From positions 1-56,010 of the IMG/VR virus record IMGVR_UViG_3300012005_000008: DNA of 56,010 bases. One strand, given 5' to 3'. The notes under the pieces were generated by a model. That model saw only the letters and a list, made by a program, of their open reading frames with translations, made no database searches and was not told the DNA's origin. Positions 1 through 56,010 of the stretch are shown one piece after another; within the stretch, counting starts at the first letter, position 1; every line of letters starts with the position of its first letter. This DNA is from a virus. The position numbers were made by a program, and so were the translations under genes.

Positions 1-108
1 CCAGCAGTAGCAATTCCTGCTTCTGAAGCAGCCATAGCTGTAGCAGCTTCACCAGCAGTAGCAATTCCTGCTTCTGAAGCAGCCATAGCTGTAGCAGCTT
101 CACCAGCA
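1..108. repeat. 51-bp tandem direct repeat inside the tape-measure-like gene
   Basis: Two exact copies of a 51-base unit occupy 1-51 and 52-102, and the first six bases of a third copy follow at 103-108. The unit is a multiple of three and encodes a 17-residue Ala-rich repeat (core AATAMAASEAGIATAGE) in the minus-strand gene. The array may extend beyond the left edge, so the copy number is unknown. Confidence 0.95.
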
Positions 109-2015
109 ACCCCACCCATTCCTAGCATTGATGCAAAGGCTGGTACTACCTTCTTAAGAACTGAAAACGCTACACCAAGTCCACGCTTAAATAAAACCAT
201 ACCCATGATAACACCAGGAACGGCAAGAGCAAAGTCAATCAAAGGACCACTAGCCAATGATTTCATCTGATCAGACAATAATGCAGTTACCTTTAAAAGA
301 TCTGCACTATATGAGTTTTGTGCTACTGCATCTTCTGCTGCTTTCTTACGATCAGCTAGCTCTTTTGGAGAGAATGTATTTGGATCAGTTTGATCTAATC
401 CTTTTGCTCTTGCTGTTGCAAGATCTTTACCAAAATCAAACATCCCCTTGCCTGCAGCTCCAGAACCTTCATAATATGCTTTTGCTGCTGTATTACTAAA
501 TTCATTAGTGCGCTGCATGACATTTGCGCGACTCTTTTCCATTTCGCGAGATAGACCAGCGTACTCATTTGACCGTTTAAAGTTATATAAATCTTCCTCA
601 CTTCCGCCGCCGTTAAGAAGCTGCGCATATTTTTGCATGGTTCCAGCATGCTTATCTAACTCTTCACCTTGGGCTTTAAACCTTGGATCTGCTTTTTGCT
701 GCGAAGAGAATTGCTGGAATAAATTTTGAAGGTTTACCGCTTCGGAATTCTTCTGTTGAATATTATTCTTATTGGGATCATACATATTCTCAAGCCTATC
801 ATTAAACTTGATAATTTGATCAGTAGATAATCCCATCGCCTTCAAGTTTCCTTGACGCTCCATGATTTCCTGCATTACAACGGCAACTTGTGACTTGTCT
901 AAGGTGTTTAGCCTTGAACGGAGCGTTGTCTCATTAACTTGCTGGTCCATCAAGTTTTCATAGTCTTTTGCTGAATCTCCGTATAAACCTGAAAATTCTT
1001 TAAATTGCTTTTTCATGGCCGCCATTGTGGCCATATAAGCTTTTTGATCCTTTATATTTTTAACAGGACTATTTGCATCTAATGGATTGTCACGTTGATC
1101 TAACAATCCAACGTTCTTAGATGTCTTAATGAAAGCTATTGCAGCTTCATTTGCGTGAACCCCAAGATAACCTAAGTCATCCTTAACATTACGAATTTGC
1201 TTCTCAAACTTTTCAATACCAGTAGCACCAGCTCCATATTGAAGAACCAAATCTCGATTTTCTCCAACCGCCTTCTCGAAATCTTGAATCGTCATGCGAA
1301 GTTTAACGGCAGATAAGTTAACCTGGAATAGAGTTCCTAGCAAACCACGCTCGGTTAACCTATTGGCTTGGTCATAGATCTTATCTAGACCTGCTGCCAT
1401 GTGCTTAAAGCCCTCTGACACTGAGAACAAGCTGAGGGCAGATTGTTTATATTTTTCAATAAGGTCACCGATACCCTTATTGTGTTTCTCGAGCAATCCA
1501 ATATTTTCAGTACGATGTTTGATTTCACTGCGAATGGTTGGAATACCATTCTCTAGTGAATCAAAGTAATCACTGGTGATTCCTTTGCTTAAGGCTTGTG
1601 CCTTAGCAGCATCTTTTAACGCGCTTGATACCTTATCATTAAGTTCATTCTGATATTTTGTTTTCTTAGCTTGATCTGTGGAACCCTTAATAATTTTCCC
1701 ATAGGTGTCTTGCAAAGCAGCAACGGTCTTTTCTAATCCAGCCTTATATCGTCCGTTAAGCTTATAGAGATCAGAGTAATCATCTTCAAGCTTAGAGAGG
1801 ACCTTGCTTAGTTCTTTCGTGTTGGTAATCTTACCTTGGTCTGCCTCATTAATGAGCTTAGAGTTTGCTAGCTGCTGAGCGATCGACTTTGTGAGCTTAT
1901 CTGCGTCCTTAGTGCTCAGCTTGTCAGTGAGGTCATTGAGCATAGATGACGCGTTTGATAGGTCGCGTAAGATGCTTTGGAGAACTCGGCTGCTGTCGTT
2001 GAGTGAATCGGCCAT
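1..2015 (-). CDS. Tape-measure-like virion protein (5' part, runs off left edge)
   Basis: An open frame runs without a stop from an ATG at 2015 to the left window edge, giving 671 visible residues. It starts MADSLNDSSRVLQ and is rich in Lys, Gln, Glu and Ala with long predicted helical/coiled-coil stretches. Near the visible end there is a hydrophobic segment (around DFALAVPGVIMGMVLF), followed by Ala/Gly-rich sequence containing a 17-residue tandem repeat. Long helical coils followed by hydrophobic segments are typical of tail tape-measure proteins, and the gene stands divergent from a gp26-type hub gene. Homology was not recognised, so the function rests on architecture and position. An AGGAA ribosome-binding site lies 8-12 bases before the ATG and a TAAATA-type late motif lies about 30 bases upstream. 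The gene is easy to miss because its stop codon is outside the window. Confidence 0.7.
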   Translation of the reverse strand, partial: MADSLNDSSRVLQSILRDLSNASSMLNDLTDKLSTKDADKLTKSIAQQLANSKLINEADQGKITNTKELSKVLSKLEDDYSDLYKLNGRYKAGLEKTVAALQDTYGKIIKGSTDQAKKTKYQNELNDKVSSALKDAAKAQALSKGITSDYFDSLENGIPTIRSEIKHRTENIGLLEKHNKGIGDLIEKYKQSALSLFSVSEGFKHMAAGLDKIYDQANRLTERGLLGTLFQVNLSAVKLRMTIQDFEKAVGENRDLVLQYGAGATGIEKFEKQIRNVKDDLGYLGVHANEAAIAFIKTSKNVGLLDQRDNPLDANSPVKNIKDQKAYMATMAAMKKQFKEFSGLYGDSAKDYENLMDQQVNETTLRSRLNTLDKSQVAVVMQEIMERQGNLKAMGLSTDQIIKFNDRLENMYDPNKNNIQQKNSEAVNLQNLFQQFSSQQKADPRFKAQGEELDKHAGTMQKYAQLLNGGGSEEDLYNFKRSNEYAGLSREMEKSRANVMQRTNEFSNTAAKAYYEGSGAAGKGMFDFGKDLATARAKGLDQTDPNTFSPKELADRKKAAEDAVAQNSYSADLLKVTALLSDQMKSLASGPLIDFALAVPGVIMGMVLFKRGLGVAFSVLKKVVPAFASMLGMGGVAGEAATAMAASEAGIATAGEAATAMAASEAGIATA

Positions 2016-2026
2016 AGTGAAAATTC

Positions 2027-2034
2027 CTAAATAG
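2027..2034 (+). promoter_or_regulatory. Putative late promoter CTAAATAG
   Basis: TAAATA-type motif 31 bases before the ATG of the plus-strand gene at 2065. It resembles the T4 late -10 element TATAAATA read by gp55. Confidence 0.5.
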
Positions 2035-2045
2035 AATACCAACTT

Positions 2046-2053
2046 CTATTTAC
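2046..2053 (-). promoter_or_regulatory. Putative late promoter GTAAATAG (minus strand)
   Basis: The minus strand reads GTAAATAG about 30 bases before the ATG of the tape-measure-like gene at 2015. It faces the plus-strand motif at 2027-2034, making a divergent late-promoter pair in a 50-base gap. Confidence 0.5.
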
Positions 2054-2064
2054 ACAGGAATGCC

Positions 2065-2451
2065 ATGTCAGATGATTTGAAAAAGCTTGGAATAATCTTC
2101 CAAGATCCGCTAATTGTTGAAAAATACTATCAAAATCTCAAAGGAATCTTCATCTCTGGAATCGGTAAGCCAGACATGCAGGGAATGTTCCTAGATTTGA
2201 ACGCCCTCCCAAGCGTTCCATTTAACTTCAAGGAAGCGGTAATTAAGTGGTTAGTGTATGTCAATCTCACAAGAATACTTAAGGGTAGTGATCCGATCAT
2301 AACCTTACAGTTAGTCTTACAATGCCCAGTTTGGAAGATCATTAAGCCACCGATTCAACGGCTAACCCTAACCAAGGAAAATCTCTTTGGTAAACCAGCC
2401 ATTCTAGCTCACGGACAAAAGAAGAAGCCGAGTGGTATAAATAAAGGTTGA
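2065..2451 (+). CDS. Hypothetical protein upstream of gp26-like hub gene
   Basis: A 128-residue protein with no recognised domain. It has a hydrophobic middle (KWLVYVNLTRIL) and a basic C-terminus (GQKKKPSGINKG). The ATG at 2065 is preceded by AGGAA, and a late-type motif lies at 2027. Its place directly ahead of the gp26-like gene suggests a role in tail or baseplate assembly; that is inference from neighbourhood only. Confidence 0.75.
   Translation: MSDDLKKLGIIFQDPLIVEKYYQNLKGIFISGIGKPDMQGMFLDLNALPSVPFNFKEAVIKWLVYVNLTRILKGSDPIITLQLVLQCPVWKIIKPPIQRLTLTKENLFGKPAILAHGQKKKPSGINKG
2436..2443 (+). promoter_or_regulatory. Putative late promoter TATAAATA
   Basis: Exact T4-type late promoter octamer, 35 bases ahead of the gp26-like gene. 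It lies within the last codons of the preceding gene. Confidence 0.65.
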
Positions 2452-2478
2452 TATAGCACATACCACAGGAGTTACTGA

Positions 2479-3303
2479 ATGAACACCAATCCCCTTCTCG
2501 GCAAAGTAAAGCTTCCAGGACGCGTCTTTAACCTTCCGTCGAAGGGTATGTTCTACCGTCCTGGAGAAGTCCTAGCTGAAAATATCAAAGATGGAGAAAT
2601 TCAAGTTAAGCCGATGTCTGCGTTGGCTGAACTGAAGATGCGATCAGCTGACTTGCTGATGTCTGGAAAGGTACTCGGAGAGGTATGTGCGGAATGTGTA
2701 CCAGAGATCCTTCACCCTGAAAAGCTGGTGACAAAGGATGTAGATGCGTTGTTTGCCTTCCTTGTTATCTCTACCTACGGATCAACAAAAGATATAAAGT
2801 CAATTCACGAGTGTGAAAATGCTAAGGTTCATGATTACTCCGTAAGCCTAGACCCGATCGTCGGAGATCCCCATAATCAAGTCCTTGAACACAAGGACTT
2901 GATCTACTCTGTTGAGATATCAACTGGACAAAGGGTGGTGCTCAAGCCGGTGACGTTCACCGATAGCCTGGAGCTCTTAAGCTTGCGTCAAGAGATAGGT
3001 CGAATTGAGATGGCTGGATCTCAAGTAAGTTCGGCGTTGATTGAAAAGATGGTCATCAATGACTTGCTTTGCGTCATTGATGCCGTAGAGGATGAGTCGA
3101 TTCAGCTCCGTGTTACAGATCGAGCGATGATCACGGAGTGGTTGAGAGAGCTTGGTAGCAAGGATACCACCAAAATAGTTGAAGCTGCCAATAAGACAGC
3201 TGATTGGGGATTTGACTTCGGAGTAAAAATTAAGTGTAAGGACTGCGGAGCTGAGTACCGGCATGGACTCGAGCTCAATCCGATAAATTTTTTCTCGGGG
3301 TGA
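2479..3303 (+). CDS. 26: Baseplate hub protein, T4 gp26-like
   Basis: A 274-residue protein of the T4_baseplate (gp26) type. The N-terminus (GRVFNLPSKGMFY) and the following VKPMSALAELKMRSADLL stretch are characteristic of this family, in which gp26 takes part in hub assembly of the baseplate. The C-terminal part carries a CKDCG pair (around residue 253) that could form half a metal site or a disulfide. It is longer than T4 gp26 (about 208 residues). An AGGAG site precedes the ATG, and the exact late octamer TATAAATA lies upstream. Its stop overlaps the GTG start of the next gene, indicating translational coupling. Confidence 0.85.
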   Translation: MNTNPLLGKVKLPGRVFNLPSKGMFYRPGEVLAENIKDGEIQVKPMSALAELKMRSADLLMSGKVLGEVCAECVPEILHPEKLVTKDVDALFAFLVISTYGSTKDIKSIHECENAKVHDYSVSLDPIVGDPHNQVLEHKDLIYSVEISTGQRVVLKPVTFTDSLELLSLRQEIGRIEMAGSQVSSALIEKMVINDLLCVIDAVEDESIQLRVTDRAMITEWLRELGSKDTTKIVEAANKTADWGFDFGVKIKCKDCGAEYRHGLELNPINFFSG

Positions 3304-3536
3304 TTGACACGAATGACCATCAGCTAATTGGTCAAGTAATTTCGACCTTCACCCGTCAAAACGAAGCCCTGTTAGATCAGATAACGTCAATCGGGTACTA
3401 CATGCGTGGACATTACTCGAGAGATGACATTTGGTCTTTAACGTTTGTTGAGCGTGAAAAAGATATTGAGTTCTTGAACAAGAGGATGGAGGACGCCAAG
3501 GAGATGATGAAGAATGGCGTCCAGGTGTTTATTTAG
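3300..3536 (+). CDS. Small baseplate-assembly protein, gp51 position
   Basis: A 78-residue acidic, helical protein starting with GTG (3300) that overlaps the stop of the gp26-like gene. It has the pattern SIGYYMRGHYSRDDIWSLT followed by a charged helix. In T4, gene 51, which assists hub assembly, directly follows gene 26, and tail-assembly chaperone-like proteins of this size follow gp26-type genes in related phages. Sequence identity to gp51 was not established, so the assignment rests on order and size. Confidence 0.65.
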   Translation: MIDTNDHQLIGQVISTFTRQNEALLDQITSIGYYMRGHYSRDDIWSLTFVEREKDIEFLNKRMEDAKEMMKNGVQVFI

Positions 3537-3843
3537 GAAGTGCTGCAAATTCTGTACAACCATGACCGGTAAAAACATAGCAAATCAAATCTCCTGGTAG
3601 GTTCCAAAAAATCATCTTAAAGAATGCCCAGATGATTTGACCTACTGGAACCAAAATTTCCCAAAGTCCACCGTAGAATCCAACCCTCCAGAGAGCGATA
3701 GCTCCAAAAATCAGAAGTACCCAAAAGATAAGAGTTAGACCATCCTTCATCCAGTTTGGAAGGATACGACCTAAGACATAAAGAACTCCACCGATGATAG
3801 CAGTTTGCTTGAGGTCTTTATAGTCTTCGTTGAAATCTTGCAT
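3529..3843 (-). CDS. Small multi-pass membrane protein
   Basis: A 104-residue protein with three hydrophobic stretches: a weaker one near residues 15-28, a strong one (LIFWVLLIFGAIALW) near 38-52, and one (WAFFKMIFWNLPGDLICYVF) near 72-91. It is predicted to insert in the inner membrane. No family was recognised. It is the first gene behind a TTTACT-N17-TATAAT promoter, so it is probably expressed early. Its 3' end overlaps the end of the convergent gp51-position gene by 8 bases. Confidence 0.7.
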   Translation of the reverse strand: MQDFNEDYKDLKQTAIIGGVLYVLGRILPNWMKDGLTLIFWVLLIFGAIALWRVGFYGGLWEILVPVGQIIWAFFKMIFWNLPGDLICYVFTGHGCTEFAALPK

Positions 3844-3880
3844 GGTAGCTCCTAATTAAGGTGTTCCTGTCGATAGATTT

Positions 3881-3909
3881 ATTATAATCTGACTAAGACT
3901 AGAAGTAAA
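3881..3909 (-). promoter_or_regulatory. Early-type (sigma70-like) promoter TTTACT-N17-TATAAT
   Basis: On the minus strand, TTTACT (plus 3904-3909) is followed by exactly 17 bases and TATAAT (plus 3881-3886). It sits about 38 bases ahead of the membrane-protein start at 3843. Three more copies of this arrangement occur in the window. Confidence 0.75.
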
Positions 3910-3919
3910 CAACTAATTA

Positions 3920-4000
3920 CCGAGGCGATAGCCGAGTATGGTGGAAGGCGCCAGCCGACACCTGAAGAGGACCGGCTTCTGGTCCGAGGCACTACTTGAA
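3920..4000. other. GC-rich intergenic element with hairpin potential
   Basis: The gap between the membrane protein promoter and the stop of the next minus-strand gene holds about 75 bases that are visibly richer in G and C than the surroundings. The hairpin GGACC-GGCTTCT-GGTCC lies near 3974-3990, and pairable GGTG/CACC and AGCCG/CGGCT segments lie before it. It could be a structured RNA, a terminator for the minus-strand genes, or the relic of a gene: a 22-codon ATG-initiated frame and two longer frames without ATG are open through it. None of these is proven. Confidence 0.35.
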
Positions 4001-4002
4001 AC

Positions 4003-4659
4003 CTAGATTTGTTTGGGTTGAAGTTTACCGCAACGCTTCAAGAAATCGATGATCCATGGATCAGTTTTAATTTTTTGAGTTCCGATGGCAGGTCTCTCCG
4101 CCGAGGAACTCACATCTTGGCGCTTGAAATCTTTATATGATTCATGTATAGTGGTTACAGTTGATTTATCTTTAACTAAATCACGAATAATAACCTTGAA
4201 TGAAGTCACCCAATAGCAAACCATCTTTAAAAACCACATCATCTTCTTCCCATGTTGCTCCGTAATAAACTGGAGAACGCTCTTAAAGAAGCTCATGAAT
4301 TCATCGACCGCGGCTTGGCCTTGGTCCTTAATCCACCGAACCAATTGCTTCAACAATCCGCGATAATCATAGGTTGAAATTTGACCAGCCCCAAGGTTAT
4401 GTCCTTGAACTAGTGGATACACCGTGTTGATGTGTTTGACGTAACCTCGCTGTCCAAGCTCTTTAACGAAAAGAGACTTGGACAGCTTTATTGATTCTCT
4501 GGTCGCAAAGCCTACCGATGCCCACTTGATGATGTGGGCAACCTGTACACGCTGTGTTGAGGACCATCGAGACGGATTAACATCTCGATATTGTAGCTCA
4601 AAGCTTCGTTGAGCCTCTAGGTGCGATGACTTCCGAGGCTTATAAACCTTTGGAATCAT
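4003..4659 (-). CDS. Hypothetical phage protein
   Basis: A 218-residue basic protein with no recognised family. The N-terminal third is rich in Arg, Ser and Gln. The middle contains an aromatic, amphipathic segment (MMWFLKMVCYWVTSFKVII, about residues 139-157) that could touch a membrane. The ATG overlaps the stop of the preceding gene at 4656 (ATGA), so it is the last member of a coupled string of minus-strand genes. Confidence 0.65.
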   Translation of the reverse strand: MIPKVYKPRKSSHLEAQRSFELQYRDVNPSRWSSTQRVQVAHIIKWASVGFATRESIKLSKSLFVKELGQRGYVKHINTVYPLVQGHNLGAGQISTYDYRGLLKQLVRWIKDQGQAAVDEFMSFFKSVLQFITEQHGKKMMWFLKMVCYWVTSFKVIIRDLVKDKSTVTTIHESYKDFKRQDVSSSAERPAIGTQKIKTDPWIIDFLKRCGKLQPKQI

Positions 4660-4922
4660 TTACGGCGAGAATCCTCGATCTTCTCCATCTCCTTCTTAAG
4701 GTGGAGATAAACAGCTCGCTGTGATCGTGGAGCTACTCGTTTTTGTCCGTCGAATACGTGGAGCTTTTCAACTCCAACTTCCCCGTCCTCTCCAGACTTT
4801 TGGACCATGACATCCTTAGCTGTATTTTTCACGGTGATGAATTCGTGAACTGGGAGCTCACCTTGTTGCTTTTGGAGATTGCGGACAAGCTTCCGCAGTG
4901 CTTTTGCTTTCTTTGAGTTCAT
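4656..4922 (-). CDS. Small basic hypothetical protein
   Basis: An 88-residue Lys/Arg-rich protein (MNSKKAKALRKLVRNLQKQ at the start, EKIEDSRRK at the end), possibly nucleic-acid binding from charge alone. No strong ribosome-binding site is visible before the ATG at 4922. The gene begins just after the stop of the 46-codon gene at 4941. It overlaps the next gene by 4 bases. Confidence 0.6.
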   Translation of the reverse strand: MNSKKAKALRKLVRNLQKQQGELPVHEFITVKNTAKDVMVQKSGEDGEVGVEKLHVFDGQKRVAPRSQRAVYLHLKKEMEKIEDSRRK

Positions 4923-4940
4923 ATATTTTATCGTTTAAAA

Positions 4941-5081
4941 TTACATTAGGTAATGCTCGCATTGCTCTTGTTCTTCCCAGGCGCGGCTCAAGAACCGAAC
5001 CTGATCCCATGACACCACGATGAAGGTTGGCCACCAATATGGTAGCGTCGCCATCACCGCTAAATCTATGATCAAGTACAT
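4941..5081 (-). CDS. 46-residue hypothetical protein with strong ribosome-binding site
   Basis: A short frame beginning MYLIIDLAVMATLPYWW and ending EEQEQCEHYLM. GGAGG stands 5 bases before its ATG, and the start lies 15 bases after the stop of the nuclease gene, so it fills the gap between two coupled genes. A longer frame in another phase (TTG start at 5115, 85 codons) overlaps both neighbours and is less likely. The aromatic core may be membrane-associated. No family recognised. Confidence 0.6.
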   Translation of the reverse strand: MYLIIDLAVMATLPYWWPTFIVVSWDQVRFLSRAWEEQEQCEHYLM

Positions 5082-5096
5082 ACTTGCCTCCACATA

Positions 5097-5663
5097 TTAG
5101 GAAACTTTCCACCAATCCAAATCTAATAGAGCTTCCTTTAGCAGGAAAACTGTAATGGATCTGTACGGCTCATTATATACCATCGTCAATGTGGCGCTGG
5201 TATTCTTAGGGGGTTTAGTTGTGATCGTATCAACGCCGCAGTAGGTCTCGGTGCGATTGAACTTGAAGATCAATAGTGGCTCTTTAGACACCTTCTGGGC
5301 ATCGGTTGACGCTTGCTCAAACCACCCACGAATCTGGGTGTTGGGTTTAAAAAGCATGTCAAAGGAGTCACACTCTTTATAAAATTTACACTCGAGCGAG
5401 AACCGAAGCTTCCAACCATGATCCTTGAACACATCTTCTTCATTGGTAGGAACTACGTCTCCTACAAATAAAGACGCCGCCGCATTTGAGTAACGGTGCA
5501 TGAATCGACTGTTAACTCCGCCGAGGATAGCACCGGATGATTGTGACCGACGAAATTGCATCGGTGGTAGAGCTTCGGTCAAGATCTTACAGACCTTGTT
5601 CTCAAACCCGCCGCCCTTGGCCTTGCTGTTGACCCTTTTCTTTTTAATTACTTCTTCGGACAT
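5097..5663 (-). CDS. PD-(D/E)XK nuclease, resolvase/endonuclease-like
   Basis: A 188-residue protein with the signature of PD-(D/E)XK nucleases: GGGFENKV (Glu21 on the first helix), a GD pair at residues 68-69, and ECK at 91-93, which would supply the metal-binding Asp, Glu and catalytic Lys. RRSQSSG before the GD resembles phage Holliday-junction-resolvase-like endonucleases. The likely role is DNA processing during recombination or packaging. It overlaps the preceding gene by 16 bases. The exact subfamily cannot be told by eye. Confidence 0.75.
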   Translation of the reverse strand: MSEEVIKKKRVNSKAKGGGFENKVCKILTEALPPMQFRRSQSSGAILGGVNSRFMHRYSNAAASLFVGDVVPTNEEDVFKDHGWKLRFSLECKFYKECDSFDMLFKPNTQIRGWFEQASTDAQKVSKEPLLIFKFNRTETYCGVDTITTKPPKNTSATLTMVYNEPYRSITVFLLKEALLDLDWWKVS

Positions 5664-5875
5664 GGTGGTTTGACAAACATTGCTTTACATTTAATTATTT
5701 CAGTGTCAAAAAATTCTACAGTGAAAAGTGTTCCTGAGCTCGTTTGCTTAACTTTAACATCTACGCAACCATTAACGCGTTTAAGCATCGCTCTACGTCC
5801 AGTTTCTAGGGTTTCAAACATGGTGCTAAAGATTACCTTCCTGATGGCTTCTTCGCGCTTACTTATCTTCATCAT
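5648..5875 (-). CDS. Small hypothetical protein
   Basis: A 75-residue protein with a basic N-terminal helix (KISKREEAIRKVIFSTMFE) followed by beta-rich sequence ending KPPCPKK. It is coupled to the glycosyltransferase gene upstream by an ATGA overlap. No family recognised. Confidence 0.6.
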   Translation of the reverse strand: MMKISKREEAIRKVIFSTMFETLETGRRAMLKRVNGCVDVKVKQTSSGTLFTVEFFDTEIIKCKAMFVKPPCPKK

Positions 5876-6816
5876 CTTCTCTCATCTGGGTTATAATATG
5901 CTCTTGGTTCAGCTGTTTGTTCCCTTAGGTTGATTCCAAAGGTGCTCTCCCAGCTGTTTATCGTTCTAACGTTACCAAGACCATATTTATTTAGGTGGAT
6001 GATAGAAGTGGGTAGCGCATCCCTAGAAGATTTTAACCCAACCAGCACCAGGCACCGCTCGATAGATCTACTATTCAAAAATGAATCATGGGGGCTGGCT
6101 GACTGGATGGTATGGTGCTCGTGCTGTTGATATTGTCGATACGCATGATAGCAAAAACAAAATCGTGGTGAGAAGCTGGTGTAACCTTTTGTCCATAGCC
6201 TCATCGCGATTGAAAATTCTTCTCCGTGAAAATAATAATATGGATCACATGGAATATCTTCACAGATGGTTCCACGAGAAAATAAAACTCCAGCAGCGAT
6301 GAATGGAGTCATCAGCGGTTTAGCGGTAGGCTTGTACATCTTCATGGAGATGGCAGCCCCGACGGTGATGGGTATCTTCTGATAGAAATGGTGAAGCTTT
6401 AGCTCATTGAATTCAGCTTCATACCGTTCACCGGTGGCGATAACAAAATTAGGAGGGAACGTTGTTAGGACGGGCTTTTCAGCCAAGCACCCTTCAAGCT
6501 CCAGTTTCAACTTGAGATCCCATTGAGGCACAAACCTCATGTGACTGTCAGATTGAAAGAAGTATTTTTCTCCGTTGTAATGTTTGAATGCTTCTGCACG
6601 AGCCTTGGTCGGACCTTCTGCCCAGCTTGATTCAAAGAAGTGTAGCTCAACTTGCGAAGAACGGATACACACATAATCTCGCCACTTCGGCATCTCATCT
6701 TGGATGATGACACATATGTGAAGCTTCTCTGGATATTTCGCGGTCTCAATCATATCCCTGACGGTATTGATGACGTCAAGGTCTCTATAACAAACAATGC
6801 TTACGAAGGTATCCAA
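5872..6816 (-). CDS. GlcNAc-transferase-like glycosyltransferase (Skp1 GnT1 family)
   Basis: A 314-residue GT-A type glycosyltransferase. The start (FVSIVCYRDLDVINTVRD) fits the family that includes Dictyostelium Skp1 GlcNAc-transferase, GnT1 (Pfam GlcNAc). So do EGPTKARAEA, the metal-binding DSH at 90-92 inside FFQSDSHMRFVPQWD, and FHGEEFSIAMRLWTKGY (HGEE at 197-200). Family members use UDP-GlcNAc, and GnT1 attaches it to hydroxyproline. The bacterial and phage members are not characterised as far as I know. There is no signal peptide, so action in the host cytoplasm is expected. A prolyl-hydroxylase-like gene is present at 41456. The neighbours are a phosphatase gene upstream and a small coupled gene downstream. 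Confidence 0.85.
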   Translation of the reverse strand: MDTFVSIVCYRDLDVINTVRDMIETAKYPEKLHICVIIQDEMPKWRDYVCIRSSQVELHFFESSWAEGPTKARAEAFKHYNGEKYFFQSDSHMRFVPQWDLKLKLELEGCLAEKPVLTTFPPNFVIATGERYEAEFNELKLHHFYQKIPITVGAAISMKMYKPTAKPLMTPFIAAGVLFSRGTICEDIPCDPYYYFHGEEFSIAMRLWTKGYTSFSPRFCFCYHAYRQYQQHEHHTIQSASPHDSFLNSRSIERCLVLVGLKSSRDALPTSIIHLNKYGLGNVRTINSWESTFGINLREQTAEPRAYYNPDERR

Positions 6817-7278
6817 CTATTTTTTCATCCAAGACTCAATTTCAGCTTTATCTAGTAACCAACGCTCAAATGTCTTATTTGAGAGACAGATTTCAGAGCG
6901 CGTTGACCTAATTAGAGCAATAGCATCTAACGGTTTCTTGCCTTGATAAATTAGAGCTAGGGCTACGATCAATGCTGATCGATTTATGCCGGCCGTACAA
7001 TGGACTAACGTTGGACCCTTCTTGATACAATCTAGCACCATCTTCGCCAATGTATGAATCATCTCAATCTTTGGCATATATTCTGCATCATCGAATGGCT
7101 GACACACAACCATTTGACCTATTGCGACATGATATGTCGGTCGGCCATTAAGCGCAAACACATACTTCATGTCATGAATTGACGATGGGTGAGATCCTAA
7201 CCAAAGGTTAGGAATAATTTCATGCTTGGCTGCGACTATACCGAGCTCTACTTCATCGCTATAATTTGATTTTGACAT
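6817..7278 (-). CDS. Dual-specificity / tyrosine phosphatase
   Basis: A 153-residue protein with the cysteine-phosphatase loop HCTAGINRS (Cys94, Arg100). The preceding segment contains Asp residues (DDAEYMP, about 63-69) that can serve as general acid. Size and the start (IIPNLWLGSHPSS) fit a minimal dual-specificity phosphatase without extra domains. It would remove phosphate from Ser/Thr/Tyr or from a small molecule in the host cytoplasm. The gene is one base upstream of the glycosyltransferase start, so the two are probably co-translated. The substrate is unknown. Confidence 0.88.
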   Translation of the reverse strand: MSKSNYSDEVELGIVAAKHEIIPNLWLGSHPSSIHDMKYVFALNGRPTYHVAIGQMVVCQPFDDAEYMPKIEMIHTLAKMVLDCIKKGPTLVHCTAGINRSALIVALALIYQGKKPLDAIALIRSTRSEICLSNKTFERWLLDKAEIESWMKK

Positions 7279-7283
7279 ATAAT

Positions 7284-8144
7284 TTATCTCTTTACTGTTC
7301 GTGAAAGCGGCATCCTATGGGCGTGATAGTTATCAACCTGTTTAGGATTGGCTGGATTTAGGGCTGCATGTTGAGACATTATAACAGGCTCAGCACCCAT
7401 TGGGTTAGAAAGAACTCGCTCGCCCTTGACCTTATTTCGAAGAGCTAATCGTTCCTTAGACGGCATCGGATCTCCGATACTGCGGGAAGCTGCAGTTACT
7501 TGGGTCCAGCCAGTTGTAGTAGGATTGACATTGAAGAGCGAGATGTAACCGCCAGAGCCTAGCGTTAATGGGGCCGGCAGGGCATTTAAGAAGTCAACCT
7601 TACTTCCAGCCGGATAAGAAGATTCAAACCAACCAGGGTATACAAAATTTGCTACCTCAACGCTACCAATTTGATAACCTTCACCGTGTGCTTGCACGGG
7701 ATCACAAACCTCATAAGCAATTAATTGTCCAGTAGTTTGCGAGTCTTGGTTAAACGCTGCAAGTTCACAGTAAGGATCAACCAACATCTCAAGGATCTCG
7801 TGGCTAAAGACGACGGACCACGGAAAGTTAAAGTTTCCAGCAGTGTTGACGAATACTTTACCGAGAGGGTTACCTGTTGATGTTACGTCATGATATCCGA
7901 GCTCATTAGCTACGTCTGAGTTATCAAGGATAACGATCTGCCATTGGTTGTAGGCTCGGTGAACATCATAAACTTGTAGGTTGGCGTTGATACCCCACAC
8001 CGGAAAGAAATCACGTGTAATTTGAATCTGGATCGCCCGCATGGTGTTGCGTAGTTCATCGGCAGAAATTGTCGTGGACAAGTTATTGACGTAGATGTCG
8101 ATTCCACGTTGGCTCTCATAAAGGATGGCGGGCGTTTGTAACAT
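7284..8144 (-). CDS. Metalloprotease-like protein (HEILE motif)
   Basis: A 286-residue protein with a zinc-protease-like HEILEMLVDP (His115, Glu116, Glu119, Asp123) on a predicted helix, and a second acidic segment YEVCDP (144-149). It lacks the classical HExxH but resembles bacterial proteins with SHE-x2-EMLVDP. The C-terminal 70 residues are polar and may be a separate tail. No signal peptide is visible. A GATAAATAA motif on the minus strand lies about 22 bases before its ATG, which suggests late expression and a possible virion or lysis role. Catalysis is inferred, not shown. Confidence 0.65.
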   Translation of the reverse strand: MLQTPAILYESQRGIDIYVNNLSTTISADELRNTMRAIQIQITRDFFPVWGINANLQVYDVHRAYNQWQIVILDNSDVANELGYHDVTSTGNPLGKVFVNTAGNFNFPWSVVFSHEILEMLVDPYCELAAFNQDSQTTGQLIAYEVCDPVQAHGEGYQIGSVEVANFVYPGWFESSYPAGSKVDFLNALPAPLTLGSGGYISLFNVNPTTTGWTQVTAASRSIGDPMPSKERLALRNKVKGERVLSNPMGAEPVIMSQHAALNPANPKQVDNYHAHRMPLSRTVKR

Positions 8145-8165
8145 AGAAGACTCCAGTTAAGGAAG

Positions 8166-8173
8166 TTATTTAT
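8166..8173 (-). promoter_or_regulatory. Putative late promoter ATAAATAA (minus strand)
   Basis: Minus-strand ATAAATAA, 22 bases before the metalloprotease-like gene and overlapping the end of the gp46-like gene. It matches the TAAATA class seen before structural genes. Confidence 0.4.
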
Positions 8174-10056
8174 CCCTCTGGTTGTAGGATCAAGGTTGAG
8201 AATCCTTGTTCCTTCCTGATAACCATATTACGATCGCACCTTCCTTCGAACTCTGGACGGTGAGAGATGATATAGATTCCTAAGTTGTCATCCCATGCCT
8301 TATGTTTCAACAACGCGATCAAGCAATCTACGTCATTACCAGAGATGCTTCCTCCATCAACTTCATCGGTGAATAGAACATTAACCTTGGAGTGTAAGTA
8401 AGTTAGTACGTCTCGGAAGGATAGGCACAGAGCCAGGTTAAGCTTCTTCTTCTCTCCATTTGACAAATTGCCATGGTCTAGCGGTCGACCGATCTCGCTA
8501 ATCTCGCAAGTCATGTCAGGCTGAAATAGAACTACGTGAGGCAAGTTAAGCCTCTCGATGTAATAACCGATCCGCTTGTTGAGGTATGGTGTTGTGGTAG
8601 AGATCAGGTTCTTACGAACGTAAGAGTTCTTGTCCGTTAATAGCTTAACTAGAAACAACTGATGAGCTTGCAAGTTAACTAGATCATCGAGTGCCTTGTG
8701 ATCTATTGGGATCTCTCCTTCTTTTGCCAAGGCATCTATAACGTCGGTGTGAGGATTTTTCTCATCACGAAGCTTAATAAGTCTATCATTCATCGAAGAT
8801 ATAGCAGCTTGTGCGGTGACGTGATCTTTTAAGCTCTTGTATGAAAGAACAGATTGAAGTTCGGTTATCTCATCGCGTGCAATGATAATATTCTTTTTAA
8901 TAACATCGATATTATCACTTAGCTTCTTAACGTCAACTTGAACATCATGGTTGAACTCAGTGATTTGTTTCTTTATGGAATCCATCGCCGTAAATTTCTC
9001 GGCTAGCTGCTCTTCAAGACCAGCCTTCCCAACCTCTAGCTCGCTGATCTTTTTACCAGCTGCGGCGAATGATTGTAAGCAATACGGACACTTATCTTTC
9101 CTAAGGTGATCAAGTTCTCCAACAAGCTTGATTAACGCGCGATCAAGCTCTCCATATCTCCCCGTCTCGACTGTATACTCCGCTAGTAGAGGAGATTTTT
9201 CACGCTCTCGGCTCAGCTTTTGAGATGTTAGCTCTCGGCTCGACGATTCAAGCTCTGAAACGTCAGCGTTTAACTCAACTATTCGTTGGTGAAGCTGTTC
9301 TTCACTGTCAAAGTCGACATTCTCAATCGCGATGATAGTTTCTTCTAGCTTTTTAACATCGGCATCATGTGAAATGATCCATCGGTTAGCCCTATCATCA
9401 GCTTCCTTGACGCGCTTCCAAAAACCATCATTTTGAAGCTCTTGTTGTTTGATCAGAACCTTCATCAGGTCGATCGCCTTGGAGGTATCGGTGGACTGCT
9501 TCTTTAAGACGGCGGCTTTCCTCGATAGCATCGTGATCTTAAACAGCTCCTCGATCAGGGCTCGCTGGTCCCCGACAGATAAGTCAAGAAATGCTTTGGA
9601 GTTACCGTTAAACAGCACGATCTGGCTGAAGAGGTTGTAGGAGAAACCAATCAGCTCCTCGATCGCATCGTTGACGTTGCCGACCGAAGCTGGTGTGATA
9701 TCCTTCCCATTGTGAAATAGCTGTACACCGGTGTCTACTCCGCGGCGGCGGTGGATCATGTACTCCTGACCGCTCTTTTTAAAATACAACTGCGCTTCCA
9801 TCGACGTGTTCTTCTTGTCGTTAGTGCGATTGATCATCTTGTCCTTAGAGACCCCAGATGGGATCTTATCATACAGGCAATATGATACCACCGACATCGC
9901 GGTAGTTTTCCCTGCTCCAGATGATCCACCCTGGTCTAGGTTCTCTCCAACTATAAGGGTAGTCCCTCGCTGATTAAGTGGTATCTCCGTCCAAACATTC
10001 CCAAATGATTGGAAGTTCTTAAACCTGACCTTCTCAAAGATTGTCTCTTGGCTCAT
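8170..10056 (-). CDS. 46: Recombination endonuclease subunit, gp46/SbcC/Rad50-like ATPase
   Basis: A 628-residue SMC-type ATPase. Walker A is GENLDQGGSSGAGKTT (37-52). Two coiled-coil arms flank a CPYC zinc hook (323-326). The ABC signature LSNGEKKK is at 531-538, followed by Walker B VNVLFTDEVD (558-567) and a final His in the IISHR switch. It pairs with the Mre11-like gp47 encoded upstream to resect DNA ends during recombination-dependent replication. Small genes lie between the two subunits, as in T4. The start overlaps the stop of the 67-residue gene. Confidence 0.95.
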   Translation of the reverse strand: MSQETIFEKVRFKNFQSFGNVWTEIPLNQRGTTLIVGENLDQGGSSGAGKTTAMSVVSYCLYDKIPSGVSKDKMINRTNDKKNTSMEAQLYFKKSGQEYMIHRRRGVDTGVQLFHNGKDITPASVGNVNDAIEELIGFSYNLFSQIVLFNGNSKAFLDLSVGDQRALIEELFKITMLSRKAAVLKKQSTDTSKAIDLMKVLIKQQELQNDGFWKRVKEADDRANRWIISHDADVKKLEETIIAIENVDFDSEEQLHQRIVELNADVSELESSSRELTSQKLSREREKSPLLAEYTVETGRYGELDRALIKLVGELDHLRKDKCPYCLQSFAAAGKKISELEVGKAGLEEQLAEKFTAMDSIKKQITEFNHDVQVDVKKLSDNIDVIKKNIIIARDEITELQSVLSYKSLKDHVTAQAAISSMNDRLIKLRDEKNPHTDVIDALAKEGEIPIDHKALDDLVNLQAHQLFLVKLLTDKNSYVRKNLISTTTPYLNKRIGYYIERLNLPHVVLFQPDMTCEISEIGRPLDHGNLSNGEKKKLNLALCLSFRDVLTYLHSKVNVLFTDEVDGGSISGNDVDCLIALLKHKAWDDNLGIYIISHRPEFEGRCDRNMVIRKEQGFSTLILQPEG

Positions 10057-10237
10057 TCATTTCCCGTTCTTGTTCCCTGATCCAACGACGAGATTGTCTC
10101 GCCATTACCTTATGCTGAAGCGAATGAATGTTAATGCAGAATTCATCTGCTTCGCATGGATGCTCTCGAGGGAGAGCGCAGAATTTGTTCCACACGTCTC
10201 CGATCATTTTTATTAACTCATATTCATCATCAGTCAT
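10034..10237 (-). CDS. Conserved small phage protein
   Basis: A 67-residue protein starting MTDDEYELIKMIGDVWNKF and containing INIHSLQHKVMARQ. Similar short proteins are common in tailed phages, usually unassigned. It overlaps the gp46-like start by 23 bases, so the two are translationally linked. Function unknown. Confidence 0.7.
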   Translation of the reverse strand: MTDDEYELIKMIGDVWNKFCALPREHPCEADEFCINIHSLQHKVMARQSRRWIREQEREMNEPRDNL

Positions 10238-10241
10238 TGTA

Positions 10242-10442
10242 TCACCTAATGGTTGGTACTTCAGTTATTAAGAGCGCATCATCTGAATAGCCGCACTCAG
10301 GACACTTGTAACACCCGATCAACTCAAGGTTCTCTGCGGTGATCACCTCAACATGAAATTGACATATGCGCGCCCGGCCGAATGGTTGTGTCTTAATTGC
10401 GATTCCAGGAACCATTTCGACAGTACAACGTTCACAGATCAT
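10242..10442 (-). CDS. Small zinc-ribbon-like protein
   Basis: A 66-residue protein if translation begins at the ATG at 10442. That start gives a TGATG overlap with the previous stop; a start five codons upstream (10457) is also open. Cysteine pairs CERC near the N-terminus and CYKCPEC later could bind one zinc ion. It may be a nucleic-acid or protein adaptor, but the role is unknown. Confidence 0.6.
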   Translation of the reverse strand: MICERCTVEMVPGIAIKTQPFGRARICQFHVEVITAENLELIGCYKCPECGYSDDALLITEVPTIR

Positions 10443-10627
10443 CAAAATGATTTCCAATAATCACCCCAGCTTTGAAACCCTGGTGGTTTCCCACCGTACG
10501 CTTGCTCGCGGAGGTATTCACGAGCGCTGTAATAAGTTTCACCATGGTATTCCATGTAGACACGAATCTCATCATCAGTTGGTTCTTGGCACTTCATAAG
10601 TTCTTCGGTAGATAATTTAGTAATCAT
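10442..10627 (-). CDS. Small hypothetical protein
   Basis: A 61-residue acidic protein (MITKLSTEELMKCQEPTDDE) ending with an aromatic tail (SWGDYWKSF). The start overlaps the preceding stop by 4 bases. No family recognised. It belongs to the string of tiny genes between gp47 and gp46. Confidence 0.6.
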   Translation of the reverse strand: MITKLSTEELMKCQEPTDDEIRVYMEYHGETYYSAREYLREQAYGGKPPGFQSWGDYWKSF

Positions 10628-10878
10628 ACTGTCCCCATGAGAATATTTTTAATTTTGTCACTTTTATAAAGAGCTTGAAGTTCTTGAAGCATATCTATGC
10701 CATACGCTCCGTAGAGATCTTGACTTAGCTCGATTGTCATATGTGACATTAACCACTCATAGAAAACATAATCATCTAGCTTAAATGGAGCAAGCATTGC
10801 GTTGGGGGCTGTCCAACAGCCCTTATCACCATGAGACCAACGGCAATTAACGCAAGGCTCTAAAGGATTGCTCATCAA
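10624..10878 (-). CDS. Small Cys-containing hypothetical protein
   Basis: An 84-residue protein with CVNC and a later Cys near the N-terminus (CRWSHGDKGCW), a possible metal site. The remainder is helical. It is coupled by ATGA overlap to the gp47-like gene upstream. Function unknown. Confidence 0.6.
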   Translation of the reverse strand: MMSNPLEPCVNCRWSHGDKGCWTAPNAMLAPFKLDDYVFYEWLMSHMTIELSQDLYGAYGIDMLQELQALYKSDKIKNILMGTV

Positions 10879-11960
10879 TCTGTATCTCCTTCAATGGTTT
10901 CTACTACGATGTTCTTGTAAAGCTCTATCAGAGTGGCAACATCAACCTTTAAAGCCTTGTCATCTTTTGCTGCCTCAAGCTGCTTGATCACCATGTCATC
11001 AATGCTAGAAAAATCTACTCCGATGTCCTCGGTAACCTTAGCCGAGTCTCCCTCTAGTATCCCTTGCTTTGCGGCTCTATCTTCTTCTAGGATGAAATCT
11101 CGAAGCTGATAAGCTTCAATCATTCCATCCCGAAGCTCCTGGGCAGCTGAATAATCTAGTTCAACGTCGATTATACACTTCACTTTCATCTTAGGTTTCG
11201 GAGACCAGCTGTCAGCTATGACCTTTGTCAAGGAGGTTTTAAGATAAGATGGACAATCAGTCCAATTGTCAAAGACGACCTTATCTTGTTGAACGAAGTA
11301 GGTGCACATTCCTCGTTCATCATCGCTCGCATCACCGAAGTCCATTGGGAATGCGTTCCCAATGTAGATAACATTATCATTTGCTTGACGCTTGTGAAAG
11401 TGTCCAGAAAAGATCTTCTTTGGTCCATTGAACAGCTTATGATCTGGCCCATGCTCCATGACCGTATTATGTCCGGTGATGACGAAATTCTTAAACTCAA
11501 AGTGACCCAAAAACGCGTACATGTCATTATATTGAATCATGGCCGCGTATTCTGATTCAAACAAGAACGGAGAGAAAAGCAAGTTATCTACAACCGTAGG
11601 CTTGTCGATCACGATGATATTTGTCATCTCTTGGAACATTCTAACGGAATGAACATCCCTAGTGGTACGACGATGAAGGTCATGGTTACCCACTATAAAA
11701 TAAACTGGGATACCCAACGAATTGAGCATCTTTAACCCTTCATAAGAGTACTCCATAGTCTCGATGTTAATCGCCGATCGACTCTCAAACCAATCTCCCA
11801 AGAAGGCAACGTGAGAATAATCACCTGCCTTCTTGATCTTATCGCAAAACCACGTTATGTGATCTAAGCAATCTTGATTGTGAATCTTTGAGTTACTTCT
11901 TCGCCCGAAATGAATATCCGTAAACATCCCGATCTTTTTGAAGTCGACTGGTTTTTTCAT
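10875..11960 (-). CDS. 47: Recombination endonuclease subunit, gp47/SbcD/Mre11-like
   Basis: A 361-residue calcineurin-like phosphoesterase with all main motifs: DIH (15-17), GDWFE (55-59), GNHD (91-94) and GHFHKR (186-191). These residues coordinate two metal ions in Mre11/SbcD nucleases. The C-terminal ~140 residues are helical and would cap or contact the gp46-like ATPase. Together the pair makes 3' single strands for strand invasion. It overlaps its neighbours on both sides by 4 bases. Confidence 0.95.
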   Translation of the reverse strand: MKKPVDFKKIGMFTDIHFGRRSNSKIHNQDCLDHITWFCDKIKKAGDYSHVAFLGDWFESRSAINIETMEYSYEGLKMLNSLGIPVYFIVGNHDLHRRTTRDVHSVRMFQEMTNIIVIDKPTVVDNLLFSPFLFESEYAAMIQYNDMYAFLGHFEFKNFVITGHNTVMEHGPDHKLFNGPKKIFSGHFHKRQANDNVIYIGNAFPMDFGDASDDERGMCTYFVQQDKVVFDNWTDCPSYLKTSLTKVIADSWSPKPKMKVKCIIDVELDYSAAQELRDGMIEAYQLRDFILEEDRAAKQGILEGDSAKVTEDIGVDFSSIDDMVIKQLEAAKDDKALKVDVATLIELYKNIVVETIEGDTD

Positions 11961-12133
11961 TCTAAGTAGATAGTTTCAATTTGAACAAGTTCATTTGTGG
12001 CTAAAACTTGAACATCTGTCAAATTCATATTAACAAGAAGTGCTTCGACCATTTCCTTGATCTCGATTAATTGATATTTAGATGGATTTTGTCCAACCTT
12101 AACGTGTAAGAGAGTCTTTTGTTTGTTCAGCAT
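11957..12133 (-). CDS. Small hypothetical protein
   Basis: A 58-residue protein starting at ATG 12133 (MLNKQKTLLHVKVG), 8 bases after GGAGGA. An in-frame TTG two codons earlier is less likely. Mostly alternating hydrophobic/acidic sequence. It is coupled to gp47. No family recognised. Confidence 0.6.
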   Translation of the reverse strand: MLNKQKTLLHVKVGQNPSKYQLIEIKEMVEALLVNMNLTDVQVLATNELVQIETIYLE

Positions 12134-12135
12134 GA

Positions 12136-12540
12136 TCAAAATCCTCCAAGCGCGCCTGACAATCCAGCTGATCCACGTGGACCCTTAGAGCCACCTACGC
12201 CATAAGACGACGCTACAGCATCAAACTGTCCACGCCAACCCCACTTATCTTCAACATATTGACTAAATTCTTGAAGAGTGAGTGAGATAAGATCATCTTC
12301 AGACAGCTCAAGCATCGAGATAGCGGTGTTATAAGTTTCTTCCATTGAGTTTGGTTTAACACAATTGACAAATTGTTCTATCTCACCACCCTTCTCGGCT
12401 TGCTTAAGGTTTGCCTTCATCAGCTTGATGGCGGCGATTCGGTATGCTGCTAAGGAGGCTTCATATTCTTCAAGGTGGACCGTACGATTCGTCTTGATGA
12501 TCTCAAGGAGCTTCTTTCGCTCAATGTTTACTTCGCGCAT
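12136..12540 (-). CDS. Conserved phage hypothetical protein with glycine-rich tail
   Basis: A 134-residue protein. An N-terminal helical domain rich in Lys/Glu (IERKKLLEIIKTNR) is followed by an acidic middle, and it ends with a flexible Gly/Ser tail (GGSKGPRGSAGLSGALGGF). Proteins with this organisation occur in T4-like phages without known function. It lies between gp47 and gp55 in the same direction. Confidence 0.6.
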   Translation of the reverse strand: MREVNIERKKLLEIIKTNRTVHLEEYEASLAAYRIAAIKLMKANLKQAEKGGEIEQFVNCVKPNSMEETYNTAISMLELSEDDLISLTLQEFSQYVEDKWGWRGQFDAVASSYGVGGSKGPRGSAGLSGALGGF

Positions 12541-12565
12541 ATAATTTTTCCTATGGTTATGTGAT

Positions 12566-13237
12566 TTAAAACTTAAACAAGGTTTGCACCGTTACATCGA
12601 TCTTTTCAAGATCTACGTCATCTTCATCGATGATAAACTCTACTTCGATGTTGATGTCTGGTGCAACCCCCGTGGTGGCTAGCGCTAGCGCGGCAGCCTC
12701 AAGCTCTGCAGCTTCCTTATCAGCTAAAGCCTTGGCTGCTTCTTGGGCAACCCTGATCTTAGCTTCGGCGATCTGCGTGGTGAGCTCATTTAACTCAGCG
12801 GAATATTCCCCGCCTTGATTTCGCTGAACTTCATCGCTGAAGTTGTAGCTTGGATTTTCACCCATGTCGATCAACAATTGATCTCTGATCCTACGGTGTT
12901 TCCGTTCGATATTCAGAAACTGCAAAAACGAATTGTTAATACACGAGGTGTAGAATGAAAAGGGATTATCCGATTTTTCTGGATTAAACTTGAGGGCATT
13001 CTGACAAAGATTTGCAAGTGCTTCTGATACCATATCTTCACGATATGTGTAGCTAGAAAAACATGGTCTCATCGCGTACTTACGAGTCAGCATCATCAAC
13101 ATCTTGGCTAGCTCATCTGTCAACTTACCTTCTGACTTGGCCTTGATCACCTCTGGTAGTAGACGACTGTTGGTGAGGTAATACTTAGCGGTTACTTCGG
13201 GAGCATCCGAATTTTTGGTTCTTTTTGGGGCGGCCAT
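12566..13237 (-). CDS. 55: Late-transcription sigma factor, T4 gp55-like
   Basis: A 223-residue protein. The core REDMVSEALANLCQNALKF, then SFYTSCINNSFLQFL, matches sigma region 2 as seen in T4 gp55, which directs host RNA polymerase to TATAAATA late promoters with help from the sliding clamp. It is longer than T4 gp55 (185 residues) because of an Ala-rich helix (about residues 155-185) and an acidic segment before the hydrophobic end VTVQTLFKF, which may serve as the clamp-binding tail. TAAATA motifs ahead of structural genes in this window support the assignment. Confidence 0.9.
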   Translation of the reverse strand: MAAPKRTKNSDAPEVTAKYYLTNSRLLPEVIKAKSEGKLTDELAKMLMMLTRKYAMRPCFSSYTYREDMVSEALANLCQNALKFNPEKSDNPFSFYTSCINNSFLQFLNIERKHRRIRDQLLIDMGENPSYNFSDEVQRNQGGEYSAELNELTTQIAEAKIRVAQEAAKALADKEAAELEAAALALATTGVAPDINIEVEFIIDEDDVDLEKIDVTVQTLFKF

Positions 13238-13337
13238 TATTTTTTATTTCCTAGTGAGCGTTACCTCTTTGGTTACTATAACTTCTTAATTGTAACTTAA
13301 AATAGTTCCAGAGAGAATTTTTTGCAGACAATAATCT

Positions 13338-13345
13338 CATAAATA
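13338..13345 (+). promoter_or_regulatory. Putative late promoter CATAAATA
   Basis: TAAATA-type motif 31 bases before the ATG of the first gene of the baseplate operon, in the A/T-rich 138-base gap between gp55 and that gene. The remainder of the gap shows no gene. Confidence 0.55.
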
Positions 13346-13375
13346 GAGATTACAAGATATTTATGGAGCCACCAG

Positions 13376-13996
13376 ATGCACCTACATGAACTTTTCGAGG
13401 ATGAGCGCACCAATAAATTGGTTGTTGTGTACGGTGGCAGGTTTCAACCGTTCCATCGCGGTCACTACCACGTCTACCTCTGGCTCTGCAAGAAGTATGG
13501 TAAGGAGAACGTGTGGATCGCTACGTCCGATAAAACGAACTTTGATCCTAAAGACGGTGATATTTCTCCGTTCACCTACAAGGAGAAGTTGGAAATCATC
13601 ACAACTATTTATGGCATTGAACCACGCCGCATCGTTCAGTGTAAGAATCCAACGTTCAAGCCAACCGAGGTCTTCTCACAATATAAGGGATATGACTGTG
13701 TATACCTAGCTGCAGTAGGGAAGAAGGACATCGAACGATATAGCGAATCAAAGTTCTTTGAGCCGGTCCCAGATGACTTGGACGTTGACAAGATGATGAA
13801 CGTCAAGGAGAAGAAGGGGTATTACGTCGCCGTTCCTATGAAGGTCGATGGGATCTCAGGAACGCAGATCAGAGAAGAAATTAAAGACGCGAAGGATGAT
13901 GAAGAAAAGCATCGTAAGTTGTTTAAGAATTACTTTGGTAAGTATGATCCCGTGATCGCGGACCTGATCATCGCTAAGTTGAAGGAAGTTAAATGA
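13376..13996 (+). CDS. NMN adenylyltransferase-like nucleotidyltransferase
   Basis: A 206-residue protein of the nucleotidyltransferase alpha/beta phosphodiesterase superfamily. GGRFQPFHRGH (HxGH at 27-30) binds the ATP phosphates, and ISGTQIR (160-166) is the matching C-terminal motif. The closest fit is archaeal NadM/NadR-type NMN adenylyltransferase, which makes NAD+ from NMN and ATP; a cytidylyltransferase role cannot be excluded. The first 14 residues, MHLHELFEDERTNK, lie outside the fold and resemble the capsid-targeting leader of T4 Alt. It is the first gene of a late operon of baseplate proteins, which is unusual for a purely metabolic enzyme. Confidence 0.85.
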   Translation: MHLHELFEDERTNKLVVVYGGRFQPFHRGHYHVYLWLCKKYGKENVWIATSDKTNFDPKDGDISPFTYKEKLEIITTIYGIEPRRIVQCKNPTFKPTEVFSQYKGYDCVYLAAVGKKDIERYSESKFFEPVPDDLDVDKMMNVKEKKGYYVAVPMKVDGISGTQIREEIKDAKDDEEKHRKLFKNYFGKYDPVIADLIIAKLKEVK

Positions 13997-15009
13997 CATC
14001 TGGACCATTTACTGATATCTTAGAGGTTCCTCCAGTTGAGGACCTAACAATAGATACGTTCCCACCACCGTCTACGGAGCCACCGCTTTTAGACACGTTC
14101 AATTCTTTTTTCGATACGTACTCAATTCCATTGTCGAGCTTTACGGTTCCAGATCATTGTGCAACGTACATCCCAGATAATGACCATGATGGAAGTTGCA
14201 GGCTGATCATCACTCCAGAGCCGACGATGGGAGCTAAACAATGGACGTTTCGCGGAAAGTGGATCACGATCGGAGTTTATAGAGATGAGGGTCGACCGAC
14301 TAGCTATGACAATAACAATAATTTAGTTAACTTCTATGAAGATTATGTTGTTTTCAGGTTGTTGCCATCTTTTCGACTGATCCCTGTTTCTATCGTTAAT
14401 GAGCTATTAAATAACTCAGGCCCCTCAGTTTCTCTGTCTCATAGATCAATGGTTGAGATAACAACCGGAAATACTATGAGGGTAACTGGAACCATTTCCA
14501 AGGATACAAATTACCACTCGGCAAATAACCCATCAGTTGATAACTCTTCGATGCTAGCCCGCAGGTTTAACCAGCTTTATGATGAGCGAGGAGAACCTCT
14601 TCAGCTTTCATATGATGCGCTCGGGTACGCGATACAATCGTCATTGGTTGATAGTAAGTATAAAAATAACCCAGTGAAGCTTAATCCGCCATCTGATGGA
14701 CGATCTTCTGATCTACGAATTTTCGTCTATGATTACTATGGCGTAGATCTCAATGATCCAAACCGTGGTCCATACTTTAGGAGCGATTTAATTCAACGTT
14801 CAGGCCTTGGAAATATTAACAACATCAAGTACCAAACTGGCGCAGATGGACAACCACTGTACTCTGGAGGATTATATGATCACTTTGGAAATATAGTGGT
14901 AGGAATTCAAAGCAACAACGCTTTAGCGGTAAGACAACCGGTGATGCCGTTAACTATAGACCAGTTTAACCACCCTATCAAGTCTCCGCTCACAAATAGA
15001 GTATCCTAA
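13993..15009 (+). CDS. Putative virion structural protein
   Basis: A 338-residue, Pro/Ser/Asn-rich, beta-type protein overlapping its neighbours on both sides. The N-terminus is acidic and proline-rich (PPPSTEPPLLDTF). No family recognised. Its place between the late-promoter nucleotidyltransferase and gp48/54-like and gp53 genes makes a tail or baseplate role likely. Confidence 0.6.
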   Translation: MTSGPFTDILEVPPVEDLTIDTFPPPSTEPPLLDTFNSFFDTYSIPLSSFTVPDHCATYIPDNDHDGSCRLIITPEPTMGAKQWTFRGKWITIGVYRDEGRPTSYDNNNNLVNFYEDYVVFRLLPSFRLIPVSIVNELLNNSGPSVSLSHRSMVEITTGNTMRVTGTISKDTNYHSANNPSVDNSSMLARRFNQLYDERGEPLQLSYDALGYAIQSSLVDSKYKNNPVKLNPPSDGRSSDLRIFVYDYYGVDLNDPNRGPYFRSDLIQRSGLGNINNIKYQTGADGQPLYSGGLYDHFGNIVVGIQSNNALAVRQPVMPLTIDQFNHPIKSPLTNRVS

Positions 15010-15998
15010 TGGAAGCATCAGCTTATAAAGTATCAATTACATGCATGGGTCAAACAGTAACGTTTGAAGCCTCATCTCCTGTGACTGAATCGAGGACGGC
15101 GTCTTGGGATCAATACAACGTTGTCCACTTACCAACTTCATTGTTTGCTTATCGTGGAACATCTCATCGTTCTTACCAGGTGTCTGGTAAGTTGGTGTCA
15201 CGCACCCCCGACGAAGCAACGATCAATGCTAGGTACCTCAACCTAATCCGCAGTTGGGTTCAACCTGATTTCGGAGCTTCTGGAGCTACGCCACCGATCG
15301 TTTATCTTACCGCGTATGCTAACTCAAATATCAAGCAGCTGTCTTGTTTTGTTCGTACGTACAGCTGGCAATTTACAGATGAGGTTGATTATATCTTCAA
15401 CGGTGAACAGCCGATGCCAGTGATCGGAGTTTTGTCGGTTGATCTAGAAGAGATCTATTCAGCGACAGAGATCACACAAGTTACTCCTTGGAAGATCAAG
15501 GATGCATCTGGTTCTGTTTTAAGCGGCAGTGTTCCATTTTCCTCTCTTGGTAATAATCTATCTTTCCAAGGGTTAGCGACAAAGGCGATCTCCGCAGAAC
15601 AGCAGATTAGTGGATTATTCAATCAGATCGCTAACGCTGACCTGTCTCAAAATCCGTTATCATCCATCGTCAATAATAGCCCACAATTGTCATCAGTTAC
15701 AAAGGGAATCTCTTCGATCACTAACAATCAGTTTATCTCTGGTGTGAGCGCCCCAGTCGCTAATCAGGTTCCAACTACAGCACCCCCTCCATTGGTCTCT
15801 AATCCAAATCCACCACCATCGATTCCAGAAGGTTATACAGTTGATGGTAGCTCTGGTAATGTTTCTGATGCTAGCGGTAACCTAGATCCAAACCTAACAT
15901 CTCAATCTAACAGCTACCAACCATTCGTTGTTGCTGAAGCTGATACGTTCGGCCGTAACTCTCTGTCAAACGACGGACCATCTTTCCCTGACGCATAA
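15009..15998 (+). CDS. Baseplate tail-tube initiator-like protein (gp48/gp54 type)
   Basis: A 329-residue protein. The middle (LNLIRSWVQPDFG, then CFVRTYSWQFTDEVDYIF, then VIGVLSVDLEEIY, about residues 75-155) resembles the gp48/gp54 class that caps the hub and seeds tail-tube polymerisation. The C-terminal 120 residues are Ser/Asn/Pro-rich and probably flexible. It precedes gp53 by one base. The distinction between gp48 and gp54 cannot be made by eye. Confidence 0.65.
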   Translation: MEASAYKVSITCMGQTVTFEASSPVTESRTASWDQYNVVHLPTSLFAYRGTSHRSYQVSGKLVSRTPDEATINARYLNLIRSWVQPDFGASGATPPIVYLTAYANSNIKQLSCFVRTYSWQFTDEVDYIFNGEQPMPVIGVLSVDLEEIYSATEITQVTPWKIKDASGSVLSGSVPFSSLGNNLSFQGLATKAISAEQQISGLFNQIANADLSQNPLSSIVNNSPQLSSVTKGISSITNNQFISGVSAPVANQVPTTAPPPLVSNPNPPPSIPEGYTVDGSSGNVSDASGNLDPNLTSQSNSYQPFVVAEADTFGRNSLSNDGPSFPDA

Positions 15999-15999
15999 C

Positions 16000-16359
16000 A
16001 TGGCATACTCTCTAAAAGATTCTACTTACAATACAAAGAACGGTCGTTACGTTCTTGGCGGAACGACCGAACGATCGATCTTCGCCTTAGAGTGGTGGGA
16101 TAAAGTTAACATGACCCGTGACCCTTCAGACCTACTTTACGTGATGGAGAAGAAATATGAAAGTCGTCCAGATCAATTAGGATTCTTATTCTATGGCGAT
16201 AATAACTTGTGGTGGATCATCTGTCAATTCAACGGTATCCTCGACCCGGCGACCGAGCTAATTGAGGGAAAGATTCTCATGATACCGACGATGGATCGTA
16301 TTAAGAAAGAGCTAACGGCAGGAGCTCCTGGAGGAGTTCCATCGACTAGGAACAAATAA
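16000..16359 (+). CDS. 53: Baseplate wedge protein gp53-like
   Basis: A 119-residue protein beginning at ATG 16000, directly after the previous stop; a longer frame from 15928 would overlap the preceding gene by 71 bases. The pattern YESRPDQLGFLFYGDNNLWWIICQFN and then IPTMDRI is typical of gp53, a LysM-like wedge protein that links wedges in the baseplate. It is shorter than T4 gp53 (about 196 residues), as in other large relatives. Confidence 0.85.
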   Translation: MAYSLKDSTYNTKNGRYVLGGTTERSIFALEWWDKVNMTRDPSDLLYVMEKKYESRPDQLGFLFYGDNNLWWIICQFNGILDPATELIEGKILMIPTMDRIKKELTAGAPGGVPSTRNK

Positions 16360-16364
16360 AATAT

Positions 16365-18017
16365 ATGGCATATCCAGCAAATATACTAGATCCCTTCAAG
16401 AGCTATGTTTATCACTTTGAGCTCCATGCGGCCAGCACTTGGGACGCTCTTAAGTCATTAGAAACTCAAGATTTAAACGCGGTGACCACCCCATATGCTC
16501 CAAACGGTACACTGTTGATTAACACCAGAAGAGATGCTCATCAAACTATTGATGATGTTAAGTATCATTACACCGGTCCTTTCATTAACACTGAAAACAT
16601 CATGTCCCCGGCCGGGAACGTTTCGATGACAGTATTTGAACCAAACGGAGTATCTTTTGTTGAGAAGTTAGAAGAGCTAAAACGTCAATATAATGTGTCT
16701 AACTTTGCTGGAAGCATTCAGTTTGTTTTAAAGATATTCTTTGTTGGGCGATATGCAGATAATTCAATTGAAACATTACCAGCAATCGTTATTCCCATGA
16801 AGCTTGATAAGATAGAAGCTGAATTTAACCACATGGGTGGCCGATATAGCATCTTATTTCAAATATCGGCCGGCGGACTATTACCGACCCCAGATAATCG
16901 ACTCGCTAATCTTCTAGCATATACTAATAAGGACGTGTACATTAAAGCTAAAACTTTACCAGAAGCTTTAACATTCTTGCAAAATAAGCTCAATGACAAT
17001 AAAGATTTTGTTTATGAAGAAGAGCGAACGGTAGGTAGAAAGATTCGATATCAAATCACGTATGATCCAGAGATAGTTGGAGATTTGAAGTTGGTAACTA
17101 CTAAGTCATTTAAGCCTGGAGACGTAGCTCAAATACCGCTTGATCGTCATCTAACTATTATGGAATGGATCAAACAACTTGTCATGAGTAGTAAGGACGT
17201 GACTGATATGATCTATGCTTCAGCCGCCGGCTTACAGCAGCCAAAGCATCCAGATGTTAAAATTCCAACATATACCGCCAGGGTTGAACTCACAGATAGT
17301 GAAGTTATCTTAGCGTATCATGTTCATGTTTACACAGGACAATCTATTCCAGGGGCGGGAGAAATTTTCTTTGATTACTTATTTTCTGATCCTGGTAAGA
17401 ATGTTGATGTGATGGACTTTGCAATTAAGTACAACAATATTTTGGGATATCTATCATCTACTAAATCTGGAGCTGTTCCAGTTGAGACAGGACAAGATCC
17501 AAAATCTCCAAAGGCTAATCCTGGGGTAACCTCGCGTGGTCCAATAGTTCCAGATAGAGCTCAAAATCCAGATAAGAATCCTCAATCATCAACTCAATCT
17601 GTTGCGAGAGAGATCTCTCAAAATGATATCGATGCGATGCCAACCGACGTTCGAGATGCAAAACGTGGTTATCCAAATAGTACGCACGATGCAGTATTAT
17701 CAAAGGGTTTAGCTTTTGACACGCTTATGATGGCCGTCAGCGGTAGCGCTAACCAATCATTTAGAATTAGGGGATATTACCAACTATTAGCTCCTTGCAT
17801 CCCTACACCAGACGGTCAGAACCTTGGGTTCGGTACTAAGGGTGGAATTTGGATAAAGGTTAATATCCGAGATCAATTTAAGCGCCCATTCTTCTACACT
17901 AGTTGGTATCAACTTTTATCGGTTGAGCATCACTTTAGCAATGGATTGTTTACTCAAAACTTAATCACTACGATCTCTCCAGAAGCTCAAAAGAAGTTTG
18001 CACAAGGGATCTCATGA
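16365..18017 (+). CDS. Putative baseplate hub protein (gp27 position)
   Basis: A 550-residue protein immediately upstream of, and overlapping by 4 bases, the gp5-like spike gene. The N-terminus (ILDPFKSYVYHFELHA) and mainly beta sequence with a Pro/Ser/Asn-rich insert (residues ~365-420) suggest a multi-domain hub. In T4 the spike gp5 sits on a trimer of gp27, so this is a candidate for that role. Sequence similarity to gp27 was not recognised. Confidence 0.55.
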   Translation: MAYPANILDPFKSYVYHFELHAASTWDALKSLETQDLNAVTTPYAPNGTLLINTRRDAHQTIDDVKYHYTGPFINTENIMSPAGNVSMTVFEPNGVSFVEKLEELKRQYNVSNFAGSIQFVLKIFFVGRYADNSIETLPAIVIPMKLDKIEAEFNHMGGRYSILFQISAGGLLPTPDNRLANLLAYTNKDVYIKAKTLPEALTFLQNKLNDNKDFVYEEERTVGRKIRYQITYDPEIVGDLKLVTTKSFKPGDVAQIPLDRHLTIMEWIKQLVMSSKDVTDMIYASAAGLQQPKHPDVKIPTYTARVELTDSEVILAYHVHVYTGQSIPGAGEIFFDYLFSDPGKNVDVMDFAIKYNNILGYLSSTKSGAVPVETGQDPKSPKANPGVTSRGPIVPDRAQNPDKNPQSSTQSVAREISQNDIDAMPTDVRDAKRGYPNSTHDAVLSKGLAFDTLMMAVSGSANQSFRIRGYYQLLAPCIPTPDGQNLGFGTKGGIWIKVNIRDQFKRPFFYTSWYQLLSVEHHFSNGLFTQNLITTISPEAQKKFAQGIS

Positions 18018-19507
18018 AACACGCTAACTCCCACGGATTTAATACATCTCTTTGTATCGGCATCGTCAAGAATAATGCTGATCCTGCTGAGCATGGACGT
18101 CTGCAGATCTGGATTCCATCGATGGACAGCTCTAATTATACCATCGAAGAAATCCCGTGGGCGATGTATGTGTCTCCGTATGGTGGGGTGACGGCTAACT
18201 TTAAAGTTGGTCGAGAGCAAGAAGATGTACCAGGAGCTTCTTCCTATGGATTCTGGGCCATCCCTAAAAATGGTGCCCAGGTGCTGTGCGGTTTTCTAGA
18301 AGGAGATCCATCAGTTCGATTCTGGCTGGGTTGTATCTACATGCCAGAGATGAATCGTACTCTACCCCAGGCGATCAACGGACCAGATGGACCTTCATCT
18401 GAGATTGACGAAACTGGAGTTTATCCTCAGAAGGCAATGCCACACTATGCGAAAAACTTAAAGGAAGCTGGTTTAGCTTTGGGAGCTCAACACTTTAAGA
18501 CGCGCGGCGGTTGGGAGCGCTCGGTGTCTCACCCATCTAACAAGAATGATAATAAACCTAGAGATGATGGATATGCCACGAAGGCAATGGATCCAAGCCA
18601 AGCAGATTCTCAGGTAGTTTCTCTTACTACACCGGGTAGACACTTCATCACGATGTCAGACGTTGATGATAATTGTCGCATGAGATTTAAGACGACCGCC
18701 GGGACACAGATCATCCTAGATGATACTAACGAACGTATCTACATCTCTACGGCGCAAGGTAGAAATTATATAGAGCTTGATGAAACAAATGGTAAGATCT
18801 ATTTTTACTCGTCTTCTAAGTTAAACTTCCACTCGGAGAATGATATTAACATGTACTCCGATTCAAACATTAACATCGTGGCCAAGAAGCGAGTAAATAT
18901 TCAATCTGAAGAGCGCGGTGTAAAGATTCAATCAAAGATGGGATTGCAATTTTTATCGTCTGCAGCTGACATTAAGATTACGGCATCAAGGTCGATCCAC
19001 CTTAAAACTACAGGCGGTGCATCATCTGGAGGGGTTGGCGAATCATCAGCTTGCAACGCTCCTCCATATGCAAATCAAGCTTTGGGGTTAGTTAGAGATT
19101 ATGCTGAGGACGCTAGTTCGGGATCTAGCAGCATCTTCATTAATTCAGTTGACGCGGTGGAAGTTCGTTCAGATGGCGCCGCTGTTAACCTAACAGGCAA
19201 CGGTCCAATTAACTTAAGCTCCATGGGTGGAAATATTAACCTAGAAGCTAGCGCGACGCTTAACTTGGCTGGAGGTTCTATCGCAACGCGAGGAGAGGGG
19301 GTCCTAGGTATGTATGCTGGCGAAGTTATGATGGAACCAGTATTTTCTTATGATGATGCAGGAGGAGCTGAGACGGCATCTTCAGCTGATGCTGTTAGTG
19401 GAGACACGATTAAGGACAAGATGGTAGTTCCAAAACATGAATCGTGGGTCAGAGATGAAGATGAAGGTCAATGTAAAACACAACGCAACAAAAAGTACGT
19501 AGGATAA
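18014..19507 (+). CDS. 5: Central tail spike, gp5-like without lysozyme domain
   Basis: A 497-residue protein. Residues ~12-140 form the OB-fold seen in gp5/VgrG proteins (GIVKNNADPAEHGRLQIWIP, then GFWAIPKNGAQVLCGFLEGD). From ~210 onward there are short beta repeats (DINMYSDSNINIVAKKRVN and similar) that build the triple-stranded beta-helix needle. The lysozyme domain that T4 gp5 carries between these parts is absent: only about 70 polar residues link them. The protein would puncture the outer membrane but needs another enzyme to cross peptidoglycan. Confidence 0.88.
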   Translation: MKHANSHGFNTSLCIGIVKNNADPAEHGRLQIWIPSMDSSNYTIEEIPWAMYVSPYGGVTANFKVGREQEDVPGASSYGFWAIPKNGAQVLCGFLEGDPSVRFWLGCIYMPEMNRTLPQAINGPDGPSSEIDETGVYPQKAMPHYAKNLKEAGLALGAQHFKTRGGWERSVSHPSNKNDNKPRDDGYATKAMDPSQADSQVVSLTTPGRHFITMSDVDDNCRMRFKTTAGTQIILDDTNERIYISTAQGRNYIELDETNGKIYFYSSSKLNFHSENDINMYSDSNINIVAKKRVNIQSEERGVKIQSKMGLQFLSSAADIKITASRSIHLKTTGGASSGGVGESSACNAPPYANQALGLVRDYAEDASSGSSSIFINSVDAVEVRSDGAAVNLTGNGPINLSSMGGNINLEASATLNLAGGSIATRGEGVLGMYAGEVMMEPVFSYDDAGGAETASSADAVSGDTIKDKMVVPKHESWVRDEDEGQCKTQRNKKYVG

Positions 19508-19511
19508 GATC

Positions 19512-19898
19512 ATGTTCAACAAAGTTAAAAAAGTATTTTACAAGGGCTTTACCACACGCAACTACGCGGAGAGGGGCGGGACCTTTGCGATATACAACGT
19601 AGAATGCATTCAGCAAGACTTGCTGAATGAGATCTTTACTGTGCGCGGAGAGAGATTACACATGCCTAGATATGGAACAAGCATCCCATTGATGGTGTTT
19701 GAACTTGATGATCCTCAAACTCAAGCAATTATCTTAGATGACCTAACAACGGTCTTCAAGAATGAGCCAAGGGTAAAGATGCTCAACCTTGATTTCTTAC
19801 CGATAACGCAAAAGGGAATCTTGATTGTTATCGCTCGGCTTAACTATATTGAGTTTGAGGTGGTTCAAGACCTGCGCATCGAGATCACCTCTCGCTAA
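19512..19898 (+). CDS. 25: Baseplate wedge protein gp25-like
   Basis: A 128-residue protein of the gp25/GPW family. It has the typical order NEIFTVRGERLHMPRYGTS, then a helix, then KNEPRVKMLNL with the conserved EPR core. In contractile machines gp25 joins the wedge to the sheath initiator region. It begins 4 bases after the spike gene and ends the first late operon. Confidence 0.9.
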   Translation: MFNKVKKVFYKGFTTRNYAERGGTFAIYNVECIQQDLLNEIFTVRGERLHMPRYGTSIPLMVFELDDPQTQAIILDDLTTVFKNEPRVKMLNLDFLPITQKGILIVIARLNYIEFEVVQDLRIEITSR

Positions 19899-19920
19899 AA
19901 CAATTTTCTACGTACGTCTA

Positions 19921-19968
19921 GGGTGATCTTTGGACGTGGTAAGATATCAACACGAAAGATCCAAACCC
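19921..19968. terminator. Hairpin between convergent genes
   Basis: An imperfect inverted repeat: GGGT/ACCC at the base, GATCTTT (19925-19931) with AAAGATC (19955-19961), and CGTG with CACG around a 12-base loop. It lies in the 82-base gap between gp25 (plus) and the 88-residue gene (minus), where a bidirectional transcription stop would be useful. No long T tract follows, so it may be factor-dependent or only a barrier. Confidence 0.5.
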
Positions 19969-19980
19969 GAAAGTTAATTC

Positions 19981-20247
19981 TCACGTCTTTTTCTCCAATA
20001 CGATATCAAACTTCATGTTATTAAGGTCGATGTCCATCCCAGACCAATCACCCCCGCCAGGAACTTGGAAGCTCACCGACTTGATTTCCCAGCCATCACA
20101 AGAATTATGGCCGAGCACAGATTCTAACATTGAATGACTGGCAAAGCGGGCTTCATCACGTAACGCATTTAGAATGATATCTTCGTTGAGTTTAACCGAA
20201 ACATTTAGCGTTTCGACCGTCCGTATTTTAGCATCAATGATCTTCAT
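19981..20247 (-). CDS. Small hypothetical protein
   Basis: An 88-residue mixed alpha/beta protein (MKIIDAKIRTVETLNVSVKL) with no recognised family. It is coupled by ATGA overlap to the CYTH phosphatase gene and is the last gene of an antisense island between gp25 and gp6. Confidence 0.6.
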   Translation of the reverse strand: MKIIDAKIRTVETLNVSVKLNEDIILNALRDEARFASHSMLESVLGHNSCDGWEIKSVSFQVPGGGDWSGMDIDLNNMKFDIVLEKKT

Positions 20248-20750
20248 AATTCAGAATCCATTATATCTTGGTCATTTGGTGGCATACCTAGCTCAGCGAG
20301 AGAAAAATTTGAATATAGAGGATCATGGCTAACTTCTTTCCCTATCCATGGTGGTAGGTCAACCACCTCATCTTCTGATGCAAGCTCAACCTCAACCATC
20401 ATAAAACCTTCAAGAGCCCCATGAAACTTATCTATTTCGAACACGTGACCTCGAAATTCAAATTCATATCGAGTTTTTGAGATGGTGTAGATGGCAAGCT
20501 TGTCAAGCATCTCGAGCGCGTCTTCATACGGGATCTCATACTCATACTCGTCTCGAGAGACGAGTCCGCTACCCTTGATGGTCAAGTATCCGTAAAAATG
20601 ATCAGACGTGCAGATCCATTGCTTGATGGTCCGTACTCGGACAACCACGCCGCTATCTGATAGGTAACCTTGGGTTATTTCTTTTCCTGGCAGTCCGTCA
20701 AATATCGTGTGATCGTTGAGAAGAAACTTTCGTTCTATTTCTGTAGCCAT
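20244..20750 (-). CDS. CYTH-domain triphosphatase
   Basis: A 168-residue CYTH protein with the diagnostic N-terminal ExExK (TEIERKFLL, Glu4, Glu6, Lys8). Charged residues for the triphosphate tunnel follow: VRVRTI, YLTIKG, the acidic EYEYEIPYEDA and KTRYEFEFRG, EIDKFHG, and VEVELAS near the end. Such enzymes hydrolyse inorganic triphosphate, thiamine triphosphate or act as adenylate cyclases. The short size fits a stand-alone bacterial triphosphatase. The role for a phage is not established; nucleotide or polyphosphate metabolism is possible. Confidence 0.85.
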   Translation of the reverse strand: MATEIERKFLLNDHTIFDGLPGKEITQGYLSDSGVVVRVRTIKQWICTSDHFYGYLTIKGSGLVSRDEYEYEIPYEDALEMLDKLAIYTISKTRYEFEFRGHVFEIDKFHGALEGFMMVEVELASEDEVVDLPPWIGKEVSHDPLYSNFSLAELGMPPNDQDIMDSEL

Positions 20751-20770
20751 AGGAATCCTTTAGGATTGAA

Positions 20771-21202
20771 TTATTTAGGAAGAACGATCCAACGATCAGA
20801 GATCGCTTCTATATGATCAGGATCGATATTCGTAAAATTAAAGTATGCGAAAGATTCTTCACGGATCTTAATAGCTCGCTGTCGCAACCTTTCTTCAAGA
20901 GGCAGCTTTCGATATCCAGGAACTAGTTCATTACAGCGATCCATGACAACAAAGAGAGAGTGATCATAGTCTCCGTAGGTGACATACTCGATTGGAGCTT
21001 CTACGATGTATTTGTGCTCGAATGACCGTAGGGATCGATTTACGTAGGCATATCCATATGCTTTTGGAAAGTAAAGACCAAGCTCGTCAGCTACTTGCTT
21101 GTATATTGGCCAAACTATGTTGAATGTTGGAGAAGGTGATTGGGCGCTGGTGATGATAGATCCGGGTTGAATCTCTTTGCTGGAGTAGTGAATAGCTTGC
21201 AT
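20771..21202 (-). CDS. Hypothetical protein
   Basis: A 143-residue protein (MQAIHYSSKEIQPGS) with no recognised domain. The C-terminal half has a basic helix (LPLEERLRQRAIKIREESF). It is the first gene behind a TTTACT-N17-TATAAT promoter, so it probably starts an early transcript that continues into the CYTH gene. AGGAG precedes the ATG. Confidence 0.65.
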   Translation of the reverse strand: MQAIHYSSKEIQPGSIITSAQSPSPTFNIVWPIYKQVADELGLYFPKAYGYAYVNRSLRSFEHKYIVEAPIEYVTYGDYDHSLFVVMDRCNELVPGYRKLPLEERLRQRAIKIREESFAYFNFTNIDPDHIEAISDRWIVLPK

Positions 21203-21242
21203 GTAGTCTCCTATTTTAATGAGAGAGCTGATCGTGAAGCTA

Positions 21243-21271
21243 ATTATAACCTACTAACTGGAGAAAGTAAA
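21243..21271 (-). promoter_or_regulatory. Early-type promoter TTTACT-N17-TATAAT
   Basis: The minus strand reads TTTACT (plus 21266-21271), 17 bases, then TATAAT (plus 21243-21248), about 40 bases ahead of the gene starting at 21202. Confidence 0.75.
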
Positions 21272-21955
21272 CTACAATCCAGCGAACTCCTCAAGCTTCA
21301 GGTGAGATTCGAGCTCATCTTGGGCGGCCAGAACTCCGGCCTTGCCGTCTTTGATATGTTTGTTGACGATTCCAAAGGCCATCATGAGTCGCTCCTTGGC
21401 ATTTCTCGGAGTAAATTCGCCGCTAATCATAGCATTTTTAGGGAATCGTAAAGATCTTATACCTTCGATCAAGATGAGACCTAAGATTGGACCTCGAATT
21501 GGATTCGCGTCAATTGAAATAAATCCATTGATTTTCTTGAGCTTTTTGTGAATGTCCTTTAGCGTCCTAATCTTATTTCCATACAGCTCTACAGAACCTA
21601 AAATTGTAGATGGAATTCCATCTACAGATGTGATCTTGGCGTTATTGAGCTGTAGGCTCCCGTTGATAGTTTTCGGAAAATTTTCAAACGAAGAGATGCT
21701 AGAATATGATAAAAACAGCATATCCCCATCAACTGAATTCATCTTAAATGGGAATGTAGATTCTGCGACATTCCTCTTGAACACCATATTAGCTTCATAG
21801 TCGATGCCATCGTCGGTGAGGTAAAGCTTCCCTGGCTTGAAGTTATCTAGATGATCAAAAAACCATCGCTCGATGCTCTTACGGTGCTCGGCGTCGCCTA
21901 CCCCGCGGTCCACACCTAGACCGTTTTCTTTGAGAAATTGCTTGAAAGTAACCAT
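21272..21955 (-). CDS. LRR-like protein with capsid-targeting-like N-terminus
   Basis: A 227-residue protein. The likely start is the ATG at 21955 (MVTFKQFLKENGLG); an upstream ATG would add 11 residues across the divergent gp6 leader. Residues ~75-165 hold short degenerate repeats (SLQLNNAKITSVDGIPSTI, then SVELYGNKIRTLKDI) in the style of leucine-rich repeats. The C-terminus (KDGKAGVLAAQDELESHL and EEFAGL) closely parallels the end of the protein at 48268-48810, so the two are paralogues. The N-terminus resembles the T4 internal-protein leader MKTYQEFIAE. Function unknown. Confidence 0.7.
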   Translation of the reverse strand: MVTFKQFLKENGLGVDRGVGDAEHRKSIERWFFDHLDNFKPGKLYLTDDGIDYEANMVFKRNVAESTFPFKMNSVDGDMLFLSYSSISSFENFPKTINGSLQLNNAKITSVDGIPSTILGSVELYGNKIRTLKDIHKKLKKINGFISIDANPIRGPILGLILIEGIRSLRFPKNAMISGEFTPRNAKERLMMAFGIVNKHIKDGKAGVLAAQDELESHLKLEEFAGL

Positions 21956-21989
21956 GAAATATTTATCATGGCTTGGAGGAGCTAACAAC

Positions 21990-21997
21990 TATAAATA
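21990..21997 (+). promoter_or_regulatory. Putative late promoter TATAAATA
   Basis: Exact late octamer, 26 bases before the ATG of the gp6-like gene at 22024. Confidence 0.65.
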
Positions 21998-22023
21998 CCT
22001 ACAAATTCTTTAGAGAGCAATCG

Positions 22024-25000
22024 ATGTCCACATCTCCTCTGTTATCAACCGCCGAATCTTGGGAAAGAGTGTATAAGGCATTCGAGGAAGTTAACTTTAC
22101 CGCGTACGATTATGATTCGGTCAAGCAATCTCTCCTCGATTATCTTAAGTTCAACTACCCTGAGCACTTCAATGATTACATTGAGTCGAGCCAGCTGGTC
22201 GCTATCGCTGAGATGTTCGCTTATATTGCCGAACAGCTAGCGTACCGCGTGGACATGTCTGTCCACGAGAACTTGCTTCCTACCGCCACTAGAAAACAAT
22301 CTATCTTGCGTTTAGCGAAGTTGATCTCTTACACGGCTTCTAGGAACATTCCACTTCGAGGGTTGGTCAAGATCAACTCCATCTCTACATCGGAAGACAT
22401 TCGAGATTCTCAAGGTAATTCTTTATCTAATCGTGTTGTTAAGTGGAATGATTCCAACAATCAACTCTGGAGAGAACAATTCTTCATCGTCATCAACAAG
22501 ATCTTAACCCAGTCATTTGGTAATCCATTTAAGTCTTTCCAGATCGATGACACGGTGTTTACACAATATGAGTTCAAGAATGTGGTTGAAACGGAATCAG
22601 ACCGCAGCTCATTCCGTAACGGTGTGTTGCGTTTAAAGGTATCTTCTAATGGGGTCGATATCCCGTTTGAGCTAGTTCCGGCCGACGTTGACCAAGATGG
22701 TGTGTTTGAACGTTCTCCAAATCAAAACGCTTACTTCACCTTGCTATATGGAGATGATGGATACGGAGATGCATCTGATACCACTGGTTTTATGATGTTC
22801 TTGAAGCAAGGAATCCTTGGAAAGTACACATACACCTTTGACAAGAAACTTCCAAATAGAGTTCTAGATCTTAATGTGACTAATATCAATGATGTTGATG
22901 TTTGGGTGCAAAGTGTAGATCAGCAAGGAGTGATAACTACAGAGTGGGATAATGTTCCAAGCGTATCTGGATCTAACCTAGCCTTCAACAATATTCAATC
23001 TCGTACCAAGTACGAGATTGAGACCCTTGAAGATGACCAGATCAGATTATTGTTTGGTGATGGGGATTTTGCTGATATACCAGCTGGAACATTTAATATC
23101 TGGGCTCGCCAATCATCGAGCGGTGGAATTGAAATCACAAAAAGCCAGATCGTAGAACAATCAGAAACATTTCTCTACACATCCAAGATCGGTAAGCAAG
23201 AAAGTTGCACCGTTACCTATTCATTAGTTTCTGCACTGCAAAATTCTTCCGACTCAGAGGACTCTGAGCATATTCGTGCAGCTGCTCCCGCGGTATACTA
23301 TACGCAAAATCGTATGGTCAACGGAGAAGATTACAACAGTTTTTTCCTAAAAGATCCTTCTATCCTTCGCTTAAAAGCGATCAACCGTACATTTGCCGGT
23401 CAGCCTAAGTACATTGACTGGAATGACGCGTCTGGTAATTATCAAAATATTAAATTGTTTGGTAATGACGCTCGCATTTACTATGATATCACTGCAGGAA
23501 CAGAATCTATACAATCTTCGGCTCGTAGCTTGATTGATAAGGTTTTAGAGCCAGCCCTCTCTGACGCTGGTATCAGGAACTTGATTCTGTATTCTTTTTA
23601 TAATACGTCAAACATTCTCAAGAAAGCTTTCATACGCCCTCGACCAGCCTTCATCGAAGACACGACACAAATTGTATTTGGATATCCGCTCAAGGAAAAA
23701 ACTCTAATTCAAGGAGCTTTAGATCGTCATTGGTATGGTGAACCCGATAGCGCCGTCTTGCTTGACATTAACCTATCAGAAACATCTCAGCTTACGAAGA
23801 CTCCTTACGCGATCGTTAATGGGGATACAGATCAATTGATCTATGATTCTAACTTGAAGATGGTAGTGAAAAACTTTATCACCGGTACATACACCTTAGT
23901 ACCAACCCCAGGAAACATCTCAGGAATTCAAGAGTCGTCAATTCGTCAGAAGCGCTTTGGTATTCAGTTCAATCCAGATCGTCCATTCGCCTCACAGCTT
24001 AGGATTGTACAATGGACGCAAAATCCGGCTGACATTCTTGACGCTGATTACCTAGACGGCTCTGACATTGAGCAAGCTGTTTCAGTAGCAGAAACAGTTA
24101 CCGTGGAGATAACTGGAACTGATGGAACATTTTCAGTCCATGGCTCAGTAACAGGCGATCACCCCCCAGGAATCGTTGGAGAAGTTTATCTCAATGAGTA
24201 CATGCACTTCTTGATTCAATTTCCAAAAGCCGCAACCGACACTAGCATCTATCTAGGAGACGCCTTTATCATTGATGTGGTCCCAACGCTTGATGGGTTA
24301 TTAACAGCCGTCATTTATAAACAAAATCTAACAGGCGTGTTTGAGCTGATTGATGAGAATATCTTAACGGCTAATTCTGAAGCGATGCCATATGATCCTA
24401 CTGAACCATCTCAATCGTGGTACATGATCGTAGAGCGTGTTGATGATCCACAAGGGCAGCTGAGCTATTGGAAAGTTACTAAGCGAAACTTCAATTTGGT
24501 TGTTGAATCTCCTACTACTAAATTTTTCTTTGATAGAGACTCTAACTTAATAGATCCTGACACAAAGTTGATAGTTCATGACTCAATAAGAATATTGAAG
24601 TCTAATTTAGACGTAACTCGCGTTAAAGCGATTGGTATCGATCAAGTTTATGATGTCGTTAATGACGTTAAATATCCAAACGGAGAAACCAATTACAACG
24701 CGCTGTCGATCATGACCGACACGATTCAAAGCCCAGACACCACTGAGTTTCTTCGCTTCATCGGTCCAACTGATTATGTTTACTTTACGATAGACGCGTT
24801 GACAGGTAAGCTTATTCCTATTAAGGCTACACCATTCATCGCAAATCAAGGCTGGATCAATGACACCTCTGGGAATTATGTCCGTAAGGCCGGACGTGAA
24901 CAGCTCGACTTTATGTGGCAACACTTTACCGCCAATGATCACCTAATAGATCCATCAGTATCTAATATCATTGATGTATATGTGATCACTCGTGGATATT

Positions 25001-25512
25001 ATGCTCTAATGCAAAAATATCTACGCGACTTGCTTGTCGACGAGCCTGCACCACCAACCTCTTTAGAGCTGCGTAGCACGTATCGCACGTTGATTGAATC
25101 CAAGATGATCTCTGACTCGGTGATCATGCACTCTGGCAAGCTCAAGCTTCTCTTCGGTAGCAAGGCTGTTCCAGAGCTTCGCGCGCGCTTCCGAGTAGTT
25201 CCTTCTGACAGCGCGAAACTAACAGGGGATCAGATTCGAGCTAGAGTTTTGGACGTTATCAATAGCTACTTTAGCATCGATAATTGGGACTTCGGTCAAA
25301 GCTTCTATGCGACTGAACTGTGCGCCGTCATCCACAAGACTCTATTGTCAGAGATCTCCTCAGTTGTTTTGGTTCCTGAGTTTCCAACCAATTACTTTGG
25401 TGACCTATTTTACCTTAGGTCAGCGGCTGATGAGGTGTTCGTATCCTGCGCTAAGCTGGAGAACATCGAGCTAGTTACTGGTCTTGACCGATTGACGTTG
25501 AAGCAACGATGA
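22024..25512 (+). CDS. 6: Baseplate wedge protein gp6-like
   Basis: A 1,162-residue protein. The start at 22024 gives MSTSPLLSTAESWERVY, just after the late octamer; an in-frame ATG at 21973 lies before the promoter and is unlikely. The N-terminus (NYPEHFNDYIESSQLVAIAE, then AYIAEQLAYRVDMSVHENLL) is typical of T4-like gp6, which forms the inner ring of the baseplate. It is nearly twice the T4 length (660). Residues ~690-765 form an extra beta-type module also seen in the next, giant protein. The 3' end overlaps an antisense gene by 42 bases. Confidence 0.9.
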   Translation: MSTSPLLSTAESWERVYKAFEEVNFTAYDYDSVKQSLLDYLKFNYPEHFNDYIESSQLVAIAEMFAYIAEQLAYRVDMSVHENLLPTATRKQSILRLAKLISYTASRNIPLRGLVKINSISTSEDIRDSQGNSLSNRVVKWNDSNNQLWREQFFIVINKILTQSFGNPFKSFQIDDTVFTQYEFKNVVETESDRSSFRNGVLRLKVSSNGVDIPFELVPADVDQDGVFERSPNQNAYFTLLYGDDGYGDASDTTGFMMFLKQGILGKYTYTFDKKLPNRVLDLNVTNINDVDVWVQSVDQQGVITTEWDNVPSVSGSNLAFNNIQSRTKYEIETLEDDQIRLLFGDGDFADIPAGTFNIWARQSSSGGIEITKSQIVEQSETFLYTSKIGKQESCTVTYSLVSALQNSSDSEDSEHIRAAAPAVYYTQNRMVNGEDYNSFFLKDPSILRLKAINRTFAGQPKYIDWNDASGNYQNIKLFGNDARIYYDITAGTESIQSSARSLIDKVLEPALSDAGIRNLILYSFYNTSNILKKAFIRPRPAFIEDTTQIVFGYPLKEKTLIQGALDRHWYGEPDSAVLLDINLSETSQLTKTPYAIVNGDTDQLIYDSNLKMVVKNFITGTYTLVPTPGNISGIQESSIRQKRFGIQFNPDRPFASQLRIVQWTQNPADILDADYLDGSDIEQAVSVAETVTVEITGTDGTFSVHGSVTGDHPPGIVGEVYLNEYMHFLIQFPKAATDTSIYLGDAFIIDVVPTLDGLLTAVIYKQNLTGVFELIDENILTANSEAMPYDPTEPSQSWYMIVERVDDPQGQLSYWKVTKRNFNLVVESPTTKFFFDRDSNLIDPDTKLIVHDSIRILKSNLDVTRVKAIGIDQVYDVVNDVKYPNGETNYNALSIMTDTIQSPDTTEFLRFIGPTDYVYFTIDALTGKLIPIKATPFIANQGWINDTSGNYVRKAGREQLDFMWQHFTANDHLIDPSVSNIIDVYVITRGYYALMQKYLRDLLVDEPAPPTSLELRSTYRTLIESKMISDSVIMHSGKLKLLFGSKAVPELRARFRVVPSDSAKLTGDQIRARVLDVINSYFSIDNWDFGQSFYATELCAVIHKTLLSEISSVVLVPEFPTNYFGDLFYLRSAADEVFVSCAKLENIELVTGLDRLTLKQR

Positions 25513-25752
25513 AACTCCAACTTTCATAACGTGGACTGGAAAGGACCATCCGGTAGCTGGGTTCTCGTTCCAACCAACCGCCTTGCCATTGGCTAGCTCA
25601 ACCCAAAAGTGAACATTCTTCTGTGTGCCAGGCCACCGTGTGTCGTGAGAGTAATGAGACTGGACTACTTCAACATCAGCAAACTTCCGGGCCTTGGTGT
25701 TATCGTACGTGCATTCCATCAAGTCGTGCATTACTTCTTTAAGAGTGGCCAT
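25471..25752 (-). CDS. Small hypothetical protein antisense to the end of gp6
   Basis: A 93-residue protein starting at ATG 25752 (MATLKEVMHDLMECTYDN), just after GAGGAAT; an ATG eight codons upstream is also open. It has a conserved-looking aromatic core (NVHFWVELANGKAVGW). It lies alone between two late genes, on the opposite strand, behind its own TTTACA-N17-TATAAT promoter. No family recognised. Confidence 0.65.
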   Translation of the reverse strand: MATLKEVMHDLMECTYDNTKARKFADVEVVQSHYSHDTRWPGTQKNVHFWVELANGKAVGWNENPATGWSFPVHVMKVGVSSLLQRQSVKTSN

Positions 25753-25786
25753 TCTATTCCTCGTTCGGTTGATCAAGCAATAAGAT

Positions 25787-25815
25787 ATTATACCTCATAG
25801 CCTATGGAGTGTAAA
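25787..25815 (-). promoter_or_regulatory. Early-type promoter TTTACA-N17-TATAAT
   Basis: The minus strand reads TTTACA (plus 25810-25815), 17 bases, then TATAAT (plus 25787-25792), about 35 bases before the gene at 25752. Confidence 0.75.
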
Positions 25816-25850
25816 CAGGAATTTCCTAATCTCTAGAAAGATCTCACTGG

Positions 25851-25859
25851 TGTAAATAA
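25851..25859 (+). promoter_or_regulatory. Putative late promoter TGTAAATAA
   Basis: TAAATA-type motif 27 bases before the start of the 2,882-residue structural gene. Confidence 0.55.
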
Positions 25860-25886
25860 CATATACACGGATTTCTTCCAGAGATT

Positions 25887-28800
25887 ATGGCAAAAAAATC
25901 ACTCGATCTAACGACTCTCCTTCCTAAGCAATACAGGGACAAGACTCTTGACACCTTGCTCAAGAATCTGTTCAACCGTCATGTCTCAAAGGCTGACACT
26001 CAACCAATGTTTGGATTCATTGGTGACGGTGATCTTTCAGCTGGAGAGATAGCCTTAGATGAAACTGACCTTGAGCGTCAGATTAACCAGATCACCTCTT
26101 TGATCTACGCAGAACATGGTACTGAAAAGAAAGTCTATTCATGGCCAGATCTGGTTCAAAAGCTTATCCTCCTAGGTGTAAACTATAACACGATCGGCCA
26201 ATGGTTTAGGACGTCTAGTTACAACTTTGTTCCTCCGATTGACATAGATAAATTTTGTAATTTCCAAGAGTATTTCTGGATCGGGTCGTGGGTGCAGCAA
26301 TCTCCAACGTTAGATTATTCTTCGTTTGGATTGCCAGCTATCTCTAACGTAACCGATGCTTTTGCTCGCTCTAACCTGATTTATAAGCCAGAATATTACA
26401 CGATCGAGCGCGGACCAATTGACTCTGTTTCTCACCATCCAGCAAGCCCAACTCCAGCTATCCCAGGATGGTCTGATTGGTCATTGACAAACCTTTGGGT
26501 TCACAAGGTCGACATCATTAGCTTCCTAGAAACAAATGGTGGGATTGTTTCCTTTGGTGCTTTGACTCAGGCAAACCGTCCTATCATTGAGTACTCGTCA
26601 AAGCTAAAGCTAAACACCTACCAGGATGTTACTAACGCTCCATCAGATAGCGGTAACTTCCGCTTGGTGTCTAAGATTCGCAGCAATCAACCTCCGCTAT
26701 TTGATCTTTACCTGTGTGATGGTTCTCACTCGAGCTATGCTTCATCGATCTTTTATTATTCCGAAGGTAGTGAATTCCCGGTTGATGCTTCGGTTGAGCG
26801 TCGTCTCGCGATAGATTCAAACTCGGACTTTACATTTGAACACGCGTTAGTCTCTGACGGCGGAGACTTGATGTTCTTCAAAACCTGGGATGGGCTACAG
26901 TTCAACCTGGGAACTATCTGGACAAAGGGTCTGGAGGCTTTCCCACGCTACGTCAAGTATGATAATAGCGGAACAACGATCAATCAAGATAAGTTCTTTA
27001 ACTACAAGAACTATTACTACGTTCCAGTTAACCTTCCAAGCTATAATCCAACCGGAGAACCTGAGTATGCGGTGATTGAAGTTGGAGGAGCGTCGGCTTG
27101 GTCAACTACAAACTTTTGGGTGCACGTCACCAAGCTACGTCGTAGCGAGAAGGCGCAATATATTCAAGCATCGCGTCCCATCATTGAATTCAATAAGTCA
27201 TTAGAGTCTGAGCTCTTGACTGATAAAACATCATTAAATCAATTGCCACGTTTTAAGGTTTACGCTTTTGATGATGTGACTAATGAATATGTTCAAATCA
27301 TTCAACAAGATAATCCAGCGATTGTAAACCTTAATGATGCATACCTCAACGGAGCATTAATCACCAACCTGGATGACTTGGGTCCGACGGTAAAGCAAGC
27401 TGTTCAAAACACACCAGAGCTACTAGCTAATACATTTACTCTGGGTTCTAACACCTTCCTTCAATCATTTAAGACTGGCCAATTTGTTCCAACACGTGAT
27501 GGAGCCGTCTACGGCTATCGTGCCGATGTTATCTCTTTCTTAGAACCTAGTAAAGGTACGATTGGCTCAATTAGCGTGGCTACGTCTTGCGTTCCAGAGA
27601 TAATCACTCTTACCTGGAGCCACGCTGATAACAACTTCATCGTGACTGGCTCGGTTACTGGAAATATCTCTACTGCAATGCTTGGATCATCTTGCACCGC
27701 ATCAGGTGTAACATTCATCATTAACGCTGGCGCTACACCATTTGCTGATGGAGATACGTTCTCGATTCAGATCAAGAGCTACGTTTATGAAGATGCAAAC
27801 TTATACATTAACATCGGCGGCGGTTTCAGGACCTTTACAAAACCATCTTCGATAGTTGATGAGGTAACTCTTTCTGAAAAGATAGAAACTATACCAGAGC
27901 TACGTGATGGTATCTGGGAAGTTCCTCCGCAGTTAGAGTGGAACGTTCAAAATGAAACTAGGACTAAGCTTGGTCAGGGAGATTTATACTATCATTTAAC
28001 ATCAGTCATAAAGGCTCAAACTGGTCTAGTGGGATCTGAAACAGGAAGCAATAATTTCCGTCAACTCAAATCTACTAATCAGCTTAACCTTGGATTGGGT
28101 GGAGCTATTAAACAATTTGATGGTCGTACAGCTCTTCTCATCTCGCTGATGATGCAAGAAGGTGTGACAATTACATCTATCCTCGAGTTTGCGCGTCAAA
28201 ATTATGAAGGGTTATTTAGCTCAATTCACACCTTCGTTGAAGATGTCTTGCCGGGCCTCTTATCGCAAGGATCAGTATACCCTCCGCAAGATGGAGACTC
28301 CATTGATCCTAGGTTGGTTGAATCGTTTAAGAGCTACTTCGGTGCTAATACTTCTTTCAAGCAAGCTTTGGTAGATACGACCTCTCCGATTCAAGGATTG
28401 GCCGCTACGCTGCCTTACCTGGGGTTGTGTCCTAAGGTATTACCTCGCAAGGAGCTTGATTTAGATCTTAACCTTCAGATGTTAGTTCACCACGATGGTC
28501 ATCGGTCGATGTTAGCAACCACATCTGTTGATCTGTTAAAAAAGATCGTTCTTAAGAAATTCTTACGCTCAACCGGTCAAGAAACATCTGGAATCGTAAA
28601 TGCTGCATCTTTCCCAACAGAGCGTCCATTCCGTGGCCAATTTTGGTTCCAAGCATCAACCGAGCAGCTGTTCGTTTACAACGTCATCTCAGATGTTGGC
28701 TCGCTCCCAGCAGATTCTCAGCATGGAGATTATTCTTATGACCGTCTCTCTAACACGATCTATCAATTTAATGGCGCTTGGATTCAGCTAGAAGATTATG

Positions 28801-31800
28801 AAGTAACATCACCATGGGTAGAGATCAAGCTCGACATTATTGAGCAAAATATAGCATTAGCTCTTGAAACTGAGCTTTATGATAAATGCCCAACGCTGAC
28901 TCAAAAGCTTGTAACTTCAAAATTTGAGAATACCACCGACTTCACCCCAAATATGAAGAAGGAGCTAGAACGCTTCGGTATCAAATATGGGACAGCTGAT
29001 GTTTATAGCTCTTCTTATAATCCAAATAATGCATTTACTTGGAACTATCGTAGCTTGTCAGCTCATTCTACCTGGAATGAGATCTATAAGGCGGCGTACG
29101 GAACATCACGTCCAGATCTTCAACCGTGGATCCCAGCTGGGTATGCGACCGAGCAAGCCTTGATTGACGCATTGCTTGGTGGTGGATTAGTTTCTCCACA
29201 AACAACATCGTGGAATCAAACGATGTGGATCCAACCCAGCATCGCAACCTTCTTGCGTTCAGCATATTTGATAAATTGTCAACAGCTTAAGCTATCAGTT
29301 GACCTAGCAACAGGTAACTTGTTGTCTCCATATTCTACTAACTTTGAATCGTTCTTTTCTTCAATTCCAACTACTGCTTCAGATTCATTCTACTTTGGGG
29401 CGATGGCGCCTGTAGAAACGTTCTGGAGAAAAACTGTTAACTACTTGTATTCACTGCAAAAGGTTTACTTTAAGATCAATCCTTTAGAGTATGTGCGTGA
29501 CACATGGGGGATTAAGTATGAAAACGTGGGAGACTATAGCCTTAATTCTTCATATGGACGTAAAGAATCAAACGTAGACTTCCAACTTCACGGAGACCCT
29601 CTTAGTGCGACGGTTTCGGTTACTGACCCGCTTCGTAAGCTCACATCAAACTTAAGCTGCATAGTCCAAACACCGCCGGACTTCTCGGTGTCATACACCT
29701 TCCGTTGCGTGAGTAGGCTTGACAACTTGTTTGAGATCACGATGAATGGTCAGGATGAGATCATTGATCACGCCACCGTCGGCGCAGCTTGGAGCGATGA
29801 AACCATTTCGGTTTACATCTCAACTAAGCTCGGTCAATATTACTGGGGAGATACATTTACAATCAACGTGTCTCATGATGGTTCACTTAAGATATCTGCC
29901 TCGAGCCAACCTAACTTATTTGTTGAGGGTTTGAATCAACTGTACGTTCAATATCGTCGCTTATACGGAGAAGACCTTAACATCTCGATCAATCAAACCA
30001 TGCTAAAGAATTGGGTGGTCAAGGCCGGATATCGTTTCGGTGGGTTGATCAACACAGATTCGCTAGTATTGAAAAATCAAGATGATGCTAATATTGACAC
30101 ATCTGCCTACAAGGTTCTTATCAAGGAAAATAAATTCCATGACAGTAGCTGGTTGAATTCTTTAAAGATTCAATTAGTTCAAAAGGGTTCATCTATTGGT
30201 CAAGTTCCACGTATTGGACCAGCTGGTTCTCCTGGAGAAGATTGGGTTTATCGAGTTGACGTGTTCAATGACGCGCGCACACACCTAGCGTGGTATAAGT
30301 TTAATCAACAAGCGATCGCTAGTACCTTCATCGCGATGGGTGGAGATAAGACTACCTATGCTTGGAAGCGTCGTAGTCAGAAGGTTGATATCCTTAATTT
30401 TCAAGCTCCATTTTTGATTCGCGGAATTCAAAACGTAGTCGACTTTATCTTTGGGTATGCGATGAAGTTAGAAGACGACGGGTGGAGGTTTAATGATCAG
30501 GAAAACCCTGTCATAGATGAAGCTACTGGGCGCCCAGTTGGATATGATTTATTAGTTGAGCAATTCATCAATCAACAGTTCTCTAACGTTAATGCCGGTT
30601 CTGCTTTTGTACTCAACCCGTTCTCTCGTAAGGTATGGTTTAGCACTCCTCGCGGTTATGTATCTGATTTGTTTGAACAAATCGGTTTAGAGCAAGAAAC
30701 AGTTTGCACCATCCTAGACCAAAACCAACGGCAAATCAAGAAGTCTGAACTGCGTATCTTCCGTCAAGATGACATGACCGAAATCATCTTTGATAAGCCA
30801 GCATATACGGTACACCTGCTGACTAGCGAGGGGGAACATGTTTCATTATTCGAAAATTATTCTCTAGATAGCACCTTGATCTATGACTCTTTCTTGGGTC
30901 AACGCACACAAAAGATCTTCATCAGCGGCGATCGACAAACTGTATTCTCTGGGCGGTTAGACCTGGGTGGACACTTCTTGCTCGGTGATCAGATGAAGCG
31001 CAACCTTGAAGATTCTGTTAGCGGAATTCTCGATCTATATGGCACTAGCGGTGTTCCAGCTAAATTACCAGAGACTGATTATGCAAGGTCTCTATTAGGT
31101 TTTTCCAAGAAGTCATACTTTGCTGACAGGGGTTGTACTGATGCAACAGAGTTCCGATTCTGGCAAGGTATGATCGCCAATAAGGGAACTAACGTTTCAT
31201 TAGATGCTTTCACTAATTCTTCACAGTTCCAAACGTCGACGCTAGACGAGTATTGGGCTTATCGTTTGGCTAACTATGGAGACGCAAGAACGATTCAAAA
31301 AGTAGAGCTTAATATAACACCCGAAGATGGCATTCCAGAGCATACAAATTATCTCTTGATTGAAAATGATGAGCTTAGCTTATTAAAAAATTATCAATTA
31401 AATGCAGGGTTTAACGTCGCAAGCATGGGCATCACGGCCTATGATATCTCAACGCTATACTCAGCGGTGGAATCAATTGGATATGATTACGTAGATCCAA
31501 GAGGTTGTGTTATTCTTCGTCCAGATGATGAGCAACGCTGGCATAAGTATGATGACCTTCGGGTTCTTCAATATTTAGAGGCTGATGTTATTGCTGAATA
31601 TAGATTCGTTCCAACTGCGGCTAATAAGATCTATGTGATTTTAGGACAAGACGGGAAACCTGTTCGCGCAGATGCATTTGAGATCGTTGACTTATTATCA
31701 GATGGAGTTGTATACTATGAAGCTGGTGATTACACTGATTCTGAGCCATATGACACCGCTCCGTATGATGATGCTGGATATGACACGATAGATCCGTTAT

Positions 31801-34535
31801 CAGCGCCTGGTATTCCAATCTTTAGTCCTCCAAGATTTACTCGGTTAAATCACAGCACGATTCTCATCACCGATGTTAATTTGCTTGGACGCCCTCTTAA
31901 GGCGATCGCGTACGGCCCGGCTTTTGCAAAGTATAGCCCTTCTAGCTTAATCGACTATCGCTCAAATGTCGTGATTAGAGATGACATCATCTGGTGGGAT
32001 CCAGCCAGGGGTGTTCATCACCCAGAAGCGATACAAGAAGTAGACATTATGTCTGACAAAGATCCGGCTCGCTACAATAAAAGCTTGATGACATACAAGA
32101 ATACCAACGTAGAAACTCTGCGACCTTGGGGGAATGAGCAAGTTGGTAACTTATGGTGGAACACCAACGAGCTAACATGGCAACCATATTCCGACTCAAA
32201 GCTCATCACCGACATGAGTCAACGTCTTAATAGCTGGGGGGCTATATCTGATTCATCTACCATTGAGGTTTATGAGTGGTTCAAATCTTCAGTTGCACCC
32301 ACTGACTATGCATCAACATCAGATGTTGATGGCGAAGTTGCGATTCGCAATACATTAAAGCGTACTCGCAGCTGGACACAACGCCCTGTAGCTTGGAGAT
32401 ATTCTGATAATCCAGCAAACCGTCGCTCATTTACTGCGTATCAACCAGCTCGTTTGTTATTTGATTTGCAGGCCATCGGAGATGGATATAGCTCAATTGG
32501 TAGGGCGATAATCTCATCTGGATCATTTACTGATTTAGGAATTAGCAAAGGTAGCAAGATCGCTGGAGCTATCTACGGTAACGGAGGAAATAATAAAAAT
32601 GATGTGTACCTGACTGACATCTATGGAACGGCTGTTGTTACTTCTTCTCCATCGATCGTTATTGGAAGCTCAACTAATTTCACCGATGGTGGATCATTTG
32701 AGGCAAGCATCTTGTACACCATTGCTATAGAAATAGATGATCGCCGTATGTCCTATCGGAAGACCAACGTACTGGGACAGTACGTTTTCTCTAATGAACA
32801 AGATGGGTTTGATTACTACATTCGCGCAACTCACGTATCATCTGGGGAAACACAGCGGGTAATTGTTCATGATGTGCCGATATCTGCAAACACGATGGAC
32901 GTATATTCTTTTGATAATCTTGGTATCAAGCTTAATTGCACCACATTGTTTAATCGTGTTGATATTCCATTAATAACAGAGGCAGACCGCAGGCAATTCT
33001 CATCTCAGGTGATTGGTAGCGCTAACCATGATCTATGGTTACGCCATGCAGTAAATGTTTTCATCAATATTCCTTTTATAACCAGCAACGTTTGGACGGT
33101 ACAGCTTGACGATTCAAATGATAACTCTAATCGTGGGTGGATCTCTTGGACTGATCCAGCATCTAATCCAATTCGTGACTTTACACCACCGCTGAACAGG
33201 TACGAACCGTTTGCTGGAGCTTGGGTTGACATGGGAGGGCAGCTTGCTCCGTTGGCAGATGATGTCAAAGCTCGACTCGCTGATCCTTGGACATGGTTTG
33301 ATGGATTGGACTACACCCCATATCAATACACCTGGAGCAATTGGGAGCTGTACACTCACACGTTGAGTTCGGTTCGCTATTACCTTGTGTCTGGGACTCA
33401 TGATGATTACATGAAGAGCTTTTTCACTTATGATATTCCATTTGATCTATTCACTTCACGTGTATCAGTGTATGTAAATGAAGTTCAACTAGCACCGTCT
33501 CAATGGGAGCCTTTGATTAGGTATGTTGATTCTACACCGATTGGAACTTACGTTCACATTCATGAAGATGCCGTACAGATGGGTGATATGATGAAAATAA
33601 AGGTTCTTCCTGTTCCGATCTCTGGCGATGACCTCCGTTTTGATCCGGCGATTCTTGATAACATCTTTAAGAACACTCAGTTCAAGATTGACTTCCCTCA
33701 CGTTTATGAGTTGTCTCGTGATGATTCTGATCATTATACTACTAAAAACTACTATTTCTGGGTTAAAAATCGCGTAGCTCCTGGTAAAAACAAGCGTCTT
33801 TCTACGAGTAAGGTAGCCGAGTTACTTCATCAACATGATGGAGCGTATGAAGCTCCTCAGATCATGAAACAATATAACCAGATCGACGGGCGACCAAATC
33901 GTTATTCGGTTCTCTCTGTTAGAGGGCTTGGTACTTATGTTCATCAAGATAACCAATATAAGCTGCGAATCGCTAATAATGGAACCTTAAGGAATGATGA
34001 TAAAAATATGACATTAAAGAACGCTCACGTTGAGTGGATCTTGCTACGCCCGGGACAACCAAATAAGATTCCAAAAACTTTGTGGGATAAGTTGACGGAA
34101 ACGATGGTGGGTAAAACCGCCGTAAATCAATTGCTACCGTTCTCTCCATTACAAAAGTATGATGATCGTAATAATACAAATGATCGTTTTGGATTCGGAG
34201 ATGGACAGATTTTGGCTGAACCTAACCCAACAATTGACACGGTAAAAGATACCATCCTGGCTCATACCCGAGTTAATAAATATCAAGGATTATTGCCAGA
34301 GATGATTTCTTACACGGGTTTTGATATCAATCAACTTGATTCTTACTTGTCAACGGCATCTTCAATTAGAAAATTTATGGCCGATCTTTGGAGGTTTGCA
34401 AAACCTAAGCAGATCAATGAGATCTTCTTTGCTGTTTTGCTAGATTCAGCAGCAAAGAATTTAGAGCTGACTGATTTCTTTAAGACTTCATTCATTTCAC
34501 TATCTGATATTCGTGTTGTTAATAATGGAAGCTAA
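25887..34535 (+). CDS. Giant virion protein, gp7 position (baseplate-associated)
   Basis: A 2,882-residue protein that directly follows gp6 and precedes another structural gene, the position of T4 gp7 (1,032 residues). It starts LDLTTLLPKQYRDKTLDTLL, a form seen in large structural proteins of T4-like phages that sit in or on the baseplate. The sequence is mainly beta, rich in Asn, Ser and aromatic residues. Two internal modules (residues ~560-635 and ~1245-1335) resemble one in the gp6-like protein. A Tyr/Asp-rich segment (SEPYDTAPYDDAGYDTID) lies near 1950. No catalytic motif was seen. The gp7 equivalence is positional only. Confidence 0.8.
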   Translation: MAKKSLDLTTLLPKQYRDKTLDTLLKNLFNRHVSKADTQPMFGFIGDGDLSAGEIALDETDLERQINQITSLIYAEHGTEKKVYSWPDLVQKLILLGVNYNTIGQWFRTSSYNFVPPIDIDKFCNFQEYFWIGSWVQQSPTLDYSSFGLPAISNVTDAFARSNLIYKPEYYTIERGPIDSVSHHPASPTPAIPGWSDWSLTNLWVHKVDIISFLETNGGIVSFGALTQANRPIIEYSSKLKLNTYQDVTNAPSDSGNFRLVSKIRSNQPPLFDLYLCDGSHSSYASSIFYYSEGSEFPVDASVERRLAIDSNSDFTFEHALVSDGGDLMFFKTWDGLQFNLGTIWTKGLEAFPRYVKYDNSGTTINQDKFFNYKNYYYVPVNLPSYNPTGEPEYAVIEVGGASAWSTTNFWVHVTKLRRSEKAQYIQASRPIIEFNKSLESELLTDKTSLNQLPRFKVYAFDDVTNEYVQIIQQDNPAIVNLNDAYLNGALITNLDDLGPTVKQAVQNTPELLANTFTLGSNTFLQSFKTGQFVPTRDGAVYGYRADVISFLEPSKGTIGSISVATSCVPEIITLTWSHADNNFIVTGSVTGNISTAMLGSSCTASGVTFIINAGATPFADGDTFSIQIKSYVYEDANLYINIGGGFRTFTKPSSIVDEVTLSEKIETIPELRDGIWEVPPQLEWNVQNETRTKLGQGDLYYHLTSVIKAQTGLVGSETGSNNFRQLKSTNQLNLGLGGAIKQFDGRTALLISLMMQEGVTITSILEFARQNYEGLFSSIHTFVEDVLPGLLSQGSVYPPQDGDSIDPRLVESFKSYFGANTSFKQALVDTTSPIQGLAATLPYLGLCPKVLPRKELDLDLNLQMLVHHDGHRSMLATTSVDLLKKIVLKKFLRSTGQETSGIVNAASFPTERPFRGQFWFQASTEQLFVYNVISDVGSLPADSQHGDYSYDRLSNTIYQFNGAWIQLEDYEVTSPWVEIKLDIIEQNIALALETELYDKCPTLTQKLVTSKFENTTDFTPNMKKELERFGIKYGTADVYSSSYNPNNAFTWNYRSLSAHSTWNEIYKAAYGTSRPDLQPWIPAGYATEQALIDALLGGGLVSPQTTSWNQTMWIQPSIATFLRSAYLINCQQLKLSVDLATGNLLSPYSTNFESFFSSIPTTASDSFYFGAMAPVETFWRKTVNYLYSLQKVYFKINPLEYVRDTWGIKYENVGDYSLNSSYGRKESNVDFQLHGDPLSATVSVTDPLRKLTSNLSCIVQTPPDFSVSYTFRCVSRLDNLFEITMNGQDEIIDHATVGAAWSDETISVYISTKLGQYYWGDTFTINVSHDGSLKISASSQPNLFVEGLNQLYVQYRRLYGEDLNISINQTMLKNWVVKAGYRFGGLINTDSLVLKNQDDANIDTSAYKVLIKENKFHDSSWLNSLKIQLVQKGSSIGQVPRIGPAGSPGEDWVYRVDVFNDARTHLAWYKFNQQAIASTFIAMGGDKTTYAWKRRSQKVDILNFQAPFLIRGIQNVVDFIFGYAMKLEDDGWRFNDQENPVIDEATGRPVGYDLLVEQFINQQFSNVNAGSAFVLNPFSRKVWFSTPRGYVSDLFEQIGLEQETVCTILDQNQRQIKKSELRIFRQDDMTEIIFDKPAYTVHLLTSEGEHVSLFENYSLDSTLIYDSFLGQRTQKIFISGDRQTVFSGRLDLGGHFLLGDQMKRNLEDSVSGILDLYGTSGVPAKLPETDYARSLLGFSKKSYFADRGCTDATEFRFWQGMIANKGTNVSLDAFTNSSQFQTSTLDEYWAYRLANYGDARTIQKVELNITPEDGIPEHTNYLLIENDELSLLKNYQLNAGFNVASMGITAYDISTLYSAVESIGYDYVDPRGCVILRPDDEQRWHKYDDLRVLQYLEADVIAEYRFVPTAANKIYVILGQDGKPVRADAFEIVDLLSDGVVYYEAGDYTDSEPYDTAPYDDAGYDTIDPLSAPGIPIFSPPRFTRLNHSTILITDVNLLGRPLKAIAYGPAFAKYSPSSLIDYRSNVVIRDDIIWWDPARGVHHPEAIQEVDIMSDKDPARYNKSLMTYKNTNVETLRPWGNEQVGNLWWNTNELTWQPYSDSKLITDMSQRLNSWGAISDSSTIEVYEWFKSSVAPTDYASTSDVDGEVAIRNTLKRTRSWTQRPVAWRYSDNPANRRSFTAYQPARLLFDLQAIGDGYSSIGRAIISSGSFTDLGISKGSKIAGAIYGNGGNNKNDVYLTDIYGTAVVTSSPSIVIGSSTNFTDGGSFEASILYTIAIEIDDRRMSYRKTNVLGQYVFSNEQDGFDYYIRATHVSSGETQRVIVHDVPISANTMDVYSFDNLGIKLNCTTLFNRVDIPLITEADRRQFSSQVIGSANHDLWLRHAVNVFINIPFITSNVWTVQLDDSNDNSNRGWISWTDPASNPIRDFTPPLNRYEPFAGAWVDMGGQLAPLADDVKARLADPWTWFDGLDYTPYQYTWSNWELYTHTLSSVRYYLVSGTHDDYMKSFFTYDIPFDLFTSRVSVYVNEVQLAPSQWEPLIRYVDSTPIGTYVHIHEDAVQMGDMMKIKVLPVPISGDDLRFDPAILDNIFKNTQFKIDFPHVYELSRDDSDHYTTKNYYFWVKNRVAPGKNKRLSTSKVAELLHQHDGAYEAPQIMKQYNQIDGRPNRYSVLSVRGLGTYVHQDNQYKLRIANNGTLRNDDKNMTLKNAHVEWILLRPGQPNKIPKTLWDKLTETMVGKTAVNQLLPFSPLQKYDDRNNTNDRFGFGDGQILAEPNPTIDTVKDTILAHTRVNKYQGLLPEMISYTGFDINQLDSYLSTASSIRKFMADLWRFAKPKQINEIFFAVLLDSAAKNLELTDFFKTSFISLSDIRVVNNGS

Positions 34536-34542
34536 GTAGATA

Positions 34543-36579
34543 ATGGCAAGACGAGATATTAAGCTGCTAGGATCCCTGGTTGATTACATCCAGGATATCA
34601 AGCCTTATCACACCAAGCTTCGTGAGTTTGCGTCTGAGATAATCTTCAATGACAATGTGAATGTCAGTGTCACAGAGTTGATGCATGATTATATTCACAT
34701 GCAAAACGTGTGGGGTCGTGACGACCTTGGTGGATATAAGCTATCAACAATAGCAGAAGGTATTGAATCTGATCGAACATTTAGGATCCCTGCCGCTATC
34801 TGGCCGCATTTCTCTATAGTCGATTCATTAAACTTTGGTCAAACTCCGCTAGGAGATGATCCAGCTGTTATTGATCTAACCGACTCCAATAATAACGGAA
34901 TACCAGATTCACATGACCCATATGTTGGAAATCCAAACTCATCACACTTTCCAGCAGAAGATTGGATCCCAGTTCAAGGTATTATCACTCGCACCACCAT
35001 CGATGTTACCGATATCGTGTCTAACGGTGGGATCTATTATTACACGTATGATCTAACCATCTATGTTAATAGTGACCTAGAAACATTCTATGGTTTAGGA
35101 AATGATTTTAAGATATTCTTCAACGGTGCCGACCTATCCTCAGTTGCTGAACGAGTAGATGCTGGATCCTCATATGATGATGATACATTTGATAGCTTAC
35201 CATATGACACAGACACGGTGGTGTTTATTGTACGGGATTTGTTTGGTCATTATCAGCTCACCTCAGATGACATAGCATCTCTTCCTGGAATTCAAAATAA
35301 ATTCCCAGAAACGATCGCCGCCTATGGATTTGCTAAGAATCTACCAGCTATCGACATACAATATACAAACACCGGACGGTTCCATGTTCCATTCCACCAG
35401 GGATCAAGGGTTTATGTAGATGGAGTTTTGCAAAAGTTTGGAACAGATTATCTAGTTGAAAGCAGCAGAGAGTTCATTCAATTCATGCCCGGTAAAAAGC
35501 CAGAGGCTGGTTCGACGATAACCGTTAACCTGATGAAATCTGATAAGCTATTCATCTCGATCACTCCTCCATTCGATTACAACGGAGTTCTTGCGGGATA
35601 TGACATCGGGACTTATGAAGAATATCCGTATGATTTAGTTAATGAATTTGTTCAAGCGATCTCTGGGGCTTATGACGATTGGCCATATGATGAGCTTCCA
35701 TATGAAGATGGCATCCCCAATGTTCCAACAGATTACTTTTTGATTGAGGTAAATCGAGCATATAAGGATAAGCACGCTCCAGTAACATTTTTTAACTCTA
35801 CCGGAGTTTCTGGTAAAGGTGTATTAAATGTTCTCAACATCCACGATTCAGCTCAAGATGGTGACATCTACCTGATCGCCGCGGTTGGTCCATGGTTATT
35901 CTTGGTTCAAAAGATCTTACCAACGCTTGAGCCAAAGTTAGCATATGCATCATTTAAGCAGGTGTTTGATAATGGAGCTATTTCATTTCAGATAGATCGT
36001 CAATGGACTCCATACTACATGGTGCCTGACAATAATACCTATAGCTCATACACTGAAGCGTATAACTTGTATCCATTCATTAATAATGATCCGACCGATT
36101 ACTTGGTTAATCTTGACCTGAAGACAGAACATGGTGTTATGTCTGATCCCACATCAGATGGGCGTCATTTCCCCGTTGAACTTATCTCGATCGGGAAGAT
36201 CATTAAAAATAGGGATCAAACTCTAACTAATCAGATCTCAGCGGTCGTTGATTCTAATGGCATCACCATTTATCCTGATTTCAAAGCAGATTATTATGAG
36301 TTTGTTCTTAATGACATTCCTATCCGTGGTACTTACTATGAGATTCGCGTTGAGCAGAATAATGGGCTCAATCCTACGGTACGCACGACTATCTGGGATC
36401 GAGTTCAAATCAATGTATTTGAAACAGATTCTGATGAAGTAACTGAAGTTAACTCTTACACTACTCACGTTACTAATGAACCTTCGCCATTGCCAGGAAT
36501 TCCACCTGAAGTTTCAGTAGATGAGTTCAATCAGTACGTGATTCCAGATTATGTAGATGATGACTACGTGGACCAGTAA
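34543..36579 (+). CDS. Virion structural protein, gp8 position
   Basis: A 678-residue protein starting MARRDIKLLGSLVDYIQDIK with the following PYHTKLREFASEI, a form also found in uncharacterised structural proteins of T4-like marine phages. Mainly beta. It contains a Tyr/Asp/Pro-rich segment (AYDDWPYDELPYEDGIP, about 382-398) like the one in the giant protein. It begins 8 bases after the giant gene. Position suggests a wedge protein such as gp8, but similarity was not recognised. Confidence 0.65.
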   Translation: MARRDIKLLGSLVDYIQDIKPYHTKLREFASEIIFNDNVNVSVTELMHDYIHMQNVWGRDDLGGYKLSTIAEGIESDRTFRIPAAIWPHFSIVDSLNFGQTPLGDDPAVIDLTDSNNNGIPDSHDPYVGNPNSSHFPAEDWIPVQGIITRTTIDVTDIVSNGGIYYYTYDLTIYVNSDLETFYGLGNDFKIFFNGADLSSVAERVDAGSSYDDDTFDSLPYDTDTVVFIVRDLFGHYQLTSDDIASLPGIQNKFPETIAAYGFAKNLPAIDIQYTNTGRFHVPFHQGSRVYVDGVLQKFGTDYLVESSREFIQFMPGKKPEAGSTITVNLMKSDKLFISITPPFDYNGVLAGYDIGTYEEYPYDLVNEFVQAISGAYDDWPYDELPYEDGIPNVPTDYFLIEVNRAYKDKHAPVTFFNSTGVSGKGVLNVLNIHDSAQDGDIYLIAAVGPWLFLVQKILPTLEPKLAYASFKQVFDNGAISFQIDRQWTPYYMVPDNNTYSSYTEAYNLYPFINNDPTDYLVNLDLKTEHGVMSDPTSDGRHFPVELISIGKIIKNRDQTLTNQISAVVDSNGITIYPDFKADYYEFVLNDIPIRGTYYEIRVEQNNGLNPTVRTTIWDRVQINVFETDSDEVTEVNSYTTHVTNEPSPLPGIPPEVSVDEFNQYVIPDYVDDDYVDQ

Positions 36580-36604
36580 CACATAAAACAAAAGCTAATG
36601 GCAG

Positions 36605-36612
36605 TATAAATA
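36605..36612 (+). promoter_or_regulatory. Putative late promoter TATAAATA
   Basis: Exact late octamer, 22 bases before the gene at 36634. Confidence 0.65.
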
Positions 36613-36633
36613 GATCTATAAGCCGAGGATCGA

Positions 36634-37218
36634 ATGAATCATACAGAGCAATCACTACCATTTTACACCACCGTTATCGGTGAGGTATGCATTCAGGATG
36701 CTACAACGCTGGAGATTATCCAGAAAAAGAAGAATGCTATCCATCCAAAGAATATGGCGGCTGCTATAGCTAGATCATTAAGCCGCAATGATAATGGTTA
36801 CATCTTTAAGATGAGTTTTGGTAATGGTGGAACATTCTTAAACTCAAGTAGCAAGATCATCTACCGTTCTCCTAATGTACTTGGTGGCGCCGATCTCTAT
36901 AATCCAACATATGAAGTTCAGGTCGATAGCAACACACAAGGAACTCCTGCTAGTAATTCAGTAGTTTCATCGGACTCCCCGAGTCCGGCTATAACATCTG
37001 TAGTGACGATCACATGCGTGCTAAATGCTGATGAACCATCAGGGCAAGCGGTATCGTCAAACCTTACAACAGACGCGAACTCACCTTACTCATTTGATGA
37101 ACTTGGGTTGAAGACGGCTGATGGGCTGCTGTTGTCACACTTAATTTTTAACCCAATCGAAAAGACCGCAAACCGAGCTTTTTTGATAACCTATACATTA
37201 ACGATCTCTGTAAGTTGA
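36634..37218 (+). CDS. Putative tail/fibre-network structural protein
   Basis: A 194-residue protein. The segment KKKNAIHPKNMAAAIARSL, then FKMSFGNGGTFLN (about residues 31-72), is a pattern found in tail-associated structural proteins of T4-like phages. The rest is beta and Ser/Thr-rich. It sits under an exact late promoter, between large baseplate genes and the fibre genes. Confidence 0.65.
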   Translation: MNHTEQSLPFYTTVIGEVCIQDATTLEIIQKKKNAIHPKNMAAAIARSLSRNDNGYIFKMSFGNGGTFLNSSSKIIYRSPNVLGGADLYNPTYEVQVDSNTQGTPASNSVVSSDSPSPAITSVVTITCVLNADEPSGQAVSSNLTTDANSPYSFDELGLKTADGLLLSHLIFNPIEKTANRAFLITYTLTISVS

Positions 37219-37255
37219 TTACGGAGTGAAAATCCAGACATGATGGATATCCTTG

Positions 37256-37264
37256 TGTAAATAA
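37256..37264 (+). promoter_or_regulatory. Putative late promoter TGTAAATAA
   Basis: TAAATA-type motif about 50 bases before the start of the small gene at 37315, and upstream of the first fibre gene. The flanking ATCTCAT also follows or precedes other copies of the motif. Confidence 0.5.
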
Positions 37265-37314
37265 TCTCATACGTTTTTAACGTAAACCAGATTAAAAGAA
37301 CAATGGAGAGTATG

Positions 37315-37539
37315 ATGTCTGACAAAGAATTTGAAACGACTGATATCGTGTTAGCCGCCTACCTAAAGACGAAAAATTACAGGCTCCTTGAGATCGTGAA
37401 GAACGGTAACAAAGGAACTTTTATCTTCTCGGGTGTAGACGAATCTATCATCGATGAATATGATTTAGGGCAAGCTTTGGTTGAGCCGAGGAATTTAAAT
37501 TCCGAGATCAAGGCCCTAACTACCGCAGCAAGGAGATAA
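37315..37539 (+). CDS. Small conserved protein (DUF5659-like)
   Basis: A 74-residue protein if read from the ATG at 37315 (MSDKEFETTDIVLAAYL), which gives good spacing to GGAGAG; in-frame ATGs at 37303 and 37312 are alternatives. The pattern TTDIVLAAYLKTKNYRLL, then GTFIFSG, resembles the DUF5659 fold found in phage proteins. It ends 6 bases before the first fibre gene and may help its assembly; that is inference. Confidence 0.6.
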   Translation: MSDKEFETTDIVLAAYLKTKNYRLLEIVKNGNKGTFIFSGVDESIIDEYDLGQALVEPRNLNSEIKALTTAARR

Positions 37540-37545
37540 ACAGAA

Positions 37546-39612
37546 ATGCCAACAATTGCTTACACGATTAACTGGTCAGACGGCACGTTAAAACAACCGT
37601 TTACCTTAAATGGACAGTCGATAGACTCATCGTCTACGTCTTTGACCTTAACGGGTAAGGGCACTGTTAGTTGGGGTGAAGCGGCCCAGGAAAATTTCCT
37701 ACACCTGCTAGAAAACTTTGCATCGTTAAATTCTCCACCATCTCATCCAACAACTGGGCAGACGTGGTATAATGCTACAGACGGCTACCTCAAGATCTAT
37801 AATACCAACAATGCGTGGGAAGATATAGCTAAACGTAGGATTGACTCAGCAACAACTCCTGGTGGAACTCATTATCCAGGAGATTTGTGGTATGATACGG
37901 TTAATGATAAGCTTAAAGTTTATAATAAGGCTGGTCAGTGGGTGATCCAAGCAGGAACAACAACCCCAACGCCGGTACCTTCGCCTACGCCAACTCCTAC
38001 GCCAACTCCTTCGCCGACGCCAGCACCAACTCCTTCGCCTTCGCCTACTCCTTCGCCGACGCCAGCACCGTCACCGACACCGGTTACTCCTCCACCGATC
38101 CCACCAGCTACTCAGCCGTATGGCCAATCTGGTTCATTCTCCCTGGTCTTCCAGGATGAATTCGACGGAACTAGCCTCGATGCAACAAAGTGGAATGATC
38201 ATATCTGGTATCTTAACTCTGATCCAACTATCAACTATACAGTTGAAAGCGGTTCATTGAAGATCTGGCCTGCTGCTGGATTTGTTAACCGTACGATCGA
38301 CACCGATGGTAAATTCTACGCGACCTATGGTTTCTTTGAAATCGATGCTAAGCTGCCACGTGGTAAGGGTGTTTGGCCAGCTTTCTGGCTGTATAACCAT
38401 GATCAACCAGATCCATATCGACCAGAGATCGACATCATGGAAGCATATCCAGGCGGCGGACCAGACACTGGCTGGGGTGACTCGCAGCTCAGGGCTAATA
38501 ACTACGCCGTGACTATCTGGACGGGTCCTCCTGGGGCATCTGCTGGAACGCTCAAGCTGAGTGATTCTCCTATCGGTTTCATCTCTGATCTTTCGACAAA
38601 TTTCCACAAGTACCAATGTAAGTGGGAATCAAACAAGCTAACATTCTACTTTGATGGTGTTCAGTTCTACACCGTTAACGTTTCGATGCCAGCTCGTATG
38701 TACATGCTGTTGGATCTTTACTTTGGAAGCTCTTCGGGTACTCCAGACGAAACAACGCCGTTGGGATCGTCAAATTCGTTCGAGATTCGTTATGCTCGAG
38801 CATGGTCGCTCGGAAGTACTTCACCAACGCCATCTCCAGCACCTTCGCCTACACCAACGCCAGCTCCTACACCAGCTCCTACACCAGCTCCATCTGGTAC
38901 AGGACCGCTTGGACAGAACTCCGCGTTGTACACTCAGACCTTCTCTGATGACTTCACTGGTTCGTCACTGAACTCTACTAAGTGGATCAACCACAGTTGG
39001 TATGCTGCAAGTGACTCTGTTATTAACTATGGTGTTGCTAACGGTTCACTGAGCATCTGGCCAGCGTCTGGATTCGTATCACGTACAATCAACACTGATA
39101 CGAAGTTCACCCAGACTTATGGTTACTTTGAAGCAGTTATGGGATTGCCGTCTGGTAAAGGACCACGCCCGGTCTTTAACTTGCTTAATCACCTTGATTC
39201 AGATGCTCGTGTACCGATCATCGCGATCATGGAAGCATACCCTGGCGCAGGTATCGGAAGTGGATGGAGCAATTCTTCGCTCGACTCTACTGACTACGCG
39301 ATGACAGCTTACACGAACGCTAACAATGGTTCATTGGTCGGTTCATCTAGGCTCAGCACAACGTCAGTAACTGGCGGAAATCTCTCTCAATCATTCCACA
39401 CGTATGGAGTGAAATGGTCGACGGTTGCATTGGTGTTCTACTTTGACGGACAACAGGTCTACTCGCTCAGTACCTCAGCGTTTACTGATCCTATGTTCAT
39501 CAACTTCGAGCTCGACTTCGGTAGCGCTTCTGGAACACCAGATGGAACGACTCCAACAGGTCCGACCAACTCGTTTGAGATTCAGTACGTTAGGGCTTGG
39601 CAGTTCGTATAA
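37546..39612 (+). CDS. Tail-fibre-like protein with two GH16 domains
   Basis: A 688-residue protein. Residues 1-135 are a virion-attachment-type domain with two short repeats (GQTWYNATDGYLKIY and GDLWYDTVNDKLKVY). A Thr/Pro/Ser linker spans ~138-190. The first glycoside hydrolase 16 domain (~195-425) starts VFQDEFDG and has the intact active site EIDIME (Glu294, Asp296, Glu299). A second linker at ~426-452 leads to a second GH16 domain (~460-688), where the active site reads IIAIME (Ile558, Ala560, Glu563) and so lacks the nucleophile and the Asp. GH16 enzymes cleave beta-1,3/1,4 glucans and other surface polysaccharides. The protein is probably a receptor-binding fibre with depolymerase activity. 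Confidence 0.88.
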   Translation: MPTIAYTINWSDGTLKQPFTLNGQSIDSSSTSLTLTGKGTVSWGEAAQENFLHLLENFASLNSPPSHPTTGQTWYNATDGYLKIYNTNNAWEDIAKRRIDSATTPGGTHYPGDLWYDTVNDKLKVYNKAGQWVIQAGTTTPTPVPSPTPTPTPTPSPTPAPTPSPSPTPSPTPAPSPTPVTPPPIPPATQPYGQSGSFSLVFQDEFDGTSLDATKWNDHIWYLNSDPTINYTVESGSLKIWPAAGFVNRTIDTDGKFYATYGFFEIDAKLPRGKGVWPAFWLYNHDQPDPYRPEIDIMEAYPGGGPDTGWGDSQLRANNYAVTIWTGPPGASAGTLKLSDSPIGFISDLSTNFHKYQCKWESNKLTFYFDGVQFYTVNVSMPARMYMLLDLYFGSSSGTPDETTPLGSSNSFEIRYARAWSLGSTSPTPSPAPSPTPTPAPTPAPTPAPSGTGPLGQNSALYTQTFSDDFTGSSLNSTKWINHSWYAASDSVINYGVANGSLSIWPASGFVSRTINTDTKFTQTYGYFEAVMGLPSGKGPRPVFNLLNHLDSDARVPIIAIMEAYPGAGIGSGWSNSSLDSTDYAMTAYTNANNGSLVGSSRLSTTSVTGGNLSQSFHTYGVKWSTVALVFYFDGQQVYSLSTSAFTDPMFINFELDFGSASGTPDGTTPTGPTNSFEIQYVRAWQFV
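37966..38106 (+). repeat. Low-complexity repeat encoding Thr/Pro/Ser linker
   Basis: Short CC(A/T)AC(C/G)-type repeats encode an alternating Pro/Thr/Ser/Ala linker. Similar arrays occur at 38823-38895 and 40120-40415 in the fibre genes. Such repeats can change in length by slippage. Confidence 0.85.
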
Positions 39613-39630
39613 TAGCGATCGGCTATATAA

Positions 39631-39667
39631 AAACCAGCGGATTAAAACCCGCTGGTTTTTTATTTTT
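39631..39667 (+). terminator. Rho-independent terminator
   Basis: A 10-base-pair stem AAACCAGCGG / CCGCTGGTTT around an 8-base loop, followed by a T-rich tract. It stands directly after the first fibre gene and before a new late promoter, separating the two fibre transcripts. Confidence 0.92.
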
Positions 39668-39672
39668 AGACC

Positions 39673-39681
39673 AATAAATAG
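39673..39681 (+). promoter_or_regulatory. Putative late promoter AATAAATAG
   Basis: TAAATA-type motif 23 bases ahead of the second fibre gene, immediately after the terminator. Confidence 0.55.
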
Positions 39682-39704
39682 TCTTATAAAAATGATAGGA
39701 TATC

Positions 39705-41459
39705 ATGGCAACAGATTATGTACTTCATTGGTCAGATGATGCGATCAAGAAACCATTTAAGTTGAATCAACAAGCGGTTAATACCACACTAACCTCTTTG
39801 ACTCTTAACGGTAAGGGCGCGATTAACTGGGCTGAATCAATACAAACAGACCTGATTCAATTGCTAGAGCATTTTGCGTCGACAACTCCACCAAAGAATC
39901 CAACTGTTGGACAGCTATGGTTTAACACGTCTGACAAGAAGATGCGTGTATACTGGCGCTCTACGTGGAATACTGTAGGAAATTACAGGATAGATTCTGC
40001 AACACCACCAACCAATCCACTTCCAGGTGATTTTTGGTATGATACGGTTAGAGATGCGTTAAAGGTTCAAACAGTAAAGGGAACTTGGATTTTAGCGAGT
40101 GTAGAGGGTAATCCTGTCCAAACACCAACTCCGGTACCAACGTTGGTTCCGGTACCGGCCCCTCCCCCTACACCTACACCTACTCCAACACCGGTGACAA
40201 CATTTCCACCAACTCCAGCGCCCACCCCATCACCTACTCCAGCGCCAACGGTTACGCCAGCACCAACTCCAGCACCAACTCCGCCACCAACTCCGTTTAC
40301 GCCAGCACCAACTCCAGCACCCACCACATCGCCGGTGCCTACACCTGTGCCTGTGCCTACACCTGTGCCTACACCAGCACCATCCCCTGCTCCAGCACCA
40401 TCGCCTACACCAACACCTGGAACTGTTACTCCTTACGGGCCAAACCCGAGTGGATATCAGCTGGTGTTTCAGGATGAATTCGATGGATCATCGATTGATC
40501 TTTCGAAATGGAACACCCACCTATGGTACCTCAGCGAACCAGCTTTAACTAATTTCGCTGTCACTGGCGGAGCACTTAAACTTTGGCCGATTAAAGATTC
40601 TACTGGCGCTTTTGAACCACGTCATTTGAGCACAGATGGTAAATTTTACATTACGTATGGTTATGTAGAGGTGGAAGCTCAACTGCCTATTGGAAAGGGT
40701 GTCTATCCATCTTTATGGATGTATAATCGTGATGATATCAATCCAATAGAGATTGATTATATGAATGCATTTCCAGGGGCAGTTTCTCAAGGGTTTGCTA
40801 CAACGAATTTTGAACCAGTAACTTATAATATGTCAACGTGGTCTGGCAGCACACTAGAATCTTCTTATAATTATAATGTTGGAATAAAGCTAAGTTCAGG
40901 ATTCCACAAATATGGAGTTCAGCGTGACTCTACAGGAACTGCATTCTGGTATGATGGCAATCAGATCTATAAATCTAGCTATGTTTTACCGCAACGAATG
41001 TTCTTATTGATCAGCTTACTTTATGGTAGCGTTTCTGGGACTCCTGATGATTCTACCCCTCTTGGAAGCTTTAACTCATTCACGATTAATTACATTAGGG
41101 CATGGACAGGCAGCAATGTAGCCACAACTAACACAATGCAAGCTGCTCATTATCTAGATACAGGTGTTGATTTAGTCGGTTTTTATTCGATACAAGGAGG
41201 GGGTACATTAGTTCCATCTACGTTCGGTGGTCGACAGATCTTACTGATAGGAGATAACAATGGTGAGATGACCTTCATCTTAGAAGGCGCAAATTTACCG
41301 TCTAATATCTTTACATCTATTCAGATAAATGGTAAAACTTTCCCTTCTCAACAAGATAATTGCACTATATCTTACACGGCTTCTTCAACAGTTTGGAAGT
41401 GGTTGTCTGATTCTTCTGGATTAGTTGCTGGAACATTCTATTCTATCATTATAACATGA
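39705..41459 (+). CDS. Tail-fibre-like protein with one degenerate GH16 domain
   Basis: A 584-residue paralogue of the preceding fibre. The N-terminal attachment-type domain (1-130, [15 protein letters not shown]) is similar. The Pro/Thr/Val linker is long (~133-245). The GH16 domain (~250-465) begins VFQDEFDG, and its active site reads EIDYMN (Glu349, Asp351, Asn354): the acid/base Glu is replaced by Asn, so hydrolysis is probably lost and sugar binding may remain. A further 115-residue beta domain ends the protein and could be the distal tip. The stop overlaps the ATG of a 2OG oxygenase. Confidence 0.85.
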
Positions 41460-42112
41460 GCTATTATACAGTTGATCATTGTGATCTTTCGTGCTATGAA
41501 GCATTCAATCACATCCCTCCATCATTATCATCTACTATTATCTTAGCTGAATGTTTTGAGAAACAAAGATGTGCCGAGCTATCAGAGATCTTAAAGAACG
41601 CTTCTTCAGGGGCGTCTGGAGTTCACGACTTAGACGCAGGTGAGAAGGTAGATTATAACCATAGGTCGTCAAGCTATTGTTCAGTAGATACCGATGTATA
41701 TAATTCTGTCGCTGATCGCATTAACTTTGTGGTTAATTATCACGTAGAAAGACAAATCATGCAACCCCACCACAAGTTAGTATTATGCGAAGGGGTTCAG
41801 TTCTTAAAATATGACGCTTCAAATAGTGGACATTTTAATCGACACCACGATGATGGTTATTTTGCGAACGGAGGATTTCAATATGTAGCATCTTATAGAA
41901 AATTCTCTACTGTGACCTACATCAATGATGATTATGAGGGAGGCGAACTAACTCTTGACACCGTTAAAGATCCTCAAGGAAATCCATTTAGCATGAAAAT
42001 GCCAGTTGGGACCACGATAATTTTCCCGTCTGATCAGCGATTCCCTCATGAAGTAAAAAAAGTTACCAAGGGTACTAGATATTCAATAGTTTGTTGGTAT
42101 AACTTTGAGTAA
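41456..42112 (+). CDS. 2-oxoglutarate/Fe(II) oxygenase, prolyl-4-hydroxylase-like
   Basis: A 218-residue protein whose C-terminal half has the P4H fold signature. The iron ligands are in NRHHDDGYF (HxD at 130-132 or 131-133) and His198 (FPHEV); Arg208 (GTRYSI) binds 2-oxoglutarate. [14 protein letters not shown] is the usual strand pair. Such enzymes hydroxylate prolyl or other residues. Its ATG overlaps the stop of the proline-rich fibre gene (ATGA), so the two are translated together. That makes the fibre linker a natural candidate substrate; this is inference. All key residues are present. Confidence 0.88.
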
Positions 42113-42126
42113 AATCCATGCTTTCT

Positions 42127-42135
42127 CTTAAATAA
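42127..42135 (+). promoter_or_regulatory. Putative late promoter CTTAAATAA
   Basis: TAAATA-type motif ahead of the putative lysis genes, about 64 bases from the start at 42199. Confidence 0.4.
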
Positions 42136-42198
42136 TCTCTATCATGATGTACTATTCTTTTCAGTTCGTGGCGTACATCTGCTATATGGAGATTTACC

Positions 42199-42633
42199 AT
42201 GGATATGTCAAAAATTGGAGTTTACTGGGACTTGCTCCGCAAGGGTCAAGAAGTAGCGGATCCGGAGAAGTGGAAGGCGCACCAAATCACGGCGACGATC
42301 GTCGGAGGATTAATCGTTGCGCTAATTAACCTAGCCAAATCTTATGGATATGACCTACCTATCACGCCCGATACGGCTAACTCTCTCGGTGTTGGTGTCA
42401 TCGCTGCTGTTAATGTCGTGCTCACTATTACAACCAGCAAAAAAGCCGGTTTGCTTCCAGCCAAACCTAACGGAACAGCAGTGCCAGCAGTGGTGGAACA
42501 ACCACCAACCCCACAGTTCAGCGATACAGTGCAGCCCGTCGATAGCCCCGCAGCGGAACCTACGACAGCAAGCGATCAACCAGCAGTGGAACCAACAAAG
42601 CCAGCAGTCGATGATTACATCTACCGCGGATAA
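42199..42633 (+). CDS. Holin-like membrane protein
   Basis: A 144-residue protein starting after TATGGAGATTTACC. Two hydrophobic segments (ATIVGGLIVALINLA, about 33-47, and LGVGVIAAVNVVLTIT, about 63-78) are joined by a short polar loop. A basic turn (SKKAG) and a Pro/Ala/Thr-rich cytoplasm-type tail follow. Two short transmembrane helices fit a class II holin. A lipoprotein-like frame is nested in another phase within the gene. No endolysin gene was recognised next to it. Confidence 0.6.
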   Translation: MDMSKIGVYWDLLRKGQEVADPEKWKAHQITATIVGGLIVALINLAKSYGYDLPITPDTANSLGVGVIAAVNVVLTITTSKKAGLLPAKPNGTAVPAVVEQPPTPQFSDTVQPVDSPAAEPTTASDQPAVEPTKPAVDDYIYRG

Positions 42634-42724
42634 TGAATCAATCAAGGACCTACTAAGCGGTAACCTCACCGATTATCTGGACTCAATTGATGGCGTCTTC
42701 GTCGGCGTCAAGTGTCACTATTAA
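42344..42724 (+). CDS. Nested lipoprotein-like ORF (possible outer-membrane spanin)
   Basis: A 126-codon frame, shifted relative to the holin-like gene and reaching 91 bases beyond its stop. It has a basic start (SRPIRLT), a hydrophobic stretch (LSVLVSSLLL) and a lipobox ending at Cys26 (LLMSC), then a Gln/Pro-rich body. This is the layout of Rz1-type o-spanins, which are often nested in another frame. The final 31 codons, outside the overlap, look like normal coding sequence and fill an otherwise empty gap. Against it: no clear ribosome-binding site, and hydrophobic helices often yield Leu-rich shadow frames. Confidence 0.35.
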   Translation: MDMTYLSRPIRLTLSVLVSSLLLMSCSLLQPAKKPVCFQPNLTEQQCQQWWNNHQPHSSAIQCSPSIAPQRNLRQQAINQQWNQQSQQSMITSTADNESIKDLLSGNLTDYLDSIDGVFVGVKCHY

Positions 42725-42745
42725 CTTAACTAAAGGAAATACAAA

Positions 42746-43012
42746 ATGGAACAGTTTTTCATGATCGTCAAGATGGTCGCAGCGCTGTACCCGGTGTTGA
42801 TGCAAATCATCAAGTCAATTGAAGAAGCCATGCCTGCTGCTGGGCAAGGCCAAGCCAAGCTCGCGCTTATCAAGACTACGCTCGAAGGAGCTTACACCAC
42901 GATGGGTGATGCTCAGGTAAAATTTGAAGCCATCTGGCCGATGCTTCAGGGCGTCATCTCGGCGATGGTTTCGATGTACAACGCAGCTGGCGTTTTCAAG
43001 AAGTCTGCGTAA
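42746..43012 (+). CDS. Small hydrophobic hypothetical protein, possible lysis accessory
   Basis: An 88-residue protein preceded by AAAGGAAAT. The N-terminal hydrophobic helix (FMIVKMVAALYPVLMQII) and a second weaker one (MLQGVISAMVSMY) suggest membrane association. It follows the holin-like gene in the same direction, so a lysis role is possible but not shown. The 3' end overlaps the convergent next gene by 17 bases. Confidence 0.6.
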   Translation: MEQFFMIVKMVAALYPVLMQIIKSIEEAMPAAGQGQAKLALIKTTLEGAYTTMGDAQVKFEAIWPMLQGVISAMVSMYNAAGVFKKSA

Positions 43013-43487
43013 ACAGCTGAGGCTGTAATAGCATTAAATCGGCATTAAAGCTTGGATCCCAGGGGAATTTTCCCTGGGCGTCTGGCCATACTAGCTGCAG
43101 CGCATCAACGTTTTTATTTGCCCTCAAATTAGCAATATTAAGATATCCATCGGTCATCTCTGGATCGATTCGCTTCAATACTGAAGGCATGTTAGCGATC
43201 CCCTCAACAGGTTCATCAATCGGCAATTTTCCAGCTTTAAGCATCTCAGCTGCGGTGTTGAGAATGATTTGAGCGTGTTCCATGGGAAGTGAGAACACAA
43301 CCAGCTCTGGTAGTCCTTTATCAGCTAAACCGACGGTGTATGCCATGGAGATGAACTGGCCTGGTAAGATAGGATCTATCTCAGTACCAATTACAGCATG
43401 ACCAACATTCTTAATGATCTCATCAAGGTTATCATGAAATGCCTTGACACCTTGGGAACAGCACATGCAATCATGTCCATGCTTCAT
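42996..43487 (-). CDS. DUF4262-like protein
   Basis: A 163-residue protein. AVIGTEIDPILPGQFISMAY, then TVGLADKGLPELVVF (about residues 32-67), matches the DUF4262 pattern of small bacterial proteins of unknown function. A CMCC cluster near the N-terminus (residues 7-10) may bind metal. It is coupled by a 4-base overlap to the HD-domain gene. Confidence 0.65.
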   Translation of the reverse strand: MKHGHDCMCCSQGVKAFHDNLDEIIKNVGHAVIGTEIDPILPGQFISMAYTVGLADKGLPELVVFSLPMEHAQIILNTAAEMLKAGKLPIDEPVEGIANMPSVLKRIDPEMTDGYLNIANLRANKNVDALQLVWPDAQGKFPWDPSFNADLMLLQPQLFTQTS

Positions 43488-43981
43488 TTTAGGCTCCTAT
43501 TGAATGCTTGTTGGATAAATTCTGGATCTTTTGCTGATTCTGTACAAAGATATTGTTGGTTGGGATATTTCCCCACGCGACCGAGGTCCAGCCGATCAGC
43601 GTCCCAACAAACCTGGACAGTTGGTTCGGCCATCGTCATTCCATCGCTGTGAAATGTCATCGCGTGAACCAACATCTCCATCTCATGATCTTCAATATCA
43701 AAATATATTCCACGTAACAAAACAGCACCACCAGCTGCTCGCTCACCATGTTCAGGATCAGAACCATCATTTTCACGAACGTGATCATGTAAAAAACTAA
43801 AAAGCTTGATCACGTCTTCAGAGATGTAGATGGATGGATCGCGAGCTCGTTCGGCTTCTGCCAACTTCCTGGCGTTGGTATAGACGCGAGACCAATGAGG
43901 AACACCATGAATACCAAGACGAAACTCACTCATAAGGTACGAGCGCAACTCAGTGAACTTGATCATGTTTTCGTATAGCAA
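43484..43981 (-). CDS. HD-domain phosphohydrolase-like protein
   Basis: A 165-residue protein with an HD-type metal site: His29 (GVPHWSRV), His65-Asp66 (FLHDH), and a late acidic motif DADRLDLGRVG (127-137). The related bacterial proteins share the DADRLDLGRVG ending and are presumed nucleotide phosphohydrolases. It may act on host or phage nucleotides. The start could also be the internal ATG at residue 6, since the longer form overlaps the upstream gene by 32 bases. Confidence 0.75.
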   Translation of the reverse strand: MLYENMIKFTELRSYLMSEFRLGIHGVPHWSRVYTNARKLAEAERARDPSIYISEDVIKLFSFLHDHVRENDGSDPEHGERAAGGAVLLRGIYFDIEDHEMEMLVHAMTFHSDGMTMAEPTVQVCWDADRLDLGRVGKYPNQQYLCTESAKDPEFIQQAFNRSLK

Positions 43982-44423
43982 TAAGTGTAGATCGATTTGA
44001 GTTAAGTAAAATATCCAAGAATTCTGGTTTAACTATAAACCCAGCATCTTGATAGATCTGTGATTGATCTTCTTTGATCCTAGCATAAAGATTATATTCA
44101 TTTATGTCAGCGATCTTGATTAGGTCTTTGAGAATCGATTGAACTCTATCTATACCATAGATGGGAGACCAGATCTTGTGGATAGTGATGTCTTTTTCAT
44201 CACCGACGATTTCTTCCACGGTGGGGATGACTTTACCACTCATGAGAATTTCTTTGGAATGAACGGCTGCGTAAACTCCATTTTTTGAGTATGTGCGATA
44301 TCGATTTTTTCCTAGATTGTAAGTCATAGGATCATCAAAAGATAGCATCTTAAATCCAGAGTCTGTCAAATAAAAAAATATTTTATTTGCAAACACCGAG
44401 TGAAGCTGCTGTAAGGTCGCCAT
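43950..44423 (-). CDS. Hypothetical protein
   Basis: A 157-residue protein from ATG 44423 (MATLQQLHSVFANKIFF); an ATG two codons upstream is also possible. Mixed alpha/beta, with IYQDAGFIVKPEFLDILL near the end. A remote resemblance to acetyltransferase ends was considered but no acetyl-CoA loop is visible. It lies behind a TTTACA-N17-TATAAT promoter and heads the HD/DUF4262 transcript. Confidence 0.6.
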   Translation of the reverse strand: MATLQQLHSVFANKIFFYLTDSGFKMLSFDDPMTYNLGKNRYRTYSKNGVYAAVHSKEILMSGKVIPTVEEIVGDEKDITIHKIWSPIYGIDRVQSILKDLIKIADINEYNLYARIKEDQSQIYQDAGFIVKPEFLDILLNSNRSTLIAIRKHDQVH

Positions 44424-44462
44424 GATCATCCTCGTATTCTAACGGGAAATTCCAATGAGCTA

Positions 44463-44491
44463 ATTATATCTAGAAACTAACAGCTTGTAAA
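44463..44491 (-). promoter_or_regulatory. Early-type promoter TTTACA-N17-TATAAT
   Basis: The minus strand reads TTTACA (plus 44486-44491), 17 bases, then TATAAT (plus 44463-44468), about 40 bases before the gene at 44423. Confidence 0.75.
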
Positions 44492-44501
44492 CAAGAGTTT
44501 A

Positions 44502-45083
44502 CTATAGTTCTTGAGTAATCTTCAAATGCTCTTGAATTCGGTCACGCAATCCAGTTAATCCGCAAGCAGGACACAAGCAACCCCACACTAACCTAGCTCC
44601 TTCGCTCTCGGTACATCGTTTATGATTGCGAGAATCTATCGAGCTTTGCTGTAGCGATCCTAACACGCCATGGGCTTCAACGTCGATCAACCCAGCCCGA
44701 GATGGGTGAGGATCCCAAACCATCTCTCCATCTTTGGCTACGACCACGTGGTTGACGGTTCCTCGACCATTCGCTCGATGCTTAGCTGTACGTTCGGTTG
44801 GACCCACGAGCATGTGATAGGGATTTATTGAACGGACTGATCCTAGTTGAAATGCAGGAATTTCAGTGTAGATTAAATTATGATGTTTACCGAGGTAACC
44901 GTTTAAGATGTTGGAGTAAGATCCATAACCGTCAAATAATTTAAACTTGAACTTTTCATCGCTAGTAAGAAGCTCAAGTTCACACTGTGGAGGGAGCGTA
45001 TTTGGATCGATCTCAAGGATGCAAGCAACGGCTGTCTGCCAACAATTTCCTATGGTGGTGTCTGATTGTGTATACTGTTTCAT
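44502..45083 (-). CDS. C39/papain-like cysteine peptidase-like protein
   Basis: A 193-residue protein with GNCWQTAVACILE (Cys14 on the first helix), NHVVVAKDG (His112) and WDPHPSRAGL (Asp124), the Cys-His-Asp order of a papain-fold family widespread in phages. The substrate is unknown. An extra C-terminal part contains CTES, CLCPAC and may bind metal. The gene is coupled by ATGA overlap to the upstream coiled-coil gene. Confidence 0.75.
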   Translation of the reverse strand: MKQYTQSDTTIGNCWQTAVACILEIDPNTLPPQCELELLTSDEKFKFKLFDGYGSYSNILNGYLGKHHNLIYTEIPAFQLGSVRSINPYHMLVGPTERTAKHRANGRGTVNHVVVAKDGEMVWDPHPSRAGLIDVEAHGVLGSLQQSSIDSRNHKRCTESEGARLVWGCLCPACGLTGLRDRIQEHLKITQEL

Positions 45084-45907
45084 TTATCTTTAATCGCATC
45101 AGCCGAGGAAGGACTTGACGTTGGTGTAGGCGGAATCAATGCATTTTTCTTAGCGATTAAATCGTTCTTTATCGCATCGGCGGTGCTATCGATCGTTCCG
45201 AATGATTCAGCCCTAGTCTTTTCTGCTGCTACTTGAATGTTCAAAGTAGCAATAGCTGCTTCATTGATGTTCTTTTGATCCATCAACCGATTTATGGACG
45301 CATGCAAGGAAGCAAGCTGATCAGCGATCTTTTCATTCTCCTTCGAGATGACAGCTGCTTTATCGGTTAGCACTTTGGCCATAGCTAAGGCTGCCCCCGA
45401 TGTTGCATCCTTGGCTTTGATACGCTCCGTTTCCAAGTCGCTGATGTGATTATCAATCGACATCGCTACGCTATCAGCTGTGATCTTTGGATCATTGATC
45501 GCTACAAGAGCAACTTTAGCTCGATGTGCATCATCGGTAATAAGATCCTTCAACCGATCAGATACTTTCATCACCTCTAGGAAGGTAGATGTTTTTCCAG
45601 CAAAAACCTTTGTTTGCAAGTATTCTTTCAGATCCTTTTGATCTGTTGGGATCGGCACCACTGGTGCCCGAGGTGGCATCGCCGGTGGTGGTGATGGAGT
45701 CGGTGGTGCAGTCGATGGTTCTTGTGGTGTTGGCATGACTTCTGGTTCCTTAGGAGTGATAGCTCCCATTGGATTTAACGTCGGCTCAAGAGCGGCCAAA
45801 CCTTGCTGAATTGATCGCAATGTTTTTGAGTTCTCGAGGGTTGGAGGCCAAGTTGGTTTTGGTTGGGCCATAGTATCATCTTTCTTGAAAAATTTTAATA
45901 TGTTCAT
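45080..45907 (-). CDS. Coiled-coil protein with proline-rich segment
   Basis: A 275-residue protein. It has a short basic/aromatic N-terminus (MNILKFFKKDD), a Pro-rich region (residues ~50-90, PTPSPPPAMPPRAP), then ~150 residues of Ala/Lys/Glu/Asp helices that probably form a coiled coil, and a Pro/Ser tail. No transmembrane helix or family recognised. It shares a transcript with the C39-like gene. Confidence 0.6.
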   Translation of the reverse strand: MNILKFFKKDDTMAQPKPTWPPTLENSKTLRSIQQGLAALEPTLNPMGAITPKEPEVMPTPQEPSTAPPTPSPPPAMPPRAPVVPIPTDQKDLKEYLQTKVFAGKTSTFLEVMKVSDRLKDLITDDAHRAKVALVAINDPKITADSVAMSIDNHISDLETERIKAKDATSGAALAMAKVLTDKAAVISKENEKIADQLASLHASINRLMDQKNINEAAIATLNIQVAAEKTRAESFGTIDSTADAIKNDLIAKKNALIPPTPTSSPSSADAIKDK

Positions 45908-46012
45908 GGTTCTCTCTCAAAGAAGGTCTTCGGTAAGAAGAAATTAACAGGTAGAACTCTTCACTCTAGCTTTGAGCTTGTTCCATTTTATATCAAACTT
46001 CAAGCAATAGAA

Positions 46013-46042
46013 ATTATAACATAGTTCTTTGAGCTGTGTATG
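46013..46042 (-). promoter_or_regulatory. Possible sigma70-like promoter
   Basis: Minus-strand TATAAT (plus 46013-46018) with CATACA 18 bases upstream (plus 46037-46042). It stands ahead of a ~105-base leader of the coiled-coil gene. The -35 match is weak. Confidence 0.3.
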
Positions 46043-46427
46043 GCTTATTGCTTGTTGCCGAATATTTCATTGTGGCGAGAGTAATTATTCTTTCGACACT
46101 ATTGATGAAGACGCCCCTAGCGTAACGCTTAGCGGTTCTTCCGGTCAATTTGGTACATTGGTTAAAGATGCAATAAGAGTAGAAAACTCCTGGAGCTGAG
46201 ATGTCAACCTTTGACCCCCAATCCATTCCATCTTTACCGTGTCCGTCTTCACAATACAGGTCAATCATTCCAACTATCTTCCCGCTCTGAACTATCTGCC
46301 AGGCGATGTGCATTCGATTACTATCATCGCCTCCTCCATAAGTTCGACGGATCCCGGTTGTACCGTTAAAAGCTTTTGCAATTGCAAGGGCCGCATCGTT
46401 CAAACTTAGGCGTTTCTTGTGTTTCAT
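46014..46427 (-). CDS. Hypothetical protein
   Basis: A 137-residue basic protein (MKHKKRLSLNDAALAIAKAF) with a Gly-rich loop (RRTYGGGDDSNRMH) and several Cys. No family recognised. A TATAAT-like element (plus 46479-46484) lies upstream in the 129-base gap that also holds the porin terminator. Confidence 0.55.
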   Translation of the reverse strand: MKHKKRLSLNDAALAIAKAFNGTTGIRRTYGGGDDSNRMHIAWQIVQSGKIVGMIDLYCEDGHGKDGMDWGSKVDISAPGVFYSYCIFNQCTKLTGRTAKRYARGVFINSVERIITLATMKYSATSNKPYTAQRTML

Positions 46428-46515
46428 GATTCTCAGCAGGCGGTAAGGGTAGAGGTGAAGTTGGTTTAAGACAGAGGAATTATAATCTAAGTTTTTCCAA
46501 AAAGAATTAGTAGCT

Positions 46516-46546
46516 AATAAAAAGGTAGCCGAAGCTACCTTTTATT
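46516..46546 (-). terminator. Rho-independent terminator after the porin gene
   Basis: Minus strand: AAAGGTAGC, loop TTCG, GCTACCTTT, then TTATT. The perfect stem, stable UUCG-type tetraloop and T tract lie 11 bases after the porin stop. The plus strand also ends in TTTTATTT, so it may work both ways. Confidence 0.9.
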
Positions 46547-46556
46547 TACTATCAGT

Positions 46557-47495
46557 TTAGAACTTGTGGCGGATGCCAAAGTTAACAACTTTATCAGTAG
46601 ATGCCGCATCATACTTGGTTTCGCCGAGCGAAGCATACAAGTTTGTACGAGTCGACAACGAGTGAGTCATCCCCAAAGCAAGCTGAGTGGCTCCAATATT
46701 AGTATCCGAGCGATCTTGAAGCTTGACCATCGAACCCATGACGGTATCAACTGAAGTGATCGGTGCTGAAACGCCCAGCAAATAGTTGCGCGATTTCAGT
46801 CCACCGTTGTCGTTGTCAGCAAAAGCAACATGGGCCTTGACGATGTGCAGGTCATAGGTTCCACCGATGAGCATCGTACGGTTAGTAACTCCAGCAACAT
46901 CGGCGTGGTTATACGCGCCAGCTAACTTCAATGAACCCAGATCGACCGAGGTAGAAGCTCCAACGGTATTGCCATAACGGAGACCGTTCAGGGACTCCCC
47001 GAAGCTATAAGCCATCTCGCCAGAGACCGGACCCATGGAGGTGGAGTAGTTAACTGTATTGCTAACGCTACGACCACCGTCATTCATCAAATGAGTAGCA
47101 TCTCCTGCTAGACCGGCTTGAAACGGATCCAGGTCATACAAGGTATTATAGATCGGTGTAAGCTGGCGTCCAAATTTTACCGTTCCTAGAGTTGTGCTCG
47201 AGAGACCAACCCAAGATTGACGGTTGAACAGTCCATTTCCATAATGGTTGTCGAACGAGCCGGTGTCTGCGCTGAAACCAGCCTCCAGCCCAAAGATCGC
47301 GGCATTCCCGCCACCAAGGTCTTCCTTACCACGAAAGCCCAAACGGCTACCAGATTGAAGTCCGCTATTGAGCCCGGTAACTCCAGAGCTATGATTTACA
47401 CCCATGTCCACGATACCGTAGATGGTGGTTGATGATTGTGCAAAAGCGGTGGCAGAAAGTCCGGCCAAAGCAAGTGCGAGTGCTATCTTTTTCAT
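46557..47495 (-). CDS. Outer-membrane porin (Gram-negative porin, Burkholderiales type)
   Basis: A 312-residue porin. The start at 47495 gives a clean signal peptide (MKKIALALALAGLSATAFA, cleavage before QSSTT) behind AGGAAA; a longer frame adds 16 unlikely residues. Family hallmarks are SSTTIYGIVDMGV, SRLGFRGKEDLGGG, FNRQSWVGLSSTTLGTVKFG and the C-terminal GIRHKF with terminal Phe for outer-membrane insertion. This is the trimeric 16-strand porin type abundant in Betaproteobacteria; it is slightly short for the family. It has its own promoter-like element and terminator, so it is an independent accessory unit acquired from a host. It may alter permeability or replace a phage receptor. Confidence 0.93.
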   Translation of the reverse strand: MKKIALALALAGLSATAFAQSSTTIYGIVDMGVNHSSGVTGLNSGLQSGSRLGFRGKEDLGGGNAAIFGLEAGFSADTGSFDNHYGNGLFNRQSWVGLSSTTLGTVKFGRQLTPIYNTLYDLDPFQAGLAGDATHLMNDGGRSVSNTVNYSTSMGPVSGEMAYSFGESLNGLRYGNTVGASTSVDLGSLKLAGAYNHADVAGVTNRTMLIGGTYDLHIVKAHVAFADNDNGGLKSRNYLLGVSAPITSVDTVMGSMVKLQDRSDTNIGATQLALGMTHSLSTRTNLYASLGETKYDAASTDKVVNFGIRHKF

Positions 47496-47532
47496 AAAAT
47501 TTCCTTTTTGATGTTTGGTTGCTACAAAGAAG

Positions 47533-47561
47533 ATTATAAACAAAAGTTTCCTATAAGTATG
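47533..47561 (-). promoter_or_regulatory. Promoter-like element of the porin gene
   Basis: The minus strand reads CATACT (plus 47556-47561), 17 bases, then TATAAT (plus 47533-47538), about 38 bases ahead of the porin ATG. The -10 is perfect; the -35 matches the TTTACT of the other early-type promoters at 4 of 6 bases. Confidence 0.5.
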
Positions 47562-47600
47562 GTTTACTAGCGTAAACTGTATCTTAAAAGATACACAATC

Positions 47601-48230
47601 TTAAACTATTTGAGAGAACCAGTTGCGGAAGTCGCCTGGGTAGTCATCCGGGTTGTACATCCACAGACCTTCCCCGCAGATGTGAAACCGTACACATTGT
47701 AGCTCTCCGACCAAGACGGCCGAAGTTAACGAAATGAATCGTTCATTAGCTGGGTAGATGACCAATGTTCCCTTTTGCGGCTGGAACCCAAAGTTATAGA
47801 CTGGAAATTCGAGTTTCCCGCCTAATACTTGCGTGGAAATATCAAACGGAGGAGAATCTTGATAGTCTTTTAACCAAAGAAGTCCGGTTAGGTCTCGATC
47901 TTTTACACGAAGCCATTTCTTTCTCTTAAAGACCGCGTTCTCGCAATGCGGTGGTTCTGCTACCTTCCCGGTAGCAGGAAACTGTTGGAAAACTAGATGC
48001 TCGGTACCTCGATACTTAAATCCAGTATAGTGCTCCTGAAGCTTTGGAATGATTGGCTTATAGATGCTGAAGATCTCATCTTCTATCATCGTGTGGTGAC
48101 GTTCCATTGCTAAGTCTTCACCGTCTTCATTTTTATTCGGGAGAACACGAACCGCGGCCGCGATCCGATCACAAGCCGCGCCATCCAATAGATCTTGAAA
48201 CACCAGGAACGGTGATTTAATTTGTGACAT
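47601..48230 (-). CDS. 2OG-Fe(II) oxygenase-like protein with incomplete iron site
   Basis: A 209-residue protein with the general P4H-type order: PPHCEN (His95, Glu97) where HxD is expected, GGKLEFPVYNF, GTLVIYPANERF, and VRFHI (Arg181) for 2-oxoglutarate. The distal iron-binding His appears replaced by Ser167 (FISLTSAV in place of an HxV-type segment). It may be inactive, use another ligand, or have another function. A TATAAATA on the minus strand lies 35 bases ahead of its ATG, so it is probably late. Confidence 0.6.
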   Translation of the reverse strand: MSQIKSPFLVFQDLLDGAACDRIAAAVRVLPNKNEDGEDLAMERHHTMIEDEIFSIYKPIIPKLQEHYTGFKYRGTEHLVFQQFPATGKVAEPPHCENAVFKRKKWLRVKDRDLTGLLWLKDYQDSPPFDISTQVLGGKLEFPVYNFGFQPQKGTLVIYPANERFISLTSAVLVGELQCVRFHICGEGLWMYNPDDYPGDFRNWFSQIV

Positions 48231-48264
48231 TAATTTACTCTCTTATAAATTTTGTTATGCTTTG

Positions 48265-48272
48265 TATTTATA
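48265..48272 (-). promoter_or_regulatory. Putative late promoter TATAAATA (minus strand)
   Basis: Exact late octamer on the minus strand, 35 bases ahead of the gene at 48230. It overlaps the last codons of the LRR-like gene. Confidence 0.55.
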
Positions 48273-48810
48273 GCTGTGCGTACTCATCCAACCCGGCATC
48301 TTCTAGCTCACGCTGGGCATCAATCACTCCAGCCTTCCCTTCACCGAGGTGTTTATTGAGGATATTTTCTACAACATTGTTATCCAACCGTATGCCGTTG
48401 ATTCCCTTAATTAACAACAACCCAAGAACGTGTGATTTGATAGGATTATTGTGACAAGAAAATTTTCCTTTGATAGCGTTAACTATCTTGTGGATATTCT
48501 TTAGCGAGGTCAATTTATTAAGGTTACAATCAAAATATCCACCAACTTCCTTAGGAGCGCCTTCTAGCGAGGTCAATTTATTATCGTGGCAATTAAAATC
48601 TAAACCAACTTTCTTTGGAGCTCCTTCTAGTGAGGTCAATTTATTATGGCCGCAATAAAAATATCCATCAACTTTCTTAGGAGCACCTTCAAGTGAGGTC
48701 AATTGATTATCGGCGCAATAAAAATCTCCAACTTCCTCAGGAGCTCCTTCTAAGGAAGATTTCTTCCAATGAATATCATTCGATTCTTTTAGTAAAGTTT
48801 TGAGTTTCAT
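48268..48810 (-). CDS. LRR-like repeat protein with capsid-targeting-like N-terminus
   Basis: A 180-residue protein. MKLKTLLKES is followed by four near-identical 20-21-residue repeats (form SLEGAPKKVGGYFDCNxNKLT) at residues ~19-102 and a fifth diverged unit. The C-terminus (LGEGKAGVIDAQRELEDAG, then EYAQL) matches the end of the protein at 21272-21955. The repeats form a short solenoid, probably for binding. It is the last gene of the long minus-strand operon, coupled by ATGA to the RimK-like gene. Confidence 0.75.
   Translation of the reverse strand: MKLKTLLKESNDIHWKKSSLEGAPEEVGDFYCADNQLTSLEGAPKKVDGYFYCGHNKLTSLEGAPKKVGLDFNCHDNKLTSLEGAPKEVGGYFDCNLNKLTSLKNIHKIVNAIKGKFSCHNNPIKSHVLGLLLIKGINGIRLDNNVVENILNKHLGEGKAGVIDAQRELEDAGLDEYAQL
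48505..48756 (-). repeat. Tandem ~63-bp coding repeats (LRR-like units)
   Basis: Four consecutive units of 60-63 bases with high DNA similarity (recurring GAGGTCAATT(T/G)ATTAT on the plus strand). They encode the SLEGAP repeats. They lack the identical-repeat/unique-spacer pattern of CRISPR. Confidence 0.9.
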
Positions 48811-50345
48811 TTCTCGTCATCATCCGAAACGGTAAACAACTCGCTCTCTGGAACGTCAGCGTCCACGTCTGGGTTCTTCGCGATCAACACAGGAAGTCCC
48901 AGTTGCTCCAAAACGTTGCGGCCGATCAACACCTCATACTTCATGTTTGAACGATCGGTCAGCGTGAACTCGACCTGATTGAAACGCTTGCCGTGAATGG
49001 TAACATCGAGGCAAACAACTGGACGACGGGTTGAGGCGCCATTGTGAACGTTCTTGATCTTCACGACACGCTTAACGGCGGTCTTAAAGGTAACGTCGCC
49101 GCGCTTGAACTTAACCGATCCTTCATCGAAGTTGATCATGTCAGCGTGCAAGGAGCAAGTTGCTGCTCCGGTGTCAATACGAGCATCAACTGTTTGGTTC
49201 GGTGCCATGATGCGGTGAACGGTAACTGGCTCTACCTCTTGAATTGCTTCTGATGGAATTGAGTCTGGCGCAACTGACGCTGGGAGTTCAGCTCCAGGAT
49301 CTCCTGGACCATCGCTAGGGATGCTTGGTTCATCATTGGTCGGTTGCCAATTATTAATACCACCTAAATTGCCACCATCACCGATCGCAAATTTAATAAC
49401 GTCCTTTGGTAGATCTCGGTCTGGCCAATCTTTGGAGATAGCTTCAAGACCAGGCGATCCATTTACCTCAAGGATGATGATCTCCTTGTCTTCGCCTTCA
49501 CCGACTAAAATATAGTCAATGGCACAAAAGTTACATCCGAATAGCTCGACGATCCTGCGACCGATCGCTACCTCGGCATCTCCTGGGGTGTATGGTTCTG
49601 TCTCAGATCCTAGGTGGCTATTGGTTCGGAACTCATCCTTGTCCTTAGCTTGACCACGAAGGTTAGCTGCAAGAACTTGATCACCGATCATTATGATGCG
49701 GGCTGATTGCTCATGCTTGATGAACTCTTGGATCATGAACTCGATCTCTTCCTTAAGCAGCATCTGTGCAACGCCAACCAAAGATGAGCGGGAGTCGATC
49801 TTCATAACGCCGATACCATGAGTACCACGCAACGTCTTAACGACAGTTGGATACTTAAGGCGTCCAGCCTCCTCCATGAAGCCTACAACCTTCTCGACAT
49901 CATCTGGATTCTGAAGTGTAAAGCTATAAGGAGTTTTGATACCAGCGGTCGATAGGGTAACTTGTGACTTTAACTTATCATTACACAGCTCCATCGACTC
50001 GACTGAATTGAGAATGGTGGCTCCGCAGTCCTTCATGCGCTGCAGCATTGAAATCTTCATCTCGAGGTTATATTCATTAAGCCGCGGAATAACAACGGTG
50101 TCTGCATCTATCTCAAGCTTCGTGATCGCTCCAACTTCACCGGTGTCACGATTATCCCTAGCGGCAACGTAGATCTCTGACGCTAGCTTTTGTGTCTCTT
50201 CTTGACCGTCAATACCTTCGGCTATGATACAATGTGTGACATCAAGAATTTGAGCATCGATGCCCATCCCCTCGGCGGCTTTTTTCAGCGACTTGGGAAC
50301 GAAATTGCTTGGTTCGGCCGTGAAGATGATTACTTTCTTACCCAT
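48807..50345 (-). CDS. RimK-like ATP-grasp ligase fused to RimB-like retropepsin domain
   Basis: A 512-residue two-domain protein. Residues ~1-320 are a RimK-type ATP-grasp ligase: pre-ATP domain, YPTVVKTLRGTHGIGV with Lys170 and Gly-rich loop, QEFIKHE, and the metal-binding EVNGSPG (293-299). A Pro/Ser/Asp linker (~325-375) follows. Residues ~376-490 match the retropepsin-like Zn-protease family of RimB: VDARIDTGAATCSLHA with DTGA at 392-395, later LIGRNVLEQLGLPVL. RimK adds glutamates to the end of ribosomal protein S6, and RimB is the partner protease; in bacteria they are separate. Overlaps of 4-8 bases link it to neighbours. Confidence 0.88.
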   Translation of the reverse strand: MGKKVIIFTAEPSNFVPKSLKKAAEGMGIDAQILDVTHCIIAEGIDGQEETQKLASEIYVAARDNRDTGEVGAITKLEIDADTVVIPRLNEYNLEMKISMLQRMKDCGATILNSVESMELCNDKLKSQVTLSTAGIKTPYSFTLQNPDDVEKVVGFMEEAGRLKYPTVVKTLRGTHGIGVMKIDSRSSLVGVAQMLLKEEIEFMIQEFIKHEQSARIIMIGDQVLAANLRGQAKDKDEFRTNSHLGSETEPYTPGDAEVAIGRRIVELFGCNFCAIDYILVGEGEDKEIIILEVNGSPGLEAISKDWPDRDLPKDVIKFAIGDGGNLGGINNWQPTNDEPSIPSDGPGDPGAELPASVAPDSIPSEAIQEVEPVTVHRIMAPNQTVDARIDTGAATCSLHADMINFDEGSVKFKRGDVTFKTAVKRVVKIKNVHNGASTRRPVVCLDVTIHGKRFNQVEFTLTDRSNMKYEVLIGRNVLEQLGLPVLIAKNPDVDADVPESELFTVSDDDEK

Positions 50346-50568
50346 TTTTCTTTTCCTTGAATAACCGATGTAACACCTTTTCTAACGCATAGTGCAAGTC
50401 AACTTCTAGCTCTTGACCGTCATCTTCTGGAATGTTAATTCCCTTAGGGAGCTTAACGTGAATAGATAAACCGTCATCATGAATTTTTGTACTATAGACA
50501 GCTCCTGGTGTTTTGCACACGTGATCCTTGTCATATTCTTTCTTTTCGATGAGCGCGCCAATCTTCAT
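50338..50568 (-). CDS. Small hypothetical protein
   Basis: A 76-residue beta/alpha protein (MKIGALIEKKEYDKDH; ends LHRLFKEKKNG). It contains HVKLPKGINIPEDDG. No family recognised. It is coupled to genes on both sides and lies directly upstream of the RimK/RimB-like fusion. Confidence 0.6.
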   Translation of the reverse strand: MKIGALIEKKEYDKDHVCKTPGAVYSTKIHDDGLSIHVKLPKGINIPEDDGQELEVDLHYALEKVLHRLFKEKKNG

Positions 50569-51413
50569 TTGACAGCTCCTCGCTTGTACATCTCGAGATA
50601 TTTTGACTTCTTAACTAACAAGCAAGGAGAATCAATCCACACCTCTCGAGGATCTGGCTTGTGAGCAAAGCTCTCAACGCGAATCGCTGAGAATCCATTA
50701 TTCTCTGGGTCGAGCTTCTCATTAATGTAGGCTTGGGTATTGGTGATGTGACGACTTAACAAATCGTTAATAACCTTTCGGTCTTCATCATTAATGGACT
50801 CATTATCCTTGAGCTTTCTCTTTAGGGCGTCTTTACCCTTAGAAACTACATCATCTATCTGCTTGATTAACTTGTTAAACTGTCCAAACGTATCTGGATT
50901 AACCTCTTCATCAAACTTTGCTTTCGGATCTAGCTGCGTAAGCGCTCTACAGAGCCCAGCGATCCACTTAGATAAGCCATCATTATCCATGCGGTCGATT
51001 CCAAAGTCCTTCTGCGCCAAGTTAAAGCTCTTATAGAACGATGACTTAGGGCAAATACCAACACGGGCATAGTCATAAGGAATCATCACATAAAGTTCAC
51101 TCTCAACATCTCCAGCTCTTTCGGCGCTTGTGTATCCGCGAAGAAACTTGCTACGGCTCGGAAATCTCTTCCAAGCTGTCATATCCTTAACTAGTCGATC
51201 TAACCAAAATGCGGTCTTAACTTCACGGACCGCTGGGGTTACCATCATGAAGTCAGCCTTACCGCTGTCGGTAAGGTAGATTGGTTGTTGACGGATGACA
51301 GCGTAAGAATTACGGCATGAGCTTTTTAGGAGCTCGAGAAACTTGCTCTCTGTGATCTCCTTCTTGTGCTCTGGTTGTGGCTTCTTTTCGTCAAGTAATT
51401 CGTTTAGGATCAT
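50565..51413 (-). CDS. Hypothetical protein with capsid-targeting-like N-terminus
   Basis: A 282-residue protein beginning MILNELLDEKKPQPEHK. This leader is separable from the rest and matches the T4 Alt/internal-protein style with an LxE site. The body has a conserved-looking core (SYAVIRQQPIYLTDSGKADF, RSKFLRGYTSAERAG and ESELYVMIPYDYARVGICPK). The Arg, Thr/Ser and ExE spacing recalls ADP-ribosyltransferases, but the RG of the first motif is absent, so this is only a possibility. It may be an injected internal head protein. Confidence 0.6.
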   Translation of the reverse strand: MILNELLDEKKPQPEHKKEITESKFLELLKSSCRNSYAVIRQQPIYLTDSGKADFMMVTPAVREVKTAFWLDRLVKDMTAWKRFPSRSKFLRGYTSAERAGDVESELYVMIPYDYARVGICPKSSFYKSFNLAQKDFGIDRMDNDGLSKWIAGLCRALTQLDPKAKFDEEVNPDTFGQFNKLIKQIDDVVSKGKDALKRKLKDNESINDEDRKVINDLLSRHITNTQAYINEKLDPENNGFSAIRVESFAHKPDPREVWIDSPCLLVKKSKYLEMYKRGAVK

Positions 51414-51943
51414 GGCTTCTTTCCGACGTTAATTCCAGCGGCGCGTTGTAAACGCTCTATATTTTCTTTCTGGAGACGTAATGACTGTGCTTGTTGTTGC
51501 GGTGTCATATCGGTCGTCGATGATTTCATTAGGTCGATAATATCATCTTCGCTGCTTGGGGGAAGCTGTTCCATGTCGATTGAACCATCAGCATTCTGAA
51601 CAGGGTATGAAGGATCATTATGCAGCTCAGTTTCGATTAATTCAATCTCGGCCTTGATAGCGTTAATGATGTTAATCTTATTAGGAAAAGAAACTGCCAC
51701 GAGGTTTAATGTACGCAGCATGCCTACAATTTCCGCCCAGTATTGAATACACCCGATCTTTTCATGATCATCGCCGATTAACTCTGGAGACGTCAGCGCG
51801 TGTTCATTTTCAAGAAGCTTCAGCTCTTCGCTAAGCTTACAAGTTCCACAAACCTTGTTAGTTTCAACTTTATGTTCAATGCACCGGCACGTAGTAACGT
51901 TTTGACAAACCGGGCAAGTATTACGTTCGTGATGTGTGTGCAT
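51410..51943 (-). CDS. Zinc-finger-like hypothetical protein
   Basis: A 177-residue protein. The N-terminus holds CPVC, CRC and CGTC (residues ~10-37) plus His residues, enough for one or two zinc sites. The rest is helical and acidic and ends with a Gln-rich basic helix. No family recognised. It is coupled to the RecB-like nuclease gene. Confidence 0.6.
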   Translation of the reverse strand: MHTHHERNTCPVCQNVTTCRCIEHKVETNKVCGTCKLSEELKLLENEHALTSPELIGDDHEKIGCIQYWAEIVGMLRTLNLVAVSFPNKINIINAIKAEIELIETELHNDPSYPVQNADGSIDMEQLPPSSEDDIIDLMKSSTTDMTPQQQAQSLRLQKENIERLQRAAGINVGKKP

Positions 51944-52596
51944 TACAAGTTCTCGTAGAAGGTAGAAACTCTTTCAAAGAGGCTTAACAAAAGATCATCA
52001 GTGATCGTTTTCTTAAACACCATAGGCATCTTATTCTCAACACCCATCAAGATCACCAGCTTGTCGATATTAGTTCCAAACATCTCATTGTGGGCCATCG
52101 CATAAAATGCGGTTTGGAGCCAGTAATCGCCGATCTCGTTCTTGTCTTTGATTCGGCTAGAGGTTTTATAATCAACAATGGTCAGAGTATTTTGATACTC
52201 TGCCACTAGATCGCATCGTCCAGCTACACCTAAGGTATCTGAATAGAGAACAACCTCTTGTCCTAATACCTTATTTATCTTCTTAATCTCTAACCTAAGG
52301 CTACGAAACATATTAGCGTGAGCTTCTGGAAATTCTTCAACTTTTGGATCTTCTCCGTTAAGAGCTCGTTCTAACATCAAGTGAACATTTGTTCCACGTT
52401 GAGCTGCATCTTGAGAAACCTGGGCAGCCTTCTTTTCGCCGATTCGCTGGCGCCAAGCTTGAAGAGAATTCTTTTTCTCTTCAAGCTCGGTTCCACCGAG
52501 AACTGTCGTGATGGAAGGATACATCTTTTCATCTGAGATGAGATAAATGCGCTTTCCATGAACGCTCGTAGTTTCATAATCGGTATAGGTATACAT
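51943..52596 (-). CDS. RecB/MGME1-like PD-(D/E)XK exonuclease
   Basis: A 217-residue nuclease with the full RecB-family motif set: QRGTNVH (Gly68, His72), AGRCDL (Asp129), IVDYKTS (Asp142, Lys144) and WLQTAFYAMAHNE (QxxxY). Similar single-domain exonucleases are found in T4-like phages and related to mitochondrial MGME1. It probably processes DNA ends during replication or recombination. The start overlaps the previous stop as TAATG. Confidence 0.9.
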   Translation of the reverse strand: MYTYTDYETTSVHGKRIYLISDEKMYPSITTVLGGTELEEKKNSLQAWRQRIGEKKAAQVSQDAAQRGTNVHLMLERALNGEDPKVEEFPEAHANMFRSLRLEIKKINKVLGQEVVLYSDTLGVAGRCDLVAEYQNTLTIVDYKTSSRIKDKNEIGDYWLQTAFYAMAHNEMFGTNIDKLVILMGVENKMPMVFKKTITDDLLLSLFERVSTFYENL

Positions 52597-54566
52597 TACT
52601 CTTCTTCGCTTGGTTTCTTGTCTTTCTTGGGAGCAACATCCTTGTCTTTCTTCTTAGGATCCTTTTCAGCATCTGGATCTTCCTTCCCCTCAGCACCATT
52701 TAATGCAAATTCCGAGAATTCCTTGATCTGTTTGGCGCTCATTGGATAAGTTGTATCATCTCCTGCTTTCTTGACGATAGCGTTGATTCCACGAGTCGAG
52801 ATGGTAATCTTCAACTTTGGATCTGTAGCGTCTTTTAAAACGATAACCGTATGTCCTTCAAGAGCCTTAACAGCTTTTTCAAGGCTTTCTGGATCTAGCG
52901 AAAACTTGAACTGATCATAAGAAATTACAGCATTATCATCTTCCATTGTATAAGTCCACTCTTGGACCTCGGTAAGAACAACAGTAGATGATGTCACAGC
53001 GGTACCTTCCTTAACATTGGTAGGAGCGCTATCTACCGCAGCTGGTTTTTGCTCATTATTATTCGGCTTTTGAAGAGCCATCGTTTCTCCAACAACGTCC
53101 ATCAATTGAACCAACATCTGGTGCATTGATCCATTGAACTTTAACGACAGCCTTGGTTTAGCTCGATTAATGAATGTCTTATAAACTGAGCTACCCAGTA
53201 AAGCGGTGGCTAATGATTTATTTGGAGTAGGATCGGCCATGTTGAACAGGTCCTCAATCAATGAGGTGAGATTCTCAGGAGTAATTCCTTCTTCCATCTG
53301 AGTATCTTGCGGATTGACCTTCTTTAACGCGTTAGTTAGCTTAATAAGCTTCATGCGAACGCCAGATTTAACGTTCATCGAGATGCCAGATTGAGAACGA
53401 TTAACGAGCGCTTTATATTGGCTTGTTCCTTGAAGCTGTTGGAGAAGCTCAGGTGTCGCAGAAACGTAAGTCAATAGCTGATTCACGCCATCCCAGAAAT
53501 CATGATAGAGCCCCTCATTGATGGTCATTAATGATTCCATAAACTTAGGTTTCTTCTTAACGATAACCTTCTTCTTACCTTCTTCCTCTTCGTCATCATC
53601 TTTCTTTGGTTTCTCTACTGGCTCATCAGGAGTGTCATCTTTTGGAGCCTCATCTTCATCACTTGGAGCTTCCTCTGGTTCTTCAACCGACTCTTCAGGA
53701 GGCTCTTCATCGGGTTCTTTTTTCTTTTTCTTGTGATGCTTTTTCTTAGGCTCATCATCTTTGTCCTTGGTTGGTTCTTCCTTAGGAGTCTCTTCGTCTT
53801 TTTCATCATCCTTAGGTTCTTCTTCAGTAGCGTCAGGATCTGACTTGCTGTGCGTCGCCTTGGAGACAAAAACCTTAAGAGCTGCTTTTAATGCAGTATC
53901 TTTAGTCATTTCAGCGGCGCGATGCTTGATACCTTGAACGATCGATGCCTTATATGGGCTCTTATTCAATGCTATCTCAGGAAGACCGAGCTCTAATAAC
54001 GCATGGTAAACCAACAGCTGTGTTGCAGTTGATAATCTGTCCTCAACAGATCCACCATCGGCACCTTCAGTTAAGCTAAATGCGATTCGCTCTCCAAGGT
54101 TTAGATCTTCCAACTTTGCAGTATAACCTTTAGAATTCTTTTCAGATTTGTTACCGTAAACCTGTTTATTCATTACTTCTGAACCGTCGGTCTGTGGAGC
54201 ATTATCTTCTCCGTCTTCGACATCTTCCTCTGCATCTTCATCTTCCTTATCATCGGGCCACTCGACGTCGACTATCTGGAATTCTTTTGATAGCTCGTTT
54301 AAGCATTCTTCGATATCATCGACCTCGCCCAGCTTAGCTGATAGAGCCTTCTCAAACTCTTCGGCTTGGTCGGCTTGAACGTAGACCTTAACTATCTTCC
54401 CATCGTCCGTCTCGAGACCAAAGGTAACGGTGTCGATGTCATCGAGCTTTTCCGAACGGTCAAGCTGCTTAAGGACATTATCTTCAATGCCACTAGAGTC
54501 TTCAGTTTCATTTTCTGATAGGAAACCAAACTCTTTCTTGAGCTTCTTCATCATGCTTTCAAACAT
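52596..54566 (-). CDS. Large acidic protein with low-complexity charged region
   Basis: A 656-residue protein from ATG 54566 (MFESMMKKLKKEFGFLS), just after the strong site AAGGAGGAA; the 52 residues upstream in frame overlap the previous gene and are artefactual. The N-terminal domain is acidic. Residues ~280-390 are a Glu/Asp/Lys/Pro low-complexity stretch. The C-terminal half holds two related helical units (FWDGVNQLLTYVSATPELLQ and LIEDLFNMADPTPNKSL) and a beta domain. No family was recognised; scaffold or internal head functions are conceivable. Confidence 0.65.
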   Translation of the reverse strand: MFESMMKKLKKEFGFLSENETEDSSGIEDNVLKQLDRSEKLDDIDTVTFGLETDDGKIVKVYVQADQAEEFEKALSAKLGEVDDIEECLNELSKEFQIVDVEWPDDKEDEDAEEDVEDGEDNAPQTDGSEVMNKQVYGNKSEKNSKGYTAKLEDLNLGERIAFSLTEGADGGSVEDRLSTATQLLVYHALLELGLPEIALNKSPYKASIVQGIKHRAAEMTKDTALKAALKVFVSKATHSKSDPDATEEEPKDDEKDEETPKEEPTKDKDDEPKKKHHKKKKKEPDEEPPEESVEEPEEAPSDEDEAPKDDTPDEPVEKPKKDDDEEEEGKKKVIVKKKPKFMESLMTINEGLYHDFWDGVNQLLTYVSATPELLQQLQGTSQYKALVNRSQSGISMNVKSGVRMKLIKLTNALKKVNPQDTQMEEGITPENLTSLIEDLFNMADPTPNKSLATALLGSSVYKTFINRAKPRLSLKFNGSMHQMLVQLMDVVGETMALQKPNNNEQKPAAVDSAPTNVKEGTAVTSSTVVLTEVQEWTYTMEDDNAVISYDQFKFSLDPESLEKAVKALEGHTVIVLKDATDPKLKITISTRGINAIVKKAGDDTTYPMSAKQIKEFSEFALNGAEGKEDPDAEKDPKKKDKDVAPKKDKKPSEEE

Positions 54567-55473
54567 TTTCTTCCTCCTTCGTTTTCTTTGCGGCTTCTGG
54601 GGCCTTAAACTTCCGAGCTTTAAATTTTTGCTTACGTTTCTTGACGATCTTATTATCACGAAAGATATATTTACCCTTCTTAGTAATTTGCTCCTTAGAC
54701 ATCTTGTCAAGCTTAAAAACACCTTGGGTTACAGCATCACTGTTAGCTGTAGGGATCGGCGAGCTTGGACCTCTAACGATCGCATTTGAGTTTTGAGATG
54801 AAGAAGCGATATTCCCAGTGCTAATAGCTCCATCTTCAACTATCTTCTTGAAAGAAACTATCCTGGTAGCTACTGATCCAATCCCCTTCACTAATAAGGT
54901 GGTGCTCAACGCACGCATGCGAGGGAGAAGGTGAGAATGTGGATCTGCTTGCATTAGATACATAAATGAATTATTAACTGCTTTTTTCTTAACATTATCA
55001 GAAACCTGGTCCCAATGTAGAATCGTGGCGAGCATATTTCTGTAGTAAGAGCTTGTGATGCGATATCGATGCTTAAGCGCAATCAATGAAGCACAAACTT
55101 CCATCCAATGAACTTCGCTTGGAGCTGATAATGGAACTTTCATCATCGCTTGAATACGAGTATGTTGAATGTGCTTTGACTCAGCGGCTAACAATTCAGC
55201 TTCGCCTGGAGCCATCCTATTTTTAACCTCTGGGTGCAGTGGATAAAATAACGCTAAACCCCAGAAGTTTACGTCGCTCATCTGTGGACTAAATTTTGTT
55301 AGCTTACTGTGGCTAACATCATTAATTAGAATCAGACCTTTTAAGTCTTGCAGCTTCATCATTAATAATGCTGCAACATAATTAGCTAGGAACGCATTAG
55401 TTACAGAGTTAAATGTCGCACCTTTCAGCTTGTTAATGTTAATGCTTTCATTGATCGTTGATAGAAAATTCAT
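54559..55473 (-). CDS. Hypothetical protein with basic C-terminus
   Basis: A 304-residue, mostly helical protein (MNFLSTINESININKLKG). The last 60 residues are strongly basic (KKGKYIFRDNKIVKKRKQKF), possibly nucleic-acid binding. The N-terminal FLSTINES contains an IxE site like other leader-bearing proteins here. No family recognised. It overlaps both neighbours. Confidence 0.6.
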   Translation of the reverse strand: MNFLSTINESININKLKGATFNSVTNAFLANYVAALLMMKLQDLKGLILINDVSHSKLTKFSPQMSDVNFWGLALFYPLHPEVKNRMAPGEAELLAAESKHIQHTRIQAMMKVPLSAPSEVHWMEVCASLIALKHRYRITSSYYRNMLATILHWDQVSDNVKKKAVNNSFMYLMQADPHSHLLPRMRALSTTLLVKGIGSVATRIVSFKKIVEDGAISTGNIASSSQNSNAIVRGPSSPIPTANSDAVTQGVFKLDKMSKEQITKKGKYIFRDNKIVKKRKQKFKARKFKAPEAAKKTKEEENV

Positions 55474-56010
55474 TCTGAGCTTCCTCCGTGAATCGAATCT
55501 AGTTGAGATTTGAAGAACGCCTCAATCAAATCCTCGATGTCTTGAGTTTTTCGAATTGTAGCAAGTTGTTGATAAAGCTGCTTCCTAGCTTCGGCAAAGG
55601 TCATTAATGTACGACGCTTGATCTCTGGGGTATACTTAATTTTCTTCCCATCTTCTAATTCTAATTCATATTCATCAGCCGACTTTTTAAAGGAATCTAG
55701 AGCGTCATCGAGGTCATCGATCGTATGAATGTATATAGCTTGTAGCTTCCTCTTAACTGATTGAAAATTAAGTTGATGAAGAGAGTCAGCGATGTTCTTA
55801 ACAGTTTCTTCGCGTGAATCTCCCCTGAACTTTGCTAGAACTTTCTTTGTTTGGTTGGGAACGTCAACGCTCTCCATACCAAACAGCTTCAGCGAACGTA
55901 ACCTAGCGTCACCAACTATACCACCCCTAGCCTCATCAGTAGCATTTGGATCATTAGTTAAGATCCTTCCTGTAACTTGCTTACGGGCCGAGTAATTAAA
56001 TTGATTAATC
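55470..56010 (-). CDS. Hypothetical protein (3' part, runs off right edge)
   Basis: The frame is open from the right edge to the stop at 55470, giving 179 visible residues. An internal ATG at 55877 would give 135, but the upstream sequence (NQFNYSARKQVTGRILTNDP, then RGGIVGDARLRSLKLFG) reads as coding, so the true start is outside the window. The body is helical and acidic. No family recognised. It is the most upstream visible gene of the operon running to 48268. Confidence 0.65.
   Translation of the reverse strand, partial: INQFNYSARKQVTGRILTNDPNATDEARGGIVGDARLRSLKLFGMESVDVPNQTKKVLAKFRGDSREETVKNIADSLHQLNFQSVKRKLQAIYIHTIDDLDDALDSFKKSADEYELELEDGKKIKYTPEIKRRTLMTFAEARKQLYQQLATIRKTQDIEDLIEAFFKSQLDSIHGGSSE

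Follow-up and report, generated by a model that had tools for sequence, protein, structure and literature searches.

What would a large T4-like phage gain from a complete outer-membrane porin of the Burkholderiaceae type? The question is raised by a gene on the minus strand of IMGVR_UViG_3300012005_000008, a complete IMG/VR virus record of 56,010 bases that was analysed in full and is called the window here. The initial annotation had described a complete porin with a signal peptide and a C-terminal phenylalanine, and this description was borne out by profile search and fold prediction.

46557..47495, minus strand: porin coding sequence, 312 aa, Porin_4, Omp32-like (open reading frame, profile and fold model)
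47439..47495, minus strand: signal peptide, residues 1-19, cleaved between AFA and Q (by inspection)

The reading frame runs from an ATG at 47495 to a stop at 46557. Residues 8-297 matched Pfam Porin_4 (PF13609) at E = 4.2e-48, with a score of 165 bits against a cut-off of 27, and the Porin_1 profile matched as well (E = 8e-9). By inspection, the N-terminus MKKIALALALAGLSATAFA, followed by Q, is a standard type I signal peptide, and in the alignment the start of the mature porin coincides with residue 1 of Omp32; the C-terminal residue is Phe, aromatic as for BAM. An AlphaFold2 model (the porin plus 13 relatives) predicted 16 barrel strands (mean pLDDT 83, pTM 0.77), with the constriction loop L3 at residues 113-142 and helices within it. 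The closest solved protein by sequence was Omp32, the anion-selective porin of Delftia/Comamonas acidovorans (E = 1.3e-19), and the closest fold found by Foldseek was the Omp32 malate complex 2FGQ (E = 2.4e-21), followed by Burkholderia Omp38. In Omp32, we take the arginine cluster R38/R75/R133 together with E58 to be the pore residues. R51, R92, and E71 of the phage porin align with R38, R75, and E58, while the site of R133 is occupied by Ser143, which Arg142 adjoins; since the R133 equivalent is a serine, the selectivity of the phage porin may differ from that of Omp32. The likeness to Omp32 (PDB 1E54, 2FGQ) thus extends to fold, family, and the equivalents of R38, R75, and E58, at 28-29% structural identity, whereas the phage protein differs in being encoded by a phage, in its shorter surface loops, and in the Ser at the R133 site.

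The carrier was assigned from its other genes. The window contains T4-type genes for gp46/gp47 (SbcCD-like), a gp55-type late sigma factor, and the baseplate hub and wedge, and no tRNA gene was found in it by search. By the baseplate wedge, the best isolate matches were jumbo phages of 280-490 kb at 35-43% identity, among them XacN1, CM1, RAS14, and PA5oct, and the nearest long contig was G001 (345 kb), whose wedge is 60% identical and which carries a T4 Gp23 capsid gene (E = 8e-94). Its gp46/47, gp55, and baseplate genes, together with the gene order that it shares with a Gp23-bearing jumbo genome, mark the carrier as a jumbo T4-like myovirus, probably of a Burkholderiaceae host, and its T4-type genes and jumbo-phage kin set it apart from lambdoid temperate carriers of the PA-2 Lc type. 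Judged from its kin, the 56 kb are probably a fragment of a genome of about 345 kb in full, and from the same kin we infer that the phage is lytic. A 9,964-base contig from another metagenome, L017 (IMGVR_UViG_3300001534_000239), is 100% identical to the window over wedge residues 1-444, so the same phage was probably sampled in two data sets.

All proteins of the window were compared with those of two relatives, G001 and G024 (135 kb). Most genes at 2-41 kb and at 47.6-56 kb are collinear with orthologues in both, while the genes between 41456 and 47495 have no orthologue in either, and the matching gap in the relatives holds just one or two small genes. Because the flanks are conserved and the genes between them are not, the porin sits in a variable island, bordered as follows.

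42113..47600, no strand: variable cargo island with the porin, about 5.5 kb, genes without orthologues in the two syntenic relatives
47601..48230, minus strand: conserved phage gene adjoining the porin upstream, bounding the island on the right, with 72% and 68% identity to its counterparts in the relatives
46014..46427, minus strand: 137-aa gene directly downstream of the porin, function unassigned, with its own TATAAT
37546..41459, plus strand: two tail-fibre-like genes with GH16 glycosidase domains (domain matches), left of the island

In G001, the orthologue of the gene at 47601-48230 is inverted relative to its neighbours. The tandem GH16 fibre proteins possibly degrade polysaccharide, judging from their domains. 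Farther right, at 48807-50345 (minus strand), a RimK-like ATP-grasp ligase is fused to a C-terminal zinc-protease-like domain (PF05618), a fusion kept in both relatives at 52-54% identity, and at 48268-48810 (minus strand) a small leucine-rich-repeat-like protein has SLEGAPKKV..LTSLEGAP repeats and weak PHROGs matches only.

The gene order bears on whether the porin could be host DNA joined to the phage during assembly. Only its absence from relatives points that way: a search for PF13609 in 36 related viral records found none, an absence that the initial annotation had listed as part of what would count against a phage-borne porin. This absence is to be expected of cargo, because even the nearest relatives share only about 60% identity in a conserved protein and the island is variable. 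As far as gene order can tell, an assembly chimera was rejected, and its probability is negligible, since both flanks of the porin keep the gene order of two independent phage contigs, which excludes host contamination; in addition, the island contains a phage-type early promoter motif, and no bacterial gene flanks the porin. The claim that the porin is cargo of a large T4-like phage is therefore upheld by the T4-type genes and by flanks conserved in jumbo-myovirus contigs, the cargo unit consisting of this one gene.

The initial annotation had further given the gene its own promoter and terminator. The signals around it are listed here.

46520..46543, minus strand: intrinsic terminator with a UUCG tetraloop, 13 nt past the porin stop (folding)
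47533..47538, minus strand: TATAAT, candidate -10, 37 nt upstream of the porin ATG, with a poor -35
48265..48272, minus strand: TATAAATA, T4-type late promoter-like, preceding the conserved gene at 47601-48230
44463..44492 (listed at 44468), minus strand: GTTTAC-N18-TATAAT, early promoter-like, within the island (motif)

The terminator, GGTAGC-TTCG-GCTACC-TTTTT, is strong, the region 46505-46560 having a folding energy of -17 kcal/mol (z = -3.6 against shuffles); a scan placed it on the plus strand because its stem is symmetrical. For the promoter, the TATAAT is indeed present upstream, but the hexamer 17-18 nt before it is a poor -35 and the TATAAT was not among the hits of a promoter scan of the window, which were no more numerous than in shuffles. 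A promoter of the porin's own is plausible, and transcription could also read through from the TATAAATA at 48272 via the gene at 47601-48230 into the porin. Late-type elements of this kind occur at 2436, 36605, and 48272. The GTTTAC-N18-TATAAT motif, which recurs at 3886, 21248, and 25792 (minus strand), is read as the phage's putative early promoter. The two motifs together would form a readable early/late promoter code of the phage.

To examine the origin of the porin, host genomes were sampled around Undibacterium terreum (the genome of L005), 399 of them at the level of its order and 393 at that of its family. The best bacterial match had 49-51% local identity (about 45% end to end), which rules out that a sampled host donated the gene recently. 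A tree of 76 porins, most of whose host rows were picked by similarity to the phage porin (P0001), placed the latter inside the Burkholderiaceae porins (SH-aLRT 89). The earlier suggestion of a Burkholderiales origin thus stands as far as the family, although the search turned up no close donor. The end branch of the phage porin is 0.75 against a median of 0.21, and its frame is intact and its invariant residues are conserved; an unsampled donor would account for the long branch, as would long or rapid evolution of the gene in phages. No close copy turned up in IMG/VR by peptide scan, no PHROGs family matched the porin, and its only match among INPHARED phages was an unannotated 9.9-kb faecal scaffold at 27% identity. 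A single clade of the phage porin and all 30 viral rows was rejected (AU p 2e-67, whole-set test), and since it forms no single clade with the other phage porins, the porin is most likely a separate acquisition.

The initial annotation had considered such cargo unusual for a large T4-like phage, a view that the wider survey did not bear out. Scanning IMG/VR with the profile and two conserved peptide patterns gave 57 other contigs with Porin_4-like genes (54 of them encoding more than 300 aa), in about 30 lineages at 80% identity; most of the smaller contigs have neither terminase nor Gp23, and their phage status comes from the IMG/VR call and shared gene neighbourhoods. Gp23 was added as a marker because the phrog_2 terminase was found in just five porin contigs. 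Four carriers (G834, G837, G840, and G861) are phages of 192-344 kb with both terminase and T4 Gp23 genes, so that Porin_4 occurs in no fewer than four further large phages with Gp23. As the porins of these other giant T4-related viruses, at least four in number, differ from that of the window, supplying or replacing host surface pores looks like a recurring habit of viruses and not a freak.

L192:1851-4502: porin immediately after the T4-type major capsid gene Gp23
L147:9998-14339, L189:10001-12099, L169:8849-11482, L166:8587-10859: porin one to three genes from TctA, TctC, or DctP
L161:9968-11792, L151:10001-11779, L164:10001-11801: porin, then an OmpA-domain protein of 179-194 aa
L136:9938-11718, L187:10001-11800: porin, then an OmpA-domain protein of 179-194 aa

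Counted by lineage, the neighbours of viral porins were OmpA-domain genes in five, TctA in one, TctC in two, DctP in one, and AhpC in two. TctA lies near the porin in L147 (E = 1.5e-56), DctP in L166 (E = 1.6e-42), and TctC in L169 (E = 1.4e-16), with weak matches in L178 and L189. The OmpA partners of the five lineages are 43-68% alike, their porins are scattered over the tree, and some of the pairs are followed by AhpC or rubrerythrin. In many viral contigs, a terminator-like hairpin stands directly 3' of the porin.

The surface loops distinguish the porin of the window. They were compared with those of the 37 best-matching host porins, chosen by score, and, to remove the bias of that choice, with those of 32 complete porins selected with the family profile in five host genomes. 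The exposed loops add up to 72 residues; none of the 37 score-chosen porins has fewer than 84, and of the 32 family-chosen ones, 31 have 87 or more and the remaining one has 63; in total surface loop length, the phage porin is shorter than 68 of the 69 bacterial porins compared. Each of the 37 has a longer L1 (15 residues or more, compared with 12), L5 (8 or more, compared with 7), and L8 (10 or more, compared with 8) than the phage porin, and in the comparison with the 32, its L1 was again the shortest, while L5, L6, and L8 were matched or undercut by a few. The periplasmic turns equal those of the hosts, and L3 is of median length among the 37. Other phage porins are untrimmed, with most median loop lengths at or above those of the hosts, so loop trimming is not a general trait of phage porins. 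The trimming argues against the receptor decoy that had been among the roles first proposed and is compatible with receptor replacement.

We favor, tentatively and at a little under an even chance, a role in uptake, in which an Omp32-like channel supplied by the phage maintains or reshapes the solute uptake of the infected cell. The porin would be transcribed during infection from its own -10, from late-promoter read-through out of the upstream gene, or from both, and its product would be exported by Sec and, after insertion by BAM, form a trimer in the outer membrane. Where synthesis of host porins is shut off or these are unsuitable, an anion-favouring channel would sustain or reshape the influx of small solutes such as organic acids, and its short surface loops would let it stay open yet give other phages or bacteriocins little to attach to. 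For this role speak the intact 16-strand barrel and constriction loop, the reduced exposed loops alongside unaltered turns and an L3 inside the range of the hosts, the nearest structures being Omp32, one of them malate-bound, with R51, R92, and E71 kept, and the independent phage lineages that pair a porin with carboxylate-uptake genes, besides the five with OmpA-domain genes; gene context in other phages appears to favor uptake. Against it, no uptake partner gene lies beside the porin in the window, the carboxylate neighbourhoods may be chance co-capture because TctC and TctA are very common in these hosts, and candidate host genomes hold up to 27 porins each, so such hosts would hardly need another for bulk uptake. 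Superinfection exclusion by receptor replacement, in which the phage porin displaces or dilutes host receptor porins and its short loops bind no phage, is the main rival, a possibility that we consider distinctly less probable than not. The porin's L1, L5, and L8 are trimmed while the channel parts are kept, the gene lies near tail-fibre genes, and the PA-2/Lc porin is a precedent from general knowledge; however, the other phage porins lack such trimming, the classical carriers are temperate and so profit from an exclusion that lasts, and there is no sign of repression of host porins. Uptake and exclusion are compatible, since both would be served by a channel that lacks receptor loops.

It is improbable that the porin serves outer-membrane maintenance, with the phage replacing envelope proteins after host synthesis stops so that the cell outlasts a long infection. 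The porin and OmpA-domain pairs of the five lineages, some with AhpC or rubrerythrin, do resemble general upkeep genes, but the island in the window has no OmpA-type or stress gene, and this role is nearly identical to uptake and hard to separate from it by sequence. A passenger gene from the host, kept without benefit to the phage and not yet lost, would explain why the porin occurs in none of the relatives examined and lies in a variable island. We regard this as very improbable: the gene has kept its frame and invariant residues along a long branch, its GC content (50%) is near that of the phage, its third-position GC (also 50%) is inside the range of the phage's conserved genes, and it has its own terminator.

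Phage-borne porins as such are already known. Lc of phage PA-2 and NmpC of prophage DLP12 are enterobacterial porins in temperate lambdoid phages, and Lc reportedly replaces host porins and excludes porin-dependent phages. The present gene resembles them as a general porin carried as phage cargo but differs in its Burkholderiaceae-type porin and its T4-like jumbo carrier. The RNA ipeX derives from the DLP12 porin transcript (PMC12197685). Marine viral scaffolds carry a viral OmpL beside glnK-amtB (ISME J 2020, PMC8115048), likewise a phage-borne outer-membrane porin, there within a nutrient-uptake cassette, although the Bacteroidetes OmpL differs in porin type and host. UniProt holds two auto-annotated porins of uncultured Caudovirales (A0A6J5L4P1 and A0A6J5LP82) with a porin fold at 21-22% identity, for which no study was found. 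In the open-access literature, we found no publication dealing with porins of jumbo or T4-like phages; two papers on aquatic and huge phages make no mention of porins, and a 2026 jumbo-phage review does not name them as cargo. PA-2, DLP12, the viral OmpL, and the UniProt entries are thus the known cases, while the recurrence of porins in Gp23-bearing jumbo phages, the pairing with OmpA or carboxylate genes, and a loop-trimmed copy were not found described in that literature.

A broader pattern can be put forward as a minority possibility: T4-like jumbo phages of Betaproteobacteria may repeatedly capture host porins, with or without OmpA or carboxylate partners, and so control outer-membrane permeability during infection, the copy described here perhaps having been stripped of its receptor loops to serve both uptake and exclusion. 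Porins govern the entry of nutrients and antibiotics into Gram-negative cells and are often phage receptors. Should it be routine for large virulent phages to bring porins of their own, infected cells would differ in what they take up and in which phages can co-infect them, and for the approximately 30 phage porin lineages, uptake, exclusion, and maintenance predict distinct phenotypes.
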